Assembly: GCF_030252345.1 (NCBI RefSeq) | Contig: NZ_CP126980.1 | Span: forward strand, 3,797,501 to 3,861,500 | Direction: 5' to 3' | Length of the DNA: 64,000 nucleotides | From: Actinoplanes oblitus | GTDB taxonomy: Bacteria > Actinomycetota > Actinomycetes > Mycobacteriales > Micromonosporaceae | In this document: one piece after another, positions 1-64,000 of the stretch | Layout of the letters: the number at the start of each line of letters is the position of its first letter | Numbering within the stretch: the first letter of the stretch is position 1 | Made by a program: the position numbers and the translations under genes | The notes under the pieces: model-generated | What the model saw: the letters and a program-made list of their open reading frames with translations, nothing else | Databases searched by the model: none | Told to the model about the DNA's origin: nothing

Positions 1-1464
1 GCGCGGATGTTCGCCATCACCGGGGCGAGCAGCCATCTGGACGCGTACTGGAAAGAGATCAACCAGACCAAGACCAGGGACCGGGTGATCGAGCAGCTCA
101 AGGCGCTCGGCGCACCCGGTGAGCTGTTCGATCTGCTGGCCGAGGCGAAGGCCAAATCCGACGCCCTGGTCAACACCGAGACCCGGGCGATGCGTCTGGT
201 GCTGGAGGCCAAGAACACGCCGGTGTCGGCCATGCCCGGCCCGGTGGGCGAGTTCACCCTCTCCGCCGCCGACGCGGCCCTGAGCCCCCGGGCCAAGATG
301 GCCCGGGCCGGGCTGATCATGTCCGATGATCAGTACGCCGCGGACAAGGCGCTGATCACCACTCCGCTCGCCAAGTTCCAGCAGAAACTCGAAGCTGCCG
401 CGCAGACCCAGGTGAAGGACGCGACAGACACCACCGGCCGGCTGCTGGCCACCCTGCTGGCGCTCACCATCACGCTCGCCGTCGGGATGGCCGCGGTGCT
501 GGTCCTGATCCACCTGAAGACCGGCCGCACGGTGGTGCGCTACGCCGCCGCGCTGCGCCACCGCGACCCCCGGAACCTGGACTTCGCCCTGCCGCCCGAG
601 GGCACGACCGAGCTGCGCGAACTGGCGGCCGGCTTCAACAGCCAGTTCGAGCAGGTCCGCGAGCTGGTGATGGCGGTACGCGGCAGCGCGGACGAGGTGC
701 GGGCCTCCGCACACCAGCTCACCGGGCTCAGCGCCGACCTGCTCACCTCCAGCACCAGCGCCACCACCGGCACGGCCGGCGTCTCCGCGGCGGCCGACGA
801 GGTGTCGCACAACGTGGCCGCGGTCTCGGCCGGTGTCGAGCAGATGACCGCCTCGATCGGCGAGATCTCGCAGAACGCCAGCCGGGCGGCCGAGGTGGCC
901 TCGTCGGCGGTCGGCGTCGCGGAGACCGCCCAGCAGACGGCGAACCGCCTCGGCGAGAGCTCCGCCGAGATCAACAGCGTGGTCACCCTGATCAACGGCA
1001 TCGCCGAGCAGACCAACCTGCTGGCCCTGAACGCGACGATCGAGGCGGCCCGCGCCGGTGAGGCGGGCAAGGGCTTCGCCGTCGTGGCCAGCGAGGTGAA
1101 GGATCTCGCCCAGGAGACCGGGCGGGCCACTGGCGACATCACCTCCCGGATGGACGCCATCCAGGCCGACACCGCGGCGGTCATCGCTGCCATCGCCGAG
1201 ATCAGCGGCATCATCGAACGGATCAGCGACTCGCAGAACACCATCGCCTCAGCGGTGGAGGAGCAGACCGCCACCACCTCGGAGATCAGCCGCAGCCTCG
1301 GCGAGGCGGCCGGCGGCTCACAGATGATCGCGGGCAACACCGCCGACGTACGTCAGGCGAGCGAGCAGGCGCGGTCCGCCGCCAATGTCACGCAGCGCGC
1401 GTGCGACGAGCTCTCCGCCAAGGCGGCGCAGCTGCACGAGTTGGTCCGCGACTACCACGTGTGA
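1..1464 (+). CDS. Methyl-accepting chemotaxis protein, 5' end outside window
   Basis: Transmembrane chemoreceptor that passes ligand signals to a CheA/CheW array. The frame is open to base 1, so the ATG at 7 is probably internal and the N-terminus with the first membrane helix is missing. Visible order: end of a helical extracellular sensor domain, a membrane segment near residues 145-167 ([20 protein letters not shown]), a HAMP region, then a long cytoplasmic coiled coil. The conserved hairpin tip is present ([19 protein letters not shown] followed by [11 protein letters not shown]), which defines the family. No CheR/CheB pentapeptide is seen at the C-terminus (ends RDYHV). No che genes are adjacent, so it is probably an orphan receptor. 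The ligand cannot be inferred. Confidence 0.93.
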
Positions 1465-1510
1465 TCGCGGAGCCGGTGCACCTACCAAAGTAGGGGAGCG
1501 GGCGGAACCT

Positions 1511-1529
1511 CCGGCCGGTGTGCGGCCGG
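1511..1529. terminator. Hairpin after the chemoreceptor gene
   Basis: Perfect 7-bp inverted repeat CCGGCCG-gtgtg-CGGCCGG, 47 bases after the chemoreceptor stop. A smaller hairpin CCTAC-caaa-GTAGG lies at 1481-1494. No T-run follows, as is usual in GC-rich actinomycetes. Confidence 0.4.
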
Positions 1530-1580
1530 GCAGCGATCGGCGATCGTCAGGCCACTGACCGCGACACGTGGGGGTGGCAC

Positions 1581-2261
1581 ATGAACGAGACGATCGCCGG
1601 GGTGCTGCGGCGTTCGGCGGCGACGCGCGGACGCCGGATCCTGCTGGTGGCGACGGCCGGGATCGGGGCGCTCGCCGCCGTGGCACTGCCGGCCGGACTG
1701 CCGCCGGCGCAGCGCACCTTCGCCGAGTTCGCCCCGCAGGTGCAGTTGCTGATCTCCGTCCCGCTGCCGTTCGTCGGTGTCCTGCTGGGCAACGATCTGC
1801 GCGGGACGACCGGTGCGCGGGTGCTGCCGACGCTGGGCGGAGCGACGCTGATCGCCGTCGTCGCGGGGCTGGCCGGCGACGTGTTCGCCGCCGCCGCCAC
1901 TGCCGCCTCCGCGTCCACCGCGCCGGATCCCTGGGCGCACGCCGGCGGGACGGCGCTGGCGGGTGTGCTGGTGCAGGTGCTCGCCCAGCTCATCGGGACC
2001 GGGCTGGGGCTGCTGATCGCCGGGCCGGTGTGGGGGTGCCTGGCGACGATGGTGCTCCCGCTCGGCGCGTACGCCCTGCTCGCCCCGGTGGGTGCGGCCC
2101 GGGGGTGGCTCACCCCGTACGGGGCGGCGCGGCAGGTGCTCACCGGAACGGCGGGGGCGGCACAGTGGACCGGCTGGCTGGTCGTGGCACTGCTGTGGGG
2201 TGTGGCGCTCAACGCGGCCGGCGCCGCCCGGCTCGCGAGGACGCCGGCCGGCCGCCGGTAG
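1581..2261 (+). CDS. Polytopic membrane protein, ABC-2 permease-like
   Basis: About 226 aa, almost entirely hydrophobic with roughly six predicted membrane helices (for example ILLVATAGIGALAAVALPAG and VQLLISVPLPFVGVLLGNDL). The ATG at 1581 (MNETIAG) is preceded by GTGGGGGTGG; an upstream in-frame start at 1518 would add an uncharged-poor, non-membrane leader and is less likely. It sits 71 bases before an ABC ATPase gene with its own permease, and its size and topology resemble the membrane half of an ABC-2 exporter, so it may be a second permease or accessory subunit. No diagnostic motif is present and substrate is unknown. Confidence 0.75.
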   Translation: MNETIAGVLRRSAATRGRRILLVATAGIGALAAVALPAGLPPAQRTFAEFAPQVQLLISVPLPFVGVLLGNDLRGTTGARVLPTLGGATLIAVVAGLAGDVFAAAATAASASTAPDPWAHAGGTALAGVLVQVLAQLIGTGLGLLIAGPVWGCLATMVLPLGAYALLAPVGAARGWLTPYGAARQVLTGTAGAAQWTGWLVVALLWGVALNAAGAARLARTPAGRR

Positions 2262-2332
2262 GACGAATGTCCCGCCACCTCGCGATGATTCGTCTCTGCC
2301 GCCGCCCGGGCCGGTCTTCCTACCGTGAACGC

Positions 2333-3238
2333 ATGACGAAGACAGCACCCGCGGTGGCGGCGCGGGGATTGACCAAGGCCTACGGGCCGGTCCGCGCGGT
2401 CGACGGCGTCGCGTTCACCGTCGAGCGGGGCGCGGCGATCGCCGTGCTCGGACCGAACGGCGCCGGCAAGTCCACCATCATCCACCTGATCCTGGGCCTG
2501 CTCACCCCGGACCGGGGAACGGTCACCGTGCTGGGCCGGACGCCGGAGCGGGCGATGCGGGCCGGGCTGCTCGGCGCGATGCCGCAGGAGGGCGACCTCG
2601 TCGCGCGGCTCTCGGTCCGCGAGCTGATCGGGTTCGTCCGGCGCACCTATCCCGCGCCGATGCCGCTCGACGAGGTGCTGCGGATCGCCGGCCTGACCGG
2701 CGTGGCCGGCCGCCGGGCGAACCGGCTCTCCGGCGGCCAGGCACAGCGGGTCCGGTTCGCGCTCGCCCTGGCCGGCGACCCCGACCTGGTGGTGCTCGAC
2801 GAGCCGACCGCCGCCCTCGACGTCGAGTCGCGCCGCGAGCTGTGGACCGCGATCCGGGCGTACGTCAGCCGTGGCAAGTCGGTGATCTTCTCCACCCACT
2901 ATCTGCAGGAGGCGGACGAGAACGCCGACCGGGTGCTCGTCATCGCCGGCGGGCGGGTGGTCGCCGACGACTCGGCCGAGGAGATCAAGCGGCTGGCCGT
3001 CGGCCGGACCGTCAGCGTCGACATCGGGAACGGGCTGGCCGAGGCCGTCACCGCGCTGCCCGGCGTCATCGCGGCCCAGCGCCGCGGCGACCGTGTCCAT
3101 CTGCGCAGCCGGGACGCCGACGCCACGGTGCTCGCCCTGGCCCGGCTCGGCGCCGTCCGCAACCTGGAGGTCACCTCGGGTGGTCTGGAGGAGGCGTTCC
3201 TGGCCCTGACCCACCCGGAGAAGGGAGTCGCCGGATGA
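2333..3238 (+). CDS. ABC transporter ATP-binding protein
   Basis: About 301 aa. Cytoplasmic ATPase subunit of an ABC-2 type exporter. Walker A GPNGAGKST near residues 42-50, signature LSGGQAQRV, Walker B LVVLDEPTAALD followed by the H-loop in FSTHYLQEADE. The C-terminal part after the H-loop resembles the accessory region of drug/antibiotic exporters (DrrA/CcmA group). The ATG at 2333 gives MTKTAPAVAARGLTKAYG, the normal start of this family; the longer frame upstream is the shadow of the preceding gene. The stop overlaps the start of the permease gene (ATGA at 3235), so the two are translationally coupled. With the downstream kinase and regulator it forms an exporter-plus-sensor unit typical of antibiotic or peptide resistance; substrate is not inferable. 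Confidence 0.96.
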   Translation: MTKTAPAVAARGLTKAYGPVRAVDGVAFTVERGAAIAVLGPNGAGKSTIIHLILGLLTPDRGTVTVLGRTPERAMRAGLLGAMPQEGDLVARLSVRELIGFVRRTYPAPMPLDEVLRIAGLTGVAGRRANRLSGGQAQRVRFALALAGDPDLVVLDEPTAALDVESRRELWTAIRAYVSRGKSVIFSTHYLQEADENADRVLVIAGGRVVADDSAEEIKRLAVGRTVSVDIGNGLAEAVTALPGVIAAQRRGDRVHLRSRDADATVLALARLGAVRNLEVTSGGLEEAFLALTHPEKGVAG

Positions 3239-3957
3239 GCGCGTACCTCCGTGTCGAGCTGACCCGGATGTTTCGCGACGGTGGCTACCTGATGCTGAGC
3301 CTGGTCCTGCCGGTCGCCGTCTACCTGCTGCTGCACCGGACCGCCGGGACCGGCGGCGATCACGCCGGGGCGGTGGCGCGGGTGGTCTCCGCCGCGGCGT
3401 TCGGCGCGCTGGGTGTGGCGGTCAACAGCTGCACGAGCATCGCCGAGGACCGGGCCCGGGGGTGGCTGCGGCAACTGCGCCTGACGCCGCTGTCCCCGGT
3501 CCAGGTGGTGCTCGGTCGCGCCGGGTGCACGCTGGCCGTGGTCATCCTGCCGGTCGTCGCGGTGGGCGTCGCCGGCGCCACGGCCGGCGGGGTGACCCTG
3601 GCGCCCGGCGCCTGGCTCGGGACCGCCCTGGTGCTGTGGTTCGCGGTCACCCCCATCGCGTTGCTCGGGCTGGCGCTCGGCTACCTGGTCCGCCCCGCCG
3701 TCGCGCAGATCCTCGGCACGGTCTGCTACCTGGTGCTGACCGGACTGGGCGGCCTGTTCGTCCCGCTGACCGAGGTACCCGGGTGGGTGGCCGCGATCGG
3801 GCGGTCGAGTCCCACGTATCGCTACTCGCAGGTGGCCGCGGACGCCGCGCTCGGCACCGCTCCACAGTGGTCGGCGATCGCGGTGCTGCTCGGCTGGACC
3901 GTGGTCGGCGCCGGGCTCGCTGCCCTTGCCTACCGGGGCACCGGACGTAAGCTGTGA
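3235..3957 (+). CDS. ABC-2 type transporter permease
   Basis: About 240 aa. Six predicted membrane helices, beginning with YLMLSLVLPVAVYLLLHR; length and topology fit ABC-2 permeases (DrrB-like). The segment NSCTSIAEDRARGWLRQLRL, followed by TPLSP, is the typical amphipathic cytoplasmic loop of the family that contacts the ATPase. The ATG lies in an ATGA overlap with the ATPase gene and no other start is needed. The kinase gene starts 4 bases after its stop, so one transcript covering ATPase, permease, kinase and regulator is likely. It should form the export channel with the product of 2333-3238. Confidence 0.93.
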   Translation: MSAYLRVELTRMFRDGGYLMLSLVLPVAVYLLLHRTAGTGGDHAGAVARVVSAAAFGALGVAVNSCTSIAEDRARGWLRQLRLTPLSPVQVVLGRAGCTLAVVILPVVAVGVAGATAGGVTLAPGAWLGTALVLWFAVTPIALLGLALGYLVRPAVAQILGTVCYLVLTGLGGLFVPLTEVPGWVAAIGRSSPTYRYSQVAADAALGTAPQWSAIAVLLGWTVVGAGLAALAYRGTGRKL

Positions 3958-3961
3958 GGCG

Positions 3962-5086
3962 ATGAGCGCGGCCCGGTCCGGTGTCCGGCTCCGGCCGATC
4001 CTGTTCTATCCCTGGCTGCTGCTGCTCCTCGGTCCCGCGATCGCGGTCGTCCAGGGCGGGACGCACCCGGCCTGGGTGGCCGGTGCCGGTCTGCTGCTGC
4101 TCGCCGCCGCCTTCCTGTGCGCGGTGCACCTGGCCCTGGGCGGGGGCGGGCTGCGTCCGGCGGCCCTCGGTGCGCTCGCGGTGCTCGCCGTGCTGACCGT
4201 GACGCTGACATTCACCGGCGGCCAGCCGATGATCAGGGCGTTCTACCTGGTGGCGATGGCGGCGGGGGTGGTCCTGGCACCCGGCCCGGAACGCCTCGGA
4301 CCGCTCGCGTCCCTGGTGGTGGCGACCGCCGCCGCGTCCACCGCGTGGCTCACGCACGCCGGCGACGTGTTCGGCGCCTGGTATGTGACGTTGCTGTCGG
4401 GTCTGCTGGCCGGCGGCTTCGTGAAACTGGTGGCCACCGTGAACGAGCTGGGCGCGGCCCGCGACGAGCTCGCCCGGGCCGCTGTCGCCGAGGAGCGCCT
4501 GCGGTTCGCCCGCGACCTGCACGACCTGCTCGGCCACACGCTGTCGGTGATCGTGGTGAAGGCCGAGGCCGTCCGGCGGCTGCACGAGCGGGCCCCGGAG
4601 GTGGCGCGGCAACAGGCCGTCGACATCGAGACGATCGGCCGTCAGGCGCTGACCGAGATCCGCGAGGCGGTCACCGGGTACCGGGTCACCACGCTGCGCG
4701 ACGAGCTGGCCGGCGCCCGGGCGGCCCTCGCCGGCGCCGGGATCGAGGTCACCGTGCGGCACCCCGGGCCGCCACCGCCACCGCCGGTGGAGGCGCTGCT
4801 CGCCTGGTCGGTGCGCGAGGGGACCACCAACGTGCTGCGCCACAGCGGCGCCGGTCACTGCGACATCCGGATCGCCACCACCGGCGGCGCGGTCACCCTG
4901 GAGATCGTCGACGACGGGGCCGGCTGCGCCGGGGCGGCGGCCGGGAACGGCCTGCGCGGGCTGGCGGAACGCCTCGACGCGGTGCGCGGGACGGTCGAGC
5001 TGGTGCCCGCGGCCGGCGGCGGAAGCCGGCTCGCGGTCCGCCTGCCGTGCGCCGCCGAGCCGGCCGAGGAAGGGGAGACGCGATGA
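3962..5086 (+). CDS. Sensor histidine kinase, DesK/HisKA_3 type
   Basis: About 374 aa. N-terminal half has five or six membrane helices (from FYPWLLLLLGPAIAVV), then a short coiled coil and a HisKA_3 dimerisation segment RFARDLHDLLGHTLSVIVVK with the phosphoacceptor His in RDLHD. The HATPase_c domain keeps the N-box (TTNVLRHSG), the DDGAG G1 box and GLRGLAERL. There is no large extracellular domain, so it probably senses within the membrane or responds to the exporter, as DesK/LiaS-type kinases do. It overlaps the response regulator start by four bases (ATGA at 5083), so the pair is cognate. The signal is unknown. Confidence 0.95.
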   Translation: MSAARSGVRLRPILFYPWLLLLLGPAIAVVQGGTHPAWVAGAGLLLLAAAFLCAVHLALGGGGLRPAALGALAVLAVLTVTLTFTGGQPMIRAFYLVAMAAGVVLAPGPERLGPLASLVVATAAASTAWLTHAGDVFGAWYVTLLSGLLAGGFVKLVATVNELGAARDELARAAVAEERLRFARDLHDLLGHTLSVIVVKAEAVRRLHERAPEVARQQAVDIETIGRQALTEIREAVTGYRVTTLRDELAGARAALAGAGIEVTVRHPGPPPPPPVEALLAWSVREGTTNVLRHSGAGHCDIRIATTGGAVTLEIVDDGAGCAGAAAGNGLRGLAERLDAVRGTVELVPAAGGGSRLAVRLPCAAEPAEEGETR

Positions 5087-5688
5087 TCCGGGTGGTGCTG
5101 GCCGAGGACCAGGGCATGATGCGCAGTGCCCTGGCGCTGCTGCTCGCCCTGGAGGAGGACATCGAGGTCGTCGGTCAGTCCGGCGACGGCGGCGCGGTCC
5201 TGGACCTGGCGATCGAGCTGTCTCCCGACGTGGTGGTGCTCGACATCGAGATGCCCGGGCGCAGCGGCCTGGACGTCGCGGCCGACCTGCGCGGCCGCAT
5301 GCCCGCCTGCGCGGTGCTGATGGTCACCACGTTCGCCCGGCCGGGATACCTGCGGCGGGCGCTGGAGGCGGGCGCCCGTGGCTTCCTGGCCAAGGACGGC
5401 CCGGTCGAGGACCTCGCCGCGGCGATCCGCGCGGTCCACGCGGGCGAGGAGGTGATCGACCCGGGCCTGGCCGTCGCGGCGCTGGCGGCCGGCCCGAACC
5501 CGCTCACCGACCGGGAACGCGACGTGCTGCGCTGCGCCGCGGACGGCGCGACGATCGGCGCCATCGCCGGTCGGCTCTTCCTGTCCCCGAGCACGGTACG
5601 CAACTACCTGTCCACGGCGATCGGCAAGACCGGTACCCGCAACCGCATGGCGGCCTACCGCGCCGCCCAGCACAACGGCTGGCTCTGA
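5083..5688 (+). CDS. Response regulator, NarL/LuxR type
   Basis: About 201 aa. N-terminal receiver with acidic pair E8/D9, phosphoacceptor D54 in VVVLDIEMPG, the conserved Thr in VTTFARP and Lys in FLAKDG. C-terminal LuxR-type helix-turn-helix starting NPLTDRERDVLR, with recognition helix region RLFLSPSTVRNYLSTAI. Transcription factor, expected to be phosphorylated by the kinase encoded immediately upstream and to control the exporter operon it ends. ATGA overlap fixes the start. Convergent with the HEAT-repeat gene, with only 13 bases between stops. Confidence 0.96.
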   Translation: MIRVVLAEDQGMMRSALALLLALEEDIEVVGQSGDGGAVLDLAIELSPDVVVLDIEMPGRSGLDVAADLRGRMPACAVLMVTTFARPGYLRRALEAGARGFLAKDGPVEDLAAAIRAVHAGEEVIDPGLAVAALAAGPNPLTDRERDVLRCAADGATIGAIAGRLFLSPSTVRNYLSTAIGKTGTRNRMAAYRAAQHNGWL

Positions 5689-5701
5689 CCGGGAGCACCG
5701 C

Positions 5702-7705
5702 CTACCCGGAGCCGGCCAGCCGCCGGCACAGCTCCAGCAGTCGCTCGTCGTCGCCGATCGTCCCGGCCAGCACGCCGTGCGTGCTGAGGTTGTGCCGGAG
5801 CGCGGTGGTCAGCTCGGCCCGCGCGTGCCGGGCCGCGTGCCGGCTGTCGCCGGTCTCCACCCAGAGGCGGGCGATCCGCGGCCGGATCAGGGGCTGTGAC
5901 TCCCAGACGCGGCCCAGCCGCTGGGCCGCGTCCCGCTTGCCGGCGATCCACCAGAGCGCGTCGGCGGCGGCCGCGGCGACCGCGCCGTCGATCCGGCTGC
6001 CGCCCAGCGCGGACAGCCGGCGGGTGCGGCTCTTGACCCGGATGCCCAGCTCCTTGAGTCCGTCGATGGCCGCGACCGCGTGCTCCGGCTTGGCCGCGCG
6101 GTCGTCGAAGTAGCGGTCGTAGACGCCGGTGGCCGCCTCGGCGTCGCCGGCGACGAGCCAGATCGCGCGTGCCGCAGCCAGCTCCAGCGCCGGGTCTCCG
6201 CAGGTCAGCGTGGTGCGGATGGCCGGGATCCGGCCGGCGGCGGCCCGGCCGGCGCGGGCCAGCAGGCCGAGCGTCGCCACGTCGATCGACTTGTCCGCGA
6301 GGTGTTCGGCGGCCTCGGCGGGCGCGACGGCGGTCAGCGCCCGCAGCAGGTTCGCCCGGTGCGTCTCGAAACGCCACGGCTCGGCGAACGTCTCCGGCCG
6401 CAGCGCCCGCAGGTGCCGCCGCAGGGTGCGGCTCGTCCCGCGGGCCCGCACCCCGAATCCGGCGATGCCGCGGTGCAGGCCGGCCGCGTCCGGGACCTCG
6501 TCGAGCAGGCGTTCCAGCACCGGCAGCACCCGTTCGTCGCGCAGCCCGGCGAGCAGCCGTACCGCCGGTCCCAGTTCCGGCCCCTGCGCGCCGGGGACGA
6601 CCCAGGCGAACGCGCCGTCCCCGGCGCTCGGCCGGATCCGGTCGGTGGCCGGGGGCAGGACCGCCCACACCGCGTCGGCGGCCGGCCGGGCCAGCTCGTC
6701 GGCGCCGTGCAGCAACCGCAGCGCCGCAGCCCGTACCTGTGGCTCCCCGTCCGACAGCAGCCCGGCGGCCCGCGACACCAGCGGTGCGTAGGGCCCGCGC
6801 AGCCGCTGCACCAGGGTCCGTGCCGCATGCAGCGCGTCCTGCTGGGCGTCCCACGCGTCCAGGGCCAGCATCCGGTCGAGCAGGTCCAGGTGCGCAGCGG
6901 CGTCGTTGCGGTAGGTCGCCCGGATCGCGCTGAGCACCTGGTTGTAGCCGGGCGTCCACTGCCGGGCCGCCATCCGCCGCCCGGCCAGCAGCGGCGCCAC
7001 CTCGTCGTCGAGCGGTTCCGGCTCGCGGTTCAGCCCCGCCCGGTAGGCGTCCAGCAGCGTGTCGCGGGCCGTCTCCACGTCGAACGGCGGCGGGTTGAGC
7101 AGCGCCATCAGCTCGGTCAGCGCGGTGATCCGCACCCGCAGGTCCGCGTCGCTGCCGGCCACCCAGGCCAGCCGCCGCTTGGTCGGTTCGTAGCCGGTGC
7201 CCACCGCGCCCGCGAGCACGCAGCTGCGGACCAGGGTGACGCGTACCGCCGGGTCGGGCTCCTCGACGTAGCGGTCCCAGAGCAGCCCCGGCGCCAGCCG
7301 CGTTACGGCCCGCAACGTGTAGGCGGCCGCGTCCCTGACCTGTGGATCACTGTCGGTCAGCAGATCGGTGAGCCCGGCGTGCCCGGCCAGCAGTTGCTTG
7401 GCCCGCAGCGTCTCGCCGGCCATCTGCCAGGTCCGGTCCGCCCCGGCCAGGTCGCCGATCAGGCACAGGATCGGCCCGCGATCGGCCTGTTCCGGGTCGG
7501 CGACCAGGTCCAGCAGGATCGGCAGGACCGTCACCACCCAGGGCCGGACGTCCTCCCCGTCCGGCGCCATCCGGCGCAGATCCCGTAACGCCCGGGTCCG
7601 GGCCGTCTGTTCACTTCCGGTCAGAGCCAGGAGCTTCTCCCGTACGACGAAGCCCCGCTCCACCGTCGCCCAGTCGATGTCACGCAGCGCGCGGGTCTCC
7701 GTCAT
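5702..7705 (-). CDS. HEAT-repeat protein
   Basis: About 667 aa, soluble, no signal peptide or membrane segment. The sequence is a succession of alpha-helical repeats with the HEAT pattern (for example DPQVRDAAAYTLRAV, EPQVRAAALRLLHGADE, DPALELAAARAIWLVAGD), spread over the whole length. Such solenoids act as protein-interaction scaffolds; no catalytic domain is visible. The ATG at 7705 gives MTETRALRDIDW; no other start is obviously better. Stand-alone in orientation: its promoter region faces the aldo/keto reductase remnant. Function not recognised. Confidence 0.85.
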   Translation of the reverse strand: MTETRALRDIDWATVERGFVVREKLLALTGSEQTARTRALRDLRRMAPDGEDVRPWVVTVLPILLDLVADPEQADRGPILCLIGDLAGADRTWQMAGETLRAKQLLAGHAGLTDLLTDSDPQVRDAAAYTLRAVTRLAPGLLWDRYVEEPDPAVRVTLVRSCVLAGAVGTGYEPTKRRLAWVAGSDADLRVRITALTELMALLNPPPFDVETARDTLLDAYRAGLNREPEPLDDEVAPLLAGRRMAARQWTPGYNQVLSAIRATYRNDAAAHLDLLDRMLALDAWDAQQDALHAARTLVQRLRGPYAPLVSRAAGLLSDGEPQVRAAALRLLHGADELARPAADAVWAVLPPATDRIRPSAGDGAFAWVVPGAQGPELGPAVRLLAGLRDERVLPVLERLLDEVPDAAGLHRGIAGFGVRARGTSRTLRRHLRALRPETFAEPWRFETHRANLLRALTAVAPAEAAEHLADKSIDVATLGLLARAGRAAAGRIPAIRTTLTCGDPALELAAARAIWLVAGDAEAATGVYDRYFDDRAAKPEHAVAAIDGLKELGIRVKSRTRRLSALGGSRIDGAVAAAAADALWWIAGKRDAAQRLGRVWESQPLIRPRIARLWVETGDSRHAARHARAELTTALRHNLSTHGVLAGTIGDDERLLELCRRLAGSG

Positions 7706-7784
7706 GCGCTAGATCATGGTGGTCCGTGGTGGTTCGCGCCAGCGGGGTTCACCTTCCCGTGGCGCGCAGGGCGTCGGCGAGCAG

Positions 7785-7979
7785 GGCGAGCCTCCGGGCC
7801 GCGCGGCCCGGGTCGCCGCCGCGGGGTCCGCCTGGACACCGGCCCAGACCGGGCTCGCCTGGCTGCTGCACCGCGCGCCGGACGTGCTGCTCATCCCGGG
7901 CACCGCCACCCTCGCCTCCCTGACGGCGAACATGGCGGTGGCCAACGTCCCGCGCGAGGTCACCGCCGCCCTCGGCTGA
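7785..7979 (+). pseudogene. C-terminal remnant of an aldo/keto reductase
   Basis: The frame ending at 7979 reads WTPAQTGLAWLLHRAPDVLL, then IPGTATLASLTANMA, matching the end of actinobacterial aldo/keto reductases (TPAQ..LAWLL..SPN.L.IPGT). Only about 60 residues of similarity remain; upstream codons turn into low-complexity Gly/Arg sequence and no barrel or catalytic Tyr/Lys/His is present. The nominal ATG at 7716 is not evidence of an active gene. It lies between two minus-strand genes, so it is probably a deletion relic. Recognised from the family motif only; no alignment was run. Confidence 0.65.
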
Positions 7980-7989
7980 GCGACGGCGA

Positions 7990-8025
7990 GGGCGCCGTCA
8001 CCGGCTCGAGCCGGTGACGACGCCC
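7990..8025. terminator. Strong hairpin terminator
   Basis: Near-perfect palindrome: the arms GGGCG and CGCCC flank a 13-bp perfect core (CGTCACCGGC with TCGA loop and GCCGGTGACG). It lies 14 bases past the stop of the LPXTG surface protein gene and just after the aldo/keto reductase remnant, so it can act in both directions. Confidence 0.75.
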
Positions 8026-8039
8026 TCATGCGGTGCCGA

Positions 8040-11000
8040 TCAGCGGCGGGCGACCAGGAAGCGGGCCGCGACACCGGTCAGCGCGATCGTGCTGCCGGCG
8101 ACGAGCAGCCAGAGCACCGCCGGGCCGGTGGTGGGCAGCGCCGGCGTCGAGCTGGCCGTCTTCTTCGGCGCCGCCTTGACGTCGAGACGCCGGATCAGCG
8201 GGTTGCCGTTCACGTCGACGCCGGAGGCGACGATCGAGTGGTCACCGAACGGCACCCCGGTCGGGATGGTGACCGTCACGCTGATCTTGCCCTCGGCGTC
8301 AGCGGTGGCGGTGCCCAGGTCGAGCGGGTCCGAGTAGAGGGTGACGGTGACCGTGGAGAACGGCGCGTACCCGCTGCCGGTGATGGTGACGGTGCCACCG
8401 GGCGCCACCGTGTTGTCGGTGCCGGGCGGCGTCTCGAGCGTCTTGTCGGTCTCCGGCACGGTGGCCGGTACCACCGGAACGTCCGGCGTGACCTGGTCCG
8501 GCGCCGCTGTCGCCGCCGACTCCCCGCCCTTGCCGAGCGCGGTGACGGTCACCGTGTACGAGGTGCCCGCAGCCGCGCCGATCACGCAGCTGGTGCCGCT
8601 GGTGGTGCAGCTGCCCGGTCCCGGGTCGGCGACCGCCCGATAGCCGGTGATGCCGGTGGTGTCGGCGGGCGGGCTCCAGGACACGATGATCGACGACGTG
8701 CCGGCCCGGACGGTGACGCCGCTCGGGGAGCCCGGCGGTGCGACAGTCGGTTCCGGGGTCGGGGTGTTCACCGCCGGCGACGGAATGGTCTCCGACGTCG
8801 ACGGCACCGCGTTGCTGGACGACGGCGTCGGCGTCGCGCTGGTGGCCGACGGTTCCGGCGAGGCGCTGGTGGCCGACGGGGCCGGCGAGGCGGAGCCGGC
8901 CGACGGGGACGGTGACGCCGTGGTCGGGGTCGCCGACGGCGCCGCCGTGGTCGGCATGGCGGTCGGGGACGGCGTGACGGGCACCGGCGACGGGGTGACG
9001 GGCACCGGCGACGGCGACGGCGTGATCGGTTCCGGCGTGACCGGTACCGGCGTCGGCGTGGGCGTCGCGGTGGTGGGTGCCGGGGTCGGTGATTCGCCGG
9101 GTGTCACCACTGGCGACGGCGACTCCGACGGTGATGCCGACGGCGAGGGCGACTCGGACGGCGACTCCGACGCGGAGGGCGACTCGGACGGCGACTCGGA
9201 CGGCGACGGCGACTCGGACGGTGATTCCGACGGCGACGGCGACTCGGTCGGCGAGGGCCAGGCCGCCGCGGCGTTCGGCGTCACCGTGACGGTTGCCGGA
9301 TCGCCGGCGCCGACCGAGTTGCGGGCGCGCAGCAGCACCGTCGCCTCGACGTCGTTGGGCAGCCCGGACACGATGCCGATCAGGTCCTCCACGCCGTCCT
9401 CGGTCAGCACGTCCACCGTCGTCCAGCTCTCGCCACCGTCGACACTCACCTCGTACGAGGTGACGGCGTCCCCGCCGTCGTCGTCCGGCGGCCAGAACAG
9501 CAGCTTCGCCTTCTCGTCGCCCGGCTCGGCGTTCAGCTGCGCGGGCGGGCCCGGCCGCCACTTCATCGCCAGCGTCCGCGAGTCGCTCGGGTCGCCGTCA
9601 CCGGCCTCGTTCTTCGCGCGGACCCGTACGGTGTAGGTCTCGCCCTTGGTGAGCCAGTCGACGGTCGCCTCCACCGTCGTCGCGTCCCCGCCGGTCGGGG
9701 TGGTGGTCAGCTGGGTCCAGTTGTCCCCGTCGTCGGTCGACACGTCGTAACCGGTGATCTCGCTGCCGCCGGTGTCCGTCGGCGGCTCGAAGACCAGGGT
9801 CGCGGCGGTGTCGCCGAGAGTCACCGACAGGGCGGTGGGCGCCGCCGGTGTCCCGATCGGCGTGGCCGCTGCCGCCTCCGAGGCCGGCCCCGGGCCTCCC
9901 GCGTTCACCGCGCGCACCCGCATCGGGTAGGAGACATGCGCGATCATGTCGTTGACCTGTCCCTCGATGGTGGTCGCGCCGTCCCCGGTGGGGTAGTACC
10001 CGATCAGGTCCTGCCAGGTGCCACCGTCGTCGGTGGAGTACTGGTAGGAGATGATGTCCCCGGCCGGCGGCTCGAAGACGAGGTGGAGGCCGCGTATGGT
10101 CGGCGTCGCGACCAGGGCGGTCGGCGCGTCCGGCAGGTCCACCGGCGTCACCGTCTCGGTGACCTCGTCGCTGGGTCCCCGGCCGTTCACGGCGCGCAGG
10201 TGCAGGGTGTAGGCGACCCCGTTGGTCAGGTCGGCCACGTCGAACTGCAGCCGGCCGGTGTCCCCGACCGCGGTGGTCTGCACCGGAGCCGGCTCGGCGT
10301 CGTCGATGCCCACCTCGTAGTGGTCGATGGCGTCACCGCCGTCGCTTTCCGGCGGCGTGAACTCCACGTGCGCTCCGCTGTCACGCGCGGCGACGGTCAG
10401 CCCGGTCGGCGCGCCCGGGACGGTGGCCGGCGTCACCTCGGCGGTGACCTCCTCACCGGGCCCGGTGCTGTTCACGGCCCGCAGGTGCACCGTGTACGCG
10501 GTCCCGTTCACCAGCCCGGACAGGTCGGCCTGCATGGTGCCGTCGTCCTGGTCGGTCTGGATGCCGCTCAGAGTGCCCCAGCCGCCGTCGCCGGTCAGCA
10601 CCTGGTAGTCGGTGATCGTCGATCCGCCGTCGTCGTCGGGCGCGGAGAACACCAGGTGAGCGCCCTGGTCCAGCGGGGTGACGGCGAGCGAGGCGGGGGC
10701 GCCCGGCGCATCCGGCACCGGTGTCACGGTGACCGTCGCGGGGTCACCCGGGCCGATGTCGTTGACCGCGTGCACCTGCACGGTCGCGAGTTCGTTGTTC
10801 GTCAGGCCGGCGACCGTCGCGGTCAGGACGCCCTCGGACTCCGTGGTGACCAGCGGCGCCCAATCGCCGCCGTTGACGGAGACCTCCCACCCGGTGATCG
10901 GGCTGGCGCCGTCGTCGCCGGGGGTGATCGTCAGCAGCGCCTGCCCGTTGCCGGCCGTGGCCGTCACCGTCGGCGCGGCGGGGGCGGTCGCCACGTGCGG

Positions 11001-12134
11001 CGTGACCGTCTCCGACGCGACGCTGGGCGCGGACCGGCCGACGTCGTTGGCCCCGGTGTTCGACGCGGTGACCGTGACCGTGTACGCCTGGCTGTTGGTC
11101 AGCCCGGTGATGGTGCAGTGCAGATCCGTCGTGGAGCACGTCTGGCCGGACCCGCTGGCGCTCGCCGTGTACCGGGTGATCGCGTGGGATCCGTTGGCGC
11201 TGCCGGCCTCCCAGCTCACCTCGAGGCCGGCGTCCCGGGCCACCGCGGTGACCGCCGTCGGCGGCAGCGGCACGGTCCGGTTCGTGACGGCGACCGGCGG
11301 GGTGAGCCCGGTGATGGTGTCCGTCTCCAGTTCCTCGCTGCCGCTGATCCGGCTGACCGTGCCCGCTCCCGGGTCGGTGGCCCACAGGTTCTGGTGCTCG
11401 TCGACGGCGAGGCCGCCCACGCCGCCGTCGACCGGCGCCGCCGTGTCGGCCCCGTCCGCGTCCACCTTCACGTACTCGCCCTTGTCGGGCGCGGCGAGGT
11501 ACACGTTGTGGTCGTCGTCGACGTCGATGGCCGTGATGACGCCCAGGTCCAGCGGGCTGCCGACGGACGAGGCCACGCCGTCGGTCACCCGGTACAGCCT
11601 GGTCAGATGGTCGTTGCCGGTGTCGTAGTCGGCGACGAAGACGTCACCGTCCGAGGCGACCGCGACGCCCCGCGGGCTCACCAGGCCGTCGATGGCGACG
11701 GTGCTCCGGGTGCCGGTGTTGTCGAACTTGTAGAGCTGAGCGTCGCTGGAGTCGGTGACGTACAGGTCGCCGGAGCCGATGTCGAGGCTGGACGGCGCGG
11801 TCAGGTCGGCACCCCACACGTCCGGGGTGCCGTCCGGCGCGAACCGGACGATCTTGGGGGGCACGGAGACGGCCGCGTAGACGTATCCGTCGTCGCCGAC
11901 CGCGACATCCACCGCCACCCCGTTGTCACCGGGGTCGGACAGCTTGGTGAGGGTGCCGTCCGGCCCGATCCGCCAGACCGCGCCGTCACCGTCGACGGTG
12001 TAGGTGAGCAGGCCGGCGATCGCCTGCACCTCGCCCACTGCCGCTGCCCGGGTGATCCCGATCAGGACACACAGTCCGGTGACCAGGAGAACCATGATTC
12101 CCGCCGCGCGACGCCGCAGCTTCTCCACCGACAT
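8040..12134 (-). CDS. LPXTG-anchored surface protein: beta-propeller plus eight FN3 domains
   Basis: About 1364 aa. Start at 12134 (MSVEKLRRRAAGIMVLL) is chosen because GGGGAG sits about 9 bases upstream and a signal peptide follows directly; the frame extends to 12182 without gaining a motif. Order: signal peptide; an NHL/SMP-30-like propeller (roughly residues 35-280, repeats of the type GVAVDVAVGDDGYVYAA); seven fibronectin-III domains; a long Ser/Pro/Glu and Thr/Pro low-complexity stalk; an eighth FN3; a final Ig-like domain (GTVTITGSGYAPFSTVTVTL); LPTTG at about 1333, a hydrophobic helix and an Arg-rich tail. This is a sortase substrate displayed on the cell wall, plausibly an adhesin or carbohydrate-related scaffold; the ligand is unknown. 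The stalk DNA is repetitive. Confidence 0.93.
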   Translation of the reverse strand: MSVEKLRRRAAGIMVLLVTGLCVLIGITRAAAVGEVQAIAGLLTYTVDGDGAVWRIGPDGTLTKLSDPGDNGVAVDVAVGDDGYVYAAVSVPPKIVRFAPDGTPDVWGADLTAPSSLDIGSGDLYVTDSSDAQLYKFDNTGTRSTVAIDGLVSPRGVAVASDGDVFVADYDTGNDHLTRLYRVTDGVASSVGSPLDLGVITAIDVDDDHNVYLAAPDKGEYVKVDADGADTAAPVDGGVGGLAVDEHQNLWATDPGAGTVSRISGSEELETDTITGLTPPVAVTNRTVPLPPTAVTAVARDAGLEVSWEAGSANGSHAITRYTASASGSGQTCSTTDLHCTITGLTNSQAYTVTVTASNTGANDVGRSAPSVASETVTPHVATAPAAPTVTATAGNGQALLTITPGDDGASPITGWEVSVNGGDWAPLVTTESEGVLTATVAGLTNNELATVQVHAVNDIGPGDPATVTVTPVPDAPGAPASLAVTPLDQGAHLVFSAPDDDGGSTITDYQVLTGDGGWGTLSGIQTDQDDGTMQADLSGLVNGTAYTVHLRAVNSTGPGEEVTAEVTPATVPGAPTGLTVAARDSGAHVEFTPPESDGGDAIDHYEVGIDDAEPAPVQTTAVGDTGRLQFDVADLTNGVAYTLHLRAVNGRGPSDEVTETVTPVDLPDAPTALVATPTIRGLHLVFEPPAGDIISYQYSTDDGGTWQDLIGYYPTGDGATTIEGQVNDMIAHVSYPMRVRAVNAGGPGPASEAAAATPIGTPAAPTALSVTLGDTAATLVFEPPTDTGGSEITGYDVSTDDGDNWTQLTTTPTGGDATTVEATVDWLTKGETYTVRVRAKNEAGDGDPSDSRTLAMKWRPGPPAQLNAEPGDEKAKLLFWPPDDDGGDAVTSYEVSVDGGESWTTVDVLTEDGVEDLIGIVSGLPNDVEATVLLRARNSVGAGDPATVTVTPNAAAAWPSPTESPSPSESPSESPSPSESPSESPSASESPSESPSPSASPSESPSPVVTPGESPTPAPTTATPTPTPVPVTPEPITPSPSPVPVTPSPVPVTPSPTAMPTTAAPSATPTTASPSPSAGSASPAPSATSASPEPSATSATPTPSSSNAVPSTSETIPSPAVNTPTPEPTVAPPGSPSGVTVRAGTSSIIVSWSPPADTTGITGYRAVADPGPGSCTTSGTSCVIGAAAGTSYTVTVTALGKGGESAATAAPDQVTPDVPVVPATVPETDKTLETPPGTDNTVAPGGTVTITGSGYAPFSTVTVTLYSDPLDLGTATADAEGKISVTVTIPTGVPFGDHSIVASGVDVNGNPLIRRLDVKAAPKKTASSTPALPTTGPAVLWLLVAGSTIALTGVAARFLVARR
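8765..9260 (-). repeat. Intragenic low-complexity repeats (Ser/Pro stalk)
   Basis: Reiterated 6-, 12- and 15-base units encode SPSESPSPSESPSES and later PVPVTPSP and SATSASPEPS type repeats between FN3 domains 7 and 8 of the LPXTG protein. Such tracts commonly vary in copy number; here it would change stalk length without a frameshift when multiples of three are involved. Confidence 0.85.
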
Positions 12135-12387
12135 GCCGTTTTCACTCCCCGTTGCCAGGCGTGCGACGCCGCCCATCCGCATGCCCTGCGGGGTGGGCGG
12201 CGACAGTCCGCCCTCACTATCTCCGGAGGAGCAGGTCCGCCGCTTAAAACCCGGAAAATCGGCCAGAAGTAGTAAGAGTCAGTCTATTTACCGTGGTGAC
12301 CGGCCCGGGACGGCCGACGCGCGGTGGTGATCAGGGGCGAGGCGGATTCGCGGGCGGCAGCCGGTGCCGAGGGGATAGGTTCGTCCG

Positions 12388-12807
12388 ATGAGCGACTGGA
12401 ATGCCAAAATCATCGATGAGTTCCGCGCCAACGAGGGCCGGGTCGGCGGCCCCTTCGAGGGTGCCCCGATGGTGCTGGTGCACAACCGTGGCCGCAAGAC
12501 GGGGCGCGAGCTGGTCATCCCGCTGATGTACCTGCCGCACGAGACCGACGCCGACGTGATCTACATCTTCGCCTCGAAGGCCGGCGCCCCGGAGCACCCC
12601 GACTGGTACCACAACCTGATCTCGGCCGGCAAGGGCGCCGTGGAGGTCGGCACCGAGACCTACGACGTCACCGTCCGCGAGATCACCGGCGACGAGCGTG
12701 ACCGCATCTACGCCGAGCAGGCCCGGCGTTACCCCGGCTTCGCCGAGTACGAGCAGAAGACCGCCGGCATCCGCACCATCCCGGTCCTGGAACTGACCCG
12801 CGCCTGA
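12388..12807 (+). CDS. Deazaflavin (F420)-dependent nitroreductase family protein
   Basis: About 139 aa, soluble. The core LVHNRGRKTGRELVIPLMYL, with DWYHNLISAGKGAVEVG and YPGFAEYEQKT, matches the Ddn/DUF385 split-barrel family, which uses F420H2 or related cofactors to reduce quinones, nitro compounds or unsaturated substrates. Family length is 130-150 aa, so it is complete. ATG at 12388 gives MSDWNAKIIDEFRANEGRVG, the usual family start. Divergent from the LPXTG gene and convergent with DUF3800. Specific substrate unknown; such genes are numerous and paralogous in actinomycetes. Confidence 0.93.
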   Translation: MSDWNAKIIDEFRANEGRVGGPFEGAPMVLVHNRGRKTGRELVIPLMYLPHETDADVIYIFASKAGAPEHPDWYHNLISAGKGAVEVGTETYDVTVREITGDERDRIYAEQARRYPGFAEYEQKTAGIRTIPVLELTRA

Positions 12808-12853
12808 GACGACCCCCGGCACGCGCGAGGCGCGCTTCGGCTTCCGGCCGCCG

Positions 12854-12866
12854 ATTTCCGGTACGC
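12854..12866. repeat. Dispersed intergenic element ATTTCCGGTACGC
   Basis: Short motif in the convergent gap between the nitroreductase and DUF3800 genes, preceded by GGCTTCCGGCC. Same core recurs at 28644 and 43064, and in reverse complement at 28675, 37501 and 39613. Confidence 0.5.
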
Positions 12867-12887
12867 CCGGAGCGCGCCCGCCGTCCG

Positions 12888-13835
12888 TCACGCTCCGGGA
12901 TCACGTAACGAGGTGGCGGAGAGCAGCCGCCCGTCGACGGCCGCCGGTGCGCGACGGGCGATGCCGGCCAGCAGATCGGCGACCTGAACCCGTGGGTCGT
13001 CCCGCGAATCGACCATCACCAGGCCGGCCAGCGGGGACCCGCCGTCGCCGGCCAGCGCCTGTTGGAGGCGGGTCAGCCGGTCCGCGGTCAGGGCGCTCTG
13101 CTCGTCGTGGAAGACCAACACCCGCCGCCGGCCCCGGCTCCAGAACAGCACCGTCTCGGCCAGCGCCGGCAGCAGCGGCTCCAGCGGCGGCGGCATCGAC
13201 CGGTCGTCGGCGTCCAGCCGGGACCGCACCGCCCGCACCGCTGCCGGCCGCAGCGCGGTGAGCACCGGGTCGGTCCCGAGCCCGCTGTCCCGCAACCGGT
13301 CCCGGGCCCGCAGGAACCGCTCGGCGGCCCGCGGATCCGGCTGCCGCCGCCTCCGGACCAGGTCGGCGAAGGCCGCCAGGAAATCGTCCCACGCGGCGCC
13401 GGCCGTGCGCCCGGCCCGGTACAGGGCGAGCGCCGCCGCCCGGTGATGGGCCGCCAGGCTGGTGCCGGCCGTGTAGGACGGCTCGCTGAGCATCAGGTCC
13501 ACCACCCTGGTGACCAGGAAGAACTCCTTGTCGATCAGGTGCACCAGGGCGCGTCCGGCGAGCGCGGCGAGGAACCGGTCGCGGGCCGCGCCCGGCTGGC
13601 GCAGGAACCGGCCGGACTTCAGCTCGTGCGGCGAGAACCGGAACCCGGATCGCAGCGTGCCGATCAGCTCGGTCGCCTCGGCCACGCTGAGGTCGACGCT
13701 CGCGTGCGCGATCACCGGGGTGCCGGAGTGCAGCAGGTTGGTGCCGGAGAAACCGGACTCGTCGCACGCGATCTCCACCACGGCGCCGGTCACCGCCCCG
13801 GTGGGCGGCAGGCCACCCTGCAGCGGCGATCTCAT
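12888..13835 (-). CDS. DUF3800 domain protein
   Basis: About 315 aa, soluble. The N-terminal DESGFSG motif (near residue 25) and the C-terminal VQVADLLAGIARR motif are the two acidic hallmarks of DUF3800, an RNase H-like fold family of unproven function often found near mobile or defence loci. Between them are FSPHELKSG and HLIDKEFFLV, also usual in the family. The ATG at 13835 is used, but a GTG start just before VVEIACDESG (around 13780) is equally credible because the first 18 residues are unlike a domain start. No mobile element is adjacent here. Biochemical role not established. Confidence 0.85.
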   Translation of the reverse strand: MRSPLQGGLPPTGAVTGAVVEIACDESGFSGTNLLHSGTPVIAHASVDLSVAEATELIGTLRSGFRFSPHELKSGRFLRQPGAARDRFLAALAGRALVHLIDKEFFLVTRVVDLMLSEPSYTAGTSLAAHHRAAALALYRAGRTAGAAWDDFLAAFADLVRRRRQPDPRAAERFLRARDRLRDSGLGTDPVLTALRPAAVRAVRSRLDADDRSMPPPLEPLLPALAETVLFWSRGRRRVLVFHDEQSALTADRLTRLQQALAGDGGSPLAGLVMVDSRDDPRVQVADLLAGIARRAPAAVDGRLLSATSLRDPGA

Positions 13836-13871
13836 CCCGACATACTTGGCCCGCCGCGCGGCGGTGACAAC

Positions 13872-16562
<2,691 letters not shown>

Positions 16563-16630
16563 GCCCTCAGCGTGCGCCGTCCGGGAGATCAGTGGGGCGT
16601 CCTCAGCTGTCCGATGCGATACTGCCGGGT

Positions 16631-16671
16631 GCCGCGCCGAGAGGTATCTGCGACATATCTCTCGGCGCGGC
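16631..16671. terminator. Long perfect hairpin terminator
   Basis: Arms GCCGCGCCGAGAG and CTCTCGGCGCGGC pair perfectly and can extend inward through GTAT/ATAT with one mismatch. Placed just after the CBM20 gene stop (16680, minus strand) and before the glycosidase gene start, it should insulate the two. Confidence 0.75.
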
Positions 16672-16679
16672 CGGCGTGC

Positions 16680-17135
16680 TCAGTAACCGCCGAAGGTGTC
16701 GTGGGTGATGTAGGTGCCGGTCGGCGGGGTGATCGTGGTCCGGTTCTGCTGGAAGCCCTTCTCCCAGCGGGCGACGCTGCCGTTCGGGTTCTTCACGATG
16801 TACTGGTACTCGACGTAGGTGTTGGGCGGCAGCGCGGCGCCACCGGTCCAGGCCGGGAACGTCGAGCTGGTGGTGGTGAGCGGGACGGCCTTCGTGGTGT
16901 CCCAGCCGCCCAGCGCCGGGACGTTGCCCACCACGTAGACGTTCTGGCCCCAGCTGGTGAAGTCCGCTGTGACGTTGAAGGTGGCGGCGATCGGCGCGAC
17001 CTCGGTGGCGCCGGCGGTCACCGGCGCCGCGGCGACGGCGGCCGGGGCGGCCAGGGCCGGACCGGTGATCCCGAGGACGGCGGCGACGAGCCCGGCGGCG
17101 ACCAGGCCGGCGCGGGCGGCGGTGCGATTCTGCAT
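16680..17135 (-). CDS. Secreted stand-alone CBM20 starch-binding protein
   Basis: About 151 aa. Start 17135 (MQNRTAARAGLVAAGLVAAV) is supported by AGGAGAA 5 bases upstream and gives a signal peptide cut near ALAAPA; the open frame to 17252 lacks both. After a 20-residue linker, residues about 50-150 form one CBM20: ATFNVTADFTSWGQNVYVVG, LGGWDTTKAVPL, FPAWTGG, YVEYQYIVKNPNGSVARWEKG and the terminal Thr/Gly region. The Trp residues in GGWD and ARWEKG are the usual starch-binding positions. There is no catalytic domain, which is unusual: CBM20 is normally the tail of amylases. It may deliver or hold starch at the cell surface for other enzymes. Confidence 0.9.
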   Translation of the reverse strand: MQNRTAARAGLVAAGLVAAVLGITGPALAAPAAVAAAPVTAGATEVAPIAATFNVTADFTSWGQNVYVVGNVPALGGWDTTKAVPLTTTSSTFPAWTGGAALPPNTYVEYQYIVKNPNGSVARWEKGFQQNRTTITPPTGTYITHDTFGGY

Positions 17136-17167
17136 GGGTTCTCCTGACAGGAAGCCTGCCGAATCCT

Positions 17168-17188
17168 GCAAGTTATGGAAGACCTTGC
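17168..17188. promoter_or_regulatory. Inverted repeat upstream of the CBM20 gene
   Basis: GCAAG-N11-CTTGC, 33 bases before the CBM20 start codon. CTTGC-type half sites are known in operators of maltose/starch LacI-family regulators of actinomycetes; assignment here is inference from the motif and the gene's role. Confidence 0.35.
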
Positions 17189-17351
17189 GGATTGCGACCC
17201 GGTGTCGCAGGCAGCTGTCCTCCACAGTGGTCGCGTGCGTACCGTCGGTCAAGGCGTGAGGAAAACCTGTGAGCTGCGTCTAGACGTCACCGCCGTGTCA
17301 TAGTCTCTTGCTAACGGCGTACGAAAAAAGACTGCTGTTATTGCAACTCTT

Positions 17352-17370
17352 TGCAACCCTATCGGTTGCA
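17352..17370. promoter_or_regulatory. Inverted repeat TGCAACC-N5-GGTTGCA
   Basis: Perfect 7-bp dyad in the AT-richer gap (17275-17400) between the divergent CBM20 and GAF-ANTAR genes, preceded by another TTGCAA. Could be an operator for either gene or an RNA hairpin in the leader of the ANTAR gene; no factor can be named. Confidence 0.35.
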
Positions 17371-17484
17371 CCGTCACCGGAAAACCGGTCCGCAAGATCG
17401 TGCCGGTCCGCCGGCGTATCCGCGGCCGGGACGGGCATACGGCGGCAGATCCAGGTGGCGGGGGCCGGCGAGGGGAAACGGGCC

Positions 17485-18225
17485 ATGGGGCACATCGGGG
17501 GCGACGACCTGGCCGTCGCGCTGAGCGAGCTGGCCCGGTCGTTGCAGAGTGAACAGGACGAACGGCACACCCTGGACGCGATCACCGCGGCCGCGGTGGA
17601 CACCGTGCCCGGCACCCAGTACGCCGGCCTCATGGTTGTCGGACACCATCGCGAGGCCGACACCCGCGCCGCGACCGACGACCTGGTCCGGCAGGTGGAT
17701 CAGGCCCAGTACGACACCGGGGAGGGCCCCTGCCTGGAGGCGGTCCACCGGGCGGAGATCGTGCGTCTCCCCGACCTGACCCGCGAGGGCCGCTGGCCCG
17801 CCTTCGCCCGCCGCGCCGCGGATCTCGGCATCCGCAGCATGCTGTCGTTCCAGCTCTACGTCGAGGCCGGCAGCCTCGGCGCGCTGAACCTGTACTCCCG
17901 GGCCCCGGAGGCCTTCACCGACGAGTCGGAACACGTCGGCCACCTGTTCGCCGCGCACGCCGCGGTCGCCCTGTCCGGGGCCAGGCGGCAGGAGCGGTGC
18001 GGGCACACCATCGAGACGCGCGACCTCATCGGCCAGGCCAAGGGGATCCTGATGGAGCGCTACTCGGCCACCGCCGACCAGGCGTTCCGCCTGCTGATCG
18101 AGGTGAGCCGGCGCACCGGCACCAGGCTCATCGACGTGGCCCGGCACCTCACCGACACCGGCCAGTTGCGACCGGACGCCCTGACCTCACCTGTTCTCGC
18201 GGACGCCCAGCCGGGGGCTCACTAG
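17485..18225 (+). CDS. GAF-ANTAR regulator (putative RNA-binding antiterminator)
   Basis: About 246 aa. N-terminal GAF domain (residues about 15-160, with TLDAITAAAVDTVPGTQYAG and YDTGEGPCLEAV) and a C-terminal ANTAR domain starting TRDLIGQAKGILMERYSATA, with alternating aromatic and Ala positions of the family. ANTAR proteins bind two-hairpin RNA motifs and prevent termination; the GAF part is the signal receiver. The ATG at 17485 (MGHIGGDDLAVALSELARSL) is chosen over the 17308 start because the extra 59 residues are Arg/Ser-rich without similarity to a domain; GAGGGGAAA lies upstream. Single-gene unit. Its RNA targets are not identifiable here. Confidence 0.9.
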   Translation: MGHIGGDDLAVALSELARSLQSEQDERHTLDAITAAAVDTVPGTQYAGLMVVGHHREADTRAATDDLVRQVDQAQYDTGEGPCLEAVHRAEIVRLPDLTREGRWPAFARRAADLGIRSMLSFQLYVEAGSLGALNLYSRAPEAFTDESEHVGHLFAAHAAVALSGARRQERCGHTIETRDLIGQAKGILMERYSATADQAFRLLIEVSRRTGTRLIDVARHLTDTGQLRPDALTSPVLADAQPGAH

Positions 18226-18342
18226 CCGGTCCGCGGCGTGTCAGCGGCCCGCGCGGGCCACGAGCGTGGCGTTGGCGATCCTGGTCGCGATCGGTCGCGC
18301 CACGGTAGATCGTTTCGTCGAGTACTGGTTGAGTATCGCGGT

Positions 18343-19194
18343 ATGAGGATCGGACCCCGGTACGGCAGTGACCCGCTGATCGTTCTCGACGGTGACCCGG
18401 CGGCCGTCGTGGCGCCTCTCCTCGGCCAGCGCCGCCGGTTGGCCGACACCCTCGCCGGCTTCGACGAGGCGGCCTGGTCGGCGCAGAGCCGGTGCACGGC
18501 GTGGAGCAACCGGGACGTGGTGGTGCACCTGACCATCACGAACCGTTTCTGGACGCACTCGATCGTCCAGGCACGGCTGGGCCGGCCCACCAGGATGCTG
18601 GCCGATTTCGATCCGGTGCAGGACCCGGATGCCCTCGTGCGGGCTGTTCCACCGGAGCCGGTGGCGGACACCCTCGCCGCGTTCCGGTCCACCACCGAGG
18701 CGCTGGCCGACTGCCTGGCGGAGCTGAGCCCGCAGGAGTGGACGTGGCCAGCGGAGAGTCCGCTGGGTCACGTACCGGTGACCGTCCTGGCCCATCATGC
18801 CCTCTGGGACGGTTGGGTACATGAACGCGACATCGCCGCCGGGGTCGACGCACGCTGCGTCACGGTCGACGATGAGGTGCGCCCCGCGTTGCGGTTCGTC
18901 GCCGCGTTCGCGGCCGCCCTCGACCTGGTCGGCGCCACCGGGGCGGCCCGGCCGTCCCGCCGGGCCGCTGTGGTGACCGTTGATCCTGACGTCGCCTTCA
19001 CCGTCGAGGTGAACGACCAGGTGCGTGTCACCGACGGTGTTGCACCCGGCGTCCCCGTCGCTCTGCGGGGCCGGACCACCGACGTCCTGGAAGGGCTCAG
19101 CGTGCGCGCGCCCCTGCCCGTCGACGCTGAGTACCGGTGGTTGACCGACGGCCTCCAGCGAACCTTCGAAGCGGCCGCGGATCCCCGAGCTTGA
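18343..19194 (+). CDS. Maleylpyruvate isomerase family mycothiol-dependent enzyme
   Basis: About 283 aa. DinB-like four-helix N-terminal domain with the metal-site pattern of this family: His in NRDVVVHLTITNRFW and the pair in AHHALWDGWVHERDI. C-terminal part (AVVTVDPDVAFTVEV to GLSVRAPLP) is the small beta domain that accompanies it, resembling sterol-carrier-like folds. Members are thiol transferases or isomerases using mycothiol, the actinobacterial glutathione substitute; most are uncharacterised. ATG 18343 gives MRIGPRYGSDPLIVLDG; the longer frame upstream is not supported. Stand-alone. Confidence 0.82.
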   Translation: MRIGPRYGSDPLIVLDGDPAAVVAPLLGQRRRLADTLAGFDEAAWSAQSRCTAWSNRDVVVHLTITNRFWTHSIVQARLGRPTRMLADFDPVQDPDALVRAVPPEPVADTLAAFRSTTEALADCLAELSPQEWTWPAESPLGHVPVTVLAHHALWDGWVHERDIAAGVDARCVTVDDEVRPALRFVAAFAAALDLVGATGAARPSRRAAVVTVDPDVAFTVEVNDQVRVTDGVAPGVPVALRGRTTDVLEGLSVRAPLPVDAEYRWLTDGLQRTFEAAADPRA

Positions 19195-19717
19195 CCTGTC
19201 CGGCATCGGATGACGACGCTCCGGCGCGGGGCACGGGTTCGGCAGCGAATGTAGTCCCCATATCCGTGGCGCGTCTGGCGTCGGCCCACAGACGCGACAT
19301 CGCCGACTCCCCGAACACCCCCGCTGACGTCATTGGAGCTCGACGCGAACCTGCCTTTTTGGCCGCCAACGCCCCGCCTCGGCAGGTCAGCACCTCAGCC
19401 GCGGCACGCAGGGCGACCACCAAGGGTGACGGGCTGTCGCGAGCCGGTGTGCACGATCAGCGGCATAGACACCAGGCCGCTTCGTCGTGCATTCCGGCGG
19501 CTACCGCGGGAGAGGCTGTCGCGATGGTCGTCGAACGTCTTCCGCCTGGCGCCGATGTCGTTTTCGTCGGCCGGCGGGACGAACTCGTTTTCCGTGAAGC
19601 GCGGGGCTCGCGGTAAGAGGCCGGACAGTAGCGTCCTCACCATGTGCGCGGTCGGCGGCAGACAGTGCGCCTACCCCGCCCTCACCGGCGAGGGCGCCGT
19701 GCGAGCCGCTGCGAGCG
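19195..19717. other. Gap without a convincing gene
   Basis: About 520 bases between the mycothiol-type enzyme and the L7/L12-like gene. Several overlapping frames of 80-160 codons are open on both strands but none has a recognisable domain or good ribosome site. The segment coding AGEAVAMVVERLPPGADVVF (about 19510-19565) is the most protein-like piece and could be a gene relic. Confidence 0.5.
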
Positions 19718-20038
19718 TCACCCCAAGCCACGCTGCCTGGCGAGGAGCTCGACGGCGTCCTTGGCCTCTTTGAGGCCGGCACCCGTCGCCTCCCGGTACT
19801 CCTTGATCGCCTGGATCTTCCGGCCCGCAAGCAGTTCCTGCAGGACCATCCCGGGAACGTCAGGCTCGGGTTCGTGGATACCCAGGTGTGCCATGATCAG
19901 GTCCAACTTGCGTTCGATTGCCGCCAGCCGGTGCACCCGATGATCCACGGCGCTGCGGCGGCCGATGGCGACTACCAAAACCACCAGCATCAAGGGCAGC
20001 AGCGCGGCGAACGGCACGATCCACTCCATGCCCGCCAT
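19718..20038 (-). CDS. Membrane-anchored ribosomal L7/L12 C-terminal-like protein
   Basis: About 106 aa. N-terminal membrane helix (IVPFAALLPLMLVVLVVAIG), a short helical linker with AAIERKLDLIMAHLGI, then a domain reading GRKIQAIKEYREATGAGLKEAKDAVE, the GK.I.AIK.yRe.tGlgLKEAKd.VE pattern of the L7/L12 C-terminal domain. In ribosomes that domain recruits translation factors; here it is attached to the membrane, an arrangement known in small actinobacterial proteins of unknown role. Start 20038 (MAGMEW) with 20029 as alternative. Divergent from the small gene at 20166. Confidence 0.8.
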   Translation of the reverse strand: MAGMEWIVPFAALLPLMLVVLVVAIGRRSAVDHRVHRLAAIERKLDLIMAHLGIHEPEPDVPGMVLQELLAGRKIQAIKEYREATGAGLKEAKDAVELLARQRGLG

Positions 20039-20165
20039 TCAACACCGGCCATGCCAGCGGTTCAGGCTCAGGCTCATCGCTGTCGGCCGCGACGCCAGCA
20101 CAAGCGAACACGTTCGGCGGCAGCGTTCGGCGTCGGCTCACCGGGCCATCCACATCTGGACATCG

Positions 20166-20348
20166 GTGCGGTTTTGCGCGATCTTCGCCGGAGTGTCGTT
20201 CCTCGGGCAGGTGTGGACGCTGCAGGCTCAAGCCGAGCGGGCCCTGTCGGACCGACTCTACGGGGAGCTCGAGCTTCAGGAACTGCGCGACTTGCTGAAA
20301 AGCCGGCAATCCATACTCGCCGAGATCGAGACACTCGCCAACGAGTGA
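20166..20348 (+). CDS. Small membrane protein with coiled coil, uncertain
   Basis: About 60 aa from a GTG start: a membrane segment (FCAIFAGVSFLGQVW) then a charged helix LSDRLYGELELQELRDLLKS and QSILAEIETLANE with heptad-like spacing. Third-position GC is high, as in real genes of this window, while the frame's upstream extension is antisense to the L7/L12-like gene. The ribosome site is weak (TGGACATCG), so the start is uncertain. No family recognised. Confidence 0.4.
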   Translation: MRFCAIFAGVSFLGQVWTLQAQAERALSDRLYGELELQELRDLLKSRQSILAEIETLANE

Positions 20349-21090
20349 CGTCGCTCAACCTGCTGGACGCAACGCGGCACCGGCCGTCAAGATTCTGCTA
20401 AGCAATGCGCACTTACGCGACATTGGCATGTCTCGCCTGAGCTGACGGTGAAATTCATTCAAGACCGAGAATGTTCTTCAAAAGGTCGTATGCGGCATTG
20501 CCACATATGCCGAGAGTCATCTGGCCGACTATAAAAAGCGACCAGCGGATGATGCCTGCAATGTGATCGATCGGTTCTCGGTGGACTCCGCGGTGCGCCC
20601 TTCTTTGGAGGAAGGTCTTGGTTTTGCTGCATCTCCGATGCCGGCCTTTGCGCCCTAATTTTGGGTGCGCTGACCTAAACTCACGTATTACAACGCGTGT
20701 ACGGGATCACCCTTTTAATGGGAACCGCTCCGAGTTGGCATGGTCAGAACGTAATCGACCAGTGCCGAGAGCGCCGTACTTCGGCCCGTGCTTCACCCTT
20801 AGGGCGACTGCCTTTGTCGTGGCTGAACTTCGATCATGGCCAGGGCGGCTTCGCTGACGCGTACCCGTCTCGGCTACTTGTTTCATTGCCCAAGGACCGC
20901 GGCCCGGCCAGATCAAGATGTCGACATGGGTGAGCCACAGAGCACGACGCCTCGGTGCCGGCCGGCCAGGCAGTGGCTGGGGGCGCGTCTTCGCCCCACC
21001 AAGCAGGCGTCGAGTGGACGCTCGTCATGGCAGGCGACCAGGTTCGTCGGCGGCGCGGGCGGTGCCGTATCAGCGGTCGGTGTTCCGTGT
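20349..21090. other. AT-richer island with gene-like scraps
   Basis: About 740 bases with visibly lower GC than the rest, especially 20400-20720. It holds a possible fragment on the minus strand (20455-20706) and a 79-codon plus-strand frame at 20618-20857 that starts with TTG behind a strong GGAGGAAGG but has no recognisable domain. 20860-21090 shows nothing convincing. The composition shift suggests acquired or decaying DNA. Confidence 0.5.
20455..20706 (-). pseudogene. Possible gene fragment ending in a membrane segment
   Basis: The minus-strand frame ending with TGA at 20455 is open for 83 codons but contains no ATG or GTG near its beginning. It encodes a basic stretch followed by IAGIIRWSLFIVGQMTLGIC and GNAAYDLLKNILGLE. 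This hydrophobic-plus-helix ending looks protein-like and resembles tails of small actinobacterial membrane proteins, but codon bias is weak and another frame on the plus strand is also open. Treat as a possible relic. Confidence 0.25.
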
Positions 21091-21492
21091 TCAGGCCGGC
21101 GGTGCGGGGGCCGGGCGGAGGGATTGCCGCAGATGAAGACCGGTGCGGTACAACTCGACGAGCAGGGGGCGTAATTGTTGTCCAGCCGGGGTCAGCGAAT
21201 AGGTGACGCGGCTCGGGAATCCGGTGACGGCCCGCCTCTCGACAAGATTCTGCGTGCGGAGCCGGCGGAGCCGTTCGTCCAAGACCTTGTCACTGAGTTG
21301 CGGGAGCGTTTCGCTGAGCTCGCTGAACGATAGTGGACGGTGCATGAGTTCGCGCAACACGAGGGTGGTCCAGCGTCCGCCGATCGCGGCCAGGGCGATT
21401 TCCACGGGGCATTCCGTGTCGGGCCGGTCGGTACGTCCGGCGTCGTCGGGCACCAGTTCGGCGTCCCATCGACTCACCGTTTGGTGAGCCAT
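21091..21492 (-). CDS. HxlR family transcriptional regulator
   Basis: About 133 aa. Winged helix with the HxlR pattern CPVEIALAAIGGRWTTLVLR, ELMHRPLSFSELSETLPQLS, then DKVLDERLRRLRTQNLVERR and a wing VTYSLTPAGQQLRPLL. The start at 21492 (MAHQTVSRW) is favoured by GGAGAG 5 bases upstream; the frame continues to 21567. Members sense thiols, aldehydes, quinones or flavins and usually repress a divergent gene; the neighbour on the plus strand (SnoaL-like) starts only about 25-45 bases away, so one operator could control both. Confidence 0.93.
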   Translation of the reverse strand: MAHQTVSRWDAELVPDDAGRTDRPDTECPVEIALAAIGGRWTTLVLRELMHRPLSFSELSETLPQLSDKVLDERLRRLRTQNLVERRAVTGFPSRVTYSLTPAGQQLRPLLVELYRTGLHLRQSLRPAPAPPA

Positions 21493-21534
21493 GGCGCTCT
21501 CCGCTTGGCTGTGGTCATGGCTGGACATGAGTTC

Positions 21535-21924
21535 ATGATGACGCGGACCACTGAGGCGGCCCGACACCCCGCGGTGTTCGCCGCGGCGTTCGGCACCGGG
21601 CGGGTAGCGGCGGTTGAGGCGATGTACGAACCCGACGCGCTTCTCGTGCCGGAACCCGGCAACCCGGTGAGTGGTCCTGCCCGGGCCGCCGCGAGCGAGC
21701 GGTTCCTGGCGCTGGGACTACCGATCGAGGTACGGCCGAAGCACGTCTACACGGCCGGCGATATCGCGCTGCTGATCGTCGACTGGACCATCGAGGGAAC
21801 CGGGCCGGACGGCGCACCCGTGCACATCGAGGGTACGGCGACCGACGTCGCTCGCCGCGGGGAGGACGGCACCTGGCGATATGTGATCGACAACCCGTTC
21901 GGCGTGGCAGAGACGGCGCCGTAG
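21535..21924 (+). CDS. SnoaL-like/DUF4440 (NTF2 fold) protein
   Basis: About 129 aa. NTF2-like small-pocket protein: AAFGTGRVAAVEAMYEPDAL, SGPARAAASERFLALGLPI, DIALLIVDWTIEGTGPDG, then ATDVARRGEDGTWRYVIDNPFG, whose ending RRG.DG.WRYVIDNPFG is characteristic of the SgcJ/DUF4440 group. Such proteins are isomerases, cyclases or binding proteins with a cone-shaped cavity; function cannot be fixed. Starts at 21517, 21535 or 21538 are possible, none with a good ribosome site. Divergent from, and probably controlled by, the HxlR regulator. Confidence 0.85.
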   Translation: MMTRTTEAARHPAVFAAAFGTGRVAAVEAMYEPDALLVPEPGNPVSGPARAAASERFLALGLPIEVRPKHVYTAGDIALLIVDWTIEGTGPDGAPVHIEGTATDVARRGEDGTWRYVIDNPFGVAETAP

Positions 21925-22249
21925 TAACAGGCCGGCAGAGCCGAAAGGTTCGTCCATGGCAGCACGAACCTTCGTTCAGCCGAGCGACGGCACCGCCGGC
22001 TCGCTCACGCATGGCGGCAAAGGAGTGCGGTGCCCTTCGGCCACAAGTCACGCTGCACTGGTGACCGCGACCGATCGAAACGGCATGCCACCGGTCACCG
22101 CGCACGCTCGGCAGCTGACGAGGGTGCCGCGACAATTGATGTGTTCGTCGGGGTTCGGAAGCCTATCGTCTCCTCGTGCACGTGATCCGGAGGGGAACGA
22201 CGACCAGTCTCGGCCCGTAGCCGGCGAGGAAGTGCGGGAGCGAGGTCCG

Positions 22250-22792
22250 GTGTCCAGCGAGCAAGCGTTGATCGCCGAGTTGAAGGCGGCCGAGAAGGCC
22301 CTGGTCGGCCGCCGAATCGCCGAGGTGGTCTACTACGGCCTCGGCCCAGGCTCCGGTGAGTGGGATTTCGGTAGTTGGCATCGCCCGGTCATGGGCGTCG
22401 AACTGGTCCTTGACGACGGCTCGTCGTACTCGGTGGTCTGGGATTGTGGCTTCGGCAACTGCAGCCTGCACCTGTATGCGTCGCCAATGAGTGAACACCT
22501 GCACCTGGAGGGCGAAGGGTCCGGTAGCCGCTGGACCGTGCAGGACCACGATCGATGGAAACAGCTGCTCACCGCACCAGTCATCGAGAGCCGACTGATC
22601 TGGCACACCGACCTCACGGATTGGGGGCAGACCGCACCGGCGGCGCTACGTCTGGGCTTCCCCGCAGGTGATGTCTGGATAATCGCCGCGATGCAGTCGC
22701 AGAACGACTCCTGGTGGATCGGCGCTGACGAGGTGATCGTTGCCTTCACTCGCGACATGGTCACGCAGATCGGGGTTCAGGACCCGACGTGA
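22250..22792 (+). CDS. Conserved hypothetical protein
   Basis: About 180 aa from a GTG start (SSEQALIAELKAAEKALVGR), preceded by GGGAGCGAGG; the frame is open from 21956 but the extra 98 residues are low-quality Arg/Ser sequence. Soluble, Trp-rich (WDFGSWHRPVMGVELVLDDG, SYSVVWDCGFGNCSLHLY, WWIGADEVIVAFTRD), with a mixed beta pattern. Looks like a complete small globular protein, but I do not recognise the family. No operon partner. Confidence 0.65.
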   Translation: MSSEQALIAELKAAEKALVGRRIAEVVYYGLGPGSGEWDFGSWHRPVMGVELVLDDGSSYSVVWDCGFGNCSLHLYASPMSEHLHLEGEGSGSRWTVQDHDRWKQLLTAPVIESRLIWHTDLTDWGQTAPAALRLGFPAGDVWIIAAMQSQNDSWWIGADEVIVAFTRDMVTQIGVQDPT

Positions 22793-22928
22793 TGCGACCT
22801 GAAGCGAAATGGCGTTCGACTTTGCCGGGGCGAGCAGGTGTTCGCTCATCGGCTGAGCGATGCCCACAGGTGAGCGGTGCTGTCACGTGAGTGCATCGCT
22901 TCACGGCGTGGGTGCGGCTGGAGGCTGG

Positions 22929-24230
22929 TTACCGAACCGGGAAATTGGCTCGGAAGACGTGGTGCGGATCGTGGTCCTGCTTGATATCGCGAAGGCGGGC
23001 CAGCACCTCTTCGGTGAAGGCGTCAGCCACGGTCTCGGTGGGATTGAGGAACGTGAAGGGCTTGCGCCCGCTGGTGGGCAGAGTGGCGGCGAGACCGCGT
23101 TGCCGGTTCGCCACGGCTTCGGCCGTGGCGGGGTCGGTGGGCAGGCCGAACAGATAGAGTGCGTACGGCTCGGTCAGCGAGCCGTGCGGGCTGTCAGACG
23201 GCCGGGTGAACGCGCCGCCAAGGTGGCGGAGCTGCACGCTGAGCAGTGGCGCGATGGGATCGGCAAGCAGCGTCTTGACTGCGGCATCATCCCATGCGGT
23301 CAGTAGCTCTCCGCGTGCCAAGCCCGCGCCCGGGTCGGTGGGCTCGGCGGTGATGGGTCCGAGTTCGGTGACCGATCGGACGCGCCGGTTGTCCGACAGC
23401 GGTGGTGGCAGGTGGTCAACCGGGACGAGCAGGTCGCGGGCCTCGTCCTCGTGCCCGAGGTAGGTGGTGTCGAGGGCGACCATCGGGTCGGCGCCGGGGA
23501 AGTGCAGCAGATCCAGCCAGACGGTGAGTTCGTCCGGTGCGGTCGCGGTGATCTGCCGGTACGCGTCCATGACCGCGGGCGCGTGCTCGGCTGTCCATAA
23601 TGTGCGGCCGCCGTACAGGTGGGGTGCGGGATGCAGCTGGAGGTGGAGGCTGGTGACGATGGCGAAGTCGCCGCCGGCGCCACGCAGGGCCCAGAACAGG
23701 TCCGGGTCGGTGCCAGCGCTGACCGTCCGCTGATCGCCGTTCGCGTCGACGATGTCGAACGCGGTGACGCTGTCGGCGACCCAGCCGTGGGCGCGGCCGA
23801 ACCAGCTCAACCCTCCGCCGAGGGCGACGCCGGTGACGCTGACGACCGGGGAGCTGCCGGGCAGGCCGGTCAGGGAGTGTGATGCGGCGGCGGCCTGCAG
23901 GCGACCCGAGGAAACGCCCGCGCCGAGCCGGGCGCGGCGGGCTGCCGGATCGAGGCTCACGCCGTCCAGCCGCCGGGTGCGCAGCAGGATTGCGCCGTCG
24001 GTGCGGCCGGTCGCTCCGTGCCCGTTCGGCTGGGTGGTGATGGCCAGTCCGGCGGAGCGGGCATGCCGGACGAGCGTGCTGATGTCGTCGGCGTCGGCGG
24101 CCTCAACCACGGCCCTGACCGGTTGCTCGATCGCCAGGTTCCAGGGCCGTCGGGCGGCATGGAAGCCGGGGTCGCCGGGCAGCCATACCCGGCCGCGAAC
24201 GATACTGGGCAAAGCGTTTACGGGGTTCAC
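22929..24230 (-). CDS. FAD-binding oxidoreductase, berberine-bridge (BBE-like) type
   Basis: About 433 aa, no signal peptide. FAD_binding_4 domain: VVEAADADDISTLVRHARSA, PNGHGATGRTDGAILLRT, ALGGGLSWFGRAHGWVADSV, and a C-terminal BBE motif near DPHHVFRANFPV. The His that usually carries FAD 8-alpha lies in the NGHGATG segment (GHG). Family members oxidise sugars, alkaloid or polyketide intermediates. GTG at 24230 has AAGGAGA just upstream and is 12 bases after the stop of a 42-aa ORF, so the two are cotranscribed. Divergent LysR regulator. Substrate unknown. Confidence 0.92.
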   Translation of the reverse strand: MNPVNALPSIVRGRVWLPGDPGFHAARRPWNLAIEQPVRAVVEAADADDISTLVRHARSAGLAITTQPNGHGATGRTDGAILLRTRRLDGVSLDPAARRARLGAGVSSGRLQAAAASHSLTGLPGSSPVVSVTGVALGGGLSWFGRAHGWVADSVTAFDIVDANGDQRTVSAGTDPDLFWALRGAGGDFAIVTSLHLQLHPAPHLYGGRTLWTAEHAPAVMDAYRQITATAPDELTVWLDLLHFPGADPMVALDTTYLGHEDEARDLLVPVDHLPPPLSDNRRVRSVTELGPITAEPTDPGAGLARGELLTAWDDAAVKTLLADPIAPLLSVQLRHLGGAFTRPSDSPHGSLTEPYALYLFGLPTDPATAEAVANRQRGLAATLPTSGRKPFTFLNPTETVADAFTEEVLARLRDIKQDHDPHHVFRANFPVR

Positions 24231-24242
24231 CGATTCTCCTTC

Positions 24243-24371
24243 TCAGACAGTTGTCGCGGCGTCGGCAGGGACCGTGTCGCGTTGGGCAGGGGTGAAGCCG
24301 AGGACGGTCAGGGCGGTGAGCGCGTCGTTCGCCGTCGTACCGGACAGGGCTTGCTCGTCAGTGCCGTACAT
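24243..24371 (-). CDS. 42-aa small ORF leading the FAD oxidoreductase gene
   Basis: ATG at 24371 with a strong ribosome site (GAGGAAG, 5 bases upstream) and stop TGA at 24243, 12 bases before the oxidoreductase start. Product begins MYGTDEQALSGTTANDALTA and ends RDTVPADAATTV; it has no Cys and no membrane segment. Third positions are GC-rich as in genuine genes here. It could be a small partner protein, a leader that couples translation, or a peptide substrate; no family is recognised. Confidence 0.6.
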   Translation of the reverse strand: MYGTDEQALSGTTANDALTALTVLGFTPAQRDTVPADAATTV

Positions 24372-24457
24372 GTCGGCTTCCTCGCAGGTCGGAGTGCGTG
24401 TGGAGCGCCTTCACTCTCGGCTGTGGCAAGGAGCGGATCAACGAGATCGTGTGTAAG

Positions 24458-24482
24458 GATCGTCAAGCCAGGGTTAACGATC
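24458..24482. promoter_or_regulatory. Probable LysR-family operator
   Basis: GATCGT-N13-ACGATC dyad, with another GATCGT at 24445-24450, immediately upstream of the LysR gene ribosome site and in the divergent gap. Position and symmetry fit a LysR autoregulatory/activation site. Confidence 0.45.
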
Positions 24483-24495
24483 GGAGAGGCTGGAC

Positions 24496-25407
24496 GTGCT
24501 GGAGCGACACGAGCTGGAGGCGTTCCTGACCCTTGCCGAGGAGTTGCACTTCGGCCGCACCGCCGAGCGCCTGCGGGTGTCGACCGCCCGGATCAGCCAG
24601 ACCATCGCCCGGCTGGAGCGGCGCGTCGGGGTTCCACTGTTCAACCGCACCAGCCGCCGCGTGGAGCTGACCACGGTGGGCCGGCAACTGTACGACCAGC
24701 TGCGACCTGCCTGGGATCACATCGCCGCCGCACTGGAGCAGGCCATCGTCGCCGGACGCGGCATCACGGGCACCCTGCGGACAGGTTTCGTCGGCGCCGC
24801 CGGCGGCCAGCTTCTCATCGGCGCCGTCGAACTGTTCCGGAAGCGCCATCCCGACTGCGAGGTGCAACTCCGCGAGGCCCAGATGACCGACCTGATGCCT
24901 TGGCTGCGCGACGGACAGATCGACATCGCCCTGGGCACCTTCCCGATCGACGAGCCGGGCATCAGCACCGGACCGGTCCTCGTGTCGGAGGCACGCATGC
25001 TCGCGGTGCCCGCCGAGCACGTCTTCGCCCGCCGCAAGTCCGTCGGTCTGGAAGACCTGGCCGGGGTCCGAGTGCTCCAGCTTCCCGACACCCTGCCAGA
25101 GTCCTTGCGCGAAGACCGCACGCCACGTCACACCCCGTCCGGCAGGCCGATCGAGCCCGGCCCCGCCGCGGCCACCTTCAACGAGATGCTCACCCTCGTC
25201 GGGGCCGGCCACGGCGTCTTTCCGGTCGGCGCACAGGCCAGGCGCTACTACGCCCGCCCCAGCGTCGCTTACATCCCGTTCCGCGACGCCGCACCCCTGC
25301 GATGGGGCCTGCTATGGCGAACCGACAGTGCCACCGCCCGCGTACAGGCCTTCGTCGGAGCTGCTCGCGACTTCACCGGACGAGGAACCGCCGATCGACA
25401 GCTATGA
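24496..25407 (+). CDS. LysR family transcriptional regulator
   Basis: About 303 aa. N-terminal winged helix-turn-helix [40 protein letters not shown], then the LysR substrate-binding domain ([39 protein letters not shown]). GTG start at 24496 with GGAGAGG upstream. Divergent from the 42-aa ORF/FAD oxidoreductase unit, so that operon is the likely target; the inducer would be a small aromatic or acid metabolite, unknown. Confidence 0.94.
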
Positions 25408-25501
25408 CCATGCGAGTCGGTTGACGATCAGCAGGACGATGCCGGCCTTGGCGGACGCGTGCGCCGGGCCGAGCCGGCAGGGTCGCCGTGAGTAACGGCG
25501 G

Positions 25502-26224
25502 TCACGATGGGTCCTTCTCCACCGTGATCGTCACCCTCGCGCTGGTGTGCTGGGAACTGGTGCACGTGTATCGGCCCGGTTCGTCCAGAGCGAGTAGCTG
25601 CGTCTCGCCCTCGGCGAGCCGGGAGTTGGCGCCGTTGTCGTTCTTGTCGCACACCATGGTCTGGGCCGTGCCGGACCGGTTCGTCACGGCGAAGTTCTCC
25701 GTCGCGGCCACCGTGACCCTCGCCGGTTCGAAGGCGTAGCCGCCGGACGGCGCGGAGACGATGGTCAGCGCGTGCGCCGGAGCTGCGCACCCGCTGTCGC
25801 CGGAGACGGTCAGCCGAAGCACGGCACCGGCGCTCTCCACCCGGAAGGTGCCCTCGTGCGGGAACTGAACGACCTGGCGCTCGCCACGATCGACGACGCT
25901 GGTGACGATGCCCGCGTCCGGACTGGCCGACAGCGTGCGCGCGGTGTCGGACCGGTTGACGACCGCGAGCGCGGCCCCGCGTTCGATGGTGAGGCTTGCC
26001 GGCTTGAACGCCGTCCGGGTGATCACGACTTTGGTGGCCGTCGTGCACCTCGGGTCGGTGGCACCGACCGTCCTGGACCCGGTCGCGGCGTTTCCGCCGG
26101 TTGCCGCCACGCCCGGGCCTGTCGTACTTGGCGAGCCGCCAGCCGAGGCCGGCGCGCAGGCTACGAGGGTCAGGAGGGCCGCAGCCGCGGCGTAAAGGGT
26201 CGACCACGGACGGCTTACCAGCAT
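25502..26224 (-). CDS. Lipoprotein with two cupredoxin-like domains
   Basis: About 240 aa. Start 26224 gives MLVSRPWSTLYAAAAALLTL and the lipobox LVAC, so it is lipidated and outside the membrane; a start at 26290 is also open. After a Gly/Ser/Thr linker come two similar beta-sandwich units (TKVVITRTAFKPASLTIERG with AVVNRSDTARTL, and GYAFEPARVTVAATENFAV with TNRSGTAQTM), the pattern of cupredoxin-like domains. The usual copper ligands (His, Cys, His/Met) are not clearly kept, so metal binding is doubtful. Divergent from another lipoprotein gene at 26421. Confidence 0.75.
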   Translation of the reverse strand: MLVSRPWSTLYAAAAALLTLVACAPASAGGSPSTTGPGVAATGGNAATGSRTVGATDPRCTTATKVVITRTAFKPASLTIERGAALAVVNRSDTARTLSASPDAGIVTSVVDRGERQVVQFPHEGTFRVESAGAVLRLTVSGDSGCAAPAHALTIVSAPSGGYAFEPARVTVAATENFAVTNRSGTAQTMVCDKNDNGANSRLAEGETQLLALDEPGRYTCTSSQHTSARVTITVEKDPS

Positions 26225-26420
26225 GACTCGGCGCACCAGGCCTCTCTCGTCAGGATCAAGTGTTCGCCGGGTAGTACGCACCAGCGGCATCAGCGGATGA
26301 CCGGCCGGAGACTCATTGGCAGAGGGGGCGCGCCGGCGCCGGGCAGTTGGCCGCCGGTCGGCTTCACCAGGAGCGGGCGACCCGCAACGGCTGTTGATCG
26401 GCGACTGTACCGTCCCGGAC

Positions 26421-27161
26421 ATGGGCAGTAAGCAGGCAATGTTCTTGGGTTGGGCGGCCGCGCTCGTCACGGCCGGCGTGGCATTGGCCGGCTGCGGAAC
26501 CATCTCCCTCGAGGGCGAGAACCCGGCGAGCGAAGCTGAGCAGGCAGCGAAGCGGCTGAACGACGACCTCGGTTACCGCGACCGTCTTCGGGAGGCCGAG
26601 TACATCGCCGCGACCGAGGTGCCCACCGCGGCGCAGGGCAGCGACAGCGAGGTCAGCGCGACACCCCTGGCCTGGTCCGGGCGGGTCTTCGCGGACGAGA
26701 AGGCCACCATCGACGTCCGCTTCGCCGTACGAACCCGCGACTCGGAGCCCACCGACGGCACGACCTGGTGCTACCGCTACACGCTCGAGTTGTACCGCTA
26801 CACCAGTTACGACGAAATCGACTGCCCGGCGGTCGCCTCGCCACCCGCGCCCTCGGCCTCGCCGCCGCTGAAACTGCCGGACGACGCCCCGGCCCGACTT
26901 GCCGCCGCGCTACGTGACGCCACGCCCGAGACGCTCGCCGACCGCGTCCGAACCGCCTTCCCGCAGGACGGCATCGGGGTGGACACCGTCACCGACAAGG
27001 GCACCCTGGTCGCCGCGGTGGGCGTGGCCGCCGAGCGAGACTGCCTCGTGATGATCCGCAAGCCGGACGGGAAGACGATGCCGGTCGCCTTCCGTCCCGT
27101 GCAACTCGAGCCCGGCGAGACGGGCTGCCGGACCAGCCTGTACACACATCCGGCGCAATAG
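26421..27161 (+). CDS. Predicted lipoprotein, unknown function
   Basis: About 246 aa. ATG 26421 gives MGSKQAMFLGWAAALVTAGV and lipobox ALAGC, so it is an outer-face lipoprotein. Residues 30-135 form one mixed domain (AAKRLNDDLGYRDRLREAEY, WSGRVFADEKATIDVRFAVR with a paired Cys in TTWCYRYT and DEIDCPAV), then a Pro/Ala/Ser linker and a second domain (RLAAALRDATPETLADRVRT, ERDCLVMIRKPDG, GETGCRTSLY). Four Cys could form two disulfides. No family recognised. Followed by a strong terminator. Confidence 0.75.
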   Translation: MGSKQAMFLGWAAALVTAGVALAGCGTISLEGENPASEAEQAAKRLNDDLGYRDRLREAEYIAATEVPTAAQGSDSEVSATPLAWSGRVFADEKATIDVRFAVRTRDSEPTDGTTWCYRYTLELYRYTSYDEIDCPAVASPPAPSASPPLKLPDDAPARLAAALRDATPETLADRVRTAFPQDGIGVDTVTDKGTLVAAVGVAAERDCLVMIRKPDGKTMPVAFRPVQLEPGETGCRTSLYTHPAQ

Positions 27162-27163
27162 TC

Positions 27164-27193
27164 CCGGCACCGGCTCAGGTCGGCCGGTGCCGG
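27164..27193. terminator. Perfect hairpin terminator
   Basis: CCGGCACCGG and CCGGTGCCGG pair perfectly around a 10-base loop, two bases after the lipoprotein stop codon. The converging haloperoxidase-like gene ends 84 bases further on and may use it too. Confidence 0.7.
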
Positions 27194-27276
27194 TGTCCGG
27201 AGCGTCGATGGTGGTTGTGCGGGCGCGGTCGAGGATGTCGGAATCCAGCACGTGGGAGCGGCCGGCCGGTCGCGGG

Positions 27277-28560
27277 TCAGTGCGGGCAGGAACCGTGGTG
27301 CCCGTCCCGGTAGCGCAACTGGGTGGTCAGCACCTCTCCCGCCACACCCCGGCCGATCGCCTGCCCGGCCCGGTCGCTGAAGCGGAAGTGCTGCCCGCCA
27401 TAGATCCGGGACGACCCGGCCTCGGTGGCCGCCGCCGAGAAGCCCGGATAGCTCCGCGCCACCCCGCCCGGCGCCGAGTCCGTGGCGTGCGTGAACGCGA
27501 TCCGGTCGGTGCAGAAGAACCCGGCCAGCACGGCAGCCGCGGCGCCACTGTACGAACTGTGCCCCGACACGTACTCCGGCGAGCCGCCCACGCTGCCCGC
27601 CCGCGGCGTCCACGCCGGATCCGGCTCGGTCGCCGGGTTGCCGTCGGTGTCCGCCTCCCGGATCGCTGTGGTCGGCCGCCAGTGCCGGTACGTGTACTTC
27701 GTCGCCACCGTGGCCACCGTGGTGTCGGCCAGCGCCATGGTCAGCAGCGCGGTCAGCCGGGTCTGCTCGCCCAGCGGCAGGTCCCGGTCACCGGACACGG
27801 TCAGCGCGATCCGCAGCCACTCGCCCGGCGGCTGCGCCGACCCGGCCGGCAACGACCAGAACTGGAACGTCGCGAGCAGGTCCGGTGCCGGGATCGCGGC
27901 GTTGCCCAGCGCCTTGACCTCGGTGAACGCCTGCGCGTAGGTGTCGCTGGTCAGCGCCGGCGGTGGGCCGGGCACATACCGTGCCGGGTCGGCCACCGCG
28001 AACGGCAGCACGTCGCGGTACTGCGTGCCGGACCACTCGGCCCGGAACACCCCGGGCCCGGCGCCCGCGGGCTGACTCCGCACCGGCCGGTAACCGTCGC
28101 CGGCCCGCGCGGTGCTCACCGCCGCGCCGACCCGCTCGCCCCACGCCGCGCCACGAGTGACCGGCGTGCCCGGCCCGAGCCGGGCCAGATCCGCGGCGAG
28201 CTGCGCGTCATAGGTGGCGGTGCGGTCGGCGTCGGCCCGCACCAGCACCGCGTGCGCCGCCGACGCCGCCGCGGCCTGCGGGTCGGCGCCGTGCGGTCCG
28301 CTCTCCCCGACCAGCGCCGGCGTGCGGCGGGCGGGCCCGGTCCGCAGCCCGTTGACCGCGTCGTACATGGCCACGTCGAGCATCGCGTAGAGGCGCGCCG
28401 CGTCCGCGTCGGTCGCCCGGGTGGTCCGCACCGCGGTGAGCGCGAGTTCGTTCCACACCCGGACGCCGTCGATGTCCGGTCGCTTGCCGTGAGCGACCGC
28501 CGGTGTACCGGCCCCGACGCCGGCCAGGAGCACTGCGACGACGAACAACAGCTTCTTCAT
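27277..28560 (-). CDS. Secreted vanadium haloperoxidase-related (PAP2 superfamily) protein
   Basis: About 427 aa. Start 28560 (MKKLLFVVAVLLAGVGAGTP) gives a signal peptide cut near AVAHG. All-helical body with the oxyanion/vanadate-binding set of the PAP2/vanadium haloperoxidase superfamily: K288 and R295-P in KYTYRHWRP, S332-G-H334 in EYVSGHSSYSGAA, and SR 384-385 with H391 in SRIYGGQHFRFSD. These are the residues that bind vanadate in haloperoxidases or phosphate in acid phosphatases; which activity is present cannot be decided from sequence. Exported, single-gene unit, divergent from the diguanylate cyclase. Confidence 0.88.
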   Translation of the reverse strand: MKKLLFVVAVLLAGVGAGTPAVAHGKRPDIDGVRVWNELALTAVRTTRATDADAARLYAMLDVAMYDAVNGLRTGPARRTPALVGESGPHGADPQAAAASAAHAVLVRADADRTATYDAQLAADLARLGPGTPVTRGAAWGERVGAAVSTARAGDGYRPVRSQPAGAGPGVFRAEWSGTQYRDVLPFAVADPARYVPGPPPALTSDTYAQAFTEVKALGNAAIPAPDLLATFQFWSLPAGSAQPPGEWLRIALTVSGDRDLPLGEQTRLTALLTMALADTTVATVATKYTYRHWRPTTAIREADTDGNPATEPDPAWTPRAGSVGGSPEYVSGHSSYSGAAAAVLAGFFCTDRIAFTHATDSAPGGVARSYPGFSAAATEAGSSRIYGGQHFRFSDRAGQAIGRGVAGEVLTTQLRYRDGHHGSCPH

Positions 28561-28644
28561 CCGCACACGGTCCCGCACCGGGCGGAACGCGGGCATCGAT
28601 GTGTAGCCAACCGGACGGTTCGCCGCGGCTCACGATCGCCACGA

Positions 28645-28685
28645 TTTCCGGTACGCGCGGCGAGCGCGCTCCGGGCGTACCGAAA
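28645..28685. repeat. Intergenic inverted repeat TTTCCGGTACGC / GCGTACCGAAA
   Basis: Hairpin-forming element in the divergent gap between the haloperoxidase-like and diguanylate cyclase genes. Its halves recur alone at 12854, 37501, 39613 and 43064, so it belongs to a small dispersed repeat family. Because both neighbours start here it cannot be a simple terminator. Confidence 0.6.
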
Positions 28686-28821
28686 GCGTCTGGTGACGGT
28701 GACCCGCGGCGTGCCGTGAGCGGCGGGCGGTCGCAACCGATCCGCAACCGGATGGAACTCGTCGGTGGCCGGGAACTGCCGATCGGCAGGAGTCCGCTTG
28801 ATGACGACCGGGGGGAGCGGC

Positions 28822-30291
28822 ATGGCTGGGCGACGTCTTCCGCTCTGGATCGGGCCGCTGCTGCTGGCGCCGGTGCTGACCACCGCCTACTACGTGGCCG
28901 GGCACTTCGCCGGCGGCTTCGCGGCGGTCACCCAGTTGCTGTATTCGAGCGCCTCGCTCACCGCGGTGGCCGGTCTGGTCCGCGGGGCGCTGCGGTACCG
29001 GCCGCGCGGCGCCCGCCGCCCGTGGCTGCTGCTCGCCGCCGGGCAGGGCAGCATGCTGATCGGGGACCTGGTCTACTTCGTGCTCGGCCGCTCGGGCGAG
29101 GTGCCCTACCCGAGCGTCGCCGACCTGTGGTATCTCGGCGGCTCCCTCGGCTTCACGCTGGGCCTGCTGTCGCTGGTGCGCCGCCGCACGCCGGAGTGGG
29201 ACCTGCCCAGCCTGCTCGACGCCACAGTGGTGGCGGTGGCGGTCAGCCTGCTCGGCTGGGTCTACCTCATCCACCCGCTGTCGGCGGGTGCGACCGGCCC
29301 GGCCCAGGCGGCCACCGTCGCCTTCCCGGTGATGGACCTCATGCTGCTCAGCGTGGGCGTCCGGCTCATGATCGGCGCCGGCACCCGGCCGCGGGCGTTC
29401 TGGCTGGTCATGCTCTGGCTGGTCGGCGTGCTGATCGGCGACACCACCTACGCCGTGCAGGCGTTGCTGGGCACCTATGACGGCGTGTTCGTCGACGGGG
29501 TGTGGATGTGCGCGGTGCTCTGCCTGGCCGCCGCCGGACTGCACCCGTCGATGGCCACCGTCGACGAGCCGTCGCCGGCCGCCGCGCCGGACGCCACCCG
29601 GACCCGGCTGGCGATCCTGGCGGTCGCCTCGGTGGTGGCGCCGGTGACGCTGGGCGTGCAGTACCTGCGCGGCGCCGCGCTGCACGTGCCGGAGGTGACG
29701 GTCGCCTGCGTCGTGCTGTTCCTGCTGGTCCTGGCACGGATGGCGGGTCTGGTCGGGGTGCAGCGGACGATGGCGATCACCGACGGGCTGACCGGGCTGC
29801 GGACCCGGCGCTACCTGGAGGAGGCGTTGCGGACCGAGGCGGACAGGTGCCGGCGTACCGGTGCCTCGCTCGCGTTCGTGCTGGTCGACGTCGACCACTT
29901 CAAGCGGGTCAACGACACCTACGGTCACCAGGCCGGCGACCGGGTGCTGGTCGAGGTGGCCCGCCGGATGCGGCAGGTGGTCCGTACCGGTGACGTGGTG
30001 GCCCGCTACGGCGGCGAGGAGTTCGCGGTGCTGCTGCCCGGCGCCGACCCGAGGTCGGTCGCGGCGATCGCCGGAAGCATCCACCGCGGGGTGTCGACGG
30101 CGCCGTTCGCGGTCGGCGACGACCAACTGCTGTCGGTCACCATCTCGGTCGGCGTCGCCTGCCTGCCGGACGACACCCACGAGGTGGCCGAGCTGACCCG
30201 GATCGCCGACCAGGCGCTGTACGCGGCCAAGGCGTCCGGCCGCAACCGGGTCGTGCTGGCCGGCACCGACCCGCTGCCCGCGGCGGCGTGA
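28822..30291 (+). CDS. Membrane diguanylate cyclase (GGDEF)
   Basis: About 489 aa. ATG 28822 (MAGRRLPLWIGPLLLAPVLT) follows GGGGGGAG; upstream in-frame starts at 28765 and 28801 exist. Eight to ten membrane helices make up residues 1-310, then a GGDEF domain: TDGLTGLRTRRYLEEALRTE, VDVDHFKRVNDTYGHQAGD, active-site ARYGGEEFAVLLPG. An RxxD inhibitory site (RTGD) lies five residues before GGEEF, so product inhibition by c-di-GMP is expected. No EAL domain. Makes c-di-GMP, which controls development and secretion in actinomycetes. Signal sensed by the membrane part is unknown. Confidence 0.94.
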   Translation: MAGRRLPLWIGPLLLAPVLTTAYYVAGHFAGGFAAVTQLLYSSASLTAVAGLVRGALRYRPRGARRPWLLLAAGQGSMLIGDLVYFVLGRSGEVPYPSVADLWYLGGSLGFTLGLLSLVRRRTPEWDLPSLLDATVVAVAVSLLGWVYLIHPLSAGATGPAQAATVAFPVMDLMLLSVGVRLMIGAGTRPRAFWLVMLWLVGVLIGDTTYAVQALLGTYDGVFVDGVWMCAVLCLAAAGLHPSMATVDEPSPAAAPDATRTRLAILAVASVVAPVTLGVQYLRGAALHVPEVTVACVVLFLLVLARMAGLVGVQRTMAITDGLTGLRTRRYLEEALRTEADRCRRTGASLAFVLVDVDHFKRVNDTYGHQAGDRVLVEVARRMRQVVRTGDVVARYGGEEFAVLLPGADPRSVAAIAGSIHRGVSTAPFAVGDDQLLSVTISVGVACLPDDTHEVAELTRIADQALYAAKASGRNRVVLAGTDPLPAAA

Positions 30292-30584
30292 TCAGCGGGA
30301 CGGATCCCAGTAGGGCGTGGGCGGGCCGGCACGCCGGCCCGGGCGGTGAACAGCCGTCCCGAGTCCGGATGGCGCGCCAGCTCGGCGGGAGTCAGCCCGG
30401 CCCGCGCCGTCGTGATCACGAGGAGATCCAGGTCCGGCCCGGCGAAGGCGACGCTCGTCACGTGCGGCGCGTCGACGGCCACGGTCGCCACGACAACACC
30501 CTTGGGGGTACGGCACTCCACCCGCCCGCCGCCCCACACGGCGATCCACAGGTTCGATGGCGCGAGCGCTAGCATCCGGGGCAT
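30292..30584 (-). pseudogene. Truncated, frameshifted SMP-30/gluconolactonase
   Basis: The minus-strand frame from 30584 reads APSNLWIAVWGGGRVECRTP, VVATVAVDAPHVTSVAFAGP, DLDLLVITTARAGLTPAELA and HPDSGRLFTARAGVPA, the last third of SMP-30-type sugar lactonases. The expected ending PPTPYWDPSR with TGA at 30292 is present but in another frame, so one indel lies near 30335. All N-terminal propeller blades and the metal site are missing; the break is next to the start of the IlvD/Edd dehydratase on the opposite strand. Such lactonases normally work just before sugar-acid dehydratases, so this is a relic of a sugar-acid operon. Confidence 0.8.
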
Positions 30585-32298
30585 GCAGCCACGCCGCAGT
30601 GCGCAGTGGTATGCCGGGGATGATCGGAACAGCTACATCCACCGGGCCTGGATGCGCCGTGGACTGCCCGCCGACGCGTTCGCCGGGCGGCCGCACGTCG
30701 CGATCGCCAACACGGCCTCCGATCTGACGCCGTGCAACGCCCACCTGAACGAGGTGGCGCGCAGTGTGTCCGACGGGATCCTTCAGGCCGGTGGGATCCC
30801 GTTGAACCTGCCGGTGGTGTCGCTGGGCGAGACGCAGGTGCGGCCCACGGCGATGCTCTGGCGCAACATGGCGGCGATGGCGATCGAGGAGATGTTGCGG
30901 GCCAACCCGATCGACGGGGTGGTCCTGCTCGGCGGCTGCGACAAGACCATCCCGGCGCTGCTGATGGGTGCCGCCTCGGTGAACCTGCCCGCCGTCGTGG
31001 TGCCCGGCGGGCCGATGCTCACCGGCACGTTCCGCGGGGTCCCGCTGGGCTGCGGCACCGACGTGTGGAAGCTGTCCGAGGAGGTCCGGGCCGGGACGCT
31101 GCCGGCCGCCGAGTTCCAGCGCTCCGAGTCCTCGATGATCCGCAGCCGGGGGCACTGCAACACGATGGGCACCGCGTCGACGATGGGGCTGCTCGCCGAG
31201 GTGCTCGGGATGACGCTGCCGGGGATCGCCGGCATCCCGGCCCCGGACAGCCGGCTGCTGGAAGCCGCGCACGCCACCGGGGTGCTGGCCGTCGAGATGA
31301 TCGACGCCGGTCGGCGGCCCGGTGACGTGCTCACCCACGGCTCGTTCCGCAACGCGATAGTCGCGCTGGCCGCGCTCGGCGGTTCGACGAACGCGGTGGT
31401 GCACCTGCTCGCCATCGCCGGCCGGCTCGGGGTGCCGCTCACCCAGGACGACTTCGACCGGGTCGGCGCGGACGTGCCGCTGCTGGTGGACCTGCTGCCG
31501 GCCGGCCGGTTCCTGATGGACGACCTGTACCGGGCCGGTGGGCTGCACGCCGTGCTCGCCGAGATCCGCGACCTGCTCGACCCGGCGGCGATCACAGTGA
31601 CCGGCCGGCCGCTGGTCGAGCACCTCGCCGGGGCTGTCACGTACGACCGGGAGGTGATCCGCGCCCGGTCGCAGCCGTTGCGGCCGCACGCCGGGATCGC
31701 GGTGCTCTACGGCAACCTGGCCCCGGACGGCGCTGTCGTCAAACCCGCCGCCGCGTCCCCGCGCCTGCTGCGGCACCGGGGTCCCGCCGTCGTCTTCGAC
31801 TCCGTCGAGGACCTGCACGCCCGGCTCGACGACCCGGATCTGCCGGTCACCGCCGACTCGGTGCTGGTCCTGCGCGGCTGCGGCCCGAAGGGCTACCCGG
31901 GCATGCCCGAGGTCGCGAACATGCCGTTGCCGGCGAAGCTGCTCGCGCGGGGCGTCCGCGACATGGTCCGGATCTGCGACGGGCGGATGAGCGGTACGGC
32001 GTACGGGACCGTCGTGCTGCACGTGTCCCCGGAGGCCGCCGCCGGTGGCCCGCTCGCCCGGGTCCGCACCGGCGACCCGATCGTGCTGGATGTGGCCGCC
32101 CGGCGCCTGGACGTCGACGTGCCGGCGGAGGAGTGGGCGGCCCGCGAACCGTCCGCCGAGGCCGCGACGGCCTACGCGGCACCCCGGCGCGGCTGGGAGC
32201 GCCTCTACGTCGACACCGTCGGACAGGCGAACACCGGTGCCGACCTGGACTTCCTGCTCGGATCGAGCGGCGATCACGTCGCCCGCGGCTCGCACTGA
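30583..32298 (+). CDS. IlvD/Edd family dehydratase, probably sugar-acid type
   Basis: About 571 aa, complete. ATG 30583 (MQPRRSAQWYAGDDRNSYIH). Conserved Cys-containing blocks for an iron-sulfur cluster: TPCNAHLNEVA, LLGGCDKTIPALLMGAASV and SRGHCNTMGTASTMGLLAEV; C-terminal VRICDGRMSGTAYGTVVLHV holds the SGT catalytic Ser region. GGCDKT and SGTAYGT are the forms seen in aldonic acid dehydratases (arabinonate/xylonate/gluconate group) rather than branched-chain amino acid IlvD, and the adjacent lactonase relic supports a sugar role; this remains inference. Converts a sugar acid to 2-keto-3-deoxy acid. No obvious partner aldolase nearby. Confidence 0.9.
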   Translation: MQPRRSAQWYAGDDRNSYIHRAWMRRGLPADAFAGRPHVAIANTASDLTPCNAHLNEVARSVSDGILQAGGIPLNLPVVSLGETQVRPTAMLWRNMAAMAIEEMLRANPIDGVVLLGGCDKTIPALLMGAASVNLPAVVVPGGPMLTGTFRGVPLGCGTDVWKLSEEVRAGTLPAAEFQRSESSMIRSRGHCNTMGTASTMGLLAEVLGMTLPGIAGIPAPDSRLLEAAHATGVLAVEMIDAGRRPGDVLTHGSFRNAIVALAALGGSTNAVVHLLAIAGRLGVPLTQDDFDRVGADVPLLVDLLPAGRFLMDDLYRAGGLHAVLAEIRDLLDPAAITVTGRPLVEHLAGAVTYDREVIRARSQPLRPHAGIAVLYGNLAPDGAVVKPAAASPRLLRHRGPAVVFDSVEDLHARLDDPDLPVTADSVLVLRGCGPKGYPGMPEVANMPLPAKLLARGVRDMVRICDGRMSGTAYGTVVLHVSPEAAAGGPLARVRTGDPIVLDVAARRLDVDVPAEEWAAREPSAEAATAYAAPRRGWERLYVDTVGQANTGADLDFLLGSSGDHVARGSH

Positions 32299-32344
32299 CC
32301 AGCAGTACCGCCACCCGCCGATCACGTCGCGCGCAGCGCGTACC

Positions 32345-32720
32345 GGCCACCAGCCCAGCCCCCGGCCGGCGACTCCCCGGACACCGGTACCGACTTCACC
32401 GCCTGGCAGGGCGCAACCGGCTGTCCCGGTTCACCCTGACCGCGGACTGGAAGCTCAGCGTCGAGAAGGTCGTGCTCGACGTGCCCGCCTCCCGCGGCAT
32501 CTGCTGCCACGTCGGCGGCGACATCGACTTCGACACGGCGATCACCAGCCCGCCGGCCGGCACCACCACGCTGTACCTCACGTTCGCCGGCGGGGCGGGA
32601 GCGCTCTTCGACGTGGACGCGTTCACCTTCACCCCCGGCGGCACCGGCCCGGTGGTCGGCTTCGCGGGCAAGTGTGCCTGGACGTCAACGGTGGTGGCAG
32701 CGCGCCCACCCGGTTTGTTT
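32345..32720 (+). pseudogene. Remnant of a secreted CBM6 plus ricin-type lectin protein
   Basis: One frame reads FTLTADWKLSVEKVVLDV, later PPAGTTTLYLTFAGGAGALF, DVDAFTFTPGG, the second half of a CBM6 carbohydrate-binding module. A +1 shift near 32680 then continues with CLDVNGGGSAPT, the first motif of a ricin-B/CBM13 domain. Upstream codons and all catalytic sequence are absent and both edges fade out. It is a degraded piece of a modular polysaccharide-degrading enzyme, lying directly before an intact secreted GH31 gene. Confidence 0.65.
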
Positions 32721-32726
32721 GATCCA

Positions 32727-32766
32727 TTGACATTCGTACCTGTCCGATGACAGCTTGGTTACCAAG
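32727..32766 (+). promoter_or_regulatory. Promoter/operator candidate of the GH31 gene
   Basis: TTGACA at 32727-32732 is a good -35 hexamer; a perfect 13-base dyad CTTGGTTACCAAG at 32754-32766 lies where the -10/start-of-transcription region would be, 17 bases before the ATG. Looks like an operator of a sugar-responsive repressor; the factor is unknown. Confidence 0.45.
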
Positions 32767-32783
32767 AGATCTCATCGCCATCG

Positions 32784-35537
32784 ATGGGGGAGTCGCAGTT
32801 GCGCGATCTTGTCCGACGGAGGGTCGCCGCGGCGACCGCCGTGACCCTGGTGACGGGCGGCCTGGCGCTGATCCCGTCCACGTCCGCCCAGGCCGCCACC
32901 AAGCAGCCGAGAAGCGTCATCGCCGGTGACGCCCGCTTCCAGGTCCTCTCGCCGACGCTGATCAGAACCGAGTACGCCGCCGGCGGCCGGTTCACCGACG
33001 CCGGCACCTTCACCGTGATCGGCCGCGACGACTTCGCGCCGGTCCGCTTCACCCAGCGCGTCTCCCGCGGCTGGCTGACCATCGACACGGGCGCCGCCAC
33101 CCTGCGCTACCGGGTCGGTTCCGGTCCGTTCACCAAGGACAATCTTTCGGTACGGCTGAAAGCCGGCCGCCAGACGGTGACCGCCACGCCGTGGGCGGGC
33201 CGGGGCGCCCCCGACTGCCCGCCCGGCGCCCTGTGCGAGGCCGAGGACCTGGCCCTCGACGGCCTCGGCCCGGCCACCGACCACCGTGACTACACCGGCC
33301 GGGGATTCGCGGCCGGGTTCGAGGGCACCGGCGCCTCGCTCGCCTTCGCCGTCACCCCGGCCGGCGCGGGCGCTCAGCAGCTGACCGTCCGCTATGCCAA
33401 CAGCACCGGCGGGGACGGGCAGAACGTCACCCGTACCCTGACCGTCACCGTCGACGGTGTCGCGGCCGGGACGCTGAGCCTGCCGCCGACCGGCAACTGG
33501 GACACCTGGGCGCTCGCCTCCGCGCCGCTGAGCCTGACCGCCGGCCGGCACGAGATCCGCCTGGTGCGCACGGCGAGCGACTCCGGCAACGTGAACGTGG
33601 ACAGCCTGGCGGTCCTCGCGCCGGGCGCCGGCTACCCCGCACCCGTCCCGGCCGGGCCGCAGCCGTGCGCGTTCGGCACGGTGTGCGAGGCCGACACCGG
33701 CGCGGCCGCCGGTGGTGCCCGGCTCGCCGACGACCACAACGGGTACTCCGGGGCGGGCTTCCTGGCCGGCCTGGAACGTGCCGGGTCCGGGACCGCGCTG
33801 ACCGTGACCGGGGTACCGGCTGACGGGACCTACCAGGTGCAGCTGCGCTACGCCAACGGCCAGGCCGGCAGCCAGCCGGTGCGGGCCAGGACGATGACGG
33901 TGACGGCGGACGACGGGACTCCGGTCACCGCCACGCTGCCGCCCACCAGCGGGTGGGACTACTGGCGTACCGAAAAGGTCCTGGTGTCCTTGACGGCCGG
34001 CACCAACACGGTGACGCTGGGCTGTCCGACCGATCAGAGCTGCAACGTCAACGTGGACACCGTCGCGGTGACCGCGCGCCGGGCGCCGCTGCTGGCCCCG
34101 CACGCGCCGCTGGGCGGATACCGCCGCGGCCTGGACGGCGTCAACGGCGGTGCCCGGACCTTCGCCGGGCTGCTCTACCAGGACGGCTGGTCGCTGCTCG
34201 ACGACTCCGGCGCGGGACAGGACGGGTACGTCTTCGCCTACGGTCAGGACTACCGGCGGGCGCTGCGCGAGCTGGCCACCCTGACCGGGCCGACGAAGCT
34301 GCTGCCGAAGTGGGCCTACGGGGTCTGGTACTCGGAGTACTACGACCGGACGGCAGCCGGGTTCCAGGACATCGTCACGCGGTTCCGGAGCGAGGGCGTG
34401 CCGCTGGACGCGCTGGTCGTGGACACCGACTTCAAGGCGCCGGACCGGTGGAACGGCTGGTCGATCGACCCGTCCCGGTTCCCGGACTGGACGGCGTTCG
34501 CGACCTGGCTGCGGGAGCGCGGGGTGCACACCGGGCTGAACATCCACCCGAGCATCCTCGGATCGGATCCGCACTTCGCGCGGGCCCAGGAGATCGCCAA
34601 GGGGAAGCTGCGGCGAACCGGGTGCAACGGCGGCGCGGACTGCTACGTGTTCGACTTCGGTGATCCGGACCAGCTGGCGGCGTACTTCTGGCTGCACGAC
34701 CAGATGGGCGCGACGGGTGTCGACTTCTGGTGGCTGGACTGGTGCTGCGACGCGTCGCGGGGCCGGGACGCGGTGATCAACCAGCGGTACGCGGAGAAGA
34801 CCGGGTTCGCGTTCTCCCGGGCGTACGGGTCGCTGCAGGCCGGTGGCTACGGCAACCCGGGGCCGGTCGCGAGCGGGCCGTGGGCCGACAAGCGGAGCAC
34901 GCTGCACTTCACCGGGGACACCACCTCGAACTGGGAGACGCTGCGGTTCGAGGTCGGCTACACGCCGGGGGAGTCGGCGGCGACCGGGCTGGCCGCGATC
35001 AGCCACGACATCGGCGGGCACACCGGTGGACTGCAGGAACCGGGGAGTGAGCCGGGCAGCACCAAACTTCCCGACGACCTGTACGCGCGGTGGGTGCAGA
35101 TGGGCACGTTCCAGCCGATCGACCGGCTGCACTCCAACCACAGCGACCGGTTGCCGTGGCAGTACGGCCCGGCGGCGAACGCCTCCGCCAAGAAGTTCCT
35201 GAACCTGCGGAGGAAATTGCAGGGGTACACGTACGCCGCGGCGGCCGAGGCGACGCGTACCGGGACACCCATCGTCCGGGCGATGTACCTGGCCTATCCG
35301 GGTGAGCAGGAGGCGTACGCGAGCGCCGGCAGCCAGTATCTGTACGGGCCGGATCTGTTGGTCGCTCCGGTGACCACGCCGGGCGCGACCGCGACGACCA
35401 CCGTCTGGTTCCCGCCGGGCAGCACGTGGACGGACTACTTCACCGGGAAGCGGTATGCGGGCGGCACCAGTGCCGCCGTCACCACCACGCTGGAGACGAT
35501 GCCGGTCTTCGTCCGCTCCGGGGCGAAGATCCGATGA
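32784..35537 (+). CDS. Secreted GH31 alpha-glycosidase with two carbohydrate-binding inserts
   Basis: About 917 aa. Signal peptide with RRR then VAAATAVTLVTGGLALIPST, cut near AQAAT. N-terminal GH31 beta-sandwich (40-145), then two tandem CBM35/CBM6-like modules (about 147-280 and 292-432), each opening with C..G..CEA(D/E) and ending NVNVD(S/T)(L/V)AV, then the TIM barrel. Nucleophile Asp 652 in VDFWWLDW and acid/base Asp 712 in HFTGDTTSNWETL are present; C-terminal beta domain ends VFVRSGAKIR. Extracellular hydrolysis of alpha-glucosides, xylosides or galactosides; specificity not inferable. A TTG start at 32799 with GGGGGAG five bases upstream is a strong alternative to the ATG. Confidence 0.92.
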   Translation: MGESQLRDLVRRRVAAATAVTLVTGGLALIPSTSAQAATKQPRSVIAGDARFQVLSPTLIRTEYAAGGRFTDAGTFTVIGRDDFAPVRFTQRVSRGWLTIDTGAATLRYRVGSGPFTKDNLSVRLKAGRQTVTATPWAGRGAPDCPPGALCEAEDLALDGLGPATDHRDYTGRGFAAGFEGTGASLAFAVTPAGAGAQQLTVRYANSTGGDGQNVTRTLTVTVDGVAAGTLSLPPTGNWDTWALASAPLSLTAGRHEIRLVRTASDSGNVNVDSLAVLAPGAGYPAPVPAGPQPCAFGTVCEADTGAAAGGARLADDHNGYSGAGFLAGLERAGSGTALTVTGVPADGTYQVQLRYANGQAGSQPVRARTMTVTADDGTPVTATLPPTSGWDYWRTEKVLVSLTAGTNTVTLGCPTDQSCNVNVDTVAVTARRAPLLAPHAPLGGYRRGLDGVNGGARTFAGLLYQDGWSLLDDSGAGQDGYVFAYGQDYRRALRELATLTGPTKLLPKWAYGVWYSEYYDRTAAGFQDIVTRFRSEGVPLDALVVDTDFKAPDRWNGWSIDPSRFPDWTAFATWLRERGVHTGLNIHPSILGSDPHFARAQEIAKGKLRRTGCNGGADCYVFDFGDPDQLAAYFWLHDQMGATGVDFWWLDWCCDASRGRDAVINQRYAEKTGFAFSRAYGSLQAGGYGNPGPVASGPWADKRSTLHFTGDTTSNWETLRFEVGYTPGESAATGLAAISHDIGGHTGGLQEPGSEPGSTKLPDDLYARWVQMGTFQPIDRLHSNHSDRLPWQYGPAANASAKKFLNLRRKLQGYTYAAAAEATRTGTPIVRAMYLAYPGEQEAYASAGSQYLYGPDLLVAPVTTPGATATTTVWFPPGSTWTDYFTGKRYAGGTSAAVTTTLETMPVFVRSGAKIR

Positions 35538-35539
35538 AC

Positions 35540-35584
35540 CCGGGCGGCGGGGGCGCGGTCGTGACCACGCCTCCGCCGCCGGGG
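35540..35584. terminator. GC-rich hairpin after the GH31 gene
   Basis: Arms CCGGGCGGCGGGGGCG and CGCCTCCGCCGCCGGGG pair with one bulge around a 12-base loop, three bases after the GH31 stop codon. Confidence 0.7.
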
Positions 35585-35698
35585 TCATCGTCTGACTGCC
35601 GCCTCTGCCGCCTCGGCTCCTCCGGCTGGGCCGTCGCCTCGCACCGGCCATTCCGGTCCGTCGCTTCCCTCCGCCGTGACAAGGACCTCATTGGACGG

Positions 35699-35712
35699 TG
35701 GGAGCGTTCCCA
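35699..35712. promoter_or_regulatory. CebR-like operator TGGGAGCGTTCCCA
   Basis: Differs by one base from the perfect palindrome TGGGAGCGCTCCCA at 42259, which equals the published CebR (cellobiose-responsive LacI family) box of Streptomyces. Lies 30 bases before the GTG start of the nucleoside hydrolase gene. Confidence 0.65.
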
Positions 35713-35742
35713 AGAGGGTCGTGCGGCCGCCAGGATGGCCGG

Positions 35743-36702
35743 GTGAAGACTTCCTCCTTCTCGACCCCGCTACGGCTCCTCGTGGCGCTGGCCATGGCAG
35801 TCCTCGCGGTGGCCGCCGCACCCGCCCCGGCGTCCGCCGGTCGGACGCCCACCCGTCTGATCATCGATACCGACTTCGGCCAGTGGTGGGACGACGTCGC
35901 CGCCGTCGCCGCCGCGCACACCGCTGCCGACCAGGGCAGAACCCGAATCCTCGGCATGATGACCGACGTCCGGAACGACTGGAACGCGCCCGCGCTGGAC
36001 GCGCTCAACACCTGGTACGGCCGGCCCGGCATCCCGATCGGCGTCACCGCCGGCGCCGCCCCGGTCGATCAGAACTACAGCCGGCTGCTCGCCGAGAACT
36101 ACCCGCACGCCGGGCGGACCGAGGACTCGGTGGCGCTGTACCGCCGGCTGCTGCGGTCGCAGCCCGACCACAGCGTGACGATCCTGTCGATCGGTTCGCT
36201 CACCGGCCTGTCCCGGCTGCTGAAGACCGACCGCGCCCTGGTCGCCCGCAAGGTCGCCCGTGCCGTCGTCATGGGCGGCGAGTACCCGGCCGCCACCGCG
36301 CCGGAGTGGAACTTCGGTCTCGACCTCGACGCCACCCGGCACGTGGTGGCCGGCTGGCCCACCCCAATCGTGTTCGACGGCTTCGAGACCGGCCTGCCCG
36401 TGCTCGTCGGCAACAACGTCTGCGCCACCCACCCGGCCGGCAGCCCGGTCCGCGCCGCCTTCGACGTGCTGTACGGCTGCGGCACCACCCAGCACGACGG
36501 CACCTGGGATCCGACCGCGCTGTACTACGCCATCTACGGCCCCGACGGCGTCTTCCGCCTGTCCGGCTCCGGCGGCCACAACGTCGTCACCCCGGACGGC
36601 CTCAACACCTGGACCGTCGGCGGCCACCGTCAGCAGTACCTCGTCCTCACCGACCCGGCCGCCCTCACCTCGAAACTCGACGCCCTGATCGACGCCGTTT
36701 AG
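35743..36702 (+). CDS. Secreted nucleoside hydrolase-like protein
   Basis: About 319 aa from GTG 35743; signal peptide LLVALAMAVLAVAAAPAPAS, cut near ASAG. The IUNH fold signature is present: RLIIDTDFGQWWDDVAAVAA (the DTD..DD calcium site, here D-F-G-Q-W-W-D-D with one extra residue), VTILSIGSLTGLSRLL and VVMGGEY. Normal enzymes have DTDPGxDDA, so the metal loop is altered and the classical N/D active-site residues near the C-terminus (HDP) appear as QHDGTWDPTALYYAIYG. Exported members may use nucleosides or related ribosides outside the cell. A CebR-like operator precedes it. Confidence 0.85.
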   Translation: MKTSSFSTPLRLLVALAMAVLAVAAAPAPASAGRTPTRLIIDTDFGQWWDDVAAVAAAHTAADQGRTRILGMMTDVRNDWNAPALDALNTWYGRPGIPIGVTAGAAPVDQNYSRLLAENYPHAGRTEDSVALYRRLLRSQPDHSVTILSIGSLTGLSRLLKTDRALVARKVARAVVMGGEYPAATAPEWNFGLDLDATRHVVAGWPTPIVFDGFETGLPVLVGNNVCATHPAGSPVRAAFDVLYGCGTTQHDGTWDPTALYYAIYGPDGVFRLSGSGGHNVVTPDGLNTWTVGGHRQQYLVLTDPAALTSKLDALIDAV

Positions 36703-36878
36703 TCCCGGAGCGCTCGCGCGCCCGGCCCCGGTCGCGTCCGCCGACACCCCGCAGGTCGTGGCCGCCTGACGGGATGCCGATTCCCGGAAGGCCATCAGCC
36801 GTCCGCGGCACCACGCCTCTGATCGCGGCGTGCGCGCGACGCCGTCGTCCCATCCGTGAATGCATGCCGCGACCCGGG

Positions 36879-37373
36879 CTGGTCGCTGTGGTGGTGTCGC
36901 GGGCCGGGATGGGGTCGTGGGTGCCAGCCGGGCCCGTGGGGCTGGTCGCTGTGGTGGTGTCGCGGGCCGGGATGGGGTCGTGGGTGCCAGCCGGGCGCGT
37001 GGGGCTGGTCGCTGTGGTGGTGTCGCGGGCCGGGATGGGGTCGTGGGTGCCAGCCGGGCGCGTGGGGCTGGTCGCTGTGGTGGTGTCGCGGGCCGGGATG
37101 GGGTCGTGGGTGCCAGCCGGGCGCGTGGGGCTGGTCGCTGTGGTGGTGTCGCGGGCCGGGATGGGGTCGTGGGTGCCAGCCGGGCGCGTGGGGCTGGTCG
37201 CTGTGGTGGTGTCGCGGGCCGGGATGGGGTCGTGGGTGCCAGCCGGGCGCGTGGGGCTGGTCGCTGTGGTGGTGTCGCGGGCCGGGATGGGGTCGTGGGT
37301 GCCAGCCGGGCTCGTGGGGCTGGTCGCTGTGGTGGTGTCCCGGGCCGGGACAGGACCGTGAGCGCCAGCCGGG
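36879..37373. repeat. 63-bp tandem repeat array, seven full copies plus a degenerate eighth
   Basis: Units start CTGGTCGCTGTGGTGGTGTC and are almost identical; they differ mainly at one base (C, G or T in GGGCNCGTGG). Each junction can form a 6-bp hairpin CCAGCC-GGGCGCGTGG-GGCTGG, and the variable base falls in the loop. The last copy has several changes. Because 63 is divisible by three and the unit has no stops, many frames on both strands stay open; none has a convincing start or ribosome site. It lies between the nucleoside hydrolase and AlkB genes, outside both. Confidence 0.95.
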
Positions 37374-37436
37374 ACTGCGGAACAGCGAGCGGATCGGGTC
37401 GGTATCACGGCTGACCGACCAGCGGGGCCGGGAATG

Positions 37437-37470
37437 CCAACGCCTCCCAGGGGGCACCGGGAGGCGTTGG
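37437..37470. terminator. Perfect 12-bp hairpin downstream of alkB
   Basis: CCAACGCCTCCC pairs with GGGAGGCGTTGG around a 10-base loop, 47 bases past the alkB stop on the minus strand. It separates alkB from the tandem repeat array. Confidence 0.75.
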
Positions 37471-37500
37471 TGATCGGGGCGGCGCCGCGTGACTCCACCG

Positions 37501-37512
37501 GCGTACCGGAAA
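37501..37512. repeat. Dispersed element half, GCGTACCGGAAA
   Basis: Reverse complement of the TTTCCGGTACGC motif found at 12854 and 28645; here it abuts the 3' end of alkB. Confidence 0.45.
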
Positions 37513-37516
37513 GGGG

Positions 37517-38623
37517 TCAGGGTTTGGTGTTGGCCAGAGACGCGTCGCCGTTGTAGTGGCTGAGGACCCGGGGGTCCATGATCCGGTGCCACAGTGGTGG
37601 GATCAGGGCGAGCACCAGCATCGTGGCGTAACCCGCCGGCAGTTGCGGGGAGACGTCGAAGGTGCGCAGCGTCTGGTAACGGCGCAGCGGGTTGGCGTGG
37701 TGGTCGCTGTGGCGCTGCAGCTGGAACAGGAAGACGTTGGTGGTCAGGCGGTCGCTGTTCCAGCTGTGCCGCGGGTCGACCTTCTCGTAGCGGCCGGTGG
37801 CGGTGCGCTGCCGCAGCAGCCCATAGTGTTCCAGATAGTTGACCGCCTCCAGCACCGAGAAGCCGACCACCGCCTGCAACGCCAGGAAGATCAGCACGCC
37901 GGGGCCGAAGGCGACCGTGAGGGCCGTGAAGAGCAGCGCCGTCATCGCCCAGGCGTTCAGGATGTCGTTGCGGAAAGACCACGGGCTGCGCCCGCGGAGC
38001 CGGTGCCGGCTGGTCTCCAGCCGCCAGGCCGACAACAGACTTCCCTTTACGGTACGCGGCCAGAACCTCCAGAACGACTCCCCGAGCCGGGAACTCGCCG
38101 GGTCCTCGGGGGTCGCCACCCGGACGTGGTGGCCGCGGTTGTGTTCGACGAAGAAGTGGCCGTAACCGGTCGGCGCCAGCGCGATCTTGGACAGCCAGCG
38201 TTCCAGTGACTCGCGCTTGTGGCCGAGCTCGTGGGCGGTGTTGATGGCGATGCCGTTGACCAGCCCGGCGGTGAGCACCAGCCCGGCGGCACCGGCGACT
38301 CCCGGGCCGCGGGTCCAGATCGCGCAGGTCATCACCAGGGCGGCGTACTGCGCGGGCAGGAACAGGTAGGTGATCCAGCGGTAGTAGGGGGAGGCCTGCA
38401 ACGCCGGCACCACCTCCTCGGGCGGGTTGGCGCGGTCGTCGCCGACCAGCAGATCGATCACCGGGATGACGCCGAGGATGAAGACCGGGGTCAGCCACCA
38501 GGCCCAGGCGGACCCGGCGGTGGCGTCGAGCAGCAGGGCGGCGAAGGGCAGCACGGGCACGACGAGGGCGAGCGGCCAGAGGGGGCGTTTGGTGTCCCGC
38601 CAGGGGACGACGGCGGCGGTCAT
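37517..38623 (-). CDS. alkB: Alkane 1-monooxygenase
   Basis: About 368 aa. Integral-membrane non-haem diiron hydroxylase that oxidises medium-chain n-alkanes to 1-alcohols with rubredoxin as electron donor. Six membrane helices and all His motifs are present: HELGHKRE, EHNRGHHVRVATPEDPA, NYLEHYGL, and LQRHSDHHANPLRRYQ. ATG 38623 (MTAAVVPWRDTKRPLWPL); no ribosome site is visible, so it may be leaderless or start differently. No rubredoxin gene follows, unlike the usual actinobacterial alkB-rubA-rubA-tetR order; electron carriers must be elsewhere. Upstream lies a TetR regulator in the same orientation. Confidence 0.95.
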   Translation of the reverse strand: MTAAVVPWRDTKRPLWPLALVVPVLPFAALLLDATAGSAWAWWLTPVFILGVIPVIDLLVGDDRANPPEEVVPALQASPYYRWITYLFLPAQYAALVMTCAIWTRGPGVAGAAGLVLTAGLVNGIAINTAHELGHKRESLERWLSKIALAPTGYGHFFVEHNRGHHVRVATPEDPASSRLGESFWRFWPRTVKGSLLSAWRLETSRHRLRGRSPWSFRNDILNAWAMTALLFTALTVAFGPGVLIFLALQAVVGFSVLEAVNYLEHYGLLRQRTATGRYEKVDPRHSWNSDRLTTNVFLFQLQRHSDHHANPLRRYQTLRTFDVSPQLPAGYATMLVLALIPPLWHRIMDPRVLSHYNGDASLANTKP

Positions 38624-38978
38624 GCATCGATGCTTTACAAACGAAGCCGTCGTGTCAATAGAGTGGACAGCAACGTGGCTTTTGTCGGCATGATGGGTCC
38701 TGCGGGCCGCAGCGGCACGCCGGAAGCCGCGGAGCCGAGAAGGCGGGGGCCGCAGCGGCACGCCGGAAGCCGTGGGGCCCAGAAAGCGGGGCCGGGAAGG
38801 CGAGGCCGGGAAGGCGGGTGGGGGAGGCGAGGCCGGGGAAGGCAAGGCCGGGAAGGCGAGGGCGTGAAGGAGGTGGGGAAGAAGGCGAAGCGCGGGGAAG
38901 GCGAGGCGAAGAGGGGTGGTGCGGAAAGGTGGGGTCGAGAAGAAGGGCCCGCCAGGGTGCTCACCGGGCGGAACGTGG
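38624..38978. other. Non-coding gap between the TetR and alkB genes with purine-rich tract
   Basis: 38704-38789 holds two copies of a 43-bp unit (shared core GGGCCGCAGCGGCACGCCGG). 38785-38950 is almost pure G/A on the plus strand with many GGG/GGGG runs (GGGTGGGGG, GGTGGGG), able to form G-quadruplex or triplex structures. A TTGACA-like -35 on the minus strand is at 38653-38658, about 30 bases before the alkB ATG, with TGTAAA nearby at a short spacing. No gene seen. Confidence 0.6.
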
Positions 38979-39569
38979 TTACCGCATCAGGCGGGCGAAG
39001 ACCTCGGCCAGGGCGTCCGCCGAGGTCTCCGGAGGGCCGGACGGCAACATCAGGTGGCTCACGGTGAGCCGCACGATCGACTCGCCGGCCAGCCTCGTGG
39101 TCGCCGGATCGGCCGCCGGCAGGCAGGCCGCGGCCCACTCCTCGATCACCGCGCAGGCCGCGCTCAGCAGCAGGTCGGAGCGGGTGGTGAGGAAGGGGAG
39201 CAGCTCGCCGGCCCCGCCGGGCGCGCTGGTCAGGATCGCCTTGATCAGCGGGTTGCCGGCGGCCTCGCGCAGCGTGTGCAGGATGGCCGCGTGCCCGGCG
39301 GCACGGACGTCGTCGCCGTGCTCGTGCAGCCGGGCCCGGACCGCGGTGGTGAACTCGTCGATCTCCCGGACGGCGAGCGCCTCGGCGAGACCGGCCCGGG
39401 TGCTGAACTCGTTGTAGACGGTCTGCCGGCTGACGCCGACCGAACGGGCCACGTCGGCCATCCGCACCCGGTCCCAGCCGTTGGCCACGGTCAGCTCCCG
39501 GGCCGCGGTGACCAGGGCGTCCCGCAGCCTGGCCCGGTTGGCGTCACGGTAGGAGAGCGCTGATTCCAT
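38979..39569 (-). CDS. TetR family regulator, likely of alkB
   Basis: About 196 aa. N-terminal TetR helix-turn-helix RVRMADVARSVGVSRQTVYN, EFSTRAGLAEALA, followed by an all-helical ligand domain (EIDEFTTAVRARLHEHGDDV to ETSADALAEVFARLMR). The recognition helix and order match regulators encoded with actinobacterial alkB, which repress or activate alkane oxidation in response to alkanes or fatty acids. Same strand as alkB, 355 bases upstream, so it may be transcribed separately. Start 39569 (MESALSYRDANRARLRDALV) without a clear ribosome site. Confidence 0.9.
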   Translation of the reverse strand: MESALSYRDANRARLRDALVTAARELTVANGWDRVRMADVARSVGVSRQTVYNEFSTRAGLAEALAVREIDEFTTAVRARLHEHGDDVRAAGHAAILHTLREAAGNPLIKAILTSAPGGAGELLPFLTTRSDLLLSAACAVIEEWAAACLPAADPATTRLAGESIVRLTVSHLMLPSGPPETSADALAEVFARLMR

Positions 39570-39612
39570 GGCGCGCCCAGCTTACCCAGCACCCGGGTCA
39601 CCGGCTTCCGGC

Positions 39613-39622
39613 CGTACCGAAA
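39613..39622. repeat. Dispersed element half, CGTACCGAAA
   Basis: Same right half as at 28675-28685, preceded by GGCTTCCGGC, between the TetR start and the WD40 gene end. Confidence 0.4.
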
Positions 39623-39623
39623 G

Positions 39624-40865
39624 CTATTCAGCGGTGATGTGCCACAGCCGGACCTTGTCGTCCGCGCCCGCCGTGATCAGGCGTTTGCCGTTGCGGCTGA
39701 TCCGCAGCGCCCAGATCGGGCCGGTGTGCCCGGTCAGCGGCTTTCCCTCGGGGCTGCCGGTGGCCGGGTCCCACAGGCGTGCGGTGCCGTCGTCGCTGCC
39801 GGTGGCGAGCACCTTTCCGTTGCGGCTGAACCGCATGGCGCGCACCGGTCCGCTGTGGCCGGTCAGGGGAGCGGTGGCCGCCCGGCGGGTTGCGGTGTTC
39901 CACAGCTGGACGCTGTTGTCGCCGCCGGAGGAGGTGGCCAGCAGTTTGCCGTGGCGGCTGAAGGTGAGGGCGTAGACCGGCCCGGTGCTGGTCGTGATCG
40001 GTTCGCCGGCGGGCTTGCCGGTGGCCGGGTTCCACAGCCGGACCAGGTTGCCGCCACCGGAGGCGGCCAGCAGCTTGCCGTCCGGGCTGAAGCTCATCGC
40101 GTAGATCGGGGCGGCGCCCACGATCAGCGGCTCGCCGATGGGCCGGCCGGTGCCGGTCTCCCACAGCCGCACCGTGTTGTCCGCGCCGGAGCTCGCCAGG
40201 CGCTTGCCGTCCGGGCTGAACACCACCGAACCGATGGCGCCGGCGTGACCCCGCAGGGTGCGCAGCGCGCGGCCGGTGGCCGGATCCCACAGCCGGATGG
40301 TCGCGTCGTCGCCGGCGGTGGCGAGCAGGTCGCCGGCCTTGGTGAACGCCACCGAGCGCACCGCCCCGTCGTGGCCGGTCAGCGGCGGCCCCGATCGCTT
40401 GCCGGTGGCCGGATCCCAGAGCGACACCTCGCGATCACCGGCGACCGCCAGCAGCTTGCCGTCGGAGCTGTACATGATGGTGCGGACCGCTCCGGCGTAG
40501 CCGGCGAGCGGCGGTCCCGACGGGCGACCGGTCGCGGCGTTCCACAGGCGCACCGCTCCCTTGCTCACGGTGGCGAGGACCTTGCCGTCCGGGCGCAGGG
40601 CGATGAGCCCGTTCTCGCCGGGCACGACGGCGCGGGAGCGGGCGGTCCTGGCGGCCGAGGCGTGCCCGACGGCGCGGGAGCGGGCGGTCCTGGCGGCCGA
40701 GGCGTGCCCGTCGGTGCGGGAGCCGGCGGTGCCGGTGACCGAGGCGTGCCCGACGGGATTCGGCGGCGCGGCGAGCGCGGGCTGCGAGATGGCGATGACG
40801 GTGGAAGCGAGCAAGCCGGTCACGGCCGCGGCGACGACCCCGTAGCTGATGTTCTTGGTAGTCAC
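39624..40865 (-). CDS. Secreted WD40 beta-propeller protein
   Basis: About 413 aa. Signal peptide (VVAAAVTGLLASTVIAISQP, cut near ALAAP), then three 14-residue repeats (GHASVTGTAGSRTD, then GHASAARTARSRAV twice), then eight WD40 repeats, for example TGHDGAVRSVAFTKAGDLLA and TAGDDATIRLWDPATG. The last repeat ends VRLWHITAE at the C-terminus, so the propeller is complete. No enzyme domain. Free WD40 propellers outside the cell are uncommon and probably bind protein or glycan. ATG 40865 (MTTKNISYG). Followed on the same strand by its own gap; the RCC1 gene is upstream. Confidence 0.9.
   Translation of the reverse strand: MTTKNISYGVVAAAVTGLLASTVIAISQPALAAPPNPVGHASVTGTAGSRTDGHASAARTARSRAVGHASAARTARSRAVVPGENGLIALRPDGKVLATVSKGAVRLWNAATGRPSGPPLAGYAGAVRTIMYSSDGKLLAVAGDREVSLWDPATGKRSGPPLTGHDGAVRSVAFTKAGDLLATAGDDATIRLWDPATGRALRTLRGHAGAIGSVVFSPDGKRLASSGADNTVRLWETGTGRPIGEPLIVGAAPIYAMSFSPDGKLLAASGGGNLVRLWNPATGKPAGEPITTSTGPVYALTFSRHGKLLATSSGGDNSVQLWNTATRRAATAPLTGHSGPVRAMRFSRNGKVLATGSDDGTARLWDPATGSPEGKPLTGHTGPIWALRISRNGKRLITAGADDKVRLWHITAE
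40626..40752 (-). repeat. 42-bp repeat, three copies, inside the WD40 gene
   Basis: Two nearly identical and one diverged copy encode the 14-residue repeat between signal peptide and propeller. Multiples of 42 keep the frame, so copy number can change length of this linker. Confidence 0.8.
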
Positions 40866-41038
40866 TTTGGCAATGTAACCGCCTTGTTGGGGGGATTTGC
40901 GCTGTTAGTCGCAGTCCATCACCCCGGGTGGTCACGGACCTCGGTGCGGAAGGGCTGTCCCGCCGGGGGAGTGCGGTCACGGCTCCAGCGGTACCGCGTA
41001 CCGCGCCGCGATCTCCGCCCGGCCGGTGTCCGGCCGAG

Positions 41039-41079
41039 CCGGCCCGCACCGCCGTCGGGGTGACTGCGGTGCGGGCCGG
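41039..41079. terminator. Perfect 13-bp hairpin after the RCC1 gene
   Basis: CCGGCCCGCACCG pairs with CGGTGCGGGCCGG around a 15-base loop, 10 bases past the RCC1 stop on the minus strand. Confidence 0.75.
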
Positions 41080-41089
41080 GGGACTCGGC

Positions 41090-42226
41090 TCAGAAGGTGA
41101 CCTGGGCCGGGGTGAGGTGCGCGGTGGTGGTGCCGTCGCCGAGCTGGCTGTTGGCGTTGTTGCCCCAGCACCAGAGGCTCGCGTCGGCGCGGAAGCCGCA
41201 CGTGTGGTAGCCGGTGACGTGCTGCGGCGTCCAGGTGGTGGCGGTGCCCACGCGTACCGGAGCAGTGCGGTTGGTGGTGGTGTCGTCGCCCACCTGGCCG
41301 GCCATGTTGTTGCCCCAGCACCACAGGGTGCCGTCGGTACGGTCGGCGCAGACCGAGTTGAAACCGGCGTCAACCCGGCTCCAGGTGGTGCCGGCGACCT
41401 GGACCGGCGCGGTCTGGTAGGTGGTGCCGGTGCCGAGCTGGCCGTAACCGTTGTCGCCCCAGCACCACAGGGTGGCGTCGGTGCGGGTGGCGCAGGCGAA
41501 GGCGTATCCGGCCGAGACGCTCGCCCAGGTGGTGCCGGTGCCGACCTGGGCCGGCGTGGTGGCGGCGGTGAGCCGGCCGAGGCCCAGCTGACCGTCGCCG
41601 TTGTCGCCCCAGCACCACAGGGTGCCGTCGGTACGCGTCCCGCAGGTGTGCCCGAACCCGGTGGAGACACCGGCCCAGTTGGTAGCGGTACCAACCTGCA
41701 GCGGGGCCGTCGCGTAGTACACCGACGAGGTCACGCCCAGCTGGCTGAGCCGGTTGAAGCCCCAGCACCAGAGCGTGCCGTCGGTACGGGTGGCGCAGGT
41801 GTGACTGTCCCCGGCGCTGACGCTCGCCCAGCCGGTCAGGGTGCCCACCCGGGTCGGGGTGTTGCGGTTCGTGGTGCTGCCGTCGCCGAGCTGGCCACGG
41901 GTGTTGGCGCCCCAGCACCACAGCGAGCCGTCCGCCTGGGTGCCGCAGGTGTAGCTGGTGCCGGCGTCGATGCTCGCCCAGGTGGTGGCGGTGCCGACGC
42001 GTACCGGACTGGTCTTCTTGACGGTGGTGCCGTCGCCGAGCTGGCCCTTGGTGTTGTCGCCCCAGCACCACAGGCTCGCGTCGGCGCGGATGGCGCAGGT
42101 GTGCGAGTAGCCGGCGGCGACGGTGGTGGCCGATGGCGGGGCGGCGGTGGCCGGCCCGGCCGTGCCGCCCAGAGCCAGCACCGTCAGTGCGGCGGTGGTG
42201 AGAAGGCGCGCCATGAATGTGCGCAT
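41090..42226 (-). CDS. Secreted RCC1-repeat beta-propeller protein
   Basis: About 378 aa. Start 42226 (MRTFMARLLTTAALTVLALG) has GGAGTGA upstream and a signal peptide cut near ATAAP. Seven RCC1 repeats follow, each about 49 residues with the form SLWCWGDNTKGQLGDGTT and SYTCGTQADGSLWCW. Every blade carries two Cys (TC and WCWG), probably a disulfide per blade, fitting an exported protein. No catalytic domain; RCC1-like propellers in bacteria bind partners and their role is unknown. A perfect CebR-type operator lies 33 bases upstream, so expression may follow cello-oligosaccharide or similar sugars. Confidence 0.92.
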   Translation of the reverse strand: MRTFMARLLTTAALTVLALGGTAGPATAAPPSATTVAAGYSHTCAIRADASLWCWGDNTKGQLGDGTTVKKTSPVRVGTATTWASIDAGTSYTCGTQADGSLWCWGANTRGQLGDGSTTNRNTPTRVGTLTGWASVSAGDSHTCATRTDGTLWCWGFNRLSQLGVTSSVYYATAPLQVGTATNWAGVSTGFGHTCGTRTDGTLWCWGDNGDGQLGLGRLTAATTPAQVGTGTTWASVSAGYAFACATRTDATLWCWGDNGYGQLGTGTTYQTAPVQVAGTTWSRVDAGFNSVCADRTDGTLWCWGNNMAGQVGDDTTTNRTAPVRVGTATTWTPQHVTGYHTCGFRADASLWCWGNNANSQLGDGTTTAHLTPAQVTF

Positions 42227-42258
42227 GTGTCGATCACTCCAAGCCGGGTCGGGATGTG

Positions 42259-42272
42259 TGGGAGCGCTCCCA
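42259..42272. promoter_or_regulatory. Perfect CebR-type operator TGGGAGCGCTCCCA
   Basis: 14-base perfect palindrome identical to the CebR box of Streptomyces. It lies between the RCC1 start codon and a TTGTCA-N15-TTACGA promoter-like pair on the minus strand (42277-42303), that is near the expected transcription start, the usual place for LacI-family repression. Confidence 0.8.
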
Positions 42273-42463
42273 CGACTCGTAACAAAGTTCATACCATTGA
42301 CAACCGACATTGACTAGGAGCGATGTCGTCAGGCGGGACCCGCGGAACCGCCCGGCCGGCGTGCCGATACCGGCTTCGTGCCAGACCCTCTCCCGGGTGC
42401 TGTCCCGGCTTCCCGGCCGGCCATAGAGTGCGCGGAAAGTCGGCCCGGCCAGGGAGGATCCCC

Positions 42464-43030
42464 GTGAGACGGCGTTGGTTCATCGCGGTTCTGTGCGCCA
42501 TGGTGGTCCTGGCGGTCATCGCCGGGATCGCGTTGTCCCGGATGCGACACCCCCGGGACAGCGCCGCCCCCAGGGTCTCCGTGAGCGCGACCGCCGGCTC
42601 GGAGCCGGACGTCACCGCCAGTCCGGAGCCGGACGTCACCGCCACCCATCGCCCGAGGTCCGTACCGACCCACCACGTCACGGCAGCGCCGATCGTCACC
42701 GCGACCACGGACGGCCCGGCCATCGCCTACTTCCGGGTCACCGGCAAGCCGTCCTGCCCGTCCGGCACCAACCAGGCCCCGCACCCCGGCGACCCGGTCA
42801 CCCTGGAATGGAAGGTGACCGGCGCCGACAAGACCACCCTCTCGGTCGACGGTCCCGGCGTCTATGCCGAATACCGCGCCAAGGACTCCGCCACCCTCAC
42901 CTTCTCCTGCGGCGGCGACCCCGGCGCCTACCAGACGCACACCTACCTGCTCACCGCGATCACCCCGGACGGCACCAGGACCAAGAAGCTGACCGTTCAG
43001 GCGAAGATCAACGAGATCACCACCGTCTGA
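42464..43030 (+). CDS. Membrane-anchored Ig-like domain protein
   Basis: About 188 aa from GTG 42464 behind a strong AGGGAGGA. One N-terminal membrane helix (WFIAVLCAMVVLAVIAGIAL), a Thr/Pro/Glu-rich linker, then a beta-sandwich domain PAIAYFRVTGKPSCPSGTNQ, VTLEWKVTGADKTTLSVDGP, ATLTFSCGGDPGAYQTHTYL with two Cys likely disulfide-bonded. It resembles the Ig-like 'serine/threonine kinase extracellular' type modules of actinomycetes, but has no kinase. Function unknown. Confidence 0.8.
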   Translation: MRRRWFIAVLCAMVVLAVIAGIALSRMRHPRDSAAPRVSVSATAGSEPDVTASPEPDVTATHRPRSVPTHHVTAAPIVTATTDGPAIAYFRVTGKPSCPSGTNQAPHPGDPVTLEWKVTGADKTTLSVDGPGVYAEYRAKDSATLTFSCGGDPGAYQTHTYLLTAITPDGTRTKKLTVQAKINEITTV

Positions 43031-43063
43031 TCGGCCCGGGCCGTCCACCCCGAGGCGAGACCG

Positions 43064-43076
43064 ATTTCCGGTACGG
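43064..43076. repeat. Dispersed intergenic element ATTTCCGGTACGG
   Basis: Copy of the 12854 motif in the convergent gap between the Ig-like and VOC genes, followed by an imperfect GC-rich inverted repeat to about 43125. Confidence 0.45.
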
Positions 43077-43139
43077 CCGGGGCGCCCCCGCGCCGTCGCC
43101 GGCGGCACGGCACCGGGAACGGGCGACGGCAAGCGACGA

Positions 43140-43553
43140 CTAGAAACCGTTGTCGGCCAGCCAGCGGGGGTCCGGGGCGACCGACTGGAGCACCTCGACC
43201 AGCAGCCCGTCCGGGCCGGCGACCTGGAACCGGCGCTGCCCCCACGGCTCGGTCACCAGCGGCATGACCACCTCCAGGCCGGCGTCCCGCAGCCGGGTGT
43301 ACTCGGCGTCGACGTCGGCGACCAGGAACGCCAGCAGCGTGCCGACCACGTTCTTGCCCCGCGTCACGGCCGGCCACGACGGGTGGTCGCGCTGCACGAA
43401 GTCCAGGCTCAGGCCCGGGTGGCCGGCGTGCCGGGTGTTGACGTACCAGCCCAGGTCGATGCCGACGGCGAACCCGAAGTGCTCGGCGAACCAGGCGGCG
43501 CTGGCGGCCGGCTCCACCGCGGCCAGCGCCATCCCGACCAAACTGAACTTCAT
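43140..43553 (-). CDS. VOC (glyoxalase/bleomycin resistance) family protein
   Basis: About 137 aa. Paired beta-alpha-beta-beta-beta modules: FSLVGMALAAVEPAASAAWF, AEHFGFAVGIDLGWYV, then GTLLAFLVADVDAEYTRLRD and RRFQVAGPDGLLVEVLQSVA. Members are metal-dependent isomerases, dioxygenases or binding/resistance proteins; the metal-ligand set (His near start, Glu in VEVLQ) is only partly visible because the first position is Val-Gly-Met. Function not inferable. ATG 43553; convergent with the Ig-like gene. Confidence 0.87.
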   Translation of the reverse strand: MKFSLVGMALAAVEPAASAAWFAEHFGFAVGIDLGWYVNTRHAGHPGLSLDFVQRDHPSWPAVTRGKNVVGTLLAFLVADVDAEYTRLRDAGLEVVMPLVTEPWGQRRFQVAGPDGLLVEVLQSVAPDPRWLADNGF

Positions 43554-43636
43554 CAGTGCCTCCTAGCGGGAACCACGATCTGTGGCGGTTCCACGATCGC
43601 CGCCGAGCCGGAACCGATCAACGGCGAAGCCGGCAA

Positions 43637-43664
43637 CCGCCGATAACCGGCGGGTTATCGGCGG
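43637..43664. terminator. Hairpin overlapping the LuxR/AAA stop codon
   Basis: CCGCCGATAACC pairs perfectly with GGTTATCGGCGG around a 4-base loop. The gene's TAA stop (43655-43657) is inside the right arm, so terminator and stop codon share sequence. Confidence 0.65.
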
Positions 43665-46360
43665 CCGACCAGCTCGCCGACCTCGGTCCGGGACGAGACG
43701 CCGAGTTTGCGCAGGATGTTCGACACGTGCACGGCGGCGGTCTTCGGTGAGATGTAGAGGCGCCGGGCCAGCTCCGTGTTGGTCAGGCCGTCGCTGATCA
43801 GCACGGCGACCTCACGCTCGCGCGGCGTCAGCGCGGCCGGACCGGTCACCGCCGCCGCCGCGTCGGCCGGGGCCATCCCCAGCCGGGCGCGGACCTGGTC
43901 GAGCTGCGCCACCCGCCAGCCCCGCCACTGGGCGAGCAGCGACGCGGCCGCCTCGACCTGGGCGGCCGCCTCCGCCCGCCGGTCGGCGGCGAGCAGGCAG
44001 CGGGCCGCGCCGACCCGCACCGTCCCGCGGGTCGACGGCCCGAGGATGTGCGCGTCGGCCACCGACAGGTAGAGCTCGAGCGCCTCGGCGTGCCGGCCGA
44101 GCACCTCGGCCAGCTGGGCGTCGACGACAGTCCGGTACGCGTCCCACACGCTGGCGTCCAGCAGCGTCCCGGCCAGCCGCTGCAGCCGGTCCGGCGACAG
44201 CCCGGCCTGCAGCGCCGCGGAGATCAGGTCGTGCGCCTGCTCGCCGCTGCGCCAGGTCTGCTCGTCGATGGCCACGACCAGCTCGTCCATCGCCGCCTCG
44301 GCGCGGGGCAGGTCACCGCGGCGGCAGGCGAGGTGGAACACCAGCCCGGGAAGCATCGCCGGCGGATTGTTGGGCAGCGACGCCAGGTCGGTGATCAGCC
44401 GCTCGACCCGGTCCAGCTCGCCGGCCTCCAGGTAGAGCCCGGCCAGGAAGACGCCGTGATAGTCGGCCCACCGGCCGCGCCGGCGGAAGCTGAGGTCCTG
44501 CTCCCGGCCGTTCTCCAGGGCGGTGAGCGCGCCACCGAGGTCGCCGGCGCGGACGGCGAGCCGGGCCCTGTTCTGGTAATAGGTGGCCTCGGCCAGGGAC
44601 TCGAAGCCGGCCCGCTCGGCGTCGACGCGCATCCGCTCCAGCATCGCGGCGTGCTCGGCCGGCGACGTCGGTGGCTCGCCCTGCACCAGCGCGTTCAGGG
44701 CGCGGGCGGCCAGCACCCACTCGCCGGCGCGTTCCGCGTCGTCGACCAGCCCGGCCAGGATCTTGCGGCCGTCGGCGGCGGTCCGCGGCCGGTCGGCGAG
44801 CACCGAACCCTTCTCCACCAGCGCGGCCAGGCGCACCGCCGGCAGGTCGAACTCGTCGGCGAGCGCCAGCGCCCGGTCCGACCAGAGCAGGGCGGCGTCC
44901 AGCTCGTCGCGCAGCGTGGCCGACTGGGCGATGGCGGTCATCGCGCGGGCCTGGTCGGCGCCGGGCGGCAGCTGCGCGATGAGCGTCTCGATGTCGTGCG
45001 TGAGCGCCCGCATCTCGTCGGTCGCCCGGGCCTCCCAGGCGACCCGGACCAGCAGGTACAGCGACTCGGCGCGATCGGTGGCGGTGGCCGCGAGGTCGCG
45101 CCAGCGCCGGCCGTAGCGCAGCGCGTCGTCGAGCAGCCCGGCCAGCCACGCCGCCCGGGCGGCCGAGGCCAGCAGGCCGGCGTCGTCGGCGACCTCGTCG
45201 AGCCCCATCTCGGCCAGCTGCAACGCCTGGTAGGCGGAGCCGATCGACAGGTACAGCGCGGCGCCGTCGCGGGCCGCGGCGACCATGTCGTCGTACCGCC
45301 CCGCGCCGCGGGCGTGGTGGGCCACCATGGCCGGATCGGAGGTGCCGCCGCGCAGCAGCGTGTCCAGCGCCGCCTCGTGCAGCCGCCGCCGCTGCCGGCC
45401 CAGCATCTGGTCGGCGATGGCCTCGCGGACCAGCGCGTGCCGGAACGCGAACTCGTCCTCGCCGGACTCCACCAGCACGCCCCGGGTGACCAGGTCGCGC
45501 AGGACGGCGATCAGCTCGTCCTCCCCGCTGCCGGTCACCGCGGCGAGCAGGTCGAACGGGATGCGGTGGCCGAGCACGGTGGCCGCCTCGACGATCCGGT
45601 GGCTGACCGGGTCGAGGTCGTCGACCTGGCGGCGCAGCACGTCGGCGAGGCTCCACGGGAGGGGCTGCTCGACCAGGCCCTCCACGTCGTACCCCGGAAG
45701 GGCTCGCAGCAGCTCCTCCAGGAAGAAGGGATTGCCGCCGGTGCGGTGATGCAGCGCCGTCGCGGCGCGCAGCGGCGCCGGCGCGCCGGTCGCGGCCGCC
45801 AGCATGGCGGCGGTCTGCGCCGGGGTCAGGCGATCGAGGCGTACGTGGGTGAGCGCGTGCCGTCGCTCCATCCGCGCCAGCAGCCCGGCCACCGGCTGGC
45901 GGTGCGACACCTCGTCCGGCCGGTACGTCCCGATCAGCAGGTGCGGCCCGTGCTGGTCGGCGATCCGCTCGAACAGCGCGGCACTCTCCGAGTCGGCCCA
46001 GTGCAGGTCCTCGAAGACGATCACCGCCGGCGCGTCCCCGATCAGCTCGGTGACGATCGCCAGGCCGACGTGCAGCCGCTCGACCGGGCTGCGCCGCGGG
46101 TCGCCGAGCGCGGCCAGCTGCTCCTCGTCGACCTCCGGGCGCCCGTCGATCGCGTCCAGCAGCACCTCGTAGGGCCGCGACAGCGAACCCGGCTCGGCCT
46201 GCCCGACCAGCACCACGGTCCCGGCCGGCACGGTGCCGAGCAGCTCGTGCACCAGCCGCGTCTTGCCGATCCCGGGCTCGCCCGCGATGATCGCGACCGC
46301 CGGCTCACGCGCGGAGGCGAGCCGCGCCAGGCGGCGCAGCTCGCTCTCCCGCCCGATCAT
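43655..46360 (-). CDS. LuxR-family regulator with AAA ATPase (LAL/MalT-like)
   Basis: About 901 aa. N-terminal AAA_16 ATPase: MIGRESELRRLARLASAREP, Walker A AGEPGIGKTRLVHELL, Walker B VIVFEDLHWAD; a long TPR-like helical middle region; C-terminal LuxR helix-turn-helix TPREREVAVLISDGLTNTEL with RRLYISPKTAAVHVSNIL. Large ATP-dependent activators of this type control antibiotic or sugar-use clusters. The ATG at 46360 overlaps the TGA of the preceding 67-aa ORF by one base, which fixes the start and indicates translational coupling. Targets unknown; no biosynthetic cluster adjoins it. Confidence 0.93.
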   Translation of the reverse strand: MIGRESELRRLARLASAREPAVAIIAGEPGIGKTRLVHELLGTVPAGTVVLVGQAEPGSLSRPYEVLLDAIDGRPEVDEEQLAALGDPRRSPVERLHVGLAIVTELIGDAPAVIVFEDLHWADSESAALFERIADQHGPHLLIGTYRPDEVSHRQPVAGLLARMERRHALTHVRLDRLTPAQTAAMLAAATGAPAPLRAATALHHRTGGNPFFLEELLRALPGYDVEGLVEQPLPWSLADVLRRQVDDLDPVSHRIVEAATVLGHRIPFDLLAAVTGSGEDELIAVLRDLVTRGVLVESGEDEFAFRHALVREAIADQMLGRQRRRLHEAALDTLLRGGTSDPAMVAHHARGAGRYDDMVAAARDGAALYLSIGSAYQALQLAEMGLDEVADDAGLLASAARAAWLAGLLDDALRYGRRWRDLAATATDRAESLYLLVRVAWEARATDEMRALTHDIETLIAQLPPGADQARAMTAIAQSATLRDELDAALLWSDRALALADEFDLPAVRLAALVEKGSVLADRPRTAADGRKILAGLVDDAERAGEWVLAARALNALVQGEPPTSPAEHAAMLERMRVDAERAGFESLAEATYYQNRARLAVRAGDLGGALTALENGREQDLSFRRRGRWADYHGVFLAGLYLEAGELDRVERLITDLASLPNNPPAMLPGLVFHLACRRGDLPRAEAAMDELVVAIDEQTWRSGEQAHDLISAALQAGLSPDRLQRLAGTLLDASVWDAYRTVVDAQLAEVLGRHAEALELYLSVADAHILGPSTRGTVRVGAARCLLAADRRAEAAAQVEAAASLLAQWRGWRVAQLDQVRARLGMAPADAAAAVTGPAALTPREREVAVLISDGLTNTELARRLYISPKTAAVHVSNILRKLGVSSRTEVGELVGRR

Positions 46361-46563
46361 CACTGGGCTGGCACCGCCGCGGACCGTTCGCACGACGCCA
46401 GCGTACTGGTGGGCTGACCGCGCACCGCCGAGGCGTTGACCACCCTGCGGGCCAGGCGGCTCAGACGGGCGACGCGCGCCAGCCGCTCCCGGTCCGCCTC
46501 CGCGATCAGCTGGTCGCGGCGCTCGTTCGCCACCGTGAGCAGGATGTCCGAGTGCATCATCAT
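46360..46563 (-). CDS. Small protein translationally coupled to the LuxR/AAA regulator
   Basis: About 67 aa. ATG at 46563 (MMMHSDILLTVANERRDQLI) behind AGGGAGA. Residues 6-45 form one strongly charged amphipathic helix (ERRDQLIAEADRERLARVAR), then a loose tail. Its TGA overlaps the regulator ATG. Similar short helix-only proteins beginning MHSDILL occur in actinomycetes; their role is unknown. It may be a regulatory partner of the ATPase or a coupling leader. Confidence 0.7.
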   Translation of the reverse strand: MMMHSDILLTVANERRDQLIAEADRERLARVARLSRLARRVVNASAVRGQPTSTLASCERSAAVPAQ

Positions 46564-46660
46564 GGCCGATCTCCCTATCGTCGTCCGATGTGTCCATCAT
46601 CGATCGACAGGATCACTGCCACATCCGGCGCGCTTACCTATCTTCCCAGCTCAGGTCGCT

Positions 46661-47305
46661 TTAGGTGGCTCGCGTGAGCGGCCTAGGCATACCTACGCGG
46701 CCCTCCGCGCGCTGCTTGATGCCGAGCAGCATCCGCCGCTCCATGATCAGCGATCCGGGCTCCATCAGCAGCCGGTCGACCAGCCTGCGGACCCACGTCG
46801 GGTCCGGCACGCTGATCCGGTTGCGGCTCAGCAGCCGGGTGCCCGGCGCCCGGTCGTCCAGCTGGAAGGTCCACAGCCAGGCGCCGTCGGTGGAGCGCAG
46901 CGCCAGTGTGCGCGCCGGATCGCAGATCTCCACCCGCATCGCCGGGCCGTCCGTGCCCAGCGGCAGCACGTCACCGGTGGACAGGTCCTGGAACTGCGGC
47001 AGGATCACGTCGCTGCTGTGCATGTCGAGGCCGAACAGGTTCTCGATCCAGTCGTAGGTGTAGGCGCCGGCCCGGCCACTGCCCATCTGGACCAGCCACG
47101 GCCAGACCGCTTCCGGCGCCGCGTTGATCGTCACGGCGCGGGTCGACTGCACCCGCGGCCGGGGCACCAGGTCGTCGCCGGGCAACGGCCGGGCGGCCTC
47201 CGCAGCGGTGGCGCCGTAGGTGAGGTACCAGCGCCGGGCCGGCGGCGCGTAGGCCACCGCCACGAGCAGCGCCGCCGTGCCCACGCCGAGCCATCTCCGG
47301 TTCAT
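46661..47305 (-). CDS. SRPBCC-like membrane protein
   Basis: About 214 aa. A single N-terminal membrane helix ([16 protein letters not shown]), then a START/SRPBCC-type domain: [78 protein letters not shown]. This '[17 protein letters not shown]' pattern marks a known actinobacterial subgroup with a hydrophobic ligand pocket. Ligand unknown. ATG 47305; single gene. Confidence 0.82.
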
Positions 47306-47404
47306 GGCCGCCTCCCTCCGAGGTCGTCCCGCCCATCGTCGCGCCGCCGGTACCGCGCGGCCCAGGGGCGCAGGTCATCGGCACACCTGTCACCCGGCCC
47401 GGTG

Positions 47405-47959
47405 CTACCGCCCGCGGGGTGGCGGGGGACCGTACTTGGCGGCTGCCGCGTTCGCGGTGGGGCAGCGGCCCTCGTCGCGGCCGCAGGCGTGCAGGTCGCA
47501 GAGGCGGCAGATCCAGGCGCCGCCGTCCTTGTCCTCGACCACGGCGGCCAGCAGCCGGCCGAGCAGGTCGTGCAGCGTGCCCCGCTGGTCCGGGCTCAGG
47601 TTCCGCAGGGCCCGCTCCAGCACCGTGGAGCGGGCGCCGGACACCCGGGCCGCGGCCTGCCGACCGGCCGGGGTCAGGGTGACCGCCCGGGACCGGCCGT
47701 CGCCGCCCGGACCGCGGGTGACCAGGCCCTCCGACACCAGGCGGTCGACCAGCCGGACCGCGCCGGAGTGGGTGAGGCCGAGGACCCGGCGCAGCGTGTC
47801 GACGCTCGGCGCGTCCAGGAAGTGGTGGAGGGCGGAGAGGGCCGCGCCGCGGGCGCCGGACTCGCCCGCCTCGGTGGCCGCGCGTGCCGCCATCTGGTCG
47901 GTGAGGACCAGGGCGAGGGCGCCGAGCACGTTCGCCTCCGGACTGAGCGGGTCAGCCAC
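47405..47959 (-). CDS. MarR family regulator with C-terminal Cys cluster
   Basis: About 184 aa. Winged helix core: LSALHHFLDAPSVDTLRRVL, GLTHSGAVRLVDRLVSEGLV, TRGPGGDGRSRAVTLTPAGR. After the dimer helices there is an extension with C151, C154, C159 and C166 (ICRLCDLHACGRDEGRCPTA), a CX2CX4CX6C set able to hold zinc or an iron-sulfur cluster, or to sense oxidation. It overlaps the DUF3224 gene by 8 bases and follows it, so it is the second gene of that operon and probably autoregulates through the palindrome at 48357. Confidence 0.9.
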   Translation of the reverse strand: MADPLSPEANVLGALALVLTDQMAARAATEAGESGARGAALSALHHFLDAPSVDTLRRVLGLTHSGAVRLVDRLVSEGLVTRGPGGDGRSRAVTLTPAGRQAAARVSGARSTVLERALRNLSPDQRGTLHDLLGRLLAAVVEDKDGGAWICRLCDLHACGRDEGRCPTANAAAAKYGPPPPRGR

Positions 47960-48347
47960 AGTCGTACGCCAGGGTGAGCGGCATCCAGGGATAGTCGCCG
48001 TGGGTGGAGCTGCTGGTGGCGGTGCCGGTGAGGCCGGACAGCTCGCCGGTCGCGTCGATCACCCGGAACTCGCCGCGCGCCGTGGTGCCGTCGAAGGTGC
48101 CCTCGCCGGCCAGGACCACGGTGCCGGTCCGGCCGTCGAGCGTGCCGGCCAGCGACATCAGCGTCACGTAGGTGCTGGTGCCGTCGGCGCGGTAGTACAG
48201 CAGCGCCTCGAAGGCACCCTCGGTGAGCTGCTCACCGCCGGCGAGCACCACCTCGGCGCGGGCCAGCTTGGTGCCGTCGGCCCGCTCCCGGTACGGCTTC
48301 TCGTCCCACGACTTGATCTCGAATGTGGTGGCCAGTGTCGTCGTCAT
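47952..48347 (-). CDS. DUF3224 family protein
   Basis: About 131 aa. Beta-barrel (allene oxide cyclase-like) family pattern: TTTLATTFEIKSWDEKPYRE, KLARAEVVLAGGEQLTEGAF, TVVLAGEGTFDGTTARGEFR, ATGELSGLTGTATSSSTHGD, YPWMPLTLAYD. Complete for the family. Function unproven; small-molecule binding or isomerisation is likely. First gene of a two-gene operon with the MarR regulator, whose operator sits 10 bases before the start codon. Confidence 0.88.
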   Translation of the reverse strand: MTTTLATTFEIKSWDEKPYRERADGTKLARAEVVLAGGEQLTEGAFEALLYYRADGTSTYVTLMSLAGTLDGRTGTVVLAGEGTFDGTTARGEFRVIDATGELSGLTGTATSSSTHGDYPWMPLTLAYDCG

Positions 48348-48356
48348 ACCGGCACC

Positions 48357-48377
48357 ATATATGAGTCAGTCATATAT
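48357..48377. promoter_or_regulatory. MarR operator palindrome ATATATGA-GTCAG-TCATATAT
   Basis: Perfect 8-bp inverted repeat with a 5-base spacer in otherwise GC-rich DNA, 10 bases upstream of the DUF3224 start. Length and AT content are typical of MarR-family sites; the linked MarR gene is the obvious ligand. Confidence 0.8.
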
Positions 48378-48436
48378 CGCGTCCGGGGGCCGGCCAGCGG
48401 ACATCCGGTGACCGCAATGGCGGGCAGGCTGGGCAC

Positions 48437-48814
48437 ATGACATCGACGTGGAAGATCGAGTTGATCCCGGTACCGGTCGCCGACGTGGACCGGGCCAAGG
48501 CGTTCTACCAGCGGATCGGCTTCACCGCCGACATCGATCGGCAGGTCCGCGCGGGGCTGCGTTTCGTGCAGCTCACCCCGCCGGGCTCGGCCTGCTCGAT
48601 CGCGATCGGGGAGGGCATCACCGAGAAGGTCCCGGGCACCCAGGAGATCCAGGTGGTGGTGGCCGACGCCGAGACGGCCCGCGAACAGCTGCTGGCGGCC
48701 GGTATCGAGGCGAGTGAGGTCGACGTGCAGCCGTGGGGGAACTTCGTGTACTTCCGGGACCCGGACGGCAACCGGTGGTCGCTGCAGGCGGTCGAGTACC
48801 GCCCGAACGGCTGA
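48437..48814 (+). CDS. VOC family protein
   Basis: About 125 aa. Two beta-alpha-beta-beta-beta modules: IELIPVPVADVDRAKAFYQR, GFTADIDRQVRAGLRFVQLT, then EIQVVVADAETAREQLLAAG and FVYFRDPDGNRWSLQAVEY. The FRDPDGN.W.LQ ending is classic for glyoxalase/bleomycin-resistance-like proteins. Metal ligands are incomplete (Glu/Gln positions only), so it may be a binding protein. ATG 48437, divergent from the DUF3224/MarR unit. Confidence 0.9.
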   Translation: MTSTWKIELIPVPVADVDRAKAFYQRIGFTADIDRQVRAGLRFVQLTPPGSACSIAIGEGITEKVPGTQEIQVVVADAETAREQLLAAGIEASEVDVQPWGNFVYFRDPDGNRWSLQAVEYRPNG

Positions 48815-48928
48815 CCGGCCGCGGACGTCCCGGCCTCCGAGACCCGGCGTGGCCGCCGGATCACCGATGGGTACGACTGGCTAGCGTCGACCTCGCGACA
48901 AACCGTGGGCAGAGGTCGGGGAGGCACA

Positions 48929-50185
48929 GTGGGGACGACATCCAGCACGGCGACGGTCCGGTTGCCCGGCTCCAAGTCGGTGACCGCCCGGGCGCTGTTC
49001 CTGGCGGCTCTCGCGGACGGCACCAGCCGGCTGATCACGCCGCTGGAGTCGGCCGACACCATCGCCTTCGCCAACGGACTGGTCGAGCTCGGCTTCCCGG
49101 TGCGGCGTGACGGCGACGTCTGGACCGTCACCGGCAACAGCACCGGCCCGCTCGCCGGCGCGGCGAACGTGTGGTGTCACGACGCCGGCACCGCCGCCCG
49201 CTTCCTGCCCGCGCTGGCCGCGCTCGGCACCGGCGAGTACGTGATCGACGCGAGCGAGCAGATGCGGGCCCGGCCGATGGGCCCGCTGCTGAGCGCGCTG
49301 CGGGCCCTCGACGTCCAGGTGCAGGCGGCGGACGGCGACCGGCTGCCGTGGCGGATCGCCGCCGACGGGGTGGCCGGCGGACCGGTGCGGGTGGACGCCG
49401 GCACCTCCAGCCAGTACCTCAGCGCGCTCTGCCTGATGGCCCCCGGCACCAAGAACGGCCTGGTCATCGAGGTCCTCGACGAGGTCTCGGTGCCGTACGT
49501 CGAGCTGACCCTGGCGATGATGCGCGACTTCGGCGCGGACGCCTCGCGGCGGGGGTCGACGATCACCATCGCGCCCGGCGGCTACCGGGCCCGGGAGTTC
49601 GTCGTCGAGCCGGACGCGTCGACCGCCTCGTACTTCTTCGCGGCGGCAGCCGTCACCGGGCGGACGGTCACCGTCCTGGGGCTCGGGCGGGACTCCCGGC
49701 AGGGCGACCTGCGGTTCGCCACCGAGATCCTGCCGGCCATGGGCTGCGAGGTCGTCGTGGCCGACGATCGGACCACGGTGACCGGTCCGGATCGGCTGCG
49801 CAGCCCCGGTGAGGTCGTGATGCGCGACATCAGCGACACGATGATGACGCTGGCCGCGATCGCGCCGTACGCCGACGGACCGGTCCGGATCACCGACGTG
49901 GGTAACTGCCGGGTCAAGGAGTCCGACCGGATCGACGCGATGGCCGTCGCGCTGGGCGCGTGCGGCATCGAGACCAGCACCGGGCCGGACTGGCTGGAGA
50001 TCGTTCCCGGCCGGCCGCGGGCGGCGCTGGTGCGGACCCGGGCCGACCACCGCATCGCGATGAGCATGAGCGTGCTGGGCATCCGCACCCCGGGCGTGCG
50101 GTTCGACGACCCGGACTGCGTGCGCAAGACGTTCCCCGGTTTCCACCAGGCCTTCGCCGACCTGCAGCGGACCTGGCACGACTGA
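48929..50185 (+). CDS. aroA: EPSP synthase (3-phosphoshikimate 1-carboxyvinyltransferase)
   Basis: About 418 aa. Transfers enolpyruvyl from PEP to shikimate-3-phosphate in the shikimate pathway. GTG 48929 follows GGGGAGG and gives the normal N-terminus ending in LPGSKSVTARALFLAALADG. Further motifs: HDAGTAARFLPALAALG, DISDTMMTLAAIAPYADGPV, VKESDRIDAMAVAL, TRADHRIAMSMSVLG. The PEP-site segment reads HDAGTAARF instead of the common GNAGTxxRP/RF, so it belongs to a diverged subgroup that in actinomycetes may be a second copy. The gene stands alone, without other aro genes. Confidence 0.92.
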   Translation: MGTTSSTATVRLPGSKSVTARALFLAALADGTSRLITPLESADTIAFANGLVELGFPVRRDGDVWTVTGNSTGPLAGAANVWCHDAGTAARFLPALAALGTGEYVIDASEQMRARPMGPLLSALRALDVQVQAADGDRLPWRIAADGVAGGPVRVDAGTSSQYLSALCLMAPGTKNGLVIEVLDEVSVPYVELTLAMMRDFGADASRRGSTITIAPGGYRAREFVVEPDASTASYFFAAAAVTGRTVTVLGLGRDSRQGDLRFATEILPAMGCEVVVADDRTTVTGPDRLRSPGEVVMRDISDTMMTLAAIAPYADGPVRITDVGNCRVKESDRIDAMAVALGACGIETSTGPDWLEIVPGRPRAALVRTRADHRIAMSMSVLGIRTPGVRFDDPDCVRKTFPGFHQAFADLQRTWHD

Positions 50186-50293
50186 CGCCGGGCGGCCGTC
50201 GCGGGTGCGGCGGGCCCGGAAGCGATACGGTGGGCTCAGGTGTGCCGGGAAGCCTGGTCGGCGAGTCGTCGCCCGCTGTCCCCGGAGCCCGCC

Positions 50294-51241
50294 ATGCTGA
50301 TTCGCCTTCTGCTCGCCGCCGCCGGCCTGGTGCTGCTGACCGTCGCGGCCGACCATCTCGTCATCGGCTCGTCGCGACTGGCGGCCCGGATGCGGATCCG
50401 GCCGGTGGTGGTCGGCGTCGTGGTGATCGGGATCGGCACGTCCACGCCGGAGTTCCTGGTCTCCGGCGTGGCGGCCGCCCGTGGCGACGCGGGCATCGCC
50501 CTGGGCAACCTGATCGGTTCCAACATCCTCAACCTGACCCTGATCCTCGGCGTCGCCGGCCTGATCGCGAGGGTCGCGTTCGCCTCGACGGTGATCCGCC
50601 GTGAGGTGCCGCTCGCCATCGCCGGAACCGTCCTGTTCGCGATCCTGGCCTGGAGCGGGATCAACCTGCTCAGCGGCCTGATCCTGGCGGTCGCCAGCGG
50701 CGCGGCGCTGTGGCTGCTGGTCCGCTGGGCGGAGCGCGGCCGCAACGCGGAGCTGGCCGGGGAGACCAGCGAGTTGGTGGCCGAGACGCCCACCCGGCCC
50801 GCGTGGCTCGAGCCGCTCCGGGCGCTGCCCGGCCTGGCCGGCGTCCTGATCGGCGCGCAACTGCTGGTCACCAACGCGTCGGCGATCGCCGCCCGGCTCG
50901 GCGTCTCGCAGCTGATCATCGGCTGCACGCTGGTCGCCCTCGGCACGTCGCTGCCGGAACTGGTGACCACCGTGCAGGCCCAGCGGCGCGGCGAGTCCGA
51001 ACTGGTCATCGGCAACCTGTTCGGCTCGAACCTGTTCAACAGCCTGATCGGCGGCACGCTGGTCGGCCTCGCCGCGCCGGCCGGCGTCGGCCCGGCGAGC
51101 GGCGTGCTGTTGCTGGTCATGGTGCTGACCGGGGGTGCCGCCTGGGCCCTGCTCCACCGCGGCATGACCCTGACCCGGCCGGAGGCGGCGCTGCTGCTCG
51201 CCGCCTACGCCGCGACGATGCCGCTGCTGCTCACCACGTGA
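50294..51241 (+). CDS. Calcium/sodium antiporter, CaCA family (YrbG-like)
   Basis: About 315 aa, ten membrane helices in two inverted halves. Both ion-binding alpha repeats are intact: GIGTSTPEFLVSGVAAARGD, then GNLIGSNILNLTLILG, and ALGTSLPELVTTVQAQRRGE with GNLFGSNLFNSLIGG; the Glu in each TPE/LPE binds cation. Plasma-membrane exchange of Ca2+ for Na+ or H+. ATG 50294 (MLIRLLLAAAGLVLLTVAAD); the frame to 50240 is not needed. Followed by a hairpin terminator. Confidence 0.94.
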   Translation: MLIRLLLAAAGLVLLTVAADHLVIGSSRLAARMRIRPVVVGVVVIGIGTSTPEFLVSGVAAARGDAGIALGNLIGSNILNLTLILGVAGLIARVAFASTVIRREVPLAIAGTVLFAILAWSGINLLSGLILAVASGAALWLLVRWAERGRNAELAGETSELVAETPTRPAWLEPLRALPGLAGVLIGAQLLVTNASAIAARLGVSQLIIGCTLVALGTSLPELVTTVQAQRRGESELVIGNLFGSNLFNSLIGGTLVGLAAPAGVGPASGVLLLVMVLTGGAAWALLHRGMTLTRPEAALLLAAYAATMPLLLTT

Positions 51242-51249
51242 TCAGCGGA

Positions 51250-51272
51250 GCGGACGCCACCTGAGCGTCCGC
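51250..51272. terminator. Hairpin after the antiporter gene
   Basis: GCGGACGC-cacctga-GCGTCCGC, a perfect 8-bp stem, 8 bases past the stop; further GC-rich self-complementary sequence follows. The converging phosphatase gene ends at 51375. Confidence 0.6.
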
Positions 51273-51374
51273 GCGGGCCCGTCCCGGGCCGCGGCCCGGT
51301 GAGCTGACCGGTCCGGGGCGCGCTCGCCCTGCCCGGCGAGGTGCGATCCGGCCCGGCGATGGCACGGACGTCGC

Positions 51375-52598
51375 TCACCCGGCCCGGATGGCGAGCACCG
51401 TGATGTCGTCGTGGCCGGCGCTGGCCAGCCAGTCGTCGGTACGTTGCGCGATCCGTTCGGCCAGCAGTGCGGCGGACCGGCCGGCGTACCCGGCGACCAG
51501 GGCGGCGAGCCGGTCCCGGCCGAACGCGTGTCCCTGCGGGCCGCCCGCGGCGTCGGTCACCCCGTCGGTGTAGAGCAGGCACGTCTCGCCGGGGGCGAGC
51601 CAGACGTTCGCCTCGGTGAACGTGGCCCGGTGCTCGGCACCGAGCATCATGCCGCCGACGTGGACTGTGTTCACCGTGCCGGTCTGCCGGATCACGAGCG
51701 GAGGTGGGTGACCGCCGGCGGCCAGGCGCAGCAGTGCGCCGCCGTGCGGGAGCGCCTCGGCAACCCCAATGATCATGGTGGCGAACTGCGTCGCCTCCGC
51801 CGCGTCGGGATCGAACGTCGTGTCGTTGAGCACCTGGAGCATCTCCAGCGGTCGCCCGGTCAACCGGCGCAGCACCTGGACCGCCTGCCGCAGCCGGTTG
51901 CCGGCCACCGCCGCCTCGACGCCCTTGCCGCACACGTCACCCAGCACGCAGAGCGCGCCACCGCCGGCCCGTGGCTCGACGTGCAGGATGTCGCCGCCGA
52001 TCCGGAGCGCCTCGCGGGCCGGACGGTACACCGCGGCCAGTTCGAGGCCGGCGATGACCGGCAGCGGGGCGGGCAGCAGCGTCGCGCGCAGGGCATCGGC
52101 GAACCGGGCCTGTTCGCGGTAGAGCAGGGCGCCCGTCATCGCGCGGCTGACAGCGCCGCTGAACTCGGCCACCAGCGACAGGTCGGACTCGGCGAAGAGC
52201 GGCTGGTCGCCGTCGCGCAGCAGCACCAGCGCACCATGACCCTGAAACGGGCAGGTGATCCGGACGACCACTCCGTGGCCGTCATGCGTCACGCCGTCGG
52301 GCAGCACCCACCGGCCCGGCGGCAGCCGGCGCATCCCAGCGCCGGCATCGGCGAGGTCGGCCCGGATCCAGCCGGGCAGACCGGCCACCGCGGCGTGCTC
52401 GTCCGCGCCGGACGGCGTCCACCACTGCGCCTCCCGCTCGTCGAGCGCGAGCACCAGCGCCGCGGACCGGGCCAGCCGCGGCACGGCGAGCCGGACCGCG
52501 GCCACGCCGTTGCGGTGCAGGTTCAGCGATCGGCCCAGGGTCCGGTAGGCCGTGATGAGCAGGTCCCGCCCCGGCTCGTACCGCTGAGCGCCGCTCAT
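51375..52598 (-). CDS. SpoIIE/RsbU-type PP2C phosphatase
   Basis: About 407 aa. N-terminal half (residues 1-165) is a GAF-like sensor region; the C-terminal half is a SpoIIE/PPM phosphatase: GGDILHV with D203, LGDVCGKGVEAA with D221, RLAAGGHPPPLVI, CLLYTDGVTDA with D345 and GHDDITVLAI with D397/D398. The usual GGDWYDV is changed to GGDILHV, but the metal Asp remains. It should dephosphorylate a STAS anti-anti-sigma protein, presumably the STAS domain encoded by the gene that overlaps it (ATGA at 52595-52598). Cytoplasmic. No sigma gene in the window. Confidence 0.93.
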   Translation of the reverse strand: MSGAQRYEPGRDLLITAYRTLGRSLNLHRNGVAAVRLAVPRLARSAALVLALDEREAQWWTPSGADEHAAVAGLPGWIRADLADAGAGMRRLPPGRWVLPDGVTHDGHGVVVRITCPFQGHGALVLLRDGDQPLFAESDLSLVAEFSGAVSRAMTGALLYREQARFADALRATLLPAPLPVIAGLELAAVYRPAREALRIGGDILHVEPRAGGGALCVLGDVCGKGVEAAVAGNRLRQAVQVLRRLTGRPLEMLQVLNDTTFDPDAAEATQFATMIIGVAEALPHGGALLRLAAGGHPPPLVIRQTGTVNTVHVGGMMLGAEHRATFTEANVWLAPGETCLLYTDGVTDAAGGPQGHAFGRDRLAALVAGYAGRSAALLAERIAQRTDDWLASAGHDDITVLAIRAG

Positions 52599-53398
52599 GA
52601 CGACAGGTCGGTTCTCCCATCGGTGACGGCGAAGACCAGCCGTACCGTGGTGCCGCCGGGACCGGTGTCGATGTCGACCCGCTCACAGATCCGCCGGGTC
52701 ACCCACAGCCCGGCGGCGCCGATCCGACCGGGCCGGGGACGGGGCTGTTCCCCGAGGTGGCGGCGCGCCATGCCGCGCCCGGTATCGCGAATCTCCAGGA
52801 ACAGCCGGTCGCCGCGGCCGGTGACCCTGATCCGGCCGTGCCCGCCGCCGTGCCGGACCGCGTTGGACATGATCTCCGATGCCGCGAGCAGCAGTTTGTA
52901 CCGTTCCTCATCGGACAGGCCGACGCCGGCGGCGTACTGGGCCAGTTGCTGCCGGACCGTGGCGATGGTGTGCCGGTCGAACGGCTCGTCGAGGATCTCG
53001 ACGAGCGCCGCGTCGTGATGGTCCGGGATGCCGGCCCCGCCGGGGGGATGCTCGCCGGTGGTCAGGCGCGCGGCGTCGCCCGGCGGCTCCAGTCCGAGCA
53101 GCGAGGTCACCCCGGCCAGGTGCAGATGCCCGGCCACCGCGGGGGCGGCCCCGTACAGCTGGAAGGTCTTGCCGGCCCGCAGCGCTCTGCGCCGGATGAG
53201 CAGCAGCAGGGCGACGCCGGAGGAGTCCAATGCGGTGACCTCGGTGAGGTCGACGGACACCCGGACGCTCGACTCCAGCTTCAACGCCTGGTCGAGCTGG
53301 GAGAGCACGTCGTCGTGGCGTACCAGGATCACCGCTCCGGCGAGCGCGACACGGATCGTTTCTAGTGCGCTGACATCGATGTGAACGGGACGCTCCAT
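52595..53398 (-). CDS. Fused anti-anti-sigma (STAS) and anti-sigma kinase (HATPase) protein
   Basis: About 267 aa. Residues 1-110 form a STAS domain with the phosphorylatable Ser (S59/S60) in VTALDSSGVALLLL; residues 135-260 form an RsbW-type HATPase with N-box E175, N179, H183 (ASEIMSNAVRHGGG), G1 box DTGRGMARRH (D205) and the GAAGLWVTRRICERVDID segment. In Bacillus these are two proteins (RsbV and RsbW) that switch partners; here they are one chain. ATG 53398 follows GAGGATCC. The phosphatase gene overlaps its end, completing a partner-switch set; the target sigma factor is unknown. Confidence 0.93.
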   Translation of the reverse strand: MERPVHIDVSALETIRVALAGAVILVRHDDVLSQLDQALKLESSVRVSVDLTEVTALDSSGVALLLLIRRRALRAGKTFQLYGAAPAVAGHLHLAGVTSLLGLEPPGDAARLTTGEHPPGGAGIPDHHDAALVEILDEPFDRHTIATVRQQLAQYAAGVGLSDEERYKLLLAASEIMSNAVRHGGGHGRIRVTGRGDRLFLEIRDTGRGMARRHLGEQPRPRPGRIGAAGLWVTRRICERVDIDTGPGGTTVRLVFAVTDGRTDLSS

Positions 53399-53578
53399 CG
53401 GAGGATCCTCGATTCGTCGGCTGTCGTTATGAGCACAGTAGCCAGCCGACGCGATCGGTAAACACCAGGCGCCGCCCGTTCGGGTGACCGGCCGGATGGC
53501 GCGTCCGGGCGGTTCTCTGCGTGGGCGCGGCGGGCCGGCTCCGCTTGACCGGCGGCCGAAGGGTGCTTGGATCCATCC

Positions 53579-54418
53579 ATGAACGGTGATGGCAAGGCTC
53601 TGGTGCTCGGCGGCGGTGGCGTCACCGGGGTGGCCTGGGAGATCGGCCTGCTGCACGGGCTGGCCGAGCACGGCGTCGACCTGACCGACGCCGGGCTGTT
53701 CGTCGGCACGTCGGCGGGATCCGTGGTGGCCGCGCAGGTGCTGTCCGGCGTACCGATCGAGGAGCTCTTCGCGGCGCAACGCGCCGCCGGGACCGGGGAG
53801 ATCGCCGCCCGGATCAGCGCGGCGGGCCTGCTGAGCTTCGTGATCGCCGGCCTCTGGCCCGGCGACCCGGCGCGCGGCCGGGCCTGGCTGGGGCGGCGGG
53901 CGCTGCGGGCCCGGACACTGCCCGAGGCGGACCGCCGGGCGGTGATCGCCCGGCGGATCGGCGAGCGTGACTGGCCGGCGACCCGGCTGCTGATCACCGC
54001 GGTCGAGGCGGCGACCGGGACACCGAAGATCTTCGACGCCGGCAGTGGCGTGTCGCTGGTCGACGCCGTCGCGGCCAGCTGCGCGGTCCCGCTGACCTGG
54101 CCGCCGGTGACCATCGACGGGGTGCGCTACATCGACGGCGGGGTCCGGTCGGTGGCCAACGCCGACCTCGCGGCGGGCAGCCGTCGGGTGGTGGTGCTCG
54201 CCCCGATCGCGCAGTCGGCGCGGCGTGCCGGCCGGCCGGCGGCCCAGCTGGCGGCGCTCGGGCCGGGCGTCCGCGGCGCGGTGGTATCACCGGACGCGGC
54301 GGCGCGGGCCGCGATCGGCCGGAACATGCTGGACCCGGCCCGCCGGCGCCCGGCCGCGGAGGCGGGCCGCGCCCAGGCCGCCGCCGAAGCGCGGCGGCTG
54401 CGCGAGGTGTGGGGATAG
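53579..54418 (+). CDS. Patatin-like phospholipase
   Basis: About 279 aa. Serine lipid hydrolase with the patatin signature: oxyanion loop LVLGGGGVTGVAWEIGLL, nucleophile elbow LFVGTSAGSVVAAQVL (GTSAG) and catalytic Asp in VRYIDGGVRSVANADL. Soluble, no signal. ATG 53579; a TTG start at 53567 is less likely. Probably acts on phospholipids or acyl esters. Divergent from the partner-switch operon and unlinked in function. Confidence 0.93.
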   Translation: MNGDGKALVLGGGGVTGVAWEIGLLHGLAEHGVDLTDAGLFVGTSAGSVVAAQVLSGVPIEELFAAQRAAGTGEIAARISAAGLLSFVIAGLWPGDPARGRAWLGRRALRARTLPEADRRAVIARRIGERDWPATRLLITAVEAATGTPKIFDAGSGVSLVDAVAASCAVPLTWPPVTIDGVRYIDGGVRSVANADLAAGSRRVVVLAPIAQSARRAGRPAAQLAALGPGVRGAVVSPDAAARAAIGRNMLDPARRRPAAEAGRAQAAAEARRLREVWG

Positions 54419-54473
54419 CGCCGGGCCGGCGTCGCGGCCCGGGCCCGGCCGGGTCCGGGCGTATCGTCGATGG

Positions 54474-54887
54474 GTGACTGTCGAGGAGCGGTTGTTCGCA
54501 CTGTGGCGGGTCGCGCCGGACGACGAGCCCGATCCGGACGGGCGTTTCGGTGCTGTCTACACCGATCCGGTGACCATCAACGGCACGCCGATGGCGGTCG
54601 GTGACCTGGTCGAGCGGGCCCGCACGCTGCACCGCGCCTTCACCGGGCACGAGATCGAGGTCGTCGACCGGGTGACCGCGCCGGGCAAGCTGGTGGTGGC
54701 CTTCCGGCACACCGCGCGGCACACCGGCCCCTGGACCACCCCGCTGGGTGAGATCGCCCCGACCGGCCGGACCGTCACCGGGCTCGGCATCGACGTGCTC
54801 ACCCTCGCCGAGGACGGGCGGGTGACGGCGATCTGGGTGCTCGCCGACGAGTTGCAGCGGATCCTGCAGGTGCACGACGTCAGCTGA
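54474..54887 (+). CDS. SnoaL-like/ester cyclase family protein
   Basis: About 137 aa from GTG 54474. NTF2-like fold typical of the SnoaL/ester cyclase group: RFGAVYTDPVTINGTPMAVG, TLHRAFTGHEIEVVDRVTAP, VVAFRHTARHTGPWTTPLGE, GIDVLTLAEDGRVTAIWVLA. Similar in fold to 21535-21924 but not a close relative. Acid/base residues of polyketide cyclases cannot be assigned. Starts 55 bases after the patatin stop. Confidence 0.85.
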   Translation: MTVEERLFALWRVAPDDEPDPDGRFGAVYTDPVTINGTPMAVGDLVERARTLHRAFTGHEIEVVDRVTAPGKLVVAFRHTARHTGPWTTPLGEIAPTGRTVTGLGIDVLTLAEDGRVTAIWVLADELQRILQVHDVS

Positions 54888-54919
54888 CCGGTGCGCGGCA
54901 CGCTCGGCTTCGGCCGCTG

Positions 54920-54949
54920 TTCACGGTACGGCTGGACGCGTACCGTGAA
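54920..54949. promoter_or_regulatory. Perfect inverted repeat upstream of the NRPS gene
   Basis: TTCACGGTACG-gctggacg-CGTACCGTGAA, 11-bp arms, in the 248-base gap between the SnoaL-like gene and the NRPS. A further ACCGTGA half lies at about 54965. Could be the terminator of the upstream gene or an operator for the NRPS operon. Related to the TTTCCGGTACG elements in core sequence GGTACG. Confidence 0.5.
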
Positions 54950-55121
54950 GCGCCGCGAGCGAACCGTGACCGGATTGCCTCCCGAACCGCCGATTATGGG
55001 TGTGTCGGTGACCACGCATCGGTCATCTGACCGTCATCCTGCGTGTCCCTCGCGTAGCTTTGAACGCTGCCCCGGCGACCGAGTGCCGTGCGCCGGGCCG
55101 ACGTTCAGCCGTGAGGTGGAG

Positions 55122-55139
55122 ATGGAGCACGCCCGGTGA
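55122..55139 (+). CDS. Five-codon mini-ORF coupled to the NRPS start
   Basis: GAGGTGGAG precedes an ATG that reads M-E-H-A-R then TGA; the TGA overlaps the NRPS GTG (GTGA at 55136-55139). The NRPS GTG itself has no close ribosome site, so ribosomes may reach it by reinitiation. Prediction only. Confidence 0.3.
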   Translation: MEHAR

Positions 55140-58100
55140 CGGTGACGACCGACGAGCAACTGTTCGCGTTCCCCGCGATCACCGAGGGCCCGGTCCTGCC
55201 GGCGGTGTTCCGCTCGGCGTCCGCGCCGGCCCGCCGCACGCTGGTCGACATCCTGGACGCGACGGTGCGGGCCCACCCGGACAGCGACGCGATCGACACC
55301 GGCGCTGTCCAGCTGACCTATCGGGAGCTGGCCGCCGAGGTCGACGCCCTGCGGACGACCCTGCACGAGCACGGGATCGGCGCCGGTGACCGGGTCGGTG
55401 TCCGGGTCTCCTCCGGCACCGCCGAGCTGTACCTGGCGATTCTCGGCGTGCTGGCGGCCGGCGCCGCCTACGTCCCGGTGGACGCGGACGATCCGGAGGA
55501 GCGCGCCGAGCTGGTCTTCGGCGAGGCCGCCGTCTGCGCGGTCATCGGCGACGGGCTGAGCGTGACGCCGCGCGGCACCCCGGGCGGCCGCCCCGGCCGG
55601 CCCGGACCGGCCGACGACGCCTGGATCATCTTCACCTCCGGTTCCACCGGCACACCGAAAGGCGTCGCCGTCTCGCACGGCTCGGCCGCCGCGTTCGTCG
55701 ACGCCGAGGCGCAGCTGTTCCTGGTCGGCGAGGACACCGCCGGGCTCGGCCCGGGGGACCGGGTGCTGGCCGGGCTGTCGGTCGCGTTCGACGCGTCCTG
55801 CGAGGAGATGTGGCTCGCCTGGCGCTACGGCGCCTGCCTGGTGCCGGCCGCCCGCTCGCTGGTGCGCAGCGGTGTCGACCTGGGCCCGTGGCTGACCGAG
55901 CAGCGGATCACCGTGGTGTCCACGGTGCCGACGCTCGCCGCGCTCTGGCCGGTCGAGGCGCTCGACGAGGTCCGGCTGCTGATCTTCGGTGGCGAGGCCT
56001 GCCCGCCGGAGCTGGCCGAGCGACTCGCCGTCGAGGGCCGCGAGGTGTGGAACACCTACGGGCCCACCGAGGCGACGGTGGTGGCCTGCGGCGCGCGGAT
56101 GACCGGCGAGGGGCCGGTCCGGATCGGGCTGCCGCTGGCCGGCTGGGAGCTGGCGGTAATCGACGCGGCCGGCGATCCGGTCGCCATGGGCGAGTCCGGC
56201 GAGCTGGTGATCGGCGGCGTCGGCCTGGCGCGCTACCTGGACGCCGCCAAGGACGCCGAGAAGTTCGCGCCGCTGCCGTCGATGGGCTGGCAGCGGGCGT
56301 ACCGCAGCGGCGACATCGTGCGCGCCGAGCCGGCCGGGCTGCTGTTCCTGGGCCGCGGCGACGAGCAGGTCAAACTCGGCGGGCGCCGGATCGAGCTGGG
56401 CGAGGTGGACGCCGCGCTGCAGGCCCTGCCCGGGGTGGCCGGTGCGGCCGCCGCGGTGAAACGGACCGCCGCCGGCACCCAGCTGCTGGTCGGCTACGTG
56501 GTGCCGCGCGAGGGGTTCGACGCCGCCGCGGCTGCGCTGCGGATCCGCGAGCAGCTGCCGGCCGCGCTGGTCCCGCTGCTGGCCGAGGTGGCGTCGCTGC
56601 CCACGCGTACCTCGGGGAAGGTGGACCGGGCCGCGCTGCCGTGGCCGCTGGCCACCGGCGGTTCGGACGACGAGCTGACCGCCACCCAGCAGTGGCTCGC
56701 CGGCGGGTGGGAGCAGGTCCTCGGGATCCGCCCGTCCGCGCCGGACGCCGATTTCTTCAGCAGCGGTGGCAGCAGCCTGGGCGCCGCCCAGCTGGTCGCC
56801 TGGATCCGGGCGAAGCACCCGCGGGTCTCGGTCGCCGACGTCTACCAGCACCCGGTGCTGTCCGACATGGCGGCGGTCATCGATGCGCTGGACACCTCCA
56901 CGGCGGTGCGCCGCGAGGTCCGGCCCACGCCCCGGCGGACCGGGCTGTTCCAGGCCCTGCTGATGCTGCCGATGCTGGCGCTGGTCGGCCTGCGCTGGAT
57001 CACCGTGCTCGCGGCGCTGGGCAACCTGCTGGTGCCGTGGGCGCCGCGGGTCTCCTGGTGGTGGATCGCGGCCGGCGGGGTGCTGCTGTTCAGCCCGCCC
57101 GGCCGGATCGCGGTGGCCGCCGCCGGAGCCCGGCTGCTGCTGCGCGGCGTCGGCCCGGGCGACTATCCCCGCGGCGGCGGTGTGCACCTGCGGCTCTGGG
57201 CGGCCGAGCGGCTGGCCGAGCTGACCGGCGCGACCGGCGTCGCCGGGGCCGGCTGGATGATCACGTACGCGAAGGCGCTCGGCGCGCAGATCGGCAAGGA
57301 CGTCGACCTGCACTCCGCGCCGCCGGTCACCGGCCTGCTGAAACTCGGCCGCGGCGCCGCCGTCGAACCCGAGGTCGACCTGTCCGGCCACTGGGTCGAC
57401 GGCGACGTCGTCCGGGTCGGCAAGCTGCGCGTCGGCGCCGGCAGCCGGATCGGCTCGCGCAGCACGCTGATGCCCGGCGCCCGGGTCGGCAAGGGCGCGG
57501 ACATCGCCGCCGGGTCGACCGTCACCGGCGCGGTGCCGGCCGGCCAGCGCTGGGCCGGTTCTCCGGCCGCGCCGGCCGCCAAGGGCACCGCCGGCTGGCC
57601 GGCCCAGCGTCCCGAGCACCGGGCCAAGATCTGGGTGGCCGGGTACAGCCTGACCGCCCAGCTGCTCGGCGTGATCCCGGTGGTGGCGGTGCTGCCCGCC
57701 GTCGCGCTGCTGGCCCGGCAGTCCACCCCCGGCGCCGCGCTGCTCCTGGTCCCGGCCGCCGCGGTGGCCTACTTCCTGACGTACGCCCTGCTCATCCTGG
57801 CGTCGGTCCGCCTGCTCGGCCTCGGCGTGCGAGCCGGCTTCCACCCGGTCCGCAGCCGGGTCGCCTGGCAGGTCTGGACCACCGAGCGGCTGATGGGGAT
57901 GGCCCGGTTCGCGCTGTTCCCGCTCTACGCCAGCCTGTTCACGCCGGTGTGGCTGCGGCTGCTGGGCGCCAAGGTGGGCCGCAACGTGGAGGCGTCGACG
58001 GTGCTGGCGCTGCCGGTGATGACCACCGTCGACGACGGCGCGTTCCTGGCCGACGACACCATGGTCGCCAGTTACGAGCTGCGCCACGGCTGGCTGCGGG

Positions 58101-58984
58101 TCGCCCCGGCCCGGATCGGCAAGCAGGCGTTCCTCGGCAACTCCGGGATGGCCGCGCCCGGCCGCTCGGTGCCCAAGCGGGGCCTGGTCGGTGTGCTGTC
58201 GTCGGCGCCGCGCAAGGCGAAGAAGGGCACGTCGTGGCTGGGCGCCCCGCCGATGCCGCTGCGCCGCACCGTCGAGGCGGCCGACGCCAGCCGCACCTAC
58301 CAGCCGCCGCTGCGGCTCAAGCTGGCCCGCGCCGCCATCGAACTGTGCCGGATCGTCCCGGTGATGCTCGCCGGCGGCCTCGCCGTCCTGGTCCTCGCCG
58401 CCCTCGCCCGGATCTGGGCGGCGGCCGGCGCGGTCGCCGCCGCGCTGGCCGCCGGACCGGTGCTGCTGGCCGCCGCGATCTCCGGCGCGCTCGTCGCTAC
58501 TGCCGCGAAATGGCTGCTGGTGGGCCGGTTCCGGGTCACCGAGCGGGCACTGTGGACGTCGTTCGTCTGGCGCAACGAGCTGGCCGACACGTTCGTCGAG
58601 GTGCTCGCCGCCCCGTGGCTGTTCCGGTTCGCCACCGGCACACCCCTGCTCAACCTGTGGCTGCGCACGCTCGGCGCGAGGATCGGCCGGGGCGCCTGGC
58701 TGGAGACGTTCTGGCTGCCGGAGTACGACCTGGTGCGGCTCGGCCCGGGCGCCACCGTCAACCGGGGGTGCGTGGTGCAGACCCACCTGTTCCATGATCG
58801 GATCATGAGCATGGACGAGGTGACTCTGGGCGCGGGCGCGACGCTCGGCCCGCACGGCATCGTGCTGCCCGGCGCGAGCATCGGCGCGCGTACCACGGTG
58901 GGCCCCGGCTCGCTGGTCACCCGCGGCGACGCGGTGCCCGCCGACAGCCGCTGGCTGGGCAACCCGATCGCGAACTGGGCATGA
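55136..58984 (+). CDS. Pls/PosA-family single-module membrane NRPS (polylysine synthetase-like)
   Basis: About 1282 aa. Domain order as in epsilon-poly-L-lysine synthetase: adenylation domain (45-500) with TSGSTGTPKGVAVSH, NTYGPTEATVV, GRGDEQVKLGGRRIELGEVD and PTRTSGKVDRAALP; carrier domain with phosphopantetheine Ser 547 in SSGGSSLGAAQL; then a C-terminal half with several membrane helices alternating with three left-handed beta-helix-like domains (GAQIGKDVDLHSAP, GAKVGRNVEAS, GARIGRGAWLETF). The membrane part catalyses iterative isopeptide bond formation in Pls. The A4 region FDASCEEMWLAW has Glu where hydrophobic-substrate domains have Trp, which may suit a cationic amino acid (inference). 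ATGA overlap with the peptidase gene. Product unknown. Confidence 0.93.
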   Translation: MTVTTDEQLFAFPAITEGPVLPAVFRSASAPARRTLVDILDATVRAHPDSDAIDTGAVQLTYRELAAEVDALRTTLHEHGIGAGDRVGVRVSSGTAELYLAILGVLAAGAAYVPVDADDPEERAELVFGEAAVCAVIGDGLSVTPRGTPGGRPGRPGPADDAWIIFTSGSTGTPKGVAVSHGSAAAFVDAEAQLFLVGEDTAGLGPGDRVLAGLSVAFDASCEEMWLAWRYGACLVPAARSLVRSGVDLGPWLTEQRITVVSTVPTLAALWPVEALDEVRLLIFGGEACPPELAERLAVEGREVWNTYGPTEATVVACGARMTGEGPVRIGLPLAGWELAVIDAAGDPVAMGESGELVIGGVGLARYLDAAKDAEKFAPLPSMGWQRAYRSGDIVRAEPAGLLFLGRGDEQVKLGGRRIELGEVDAALQALPGVAGAAAAVKRTAAGTQLLVGYVVPREGFDAAAAALRIREQLPAALVPLLAEVASLPTRTSGKVDRAALPWPLATGGSDDELTATQQWLAGGWEQVLGIRPSAPDADFFSSGGSSLGAAQLVAWIRAKHPRVSVADVYQHPVLSDMAAVIDALDTSTAVRREVRPTPRRTGLFQALLMLPMLALVGLRWITVLAALGNLLVPWAPRVSWWWIAAGGVLLFSPPGRIAVAAAGARLLLRGVGPGDYPRGGGVHLRLWAAERLAELTGATGVAGAGWMITYAKALGAQIGKDVDLHSAPPVTGLLKLGRGAAVEPEVDLSGHWVDGDVVRVGKLRVGAGSRIGSRSTLMPGARVGKGADIAAGSTVTGAVPAGQRWAGSPAAPAAKGTAGWPAQRPEHRAKIWVAGYSLTAQLLGVIPVVAVLPAVALLARQSTPGAALLLVPAAAVAYFLTYALLILASVRLLGLGVRAGFHPVRSRVAWQVWTTERLMGMARFALFPLYASLFTPVWLRLLGAKVGRNVEASTVLALPVMTTVDDGAFLADDTMVASYELRHGWLRVAPARIGKQAFLGNSGMAAPGRSVPKRGLVGVLSSAPRKAKKGTSWLGAPPMPLRRTVEAADASRTYQPPLRLKLARAAIELCRIVPVMLAGGLAVLVLAALARIWAAAGAVAAALAAGPVLLAAAISGALVATAAKWLLVGRFRVTERALWTSFVWRNELADTFVEVLAAPWLFRFATGTPLLNLWLRTLGARIGRGAWLETFWLPEYDLVRLGPGATVNRGCVVQTHLFHDRIMSMDEVTLGAGATLGPHGIVLPGASIGARTTVGPGSLVTRGDAVPADSRWLGNPIANWA

Positions 58985-60327
58985 CCCCAGGCGCCGGGCC
59001 GCTCGGCGCCACACCCGGCGCCGAGCACTCGACAGACCCGTACCTGCCCGCGCACGGCAACGGCGGGTACCGCGTGCTGCACTACGACCTCGACCTCGAC
59101 TACCGGATCACCACGAACCGGCTGGCCGGGAAGGCGACCATCACCGCCCGGGCCGTCCAGTCGCTGTCCCGGTTCAGCCTCGACCTGGGCGCCTTCCGGG
59201 TGCAGGACGTCCGGGTCGACGGCCAGCCGGCCAAGTTCCTGCACCGGCCCGGCAAGCTGCGGATCAAACCGGACCGGCCGATCGGTTACGGCGCCACTTT
59301 CAAGATCGAGATTCGGTACGCCGGCACCCCGGTACCCATCTCGGGCCGGTGGGGCGACATCGGCTGGGACGAGCTCACCGACGGCGCGCTGGTGGCCAGC
59401 CAGCCGAACGGCGCGTCGTCCTGGTTCCCGTGCAACGACCGGCCCGCCGACAAGGCCACCTTCCTGGTCACGCTGACCGCCGCGGCGCCGTACACCGTGC
59501 TGGTCACCGGCGACCTGGTCTCCCGGCGACGCCGCGCCGCCACCCAGACCTGGGTGTACGAGCGCAACGAGCCCACCTCGCCGTACCTGATGGGTGTGCA
59601 GATCGGCCGCTACGAGCTGGTCGATCTGGCGGTGGGCGGGGTGCCGCAGCGTGCCGCGATCCCGCCCCGGCTGCGGACCGTGCTCGGGCACGACTTCGGG
59701 CGGCACGGCGACATCATGGCCGCCCTGGAGGGCCTGTTCGGCCCGTACCCGTTCCGCGAGTACGTGGTGGTGGTCGCCGACGACGACCTGGACGACCCGA
59801 TCGAGGCGCAGGGCATGGCGGTCTTCGGCCGCAACCACCTCGACGGGCAGCGCACCCACGAGCGGCTGGTCGCCCACGAGTTGGCCCACCAGTGGTTCGG
59901 CAACAGCCTGACGGTCGCCGACTGGCGGCACATCTGGCTCAACGAGGGCTTCGCGACGTACGCCGAATGGTTGTGGTCTGCGGTCTCCGGCGGTCCGACG
60001 GCGGACGCGCACGCCGCGCACTGGCACGCCCGGCTCGCGGCGCAGCCGGCCACCATCAGCATCGCGAACCCGGGCGTGGCCCGGATGTTCGACCCGATCG
60101 TCTACAAGCGTGGCGCGCTGACGCTGCACGCCCTGCGCACCCGGATCGGCGATGCGGCGTTCTTCGCCATGGTGCGCACCTGGGTCGCCGAGCATCAGCA
60201 CGCCACCGTCACCACCGAGGAGTTCCGGGCGCACGCCAGGCGGTTCGCCACCAGGCCCGTCGACGATCTGCTCGACGCGTGGCTGGACCGCCCGGCGCTG
60301 CCCCGGTTGCCGGTTTTCGGTCTCTGA
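58981..60327 (+). CDS. M1 family metallopeptidase
   Basis: About 448 aa. Zinc aminopeptidase-type fold: N-terminal beta domain (YRVLHYDLDLDYRITTNRLA, SSWFPCNDRPADKATFLVTL), zinc motif H299-E-L-A-H303 in VAHELAHQWFGNSLT and E322 in WLNEGFATYAEW, 19 residues after H303. The usual GAMEN substrate loop is QGMAVFG here, as in related actinobacterial proteins. No signal peptide. The start overlaps the NRPS stop (ATGA), so the two are made together; it could trim, degrade or protect against the polymer, as peptidases are known for poly-lysine producers. That role is inferred. Confidence 0.92.
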   Translation: MTPGAGPLGATPGAEHSTDPYLPAHGNGGYRVLHYDLDLDYRITTNRLAGKATITARAVQSLSRFSLDLGAFRVQDVRVDGQPAKFLHRPGKLRIKPDRPIGYGATFKIEIRYAGTPVPISGRWGDIGWDELTDGALVASQPNGASSWFPCNDRPADKATFLVTLTAAAPYTVLVTGDLVSRRRRAATQTWVYERNEPTSPYLMGVQIGRYELVDLAVGGVPQRAAIPPRLRTVLGHDFGRHGDIMAALEGLFGPYPFREYVVVVADDDLDDPIEAQGMAVFGRNHLDGQRTHERLVAHELAHQWFGNSLTVADWRHIWLNEGFATYAEWLWSAVSGGPTADAHAAHWHARLAAQPATISIANPGVARMFDPIVYKRGALTLHALRTRIGDAAFFAMVRTWVAEHQHATVTTEEFRAHARRFATRPVDDLLDAWLDRPALPRLPVFGL

Positions 60328-60348
60328 CCCCGGCGCCGGGACCTCCGG

Positions 60349-62844
60349 TCAGGAGGTGGCGGAGACCTCCTCCGGCACCGCGCCCGCCCTCTCGGCGCCG
60401 CGGAAGACCAGCTTGGACTTGTCCACGTTGGCCGGGTCGCCCTCGCAGTCCACCACGACGGTCTGGCCGGGGCGCAGTTCGTTGAACAGGATCTGCTCGG
60501 ACAGGGTGTCCTCGAGGTCCCGCTGGATGGTGCGGCGCAGCGGCCGGGCACCCAGCACCGGGTCGAAGCCCTTGGCCGCCAGGTACCGCTTCGCGTTGTC
60601 GGTCAGTTCGAGGCCCATGTCCTTGTTCTTCAGCTGGCGCTCGATGCGCGCGGTGAAGATGTCGACGATCTGCAGGATCTCCTGCTCGCGCAGCTGGTGG
60701 AAGACGATCGTGTCGTCGATGCGGTTGAGGAACTCCGGGCGGAAGTGCTGCTTCAGCTCGTCGTTGACCTTGGTCTTCATCCGGTCGTAGTTCGACTCCT
60801 CGGCCTCGGAGGCCTGGAAGCCCAGCGACACCGCCTTGGCCACGTCCCGGGTGCCGAGGTTGCTGGTGAGGATGATGACGGTGTTCTTGAAGTCGACGAT
60901 CCGGCCCTGGCCGTCGGTGAGCCGGCCGTCCTCCAGGATCTGCAGCAGCGTGTTGAAGACGTCCGGGTGGGCCTTCTCGATCTCGTCGAACAGCACCACG
61001 CTGAACGGCTTGCGCCGCACCTTCTCGGTCAGCTGGCCGCCCTCGTCGTAACCCACGTAGCCGGGCGGGGCACCGACCAGCCGGGACACGGTGTAGCGGT
61101 CGTGGAACTCGGACATGTCCAGCTGGATCAGCGCGTCCTCGGAGCCGAACAGGAACTCCGCCAGGGCCTTGGACAGCTCGGTCTTACCGACACCGGACGG
61201 GCCGGCGAAGATGAACGAGCCGGACGGCCGCTTCGGGTCCTTCAGACCGGCCCGGGTCCGCCGGATCGCCTTGGACACCGCCTTGACCGCGTCCTCCTGG
61301 CCGATGACCCGCTTGTGCAGGTCATCCTCCATGCGCAGCAGCCGGGAGGTCTCCTCCTCGGTGAGCTTGTAGACCGGAATACCGGTCCAGTTGCCCAGCA
61401 CCTCGGCGATCTGCTCGTCGTCGACCTCGGACACCACGTCCAGGTCGCCGGCCTTCCACTCCTTCTCCCGCTGCGCCCTCTCCTCCAGCAGCCGTCTCTC
61501 CCGGTCCCGCAGGTCGGCGGCACGCTCGAAGTCCTGCGCGTCGATCACCGACTCCTTGTCCCGGCGCACCTGGGCGATCCGCTCGTCCAGCTCGCGCAGG
61601 TCCGGCGGCGTGCTCATCCGGCGGATGCGCATCCGGGCGCCGGCCTCGTCGATCAGGTCGATCGCCTTGTCCGGCAGGAACCGGTCGGAGATGTACCGGT
61701 CCGCGAGGGTGGCCGCCGCGACCAGCGCCGCGTCGGTGTAGGTGACCCGGTGGTGTGCCTCGTAGGCGTCCCGGAGCCCCTTCAGGATCTCGATCGAGTG
61801 CGCCAGCGACGGCTCACCCACCTGGATCGGCAGCAGCCGGCGCTCCAGCGCCTTGTCCTTCTCGACGAACTTGCGGTACTCGTCGAGCGTGGTCGCGCCG
61901 ATCATCTGCAGCTCGCCGCGGGCCAGCATGGGCTTGAGGATCGAGGCGGCGTCGATGGCACCCTCGGCGGCGCCGGCGCCGACCAGGGTGTGGATCTCGT
62001 CGATGAACAGGATGATGTCACCGCGGGTGCGGATCTCCTTGAGCACCTTCTTCAGGCGCTCCTCGAAGTCACCGCGGTACCGCGAGCCGGCCACCAGCGA
62101 ACCCATGTCCAGGGTGTAGAGCTGCTTGTCGGTGAGCGTGTCGGGCACGTCACCGGAGACGATCGCCCGGGCGAGACCCTCCACCGCCGCGGTCTTGCCC
62201 ACGCCGGGCTCGCCGATCAGCACCGGATTGTTCTTCCGCCGCCGGGACAGGCCCTGCATGACCTGCTCGATCTCTTTCTCCCGGCCGATCACCGGGTCGA
62301 GCCGGCCCTCCCGGGCGTCCTGCGTCAGGTTGCGGCCGAACTGCTCCAGCAGCGGCGAACCGGCCGGTGCGGACTCGCCGGACGCCGGCGACGACGACTC
62401 CGTCTCGCCGTGCCCGGCCACCAGCTGGATCACCTGCTGGCGCACCCGGCTCAGGTCGGCGCCGAGCTTGACCAGGACCTGGGCGGCGACGCCCTCGCCC
62501 TCGCGGATCAGGCCGAGCAGGATGTGCTCGGTACCGATGTAGTTGTGCCCCAGCTGCAGCGCCTCGCGCAGGGACAACTCCAGCACCTTTTTGGCGCGCG
62601 GGGTGAACGGGATGTGCCCGCTCGGCGACTGCTGGCCCTGACCGATGATCTCCTCGACCTGCTGGCGGACGCCCTGCAGGGAGACGCCCAGGCTCTCCAG
62701 GGCCTTCGCCGCGACGCCCTCGCCCTCGTGGATCAGGCCGAGCAGCAGGTGCTCCGTGCCGATGTAGTTGTGGTTGAGCATCCGGGCCTCTTCCTGGGCC
62801 AGGACGACCACCCGGCGGGCACGGTCGGTGAAACGTTCGAACAC
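60349..62844 (-). CDS. clpC: ATP-dependent Clp protease ATP-binding subunit ClpC
   Basis: About 831 aa. Hsp100 unfoldase that feeds ClpP. Two N-terminal Clp repeats ([40 protein letters not shown]), AAA-1 with [16 protein letters not shown] and [11 protein letters not shown], the UVR/coiled-coil middle region ([15 protein letters not shown]), AAA-2 with [16 protein letters not shown] and [11 protein letters not shown], and the C-terminal D2-small domain ([16 protein letters not shown]). GTG 62844 gives the standard start [19 protein letters not shown]; the open frame to 63009 is spurious. Essential housekeeping protease in actinomycetes; CtsR is not adjacent. Convergent with the M1 peptidase. 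Confidence 0.98.
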
Positions 62845-63053
62845 GTCACTCACGTCCTCGTGGCGAAGCCCCACGCACCCCGCCCGATGAGGCGCACGCA
62901 GACGTGCGGAACCGGCAGGTGTCACATGCGCTGAGTCGGGGCCTCTTGGCGTCGATGCGGGGTCCGCGTGGGCGACCCCGCGACGCTCGTGCAGGCGCGG
63001 CTGCACCACGAGCCTACAACGATCCGGCCTACGATGAGCGTGGGAGGCAGGCC

Positions 63054-63911
63054 ATGAACGAGACCCGGAACCGACGATCCGTACCCGATCGGGCCCGCAA
63101 AAGGGCGGTCCGCGCGCTGGCCGCCGAGCTCGGCGTGGCCTACTCGGTGGCGTCCCGCCTGCTCGCGGAGCGTGCCGCGGCCTCCGCCGAGCCCCGGCGG
63201 CCCGGCCTGCCGGCCGACGAGCACCGCGCCTGGGTGTTCGCCGCCCGCGAACAACGCACCTTCCACTCCCGGGTGCACGACACCCGGACCGCTGCCGAGT
63301 TGCCGCTGGGCCGCGCCGCCCACCTGGCCCGCCGGTTCCCGCCGCTGCGTGACAGCGGGGGGTCGGGCCCGCTCTATCACGGCGAGGGCCGCGAGACGAT
63401 CATCGCGATGCTCTACGCCGTCCTCGAGCACGAGTCGCCCGATCTGCTGCCGCCGGCCGACGAGTTGGCCTGGGCGGCCGAGCTGGGGGAGGAGACGGCT
63501 GTCGACATCGCCTGCCGGGCTCTCGACCGGGCCGCCCGCCACCTGCTCGACGAGGACCGCTGGCGGCTGTGGGCGCGCGTCGAGGCCGCGCTGACCGCCG
63601 GCGACCGGGCGGCCGACCGGCGGATCCGGGACGCCGCGATCGTCCTCGGTCGCGAGCTGCGGTCGACGAGCCTGCGCGGTTCGCTGGACGGCGCCCGGCA
63701 CACCCTGGACGCGCTGCTGGCCGAGGCGTACGACGCGCTGCCGCCGGGCGCGTCGGTGCGGGTCGACGGGCGGGCCGCGACGGTCGTCGGGGCCTGCTGG
63801 GCGGCGGCCGGCCCGCCCACCGGGTACCGGGTCCGCTTCGGCGCCGGTCCGGGCACGCACACGGTCGCGGTACCGGAGACCGGCCATCAAGATCTTCACT
63901 TACCCGGGTAG
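63054..63911 (+). CDS. Hypothetical protein with N-terminal helical motif
   Basis: About 285 aa. ATG 63054 (MNETRNRRSVPDRARKRAVR) follows GGGAGG at 7 bases. The opening ARKRAVRALAAELGVAYSVA is a helix-turn-helix-like motif seen at the N-terminus of several actinobacterial proteins. The middle is alpha-helical (RETIIAMLYAVLEHESPDLL, DELAWAAELGEETAVDIACR) and the C-terminus beta-rich (ASVRVDGRAATVVGACWAAA). No catalytic motif or membrane segment. Divergent from clpC, sharing a 209-base promoter gap. Function unknown. Confidence 0.75.
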   Translation: MNETRNRRSVPDRARKRAVRALAAELGVAYSVASRLLAERAAASAEPRRPGLPADEHRAWVFAAREQRTFHSRVHDTRTAAELPLGRAAHLARRFPPLRDSGGSGPLYHGEGRETIIAMLYAVLEHESPDLLPPADELAWAAELGEETAVDIACRALDRAARHLLDEDRWRLWARVEAALTAGDRAADRRIRDAAIVLGRELRSTSLRGSLDGARHTLDALLAEAYDALPPGASVRVDGRAATVVGACWAAAGPPTGYRVRFGAGPGTHTVAVPETGHQDLHLPG

Positions 63912-63919
63912 TCCCGGGT
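63902..63919. terminator. Hairpin overlapping the last stop codon
   Basis: ACCCGGG-tagt-CCCGGGT; the TAG stop of the hypothetical gene sits in the loop. Short but perfect. The remaining bases to 64000 show no gene. Confidence 0.45.
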
Positions 63920-64000
63920 GCGGATCGCATGCTCCCGCCCGGGCCCGGCGGGCTGATCCGGCTACCGACCCGGTTCCGACGGGGTGGGGCACGCGGTGCG

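What the first reader, a model, noticed from the sequence alone, without database searches (positions are those of the whole stretch)
55122..60327. Pls/PosA-type membrane NRPS coupled to an M1 peptidase: probable cationic homopolymer locus
The 1282-aa protein has the adenylation, carrier and three-part membrane C-terminal layout of epsilon-poly-L-lysine synthetase. Seen in sequence: all A-domain core motifs, carrier Ser 547, three beta-helix-like blocks between membrane helices, and an ATGA junction to a zinc peptidase. Known: enzymes of this type make isopeptide-linked poly-amino acids, and producers carry degrading aminopeptidases. Inference: this strain makes a poly-cationic amino acid polymer and the peptidase handles processing or self-protection. 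The A4 block Glu at the position that is Trp in PheA may point to a basic substrate.
Basis: partly seen in the sequence, partly recalled or inferred. Interest (0 to 1): 0.8.

Follow-up and report, generated by a model that had tools for sequence, protein, structure and literature searches.

The report
Polylysine synthetase with paired peptidase
This soil bacterium carries a two-gene unit that very probably makes the antimicrobial chain poly-lysine and a peptidase that trims or destroys it; the pairing is already known from Streptomyces, so the locus is a well-preserved member of a known kind.

Summary
A 1282-aa A-T-membrane NRPS (55136-58984) overlaps a 448-aa M1 zinc peptidase (58981-60327) by ATGA. 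It exceeds the cut-off of TIGR02353, the Pls/PosA family (708 bits against 423). Its ten-residue code, DAESIGTVVK, equals that of the solved S. albulus epsilon-poly-L-lysine synthetase A domain (7WEW), and it lies in that code's clade. The predicted substrate is lysine. AlphaFold shows three helix-pair/beta-helix repeats (pLDDT 92.5). In 104 loci from 200 Micromonosporaceae genomes, 60 of 61 lysine-type synthetases have the M1 gene placed directly downstream; in the 61st it is present but was not placed. None of 43 other family members shows it, though four of these hold under 1 kb downstream. In the window's genus 63 of 67 genomes carry a family member over the cut-off. A pls-peptidase operon and its peptidase PldII are published (PMC8117764, PMC9223678), so this is a new member of a known kind. 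One difference: eight Streptomyces partners carry a twin-arginine-like leader, while the window's peptidase has none and should be cytosolic. Polymer production is untested.

The parts
55136..58984 (+). epsilon-poly-L-lysine synthetase-type NRPS, 1282 aa, GTG start (second possible GTG start at 55142)
55229..56644 (+). adenylation domain; code D219 A220 E223 S262 I283 G285 T307 V315 V316 K495 = DAESIGTVVK, identical to 7WEW
56690..56881 (+). carrier (PP-binding) domain with Ser547
56948..58969 (+). TIGR02353 C-terminal polymerisation domain
56939..57139 (+). first predicted membrane helix pair
57290..57586 (+). first left-handed beta-helix block
57629..57820 (+). second predicted membrane helix pair
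57968..58270 (+). second left-handed beta-helix block
58310..58519 (+). third predicted membrane helix pair
58676..58981 (+). third left-handed beta-helix block
58981..60327 (+). M1 zinc peptidase, 448 aa, PldII-like partner without a leader
59875..59946 (+). HExxH-x18-E zinc site (His299 to Glu322)
58981..58984 (+). ATGA overlap of synthetase stop and peptidase start

Best explanation
The two genes form an epsilon-poly-L-lysine unit. The A domain activates L-lysine as Lys-AMP and loads it on carrier Ser547. The membrane-embedded pseudo-threefold beta-helix domain then joins lysyl units through the epsilon-amino group into a short cationic chain. The translationally coupled M1 peptidase, made in step with the synthetase, hydrolyses this polymer. 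Because it has no leader, it most likely acts on chains inside the cell, for self-protection, length control or recycling. Shown here: anatomy, lysine code, clade, co-conservation and an intact zinc site. Inferred: product, linkage, place and role of the peptidase.
For: TIGR02353 at 708 bits against a cut-off of 423. A domain matches 7WEW over residues 21-506 at 682 bits. Ten of ten code residues are identical, including the five residues that contact lysine in Pls according to the review PMC11253843 (passages). The lysine-code enzymes form one side of a branch, 54 of 54 sampled rows, SH-aLRT 100, with the window inside. No residue conserved at 98% or more is lost. The C-terminal model has pLDDT 92.5 and pTM 0.91, matching the layout described for PosA in PMC10522769. 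The M1 gene is placed downstream in 60 of 61 lysine-type loci and in 0 of 43 other loci of the family. Partner M1s form one side of a branch, 49 of 49 rows, apart from the six other M1 homologues of this genome that were put in the tree. Pls and M1 distances correlate at r = 0.957 in 127 pairs. A C. variabile relative with the same kind of operon made epsilon-PL when its synthetase gene was expressed in S. coelicolor (PMC8117764, Results read).
Against: No product is known from this strain, and no Actinoplanes producer appeared in the paper listings. C. variabile itself made no detectable epsilon-PL (PMC8117764), so a silent locus is possible. The code-M1 association sits on one clade, so it is close to a single evolutionary event (the presence of M1 needs at least 4 changes on the 71-row tree), and the distance correlation partly reflects species phylogeny. 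Four of the 43 other loci hold under 1 kb downstream and could hide an M1 gene. PldII is reported outside the membrane, whereas this partner lacks a leader. Of 79 lysine-code loci in the named set 11 show no M1: four end too soon to tell, seven hold 2.3-5.5 kb downstream without one, so the peptidase is not indispensable.
Confidence: 0.85

Rival explanations
1. A cationic homopolymer synthetase for another diamino acid (ornithine, diaminobutyrate, diaminopropionate or beta-lysine).
For: The C-terminal domain is shared by all such enzymes, and A-domain codes are imperfect predictors (general knowledge).
Against: Codes differ: PosA DMEHNGTVSK and epsilon-poly-beta-lysine DGESISVVNK (PMC10522769). 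DFE codes, with the Phe reported for PDAP synthetase, form a separate branch in the tree, and none of the 37 read has the M1 partner. Window and 7WEW agree at 10 of 10 positions.
Confidence: 0.06
2. The peptidase is an unrelated housekeeping aminopeptidase that merely lies in the operon.
For: M1 enzymes are broad, and this genome holds at least six other M1 homologues in long open frames. The partner has no leader, unlike eight Streptomyces partners.
Against: The partner is a separate clade that travels with lysine-code synthetases across many actinobacterial families, with a 4-nt overlap in 100 of 127 pairs, while ClpC and the SnoaL-like gene beside the window's pair were found next to only two relatives.
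Confidence: 0.08
3. The locus is intact but silent, or makes a polymer kept at the cell envelope with a structural rather than antimicrobial role. (This overlaps the best explanation: same enzyme, other role, so the odds do not add to one.)
For: 63 of 67 genomes of the genus carry a family member over the cut-off, more than in the family (94 of 200) or the class sample (42 of 197). C. variabile carries a functional gene but showed no product (PMC8117764).
Against: No expression or localisation data. Wide presence within one genus may be plain vertical inheritance.
Confidence: 0.25

Closest known systems
Pls, epsilon-poly-L-lysine synthetase of Streptomyces albulus (A domain 7WEW)
   Same: Domain order, lysine code, lysine-contact residues, C-terminal layout, coupled downstream peptidase
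   Different: In the tree the window lies in the large branch outside the S. albulus-like group (55-58% identity to the Streptomyces proteins L005-L013 of that group). It is 1282 aa long.
PldII, epsilon-PL-degrading peptidase of S. albulus, coupled to pls
   Same: M1 family, zinc motif, same place behind the synthetase, one clade with the partners of S. albulus-like loci (43-47% identity)
   Different: No twin-arginine-like leader, hence predicted cytosolic, whereas PldII is reported outside the membrane (PMC9223678)
Corynebacterium variabile pls-peptidase operon (PMC8117764)
   Same: Pls homologue with a peptidase in one operon; product confirmed as epsilon-PL by heterologous expression
   Different: Sequence not compared here. 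A different genus; no product seen in the native host.
PosA, delta-poly-L-ornithine synthetase of Acinetobacter baumannii
   Same: Same A-T-membrane family; Glu that binds the terminal amine
   Different: Code differs at 4 of 10 positions (M/A, H/S, N/I, S/V)

Membership tests
epsilon-poly-L-lysine synthetase (Pls) | A domain, carrier domain and TIGR02353 terminal domain in one chain | tested here: met
epsilon-poly-L-lysine synthetase (Pls) | Lysine-specific pocket identical to Pls (DAESIGTVVK; contacts D, E, S, T, K) | tested here: met
epsilon-poly-L-lysine synthetase (Pls) | Six membrane helices in three pairs with three beta-helix blocks | tested here: met
   (AlphaFold model); hydropathy alone shows all three regions, the first pair only weakly resolved
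epsilon-poly-L-lysine synthetase (Pls) | Falls in the clade of lysine-code synthetases | tested here: met
epsilon-poly-L-lysine synthetase (Pls) | Makes epsilon-poly-L-lysine | not testable with these tools
   needs assay
PosA (delta-poly-L-ornithine synthetase) | Ornithine pocket DMEHNGTVSK | tested here: not met
PldII (epsilon-PL-degrading peptidase) | M1 peptidase with HExxH-x18-E | tested here: met
PldII (epsilon-PL-degrading peptidase) | Coupled directly behind pls and in one clade with the partners of S. albulus-like pls | tested here: met
   S. albulus PldII itself was not in hand, its stand-in was the partner in L005, whose A domain is 93% identical to 7WEW and whose M1 is 89% identical to an S. 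noursei M1
PldII (epsilon-PL-degrading peptidase) | Located outside the membrane (leader) | tested here: not met
   no leader-like N-terminus by a crude test; so filed as PldII-like, not as PldII
PldII (epsilon-PL-degrading peptidase) | Degrades epsilon-PL | not testable with these tools
   needs assay

The most novel reading that the evidence does not exclude
Outside the S. albulus group, epsilon-polylysine is not mainly a secreted antibiotic. It would be a core, nearly genus-wide polymer of Actinoplanes, made at the membrane and turned over inside the cell by a coupled leaderless peptidase, perhaps serving the envelope or sporangium matrix.
Probability: 0.15. Interest if true: 0.55.

Novelty: new member of a known kind. 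Interest (0 to 1): 0.3.

Why it matters
It gives a concrete, testable prediction (epsilon-polylysine from Actinoplanes) and a rule of use for genome mining: in the Micromonosporaceae loci examined, the lysine code and the coupled M1 peptidase occur together and the other codes occur without it. The leader difference raises an open question about where the peptidase meets the polymer, and so whether it protects the cell, sets chain length or recycles lysine.

Tried and rejected

Limits: the hydropathy/RR test for leaders is crude and is not a signal-peptide predictor; it raised one false alarm (L090, no hydrophobic stretch behind the RR). Three doubly fetched loci (L085, L097, L098) and the window's own locus were left out of the count. 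Loci whose code could not be read are L027, L116 and L161. The 104 loci are 101 of the 102 over-cut-off places listed (all but the window's own) plus three below the cut-off (L127, L133, L191). One class-level protein search failed, so the class figure rests on the family model alone and no codes were read there.

Full report
What is there. The window encodes on the + strand a 1282-aa protein (55136-58984, GTG) and a 448-aa protein (58981-60327) whose start overlaps the first gene's stop as ATGA. The first has an AMP-binding domain, a carrier domain and the TIGR02353 terminal domain (708 bits, curated cut-off 423). The second is an M1 peptidase (Peptidase_M1 104 bits and Peptidase_M1_N 51 bits, both over their cut-offs). 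The given start, 55122, is not in frame; it is the ATG of a five-codon ORF that overlaps the real start. In the whole genome (one contig, 9.8 Mb) this is the only TIGR02353 match over the cut-off.

Substrate. The A domain aligns over residues 21-506 with chain 7WEW, the S. albulus Pls A domain, at 682 bits. Mapping the ten specificity positions gives DAESIGTVVK for both; the positions were set by matching motifs to the PheA code from memory. The positions D219, E223, S262, T307 and K495 correspond to the Pls residues D213, E217, S256, T301 and K495 that a review lists as lysine contacts (PMC11253843, passages seen); the one-residue chain offset is my own reading. In PosA the equivalent Asp and Glu are essential, and lysine-activating members have an Ala at the second position (PMC10522769; Introduction, Results parts 2 and 3 and the C-terminal section read). 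The PosA code differs at four positions.

Phylogeny. In a tree of 71 full-length or near full-length proteins, the 54 rows with a DAE code form one side of a branch (SH-aLRT 100), as do DFE (12), DGE (2) and DSECYGGVTK (2); the window sits among Actinoplanes relatives. This is a quick search with LG+G4, and the program warns of long branches that meet between classes, so the order of the classes is unsure; the grouping of the lysine-code rows has full support. In 136 lysine-code sequences (135 relatives, some held twice, and the window's own copy), 126 C-terminal positions are at least 98% conserved, and the window departs from no such position over its whole length.

The peptidase partner. 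In 104 loci from 200 Micromonosporaceae genomes, 59 of 60 DAE-code synthetases have the M1 gene placed directly downstream. The 60th, L095, has the M1 in an overlapping frame, but its synthetase frame runs past the usual stop and the script could not place it. L161, of lysine type by overall similarity but with its A domain outside the frame read, also has it. Of the other 43 loci (37 DFE, 2 DGE, 2 DSECYGGVTK, 1 DGAAVSVVHR, and L116, read as DFE) none has an M1 hit anywhere in the stretch held; four of them (L116, L117, L126, L186) hold under 1 kb downstream, so 39 are a fair test. In 80 named loci, 68 DAE loci and L027 have it and 11 DAE loci do not. Of the 11, four (L007, L048, L050, L058) end at or within about 0.6 kb of the synthetase; the other seven (L011, L014, L015, L019, L033, L051, L064) hold 2.3-5.5 kb downstream without an M1 hit. 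Overlaps of four bases were found in 100 of 127 pairs. All 130 partner sequences, the window's included, keep HExxH-x18-E. Partner M1s form one side of a branch (49 of 49 rows, support 100/100) against six M1 homologues of the same genome. Synthetase and peptidase distances correlate at r = 0.957 over 127 pairs, none of 999 permutations reaching this; shared species history contributes to this figure. All lysine-code enzymes are one clade, so the association is close to a single event and should not be read as many independent ones; within the 71-row tree the presence of M1 needs at least four changes.

What is known. S. albulus PldII is described as the main epsilon-PL-degrading enzyme, translationally coupled to pls and located outside the membrane (PMC9223678, passages). 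C. [quoted passage not shown] coelicolor under the S. albulus pls promoter, though not in C. variabile itself (PMC8117764, Results read). The wide spread of the family is also published (PMC10522769). The present locus is therefore a new member of a known kind.

What may be new. First, distribution: over-cut-off TIGR02353 matches occur in 63 of 67 genomes of the window's genus, the window's own included (one of them, G406, in pieces), in 94 of 200 of the family and in 42 of 197 of the class. Codes were read only for loci of the 200-genome draw, so not all 63 are shown to be lysine type. Second, the leader: eight Streptomyces partners (L005, L006, L008, L009, L010, L012, L013, L022) begin with a twin-arginine-like hydrophobic leader, while three other Streptomyces partners (L032, L039, L041) and the window's peptidase do not; the window's begins MTPGAGPLGATPGAEHSTDPYLP and has no hydrophobic stretch. 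The rest of the 129 partners show no such leader by the same crude test, L090 being a false alarm. This suggests that in most of these actinobacteria the peptidase meets the polymer inside the cell. I found no statement of this in the listings and passages, which cover open-licence PMC papers only.

Control. The typing agrees with published context in one other class: the DGESVSVVNK synthetase of a same-genus genome (L124) overlaps a lysine-2,3-aminomutase-like radical SAM gene (the match is below the curated cut-offs of the aminomutase models), as expected for the epsilon-poly-beta-lysine type described in PMC10522769.

Verdict. Interest is modest because the system is known; the leaderless peptidase and the near genus-wide presence are the parts worth a bench test.

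Noticed in passing
L124:504-6070: A same-genus genome has a second synthetase with code DGESVSVVNK, close to the epsilon-poly-beta-lysine code, overlapping a KamA/lysine-2,3-aminomutase-like gene that scores below the curated cut-offs.
   Followed up: partly
L127:1983-6038 and L191:2853-7109: Two Micromonosporaceae synthetases carry the code DSECYGGVTK, the same as the Bdellovibrionales enzyme that shows modest activity with arginine (PMC10522769); product unknown. A mycosin-like subtilase lies beside the one in L191.
   Followed up: partly
L133:2348-6175: Synthetase with code DGAAVSVVHR lacks both the Glu and the Lys of the pocket: degenerate, misaligned, or activating something else.
   Followed up: no
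window 55122-55139: Five-codon ORF ATG GAG CAC GCC CGG TGA ends on the GTGA start of the synthetase; possible translational coupling of a leader ORF.
   Followed up: no
L117, L118, L166, L169-L177 and others: Synthetases with DFEC codes and open frames of 1404-1960 aa recur in Micromonosporaceae (18 loci read), without an M1 partner.
   Followed up: no
L014, L015, L019, L033, L064, L051, L011: Lysine-code synthetases, four of them from Kitasatospora, without a visible M1 partner downstream.
   Followed up: partly
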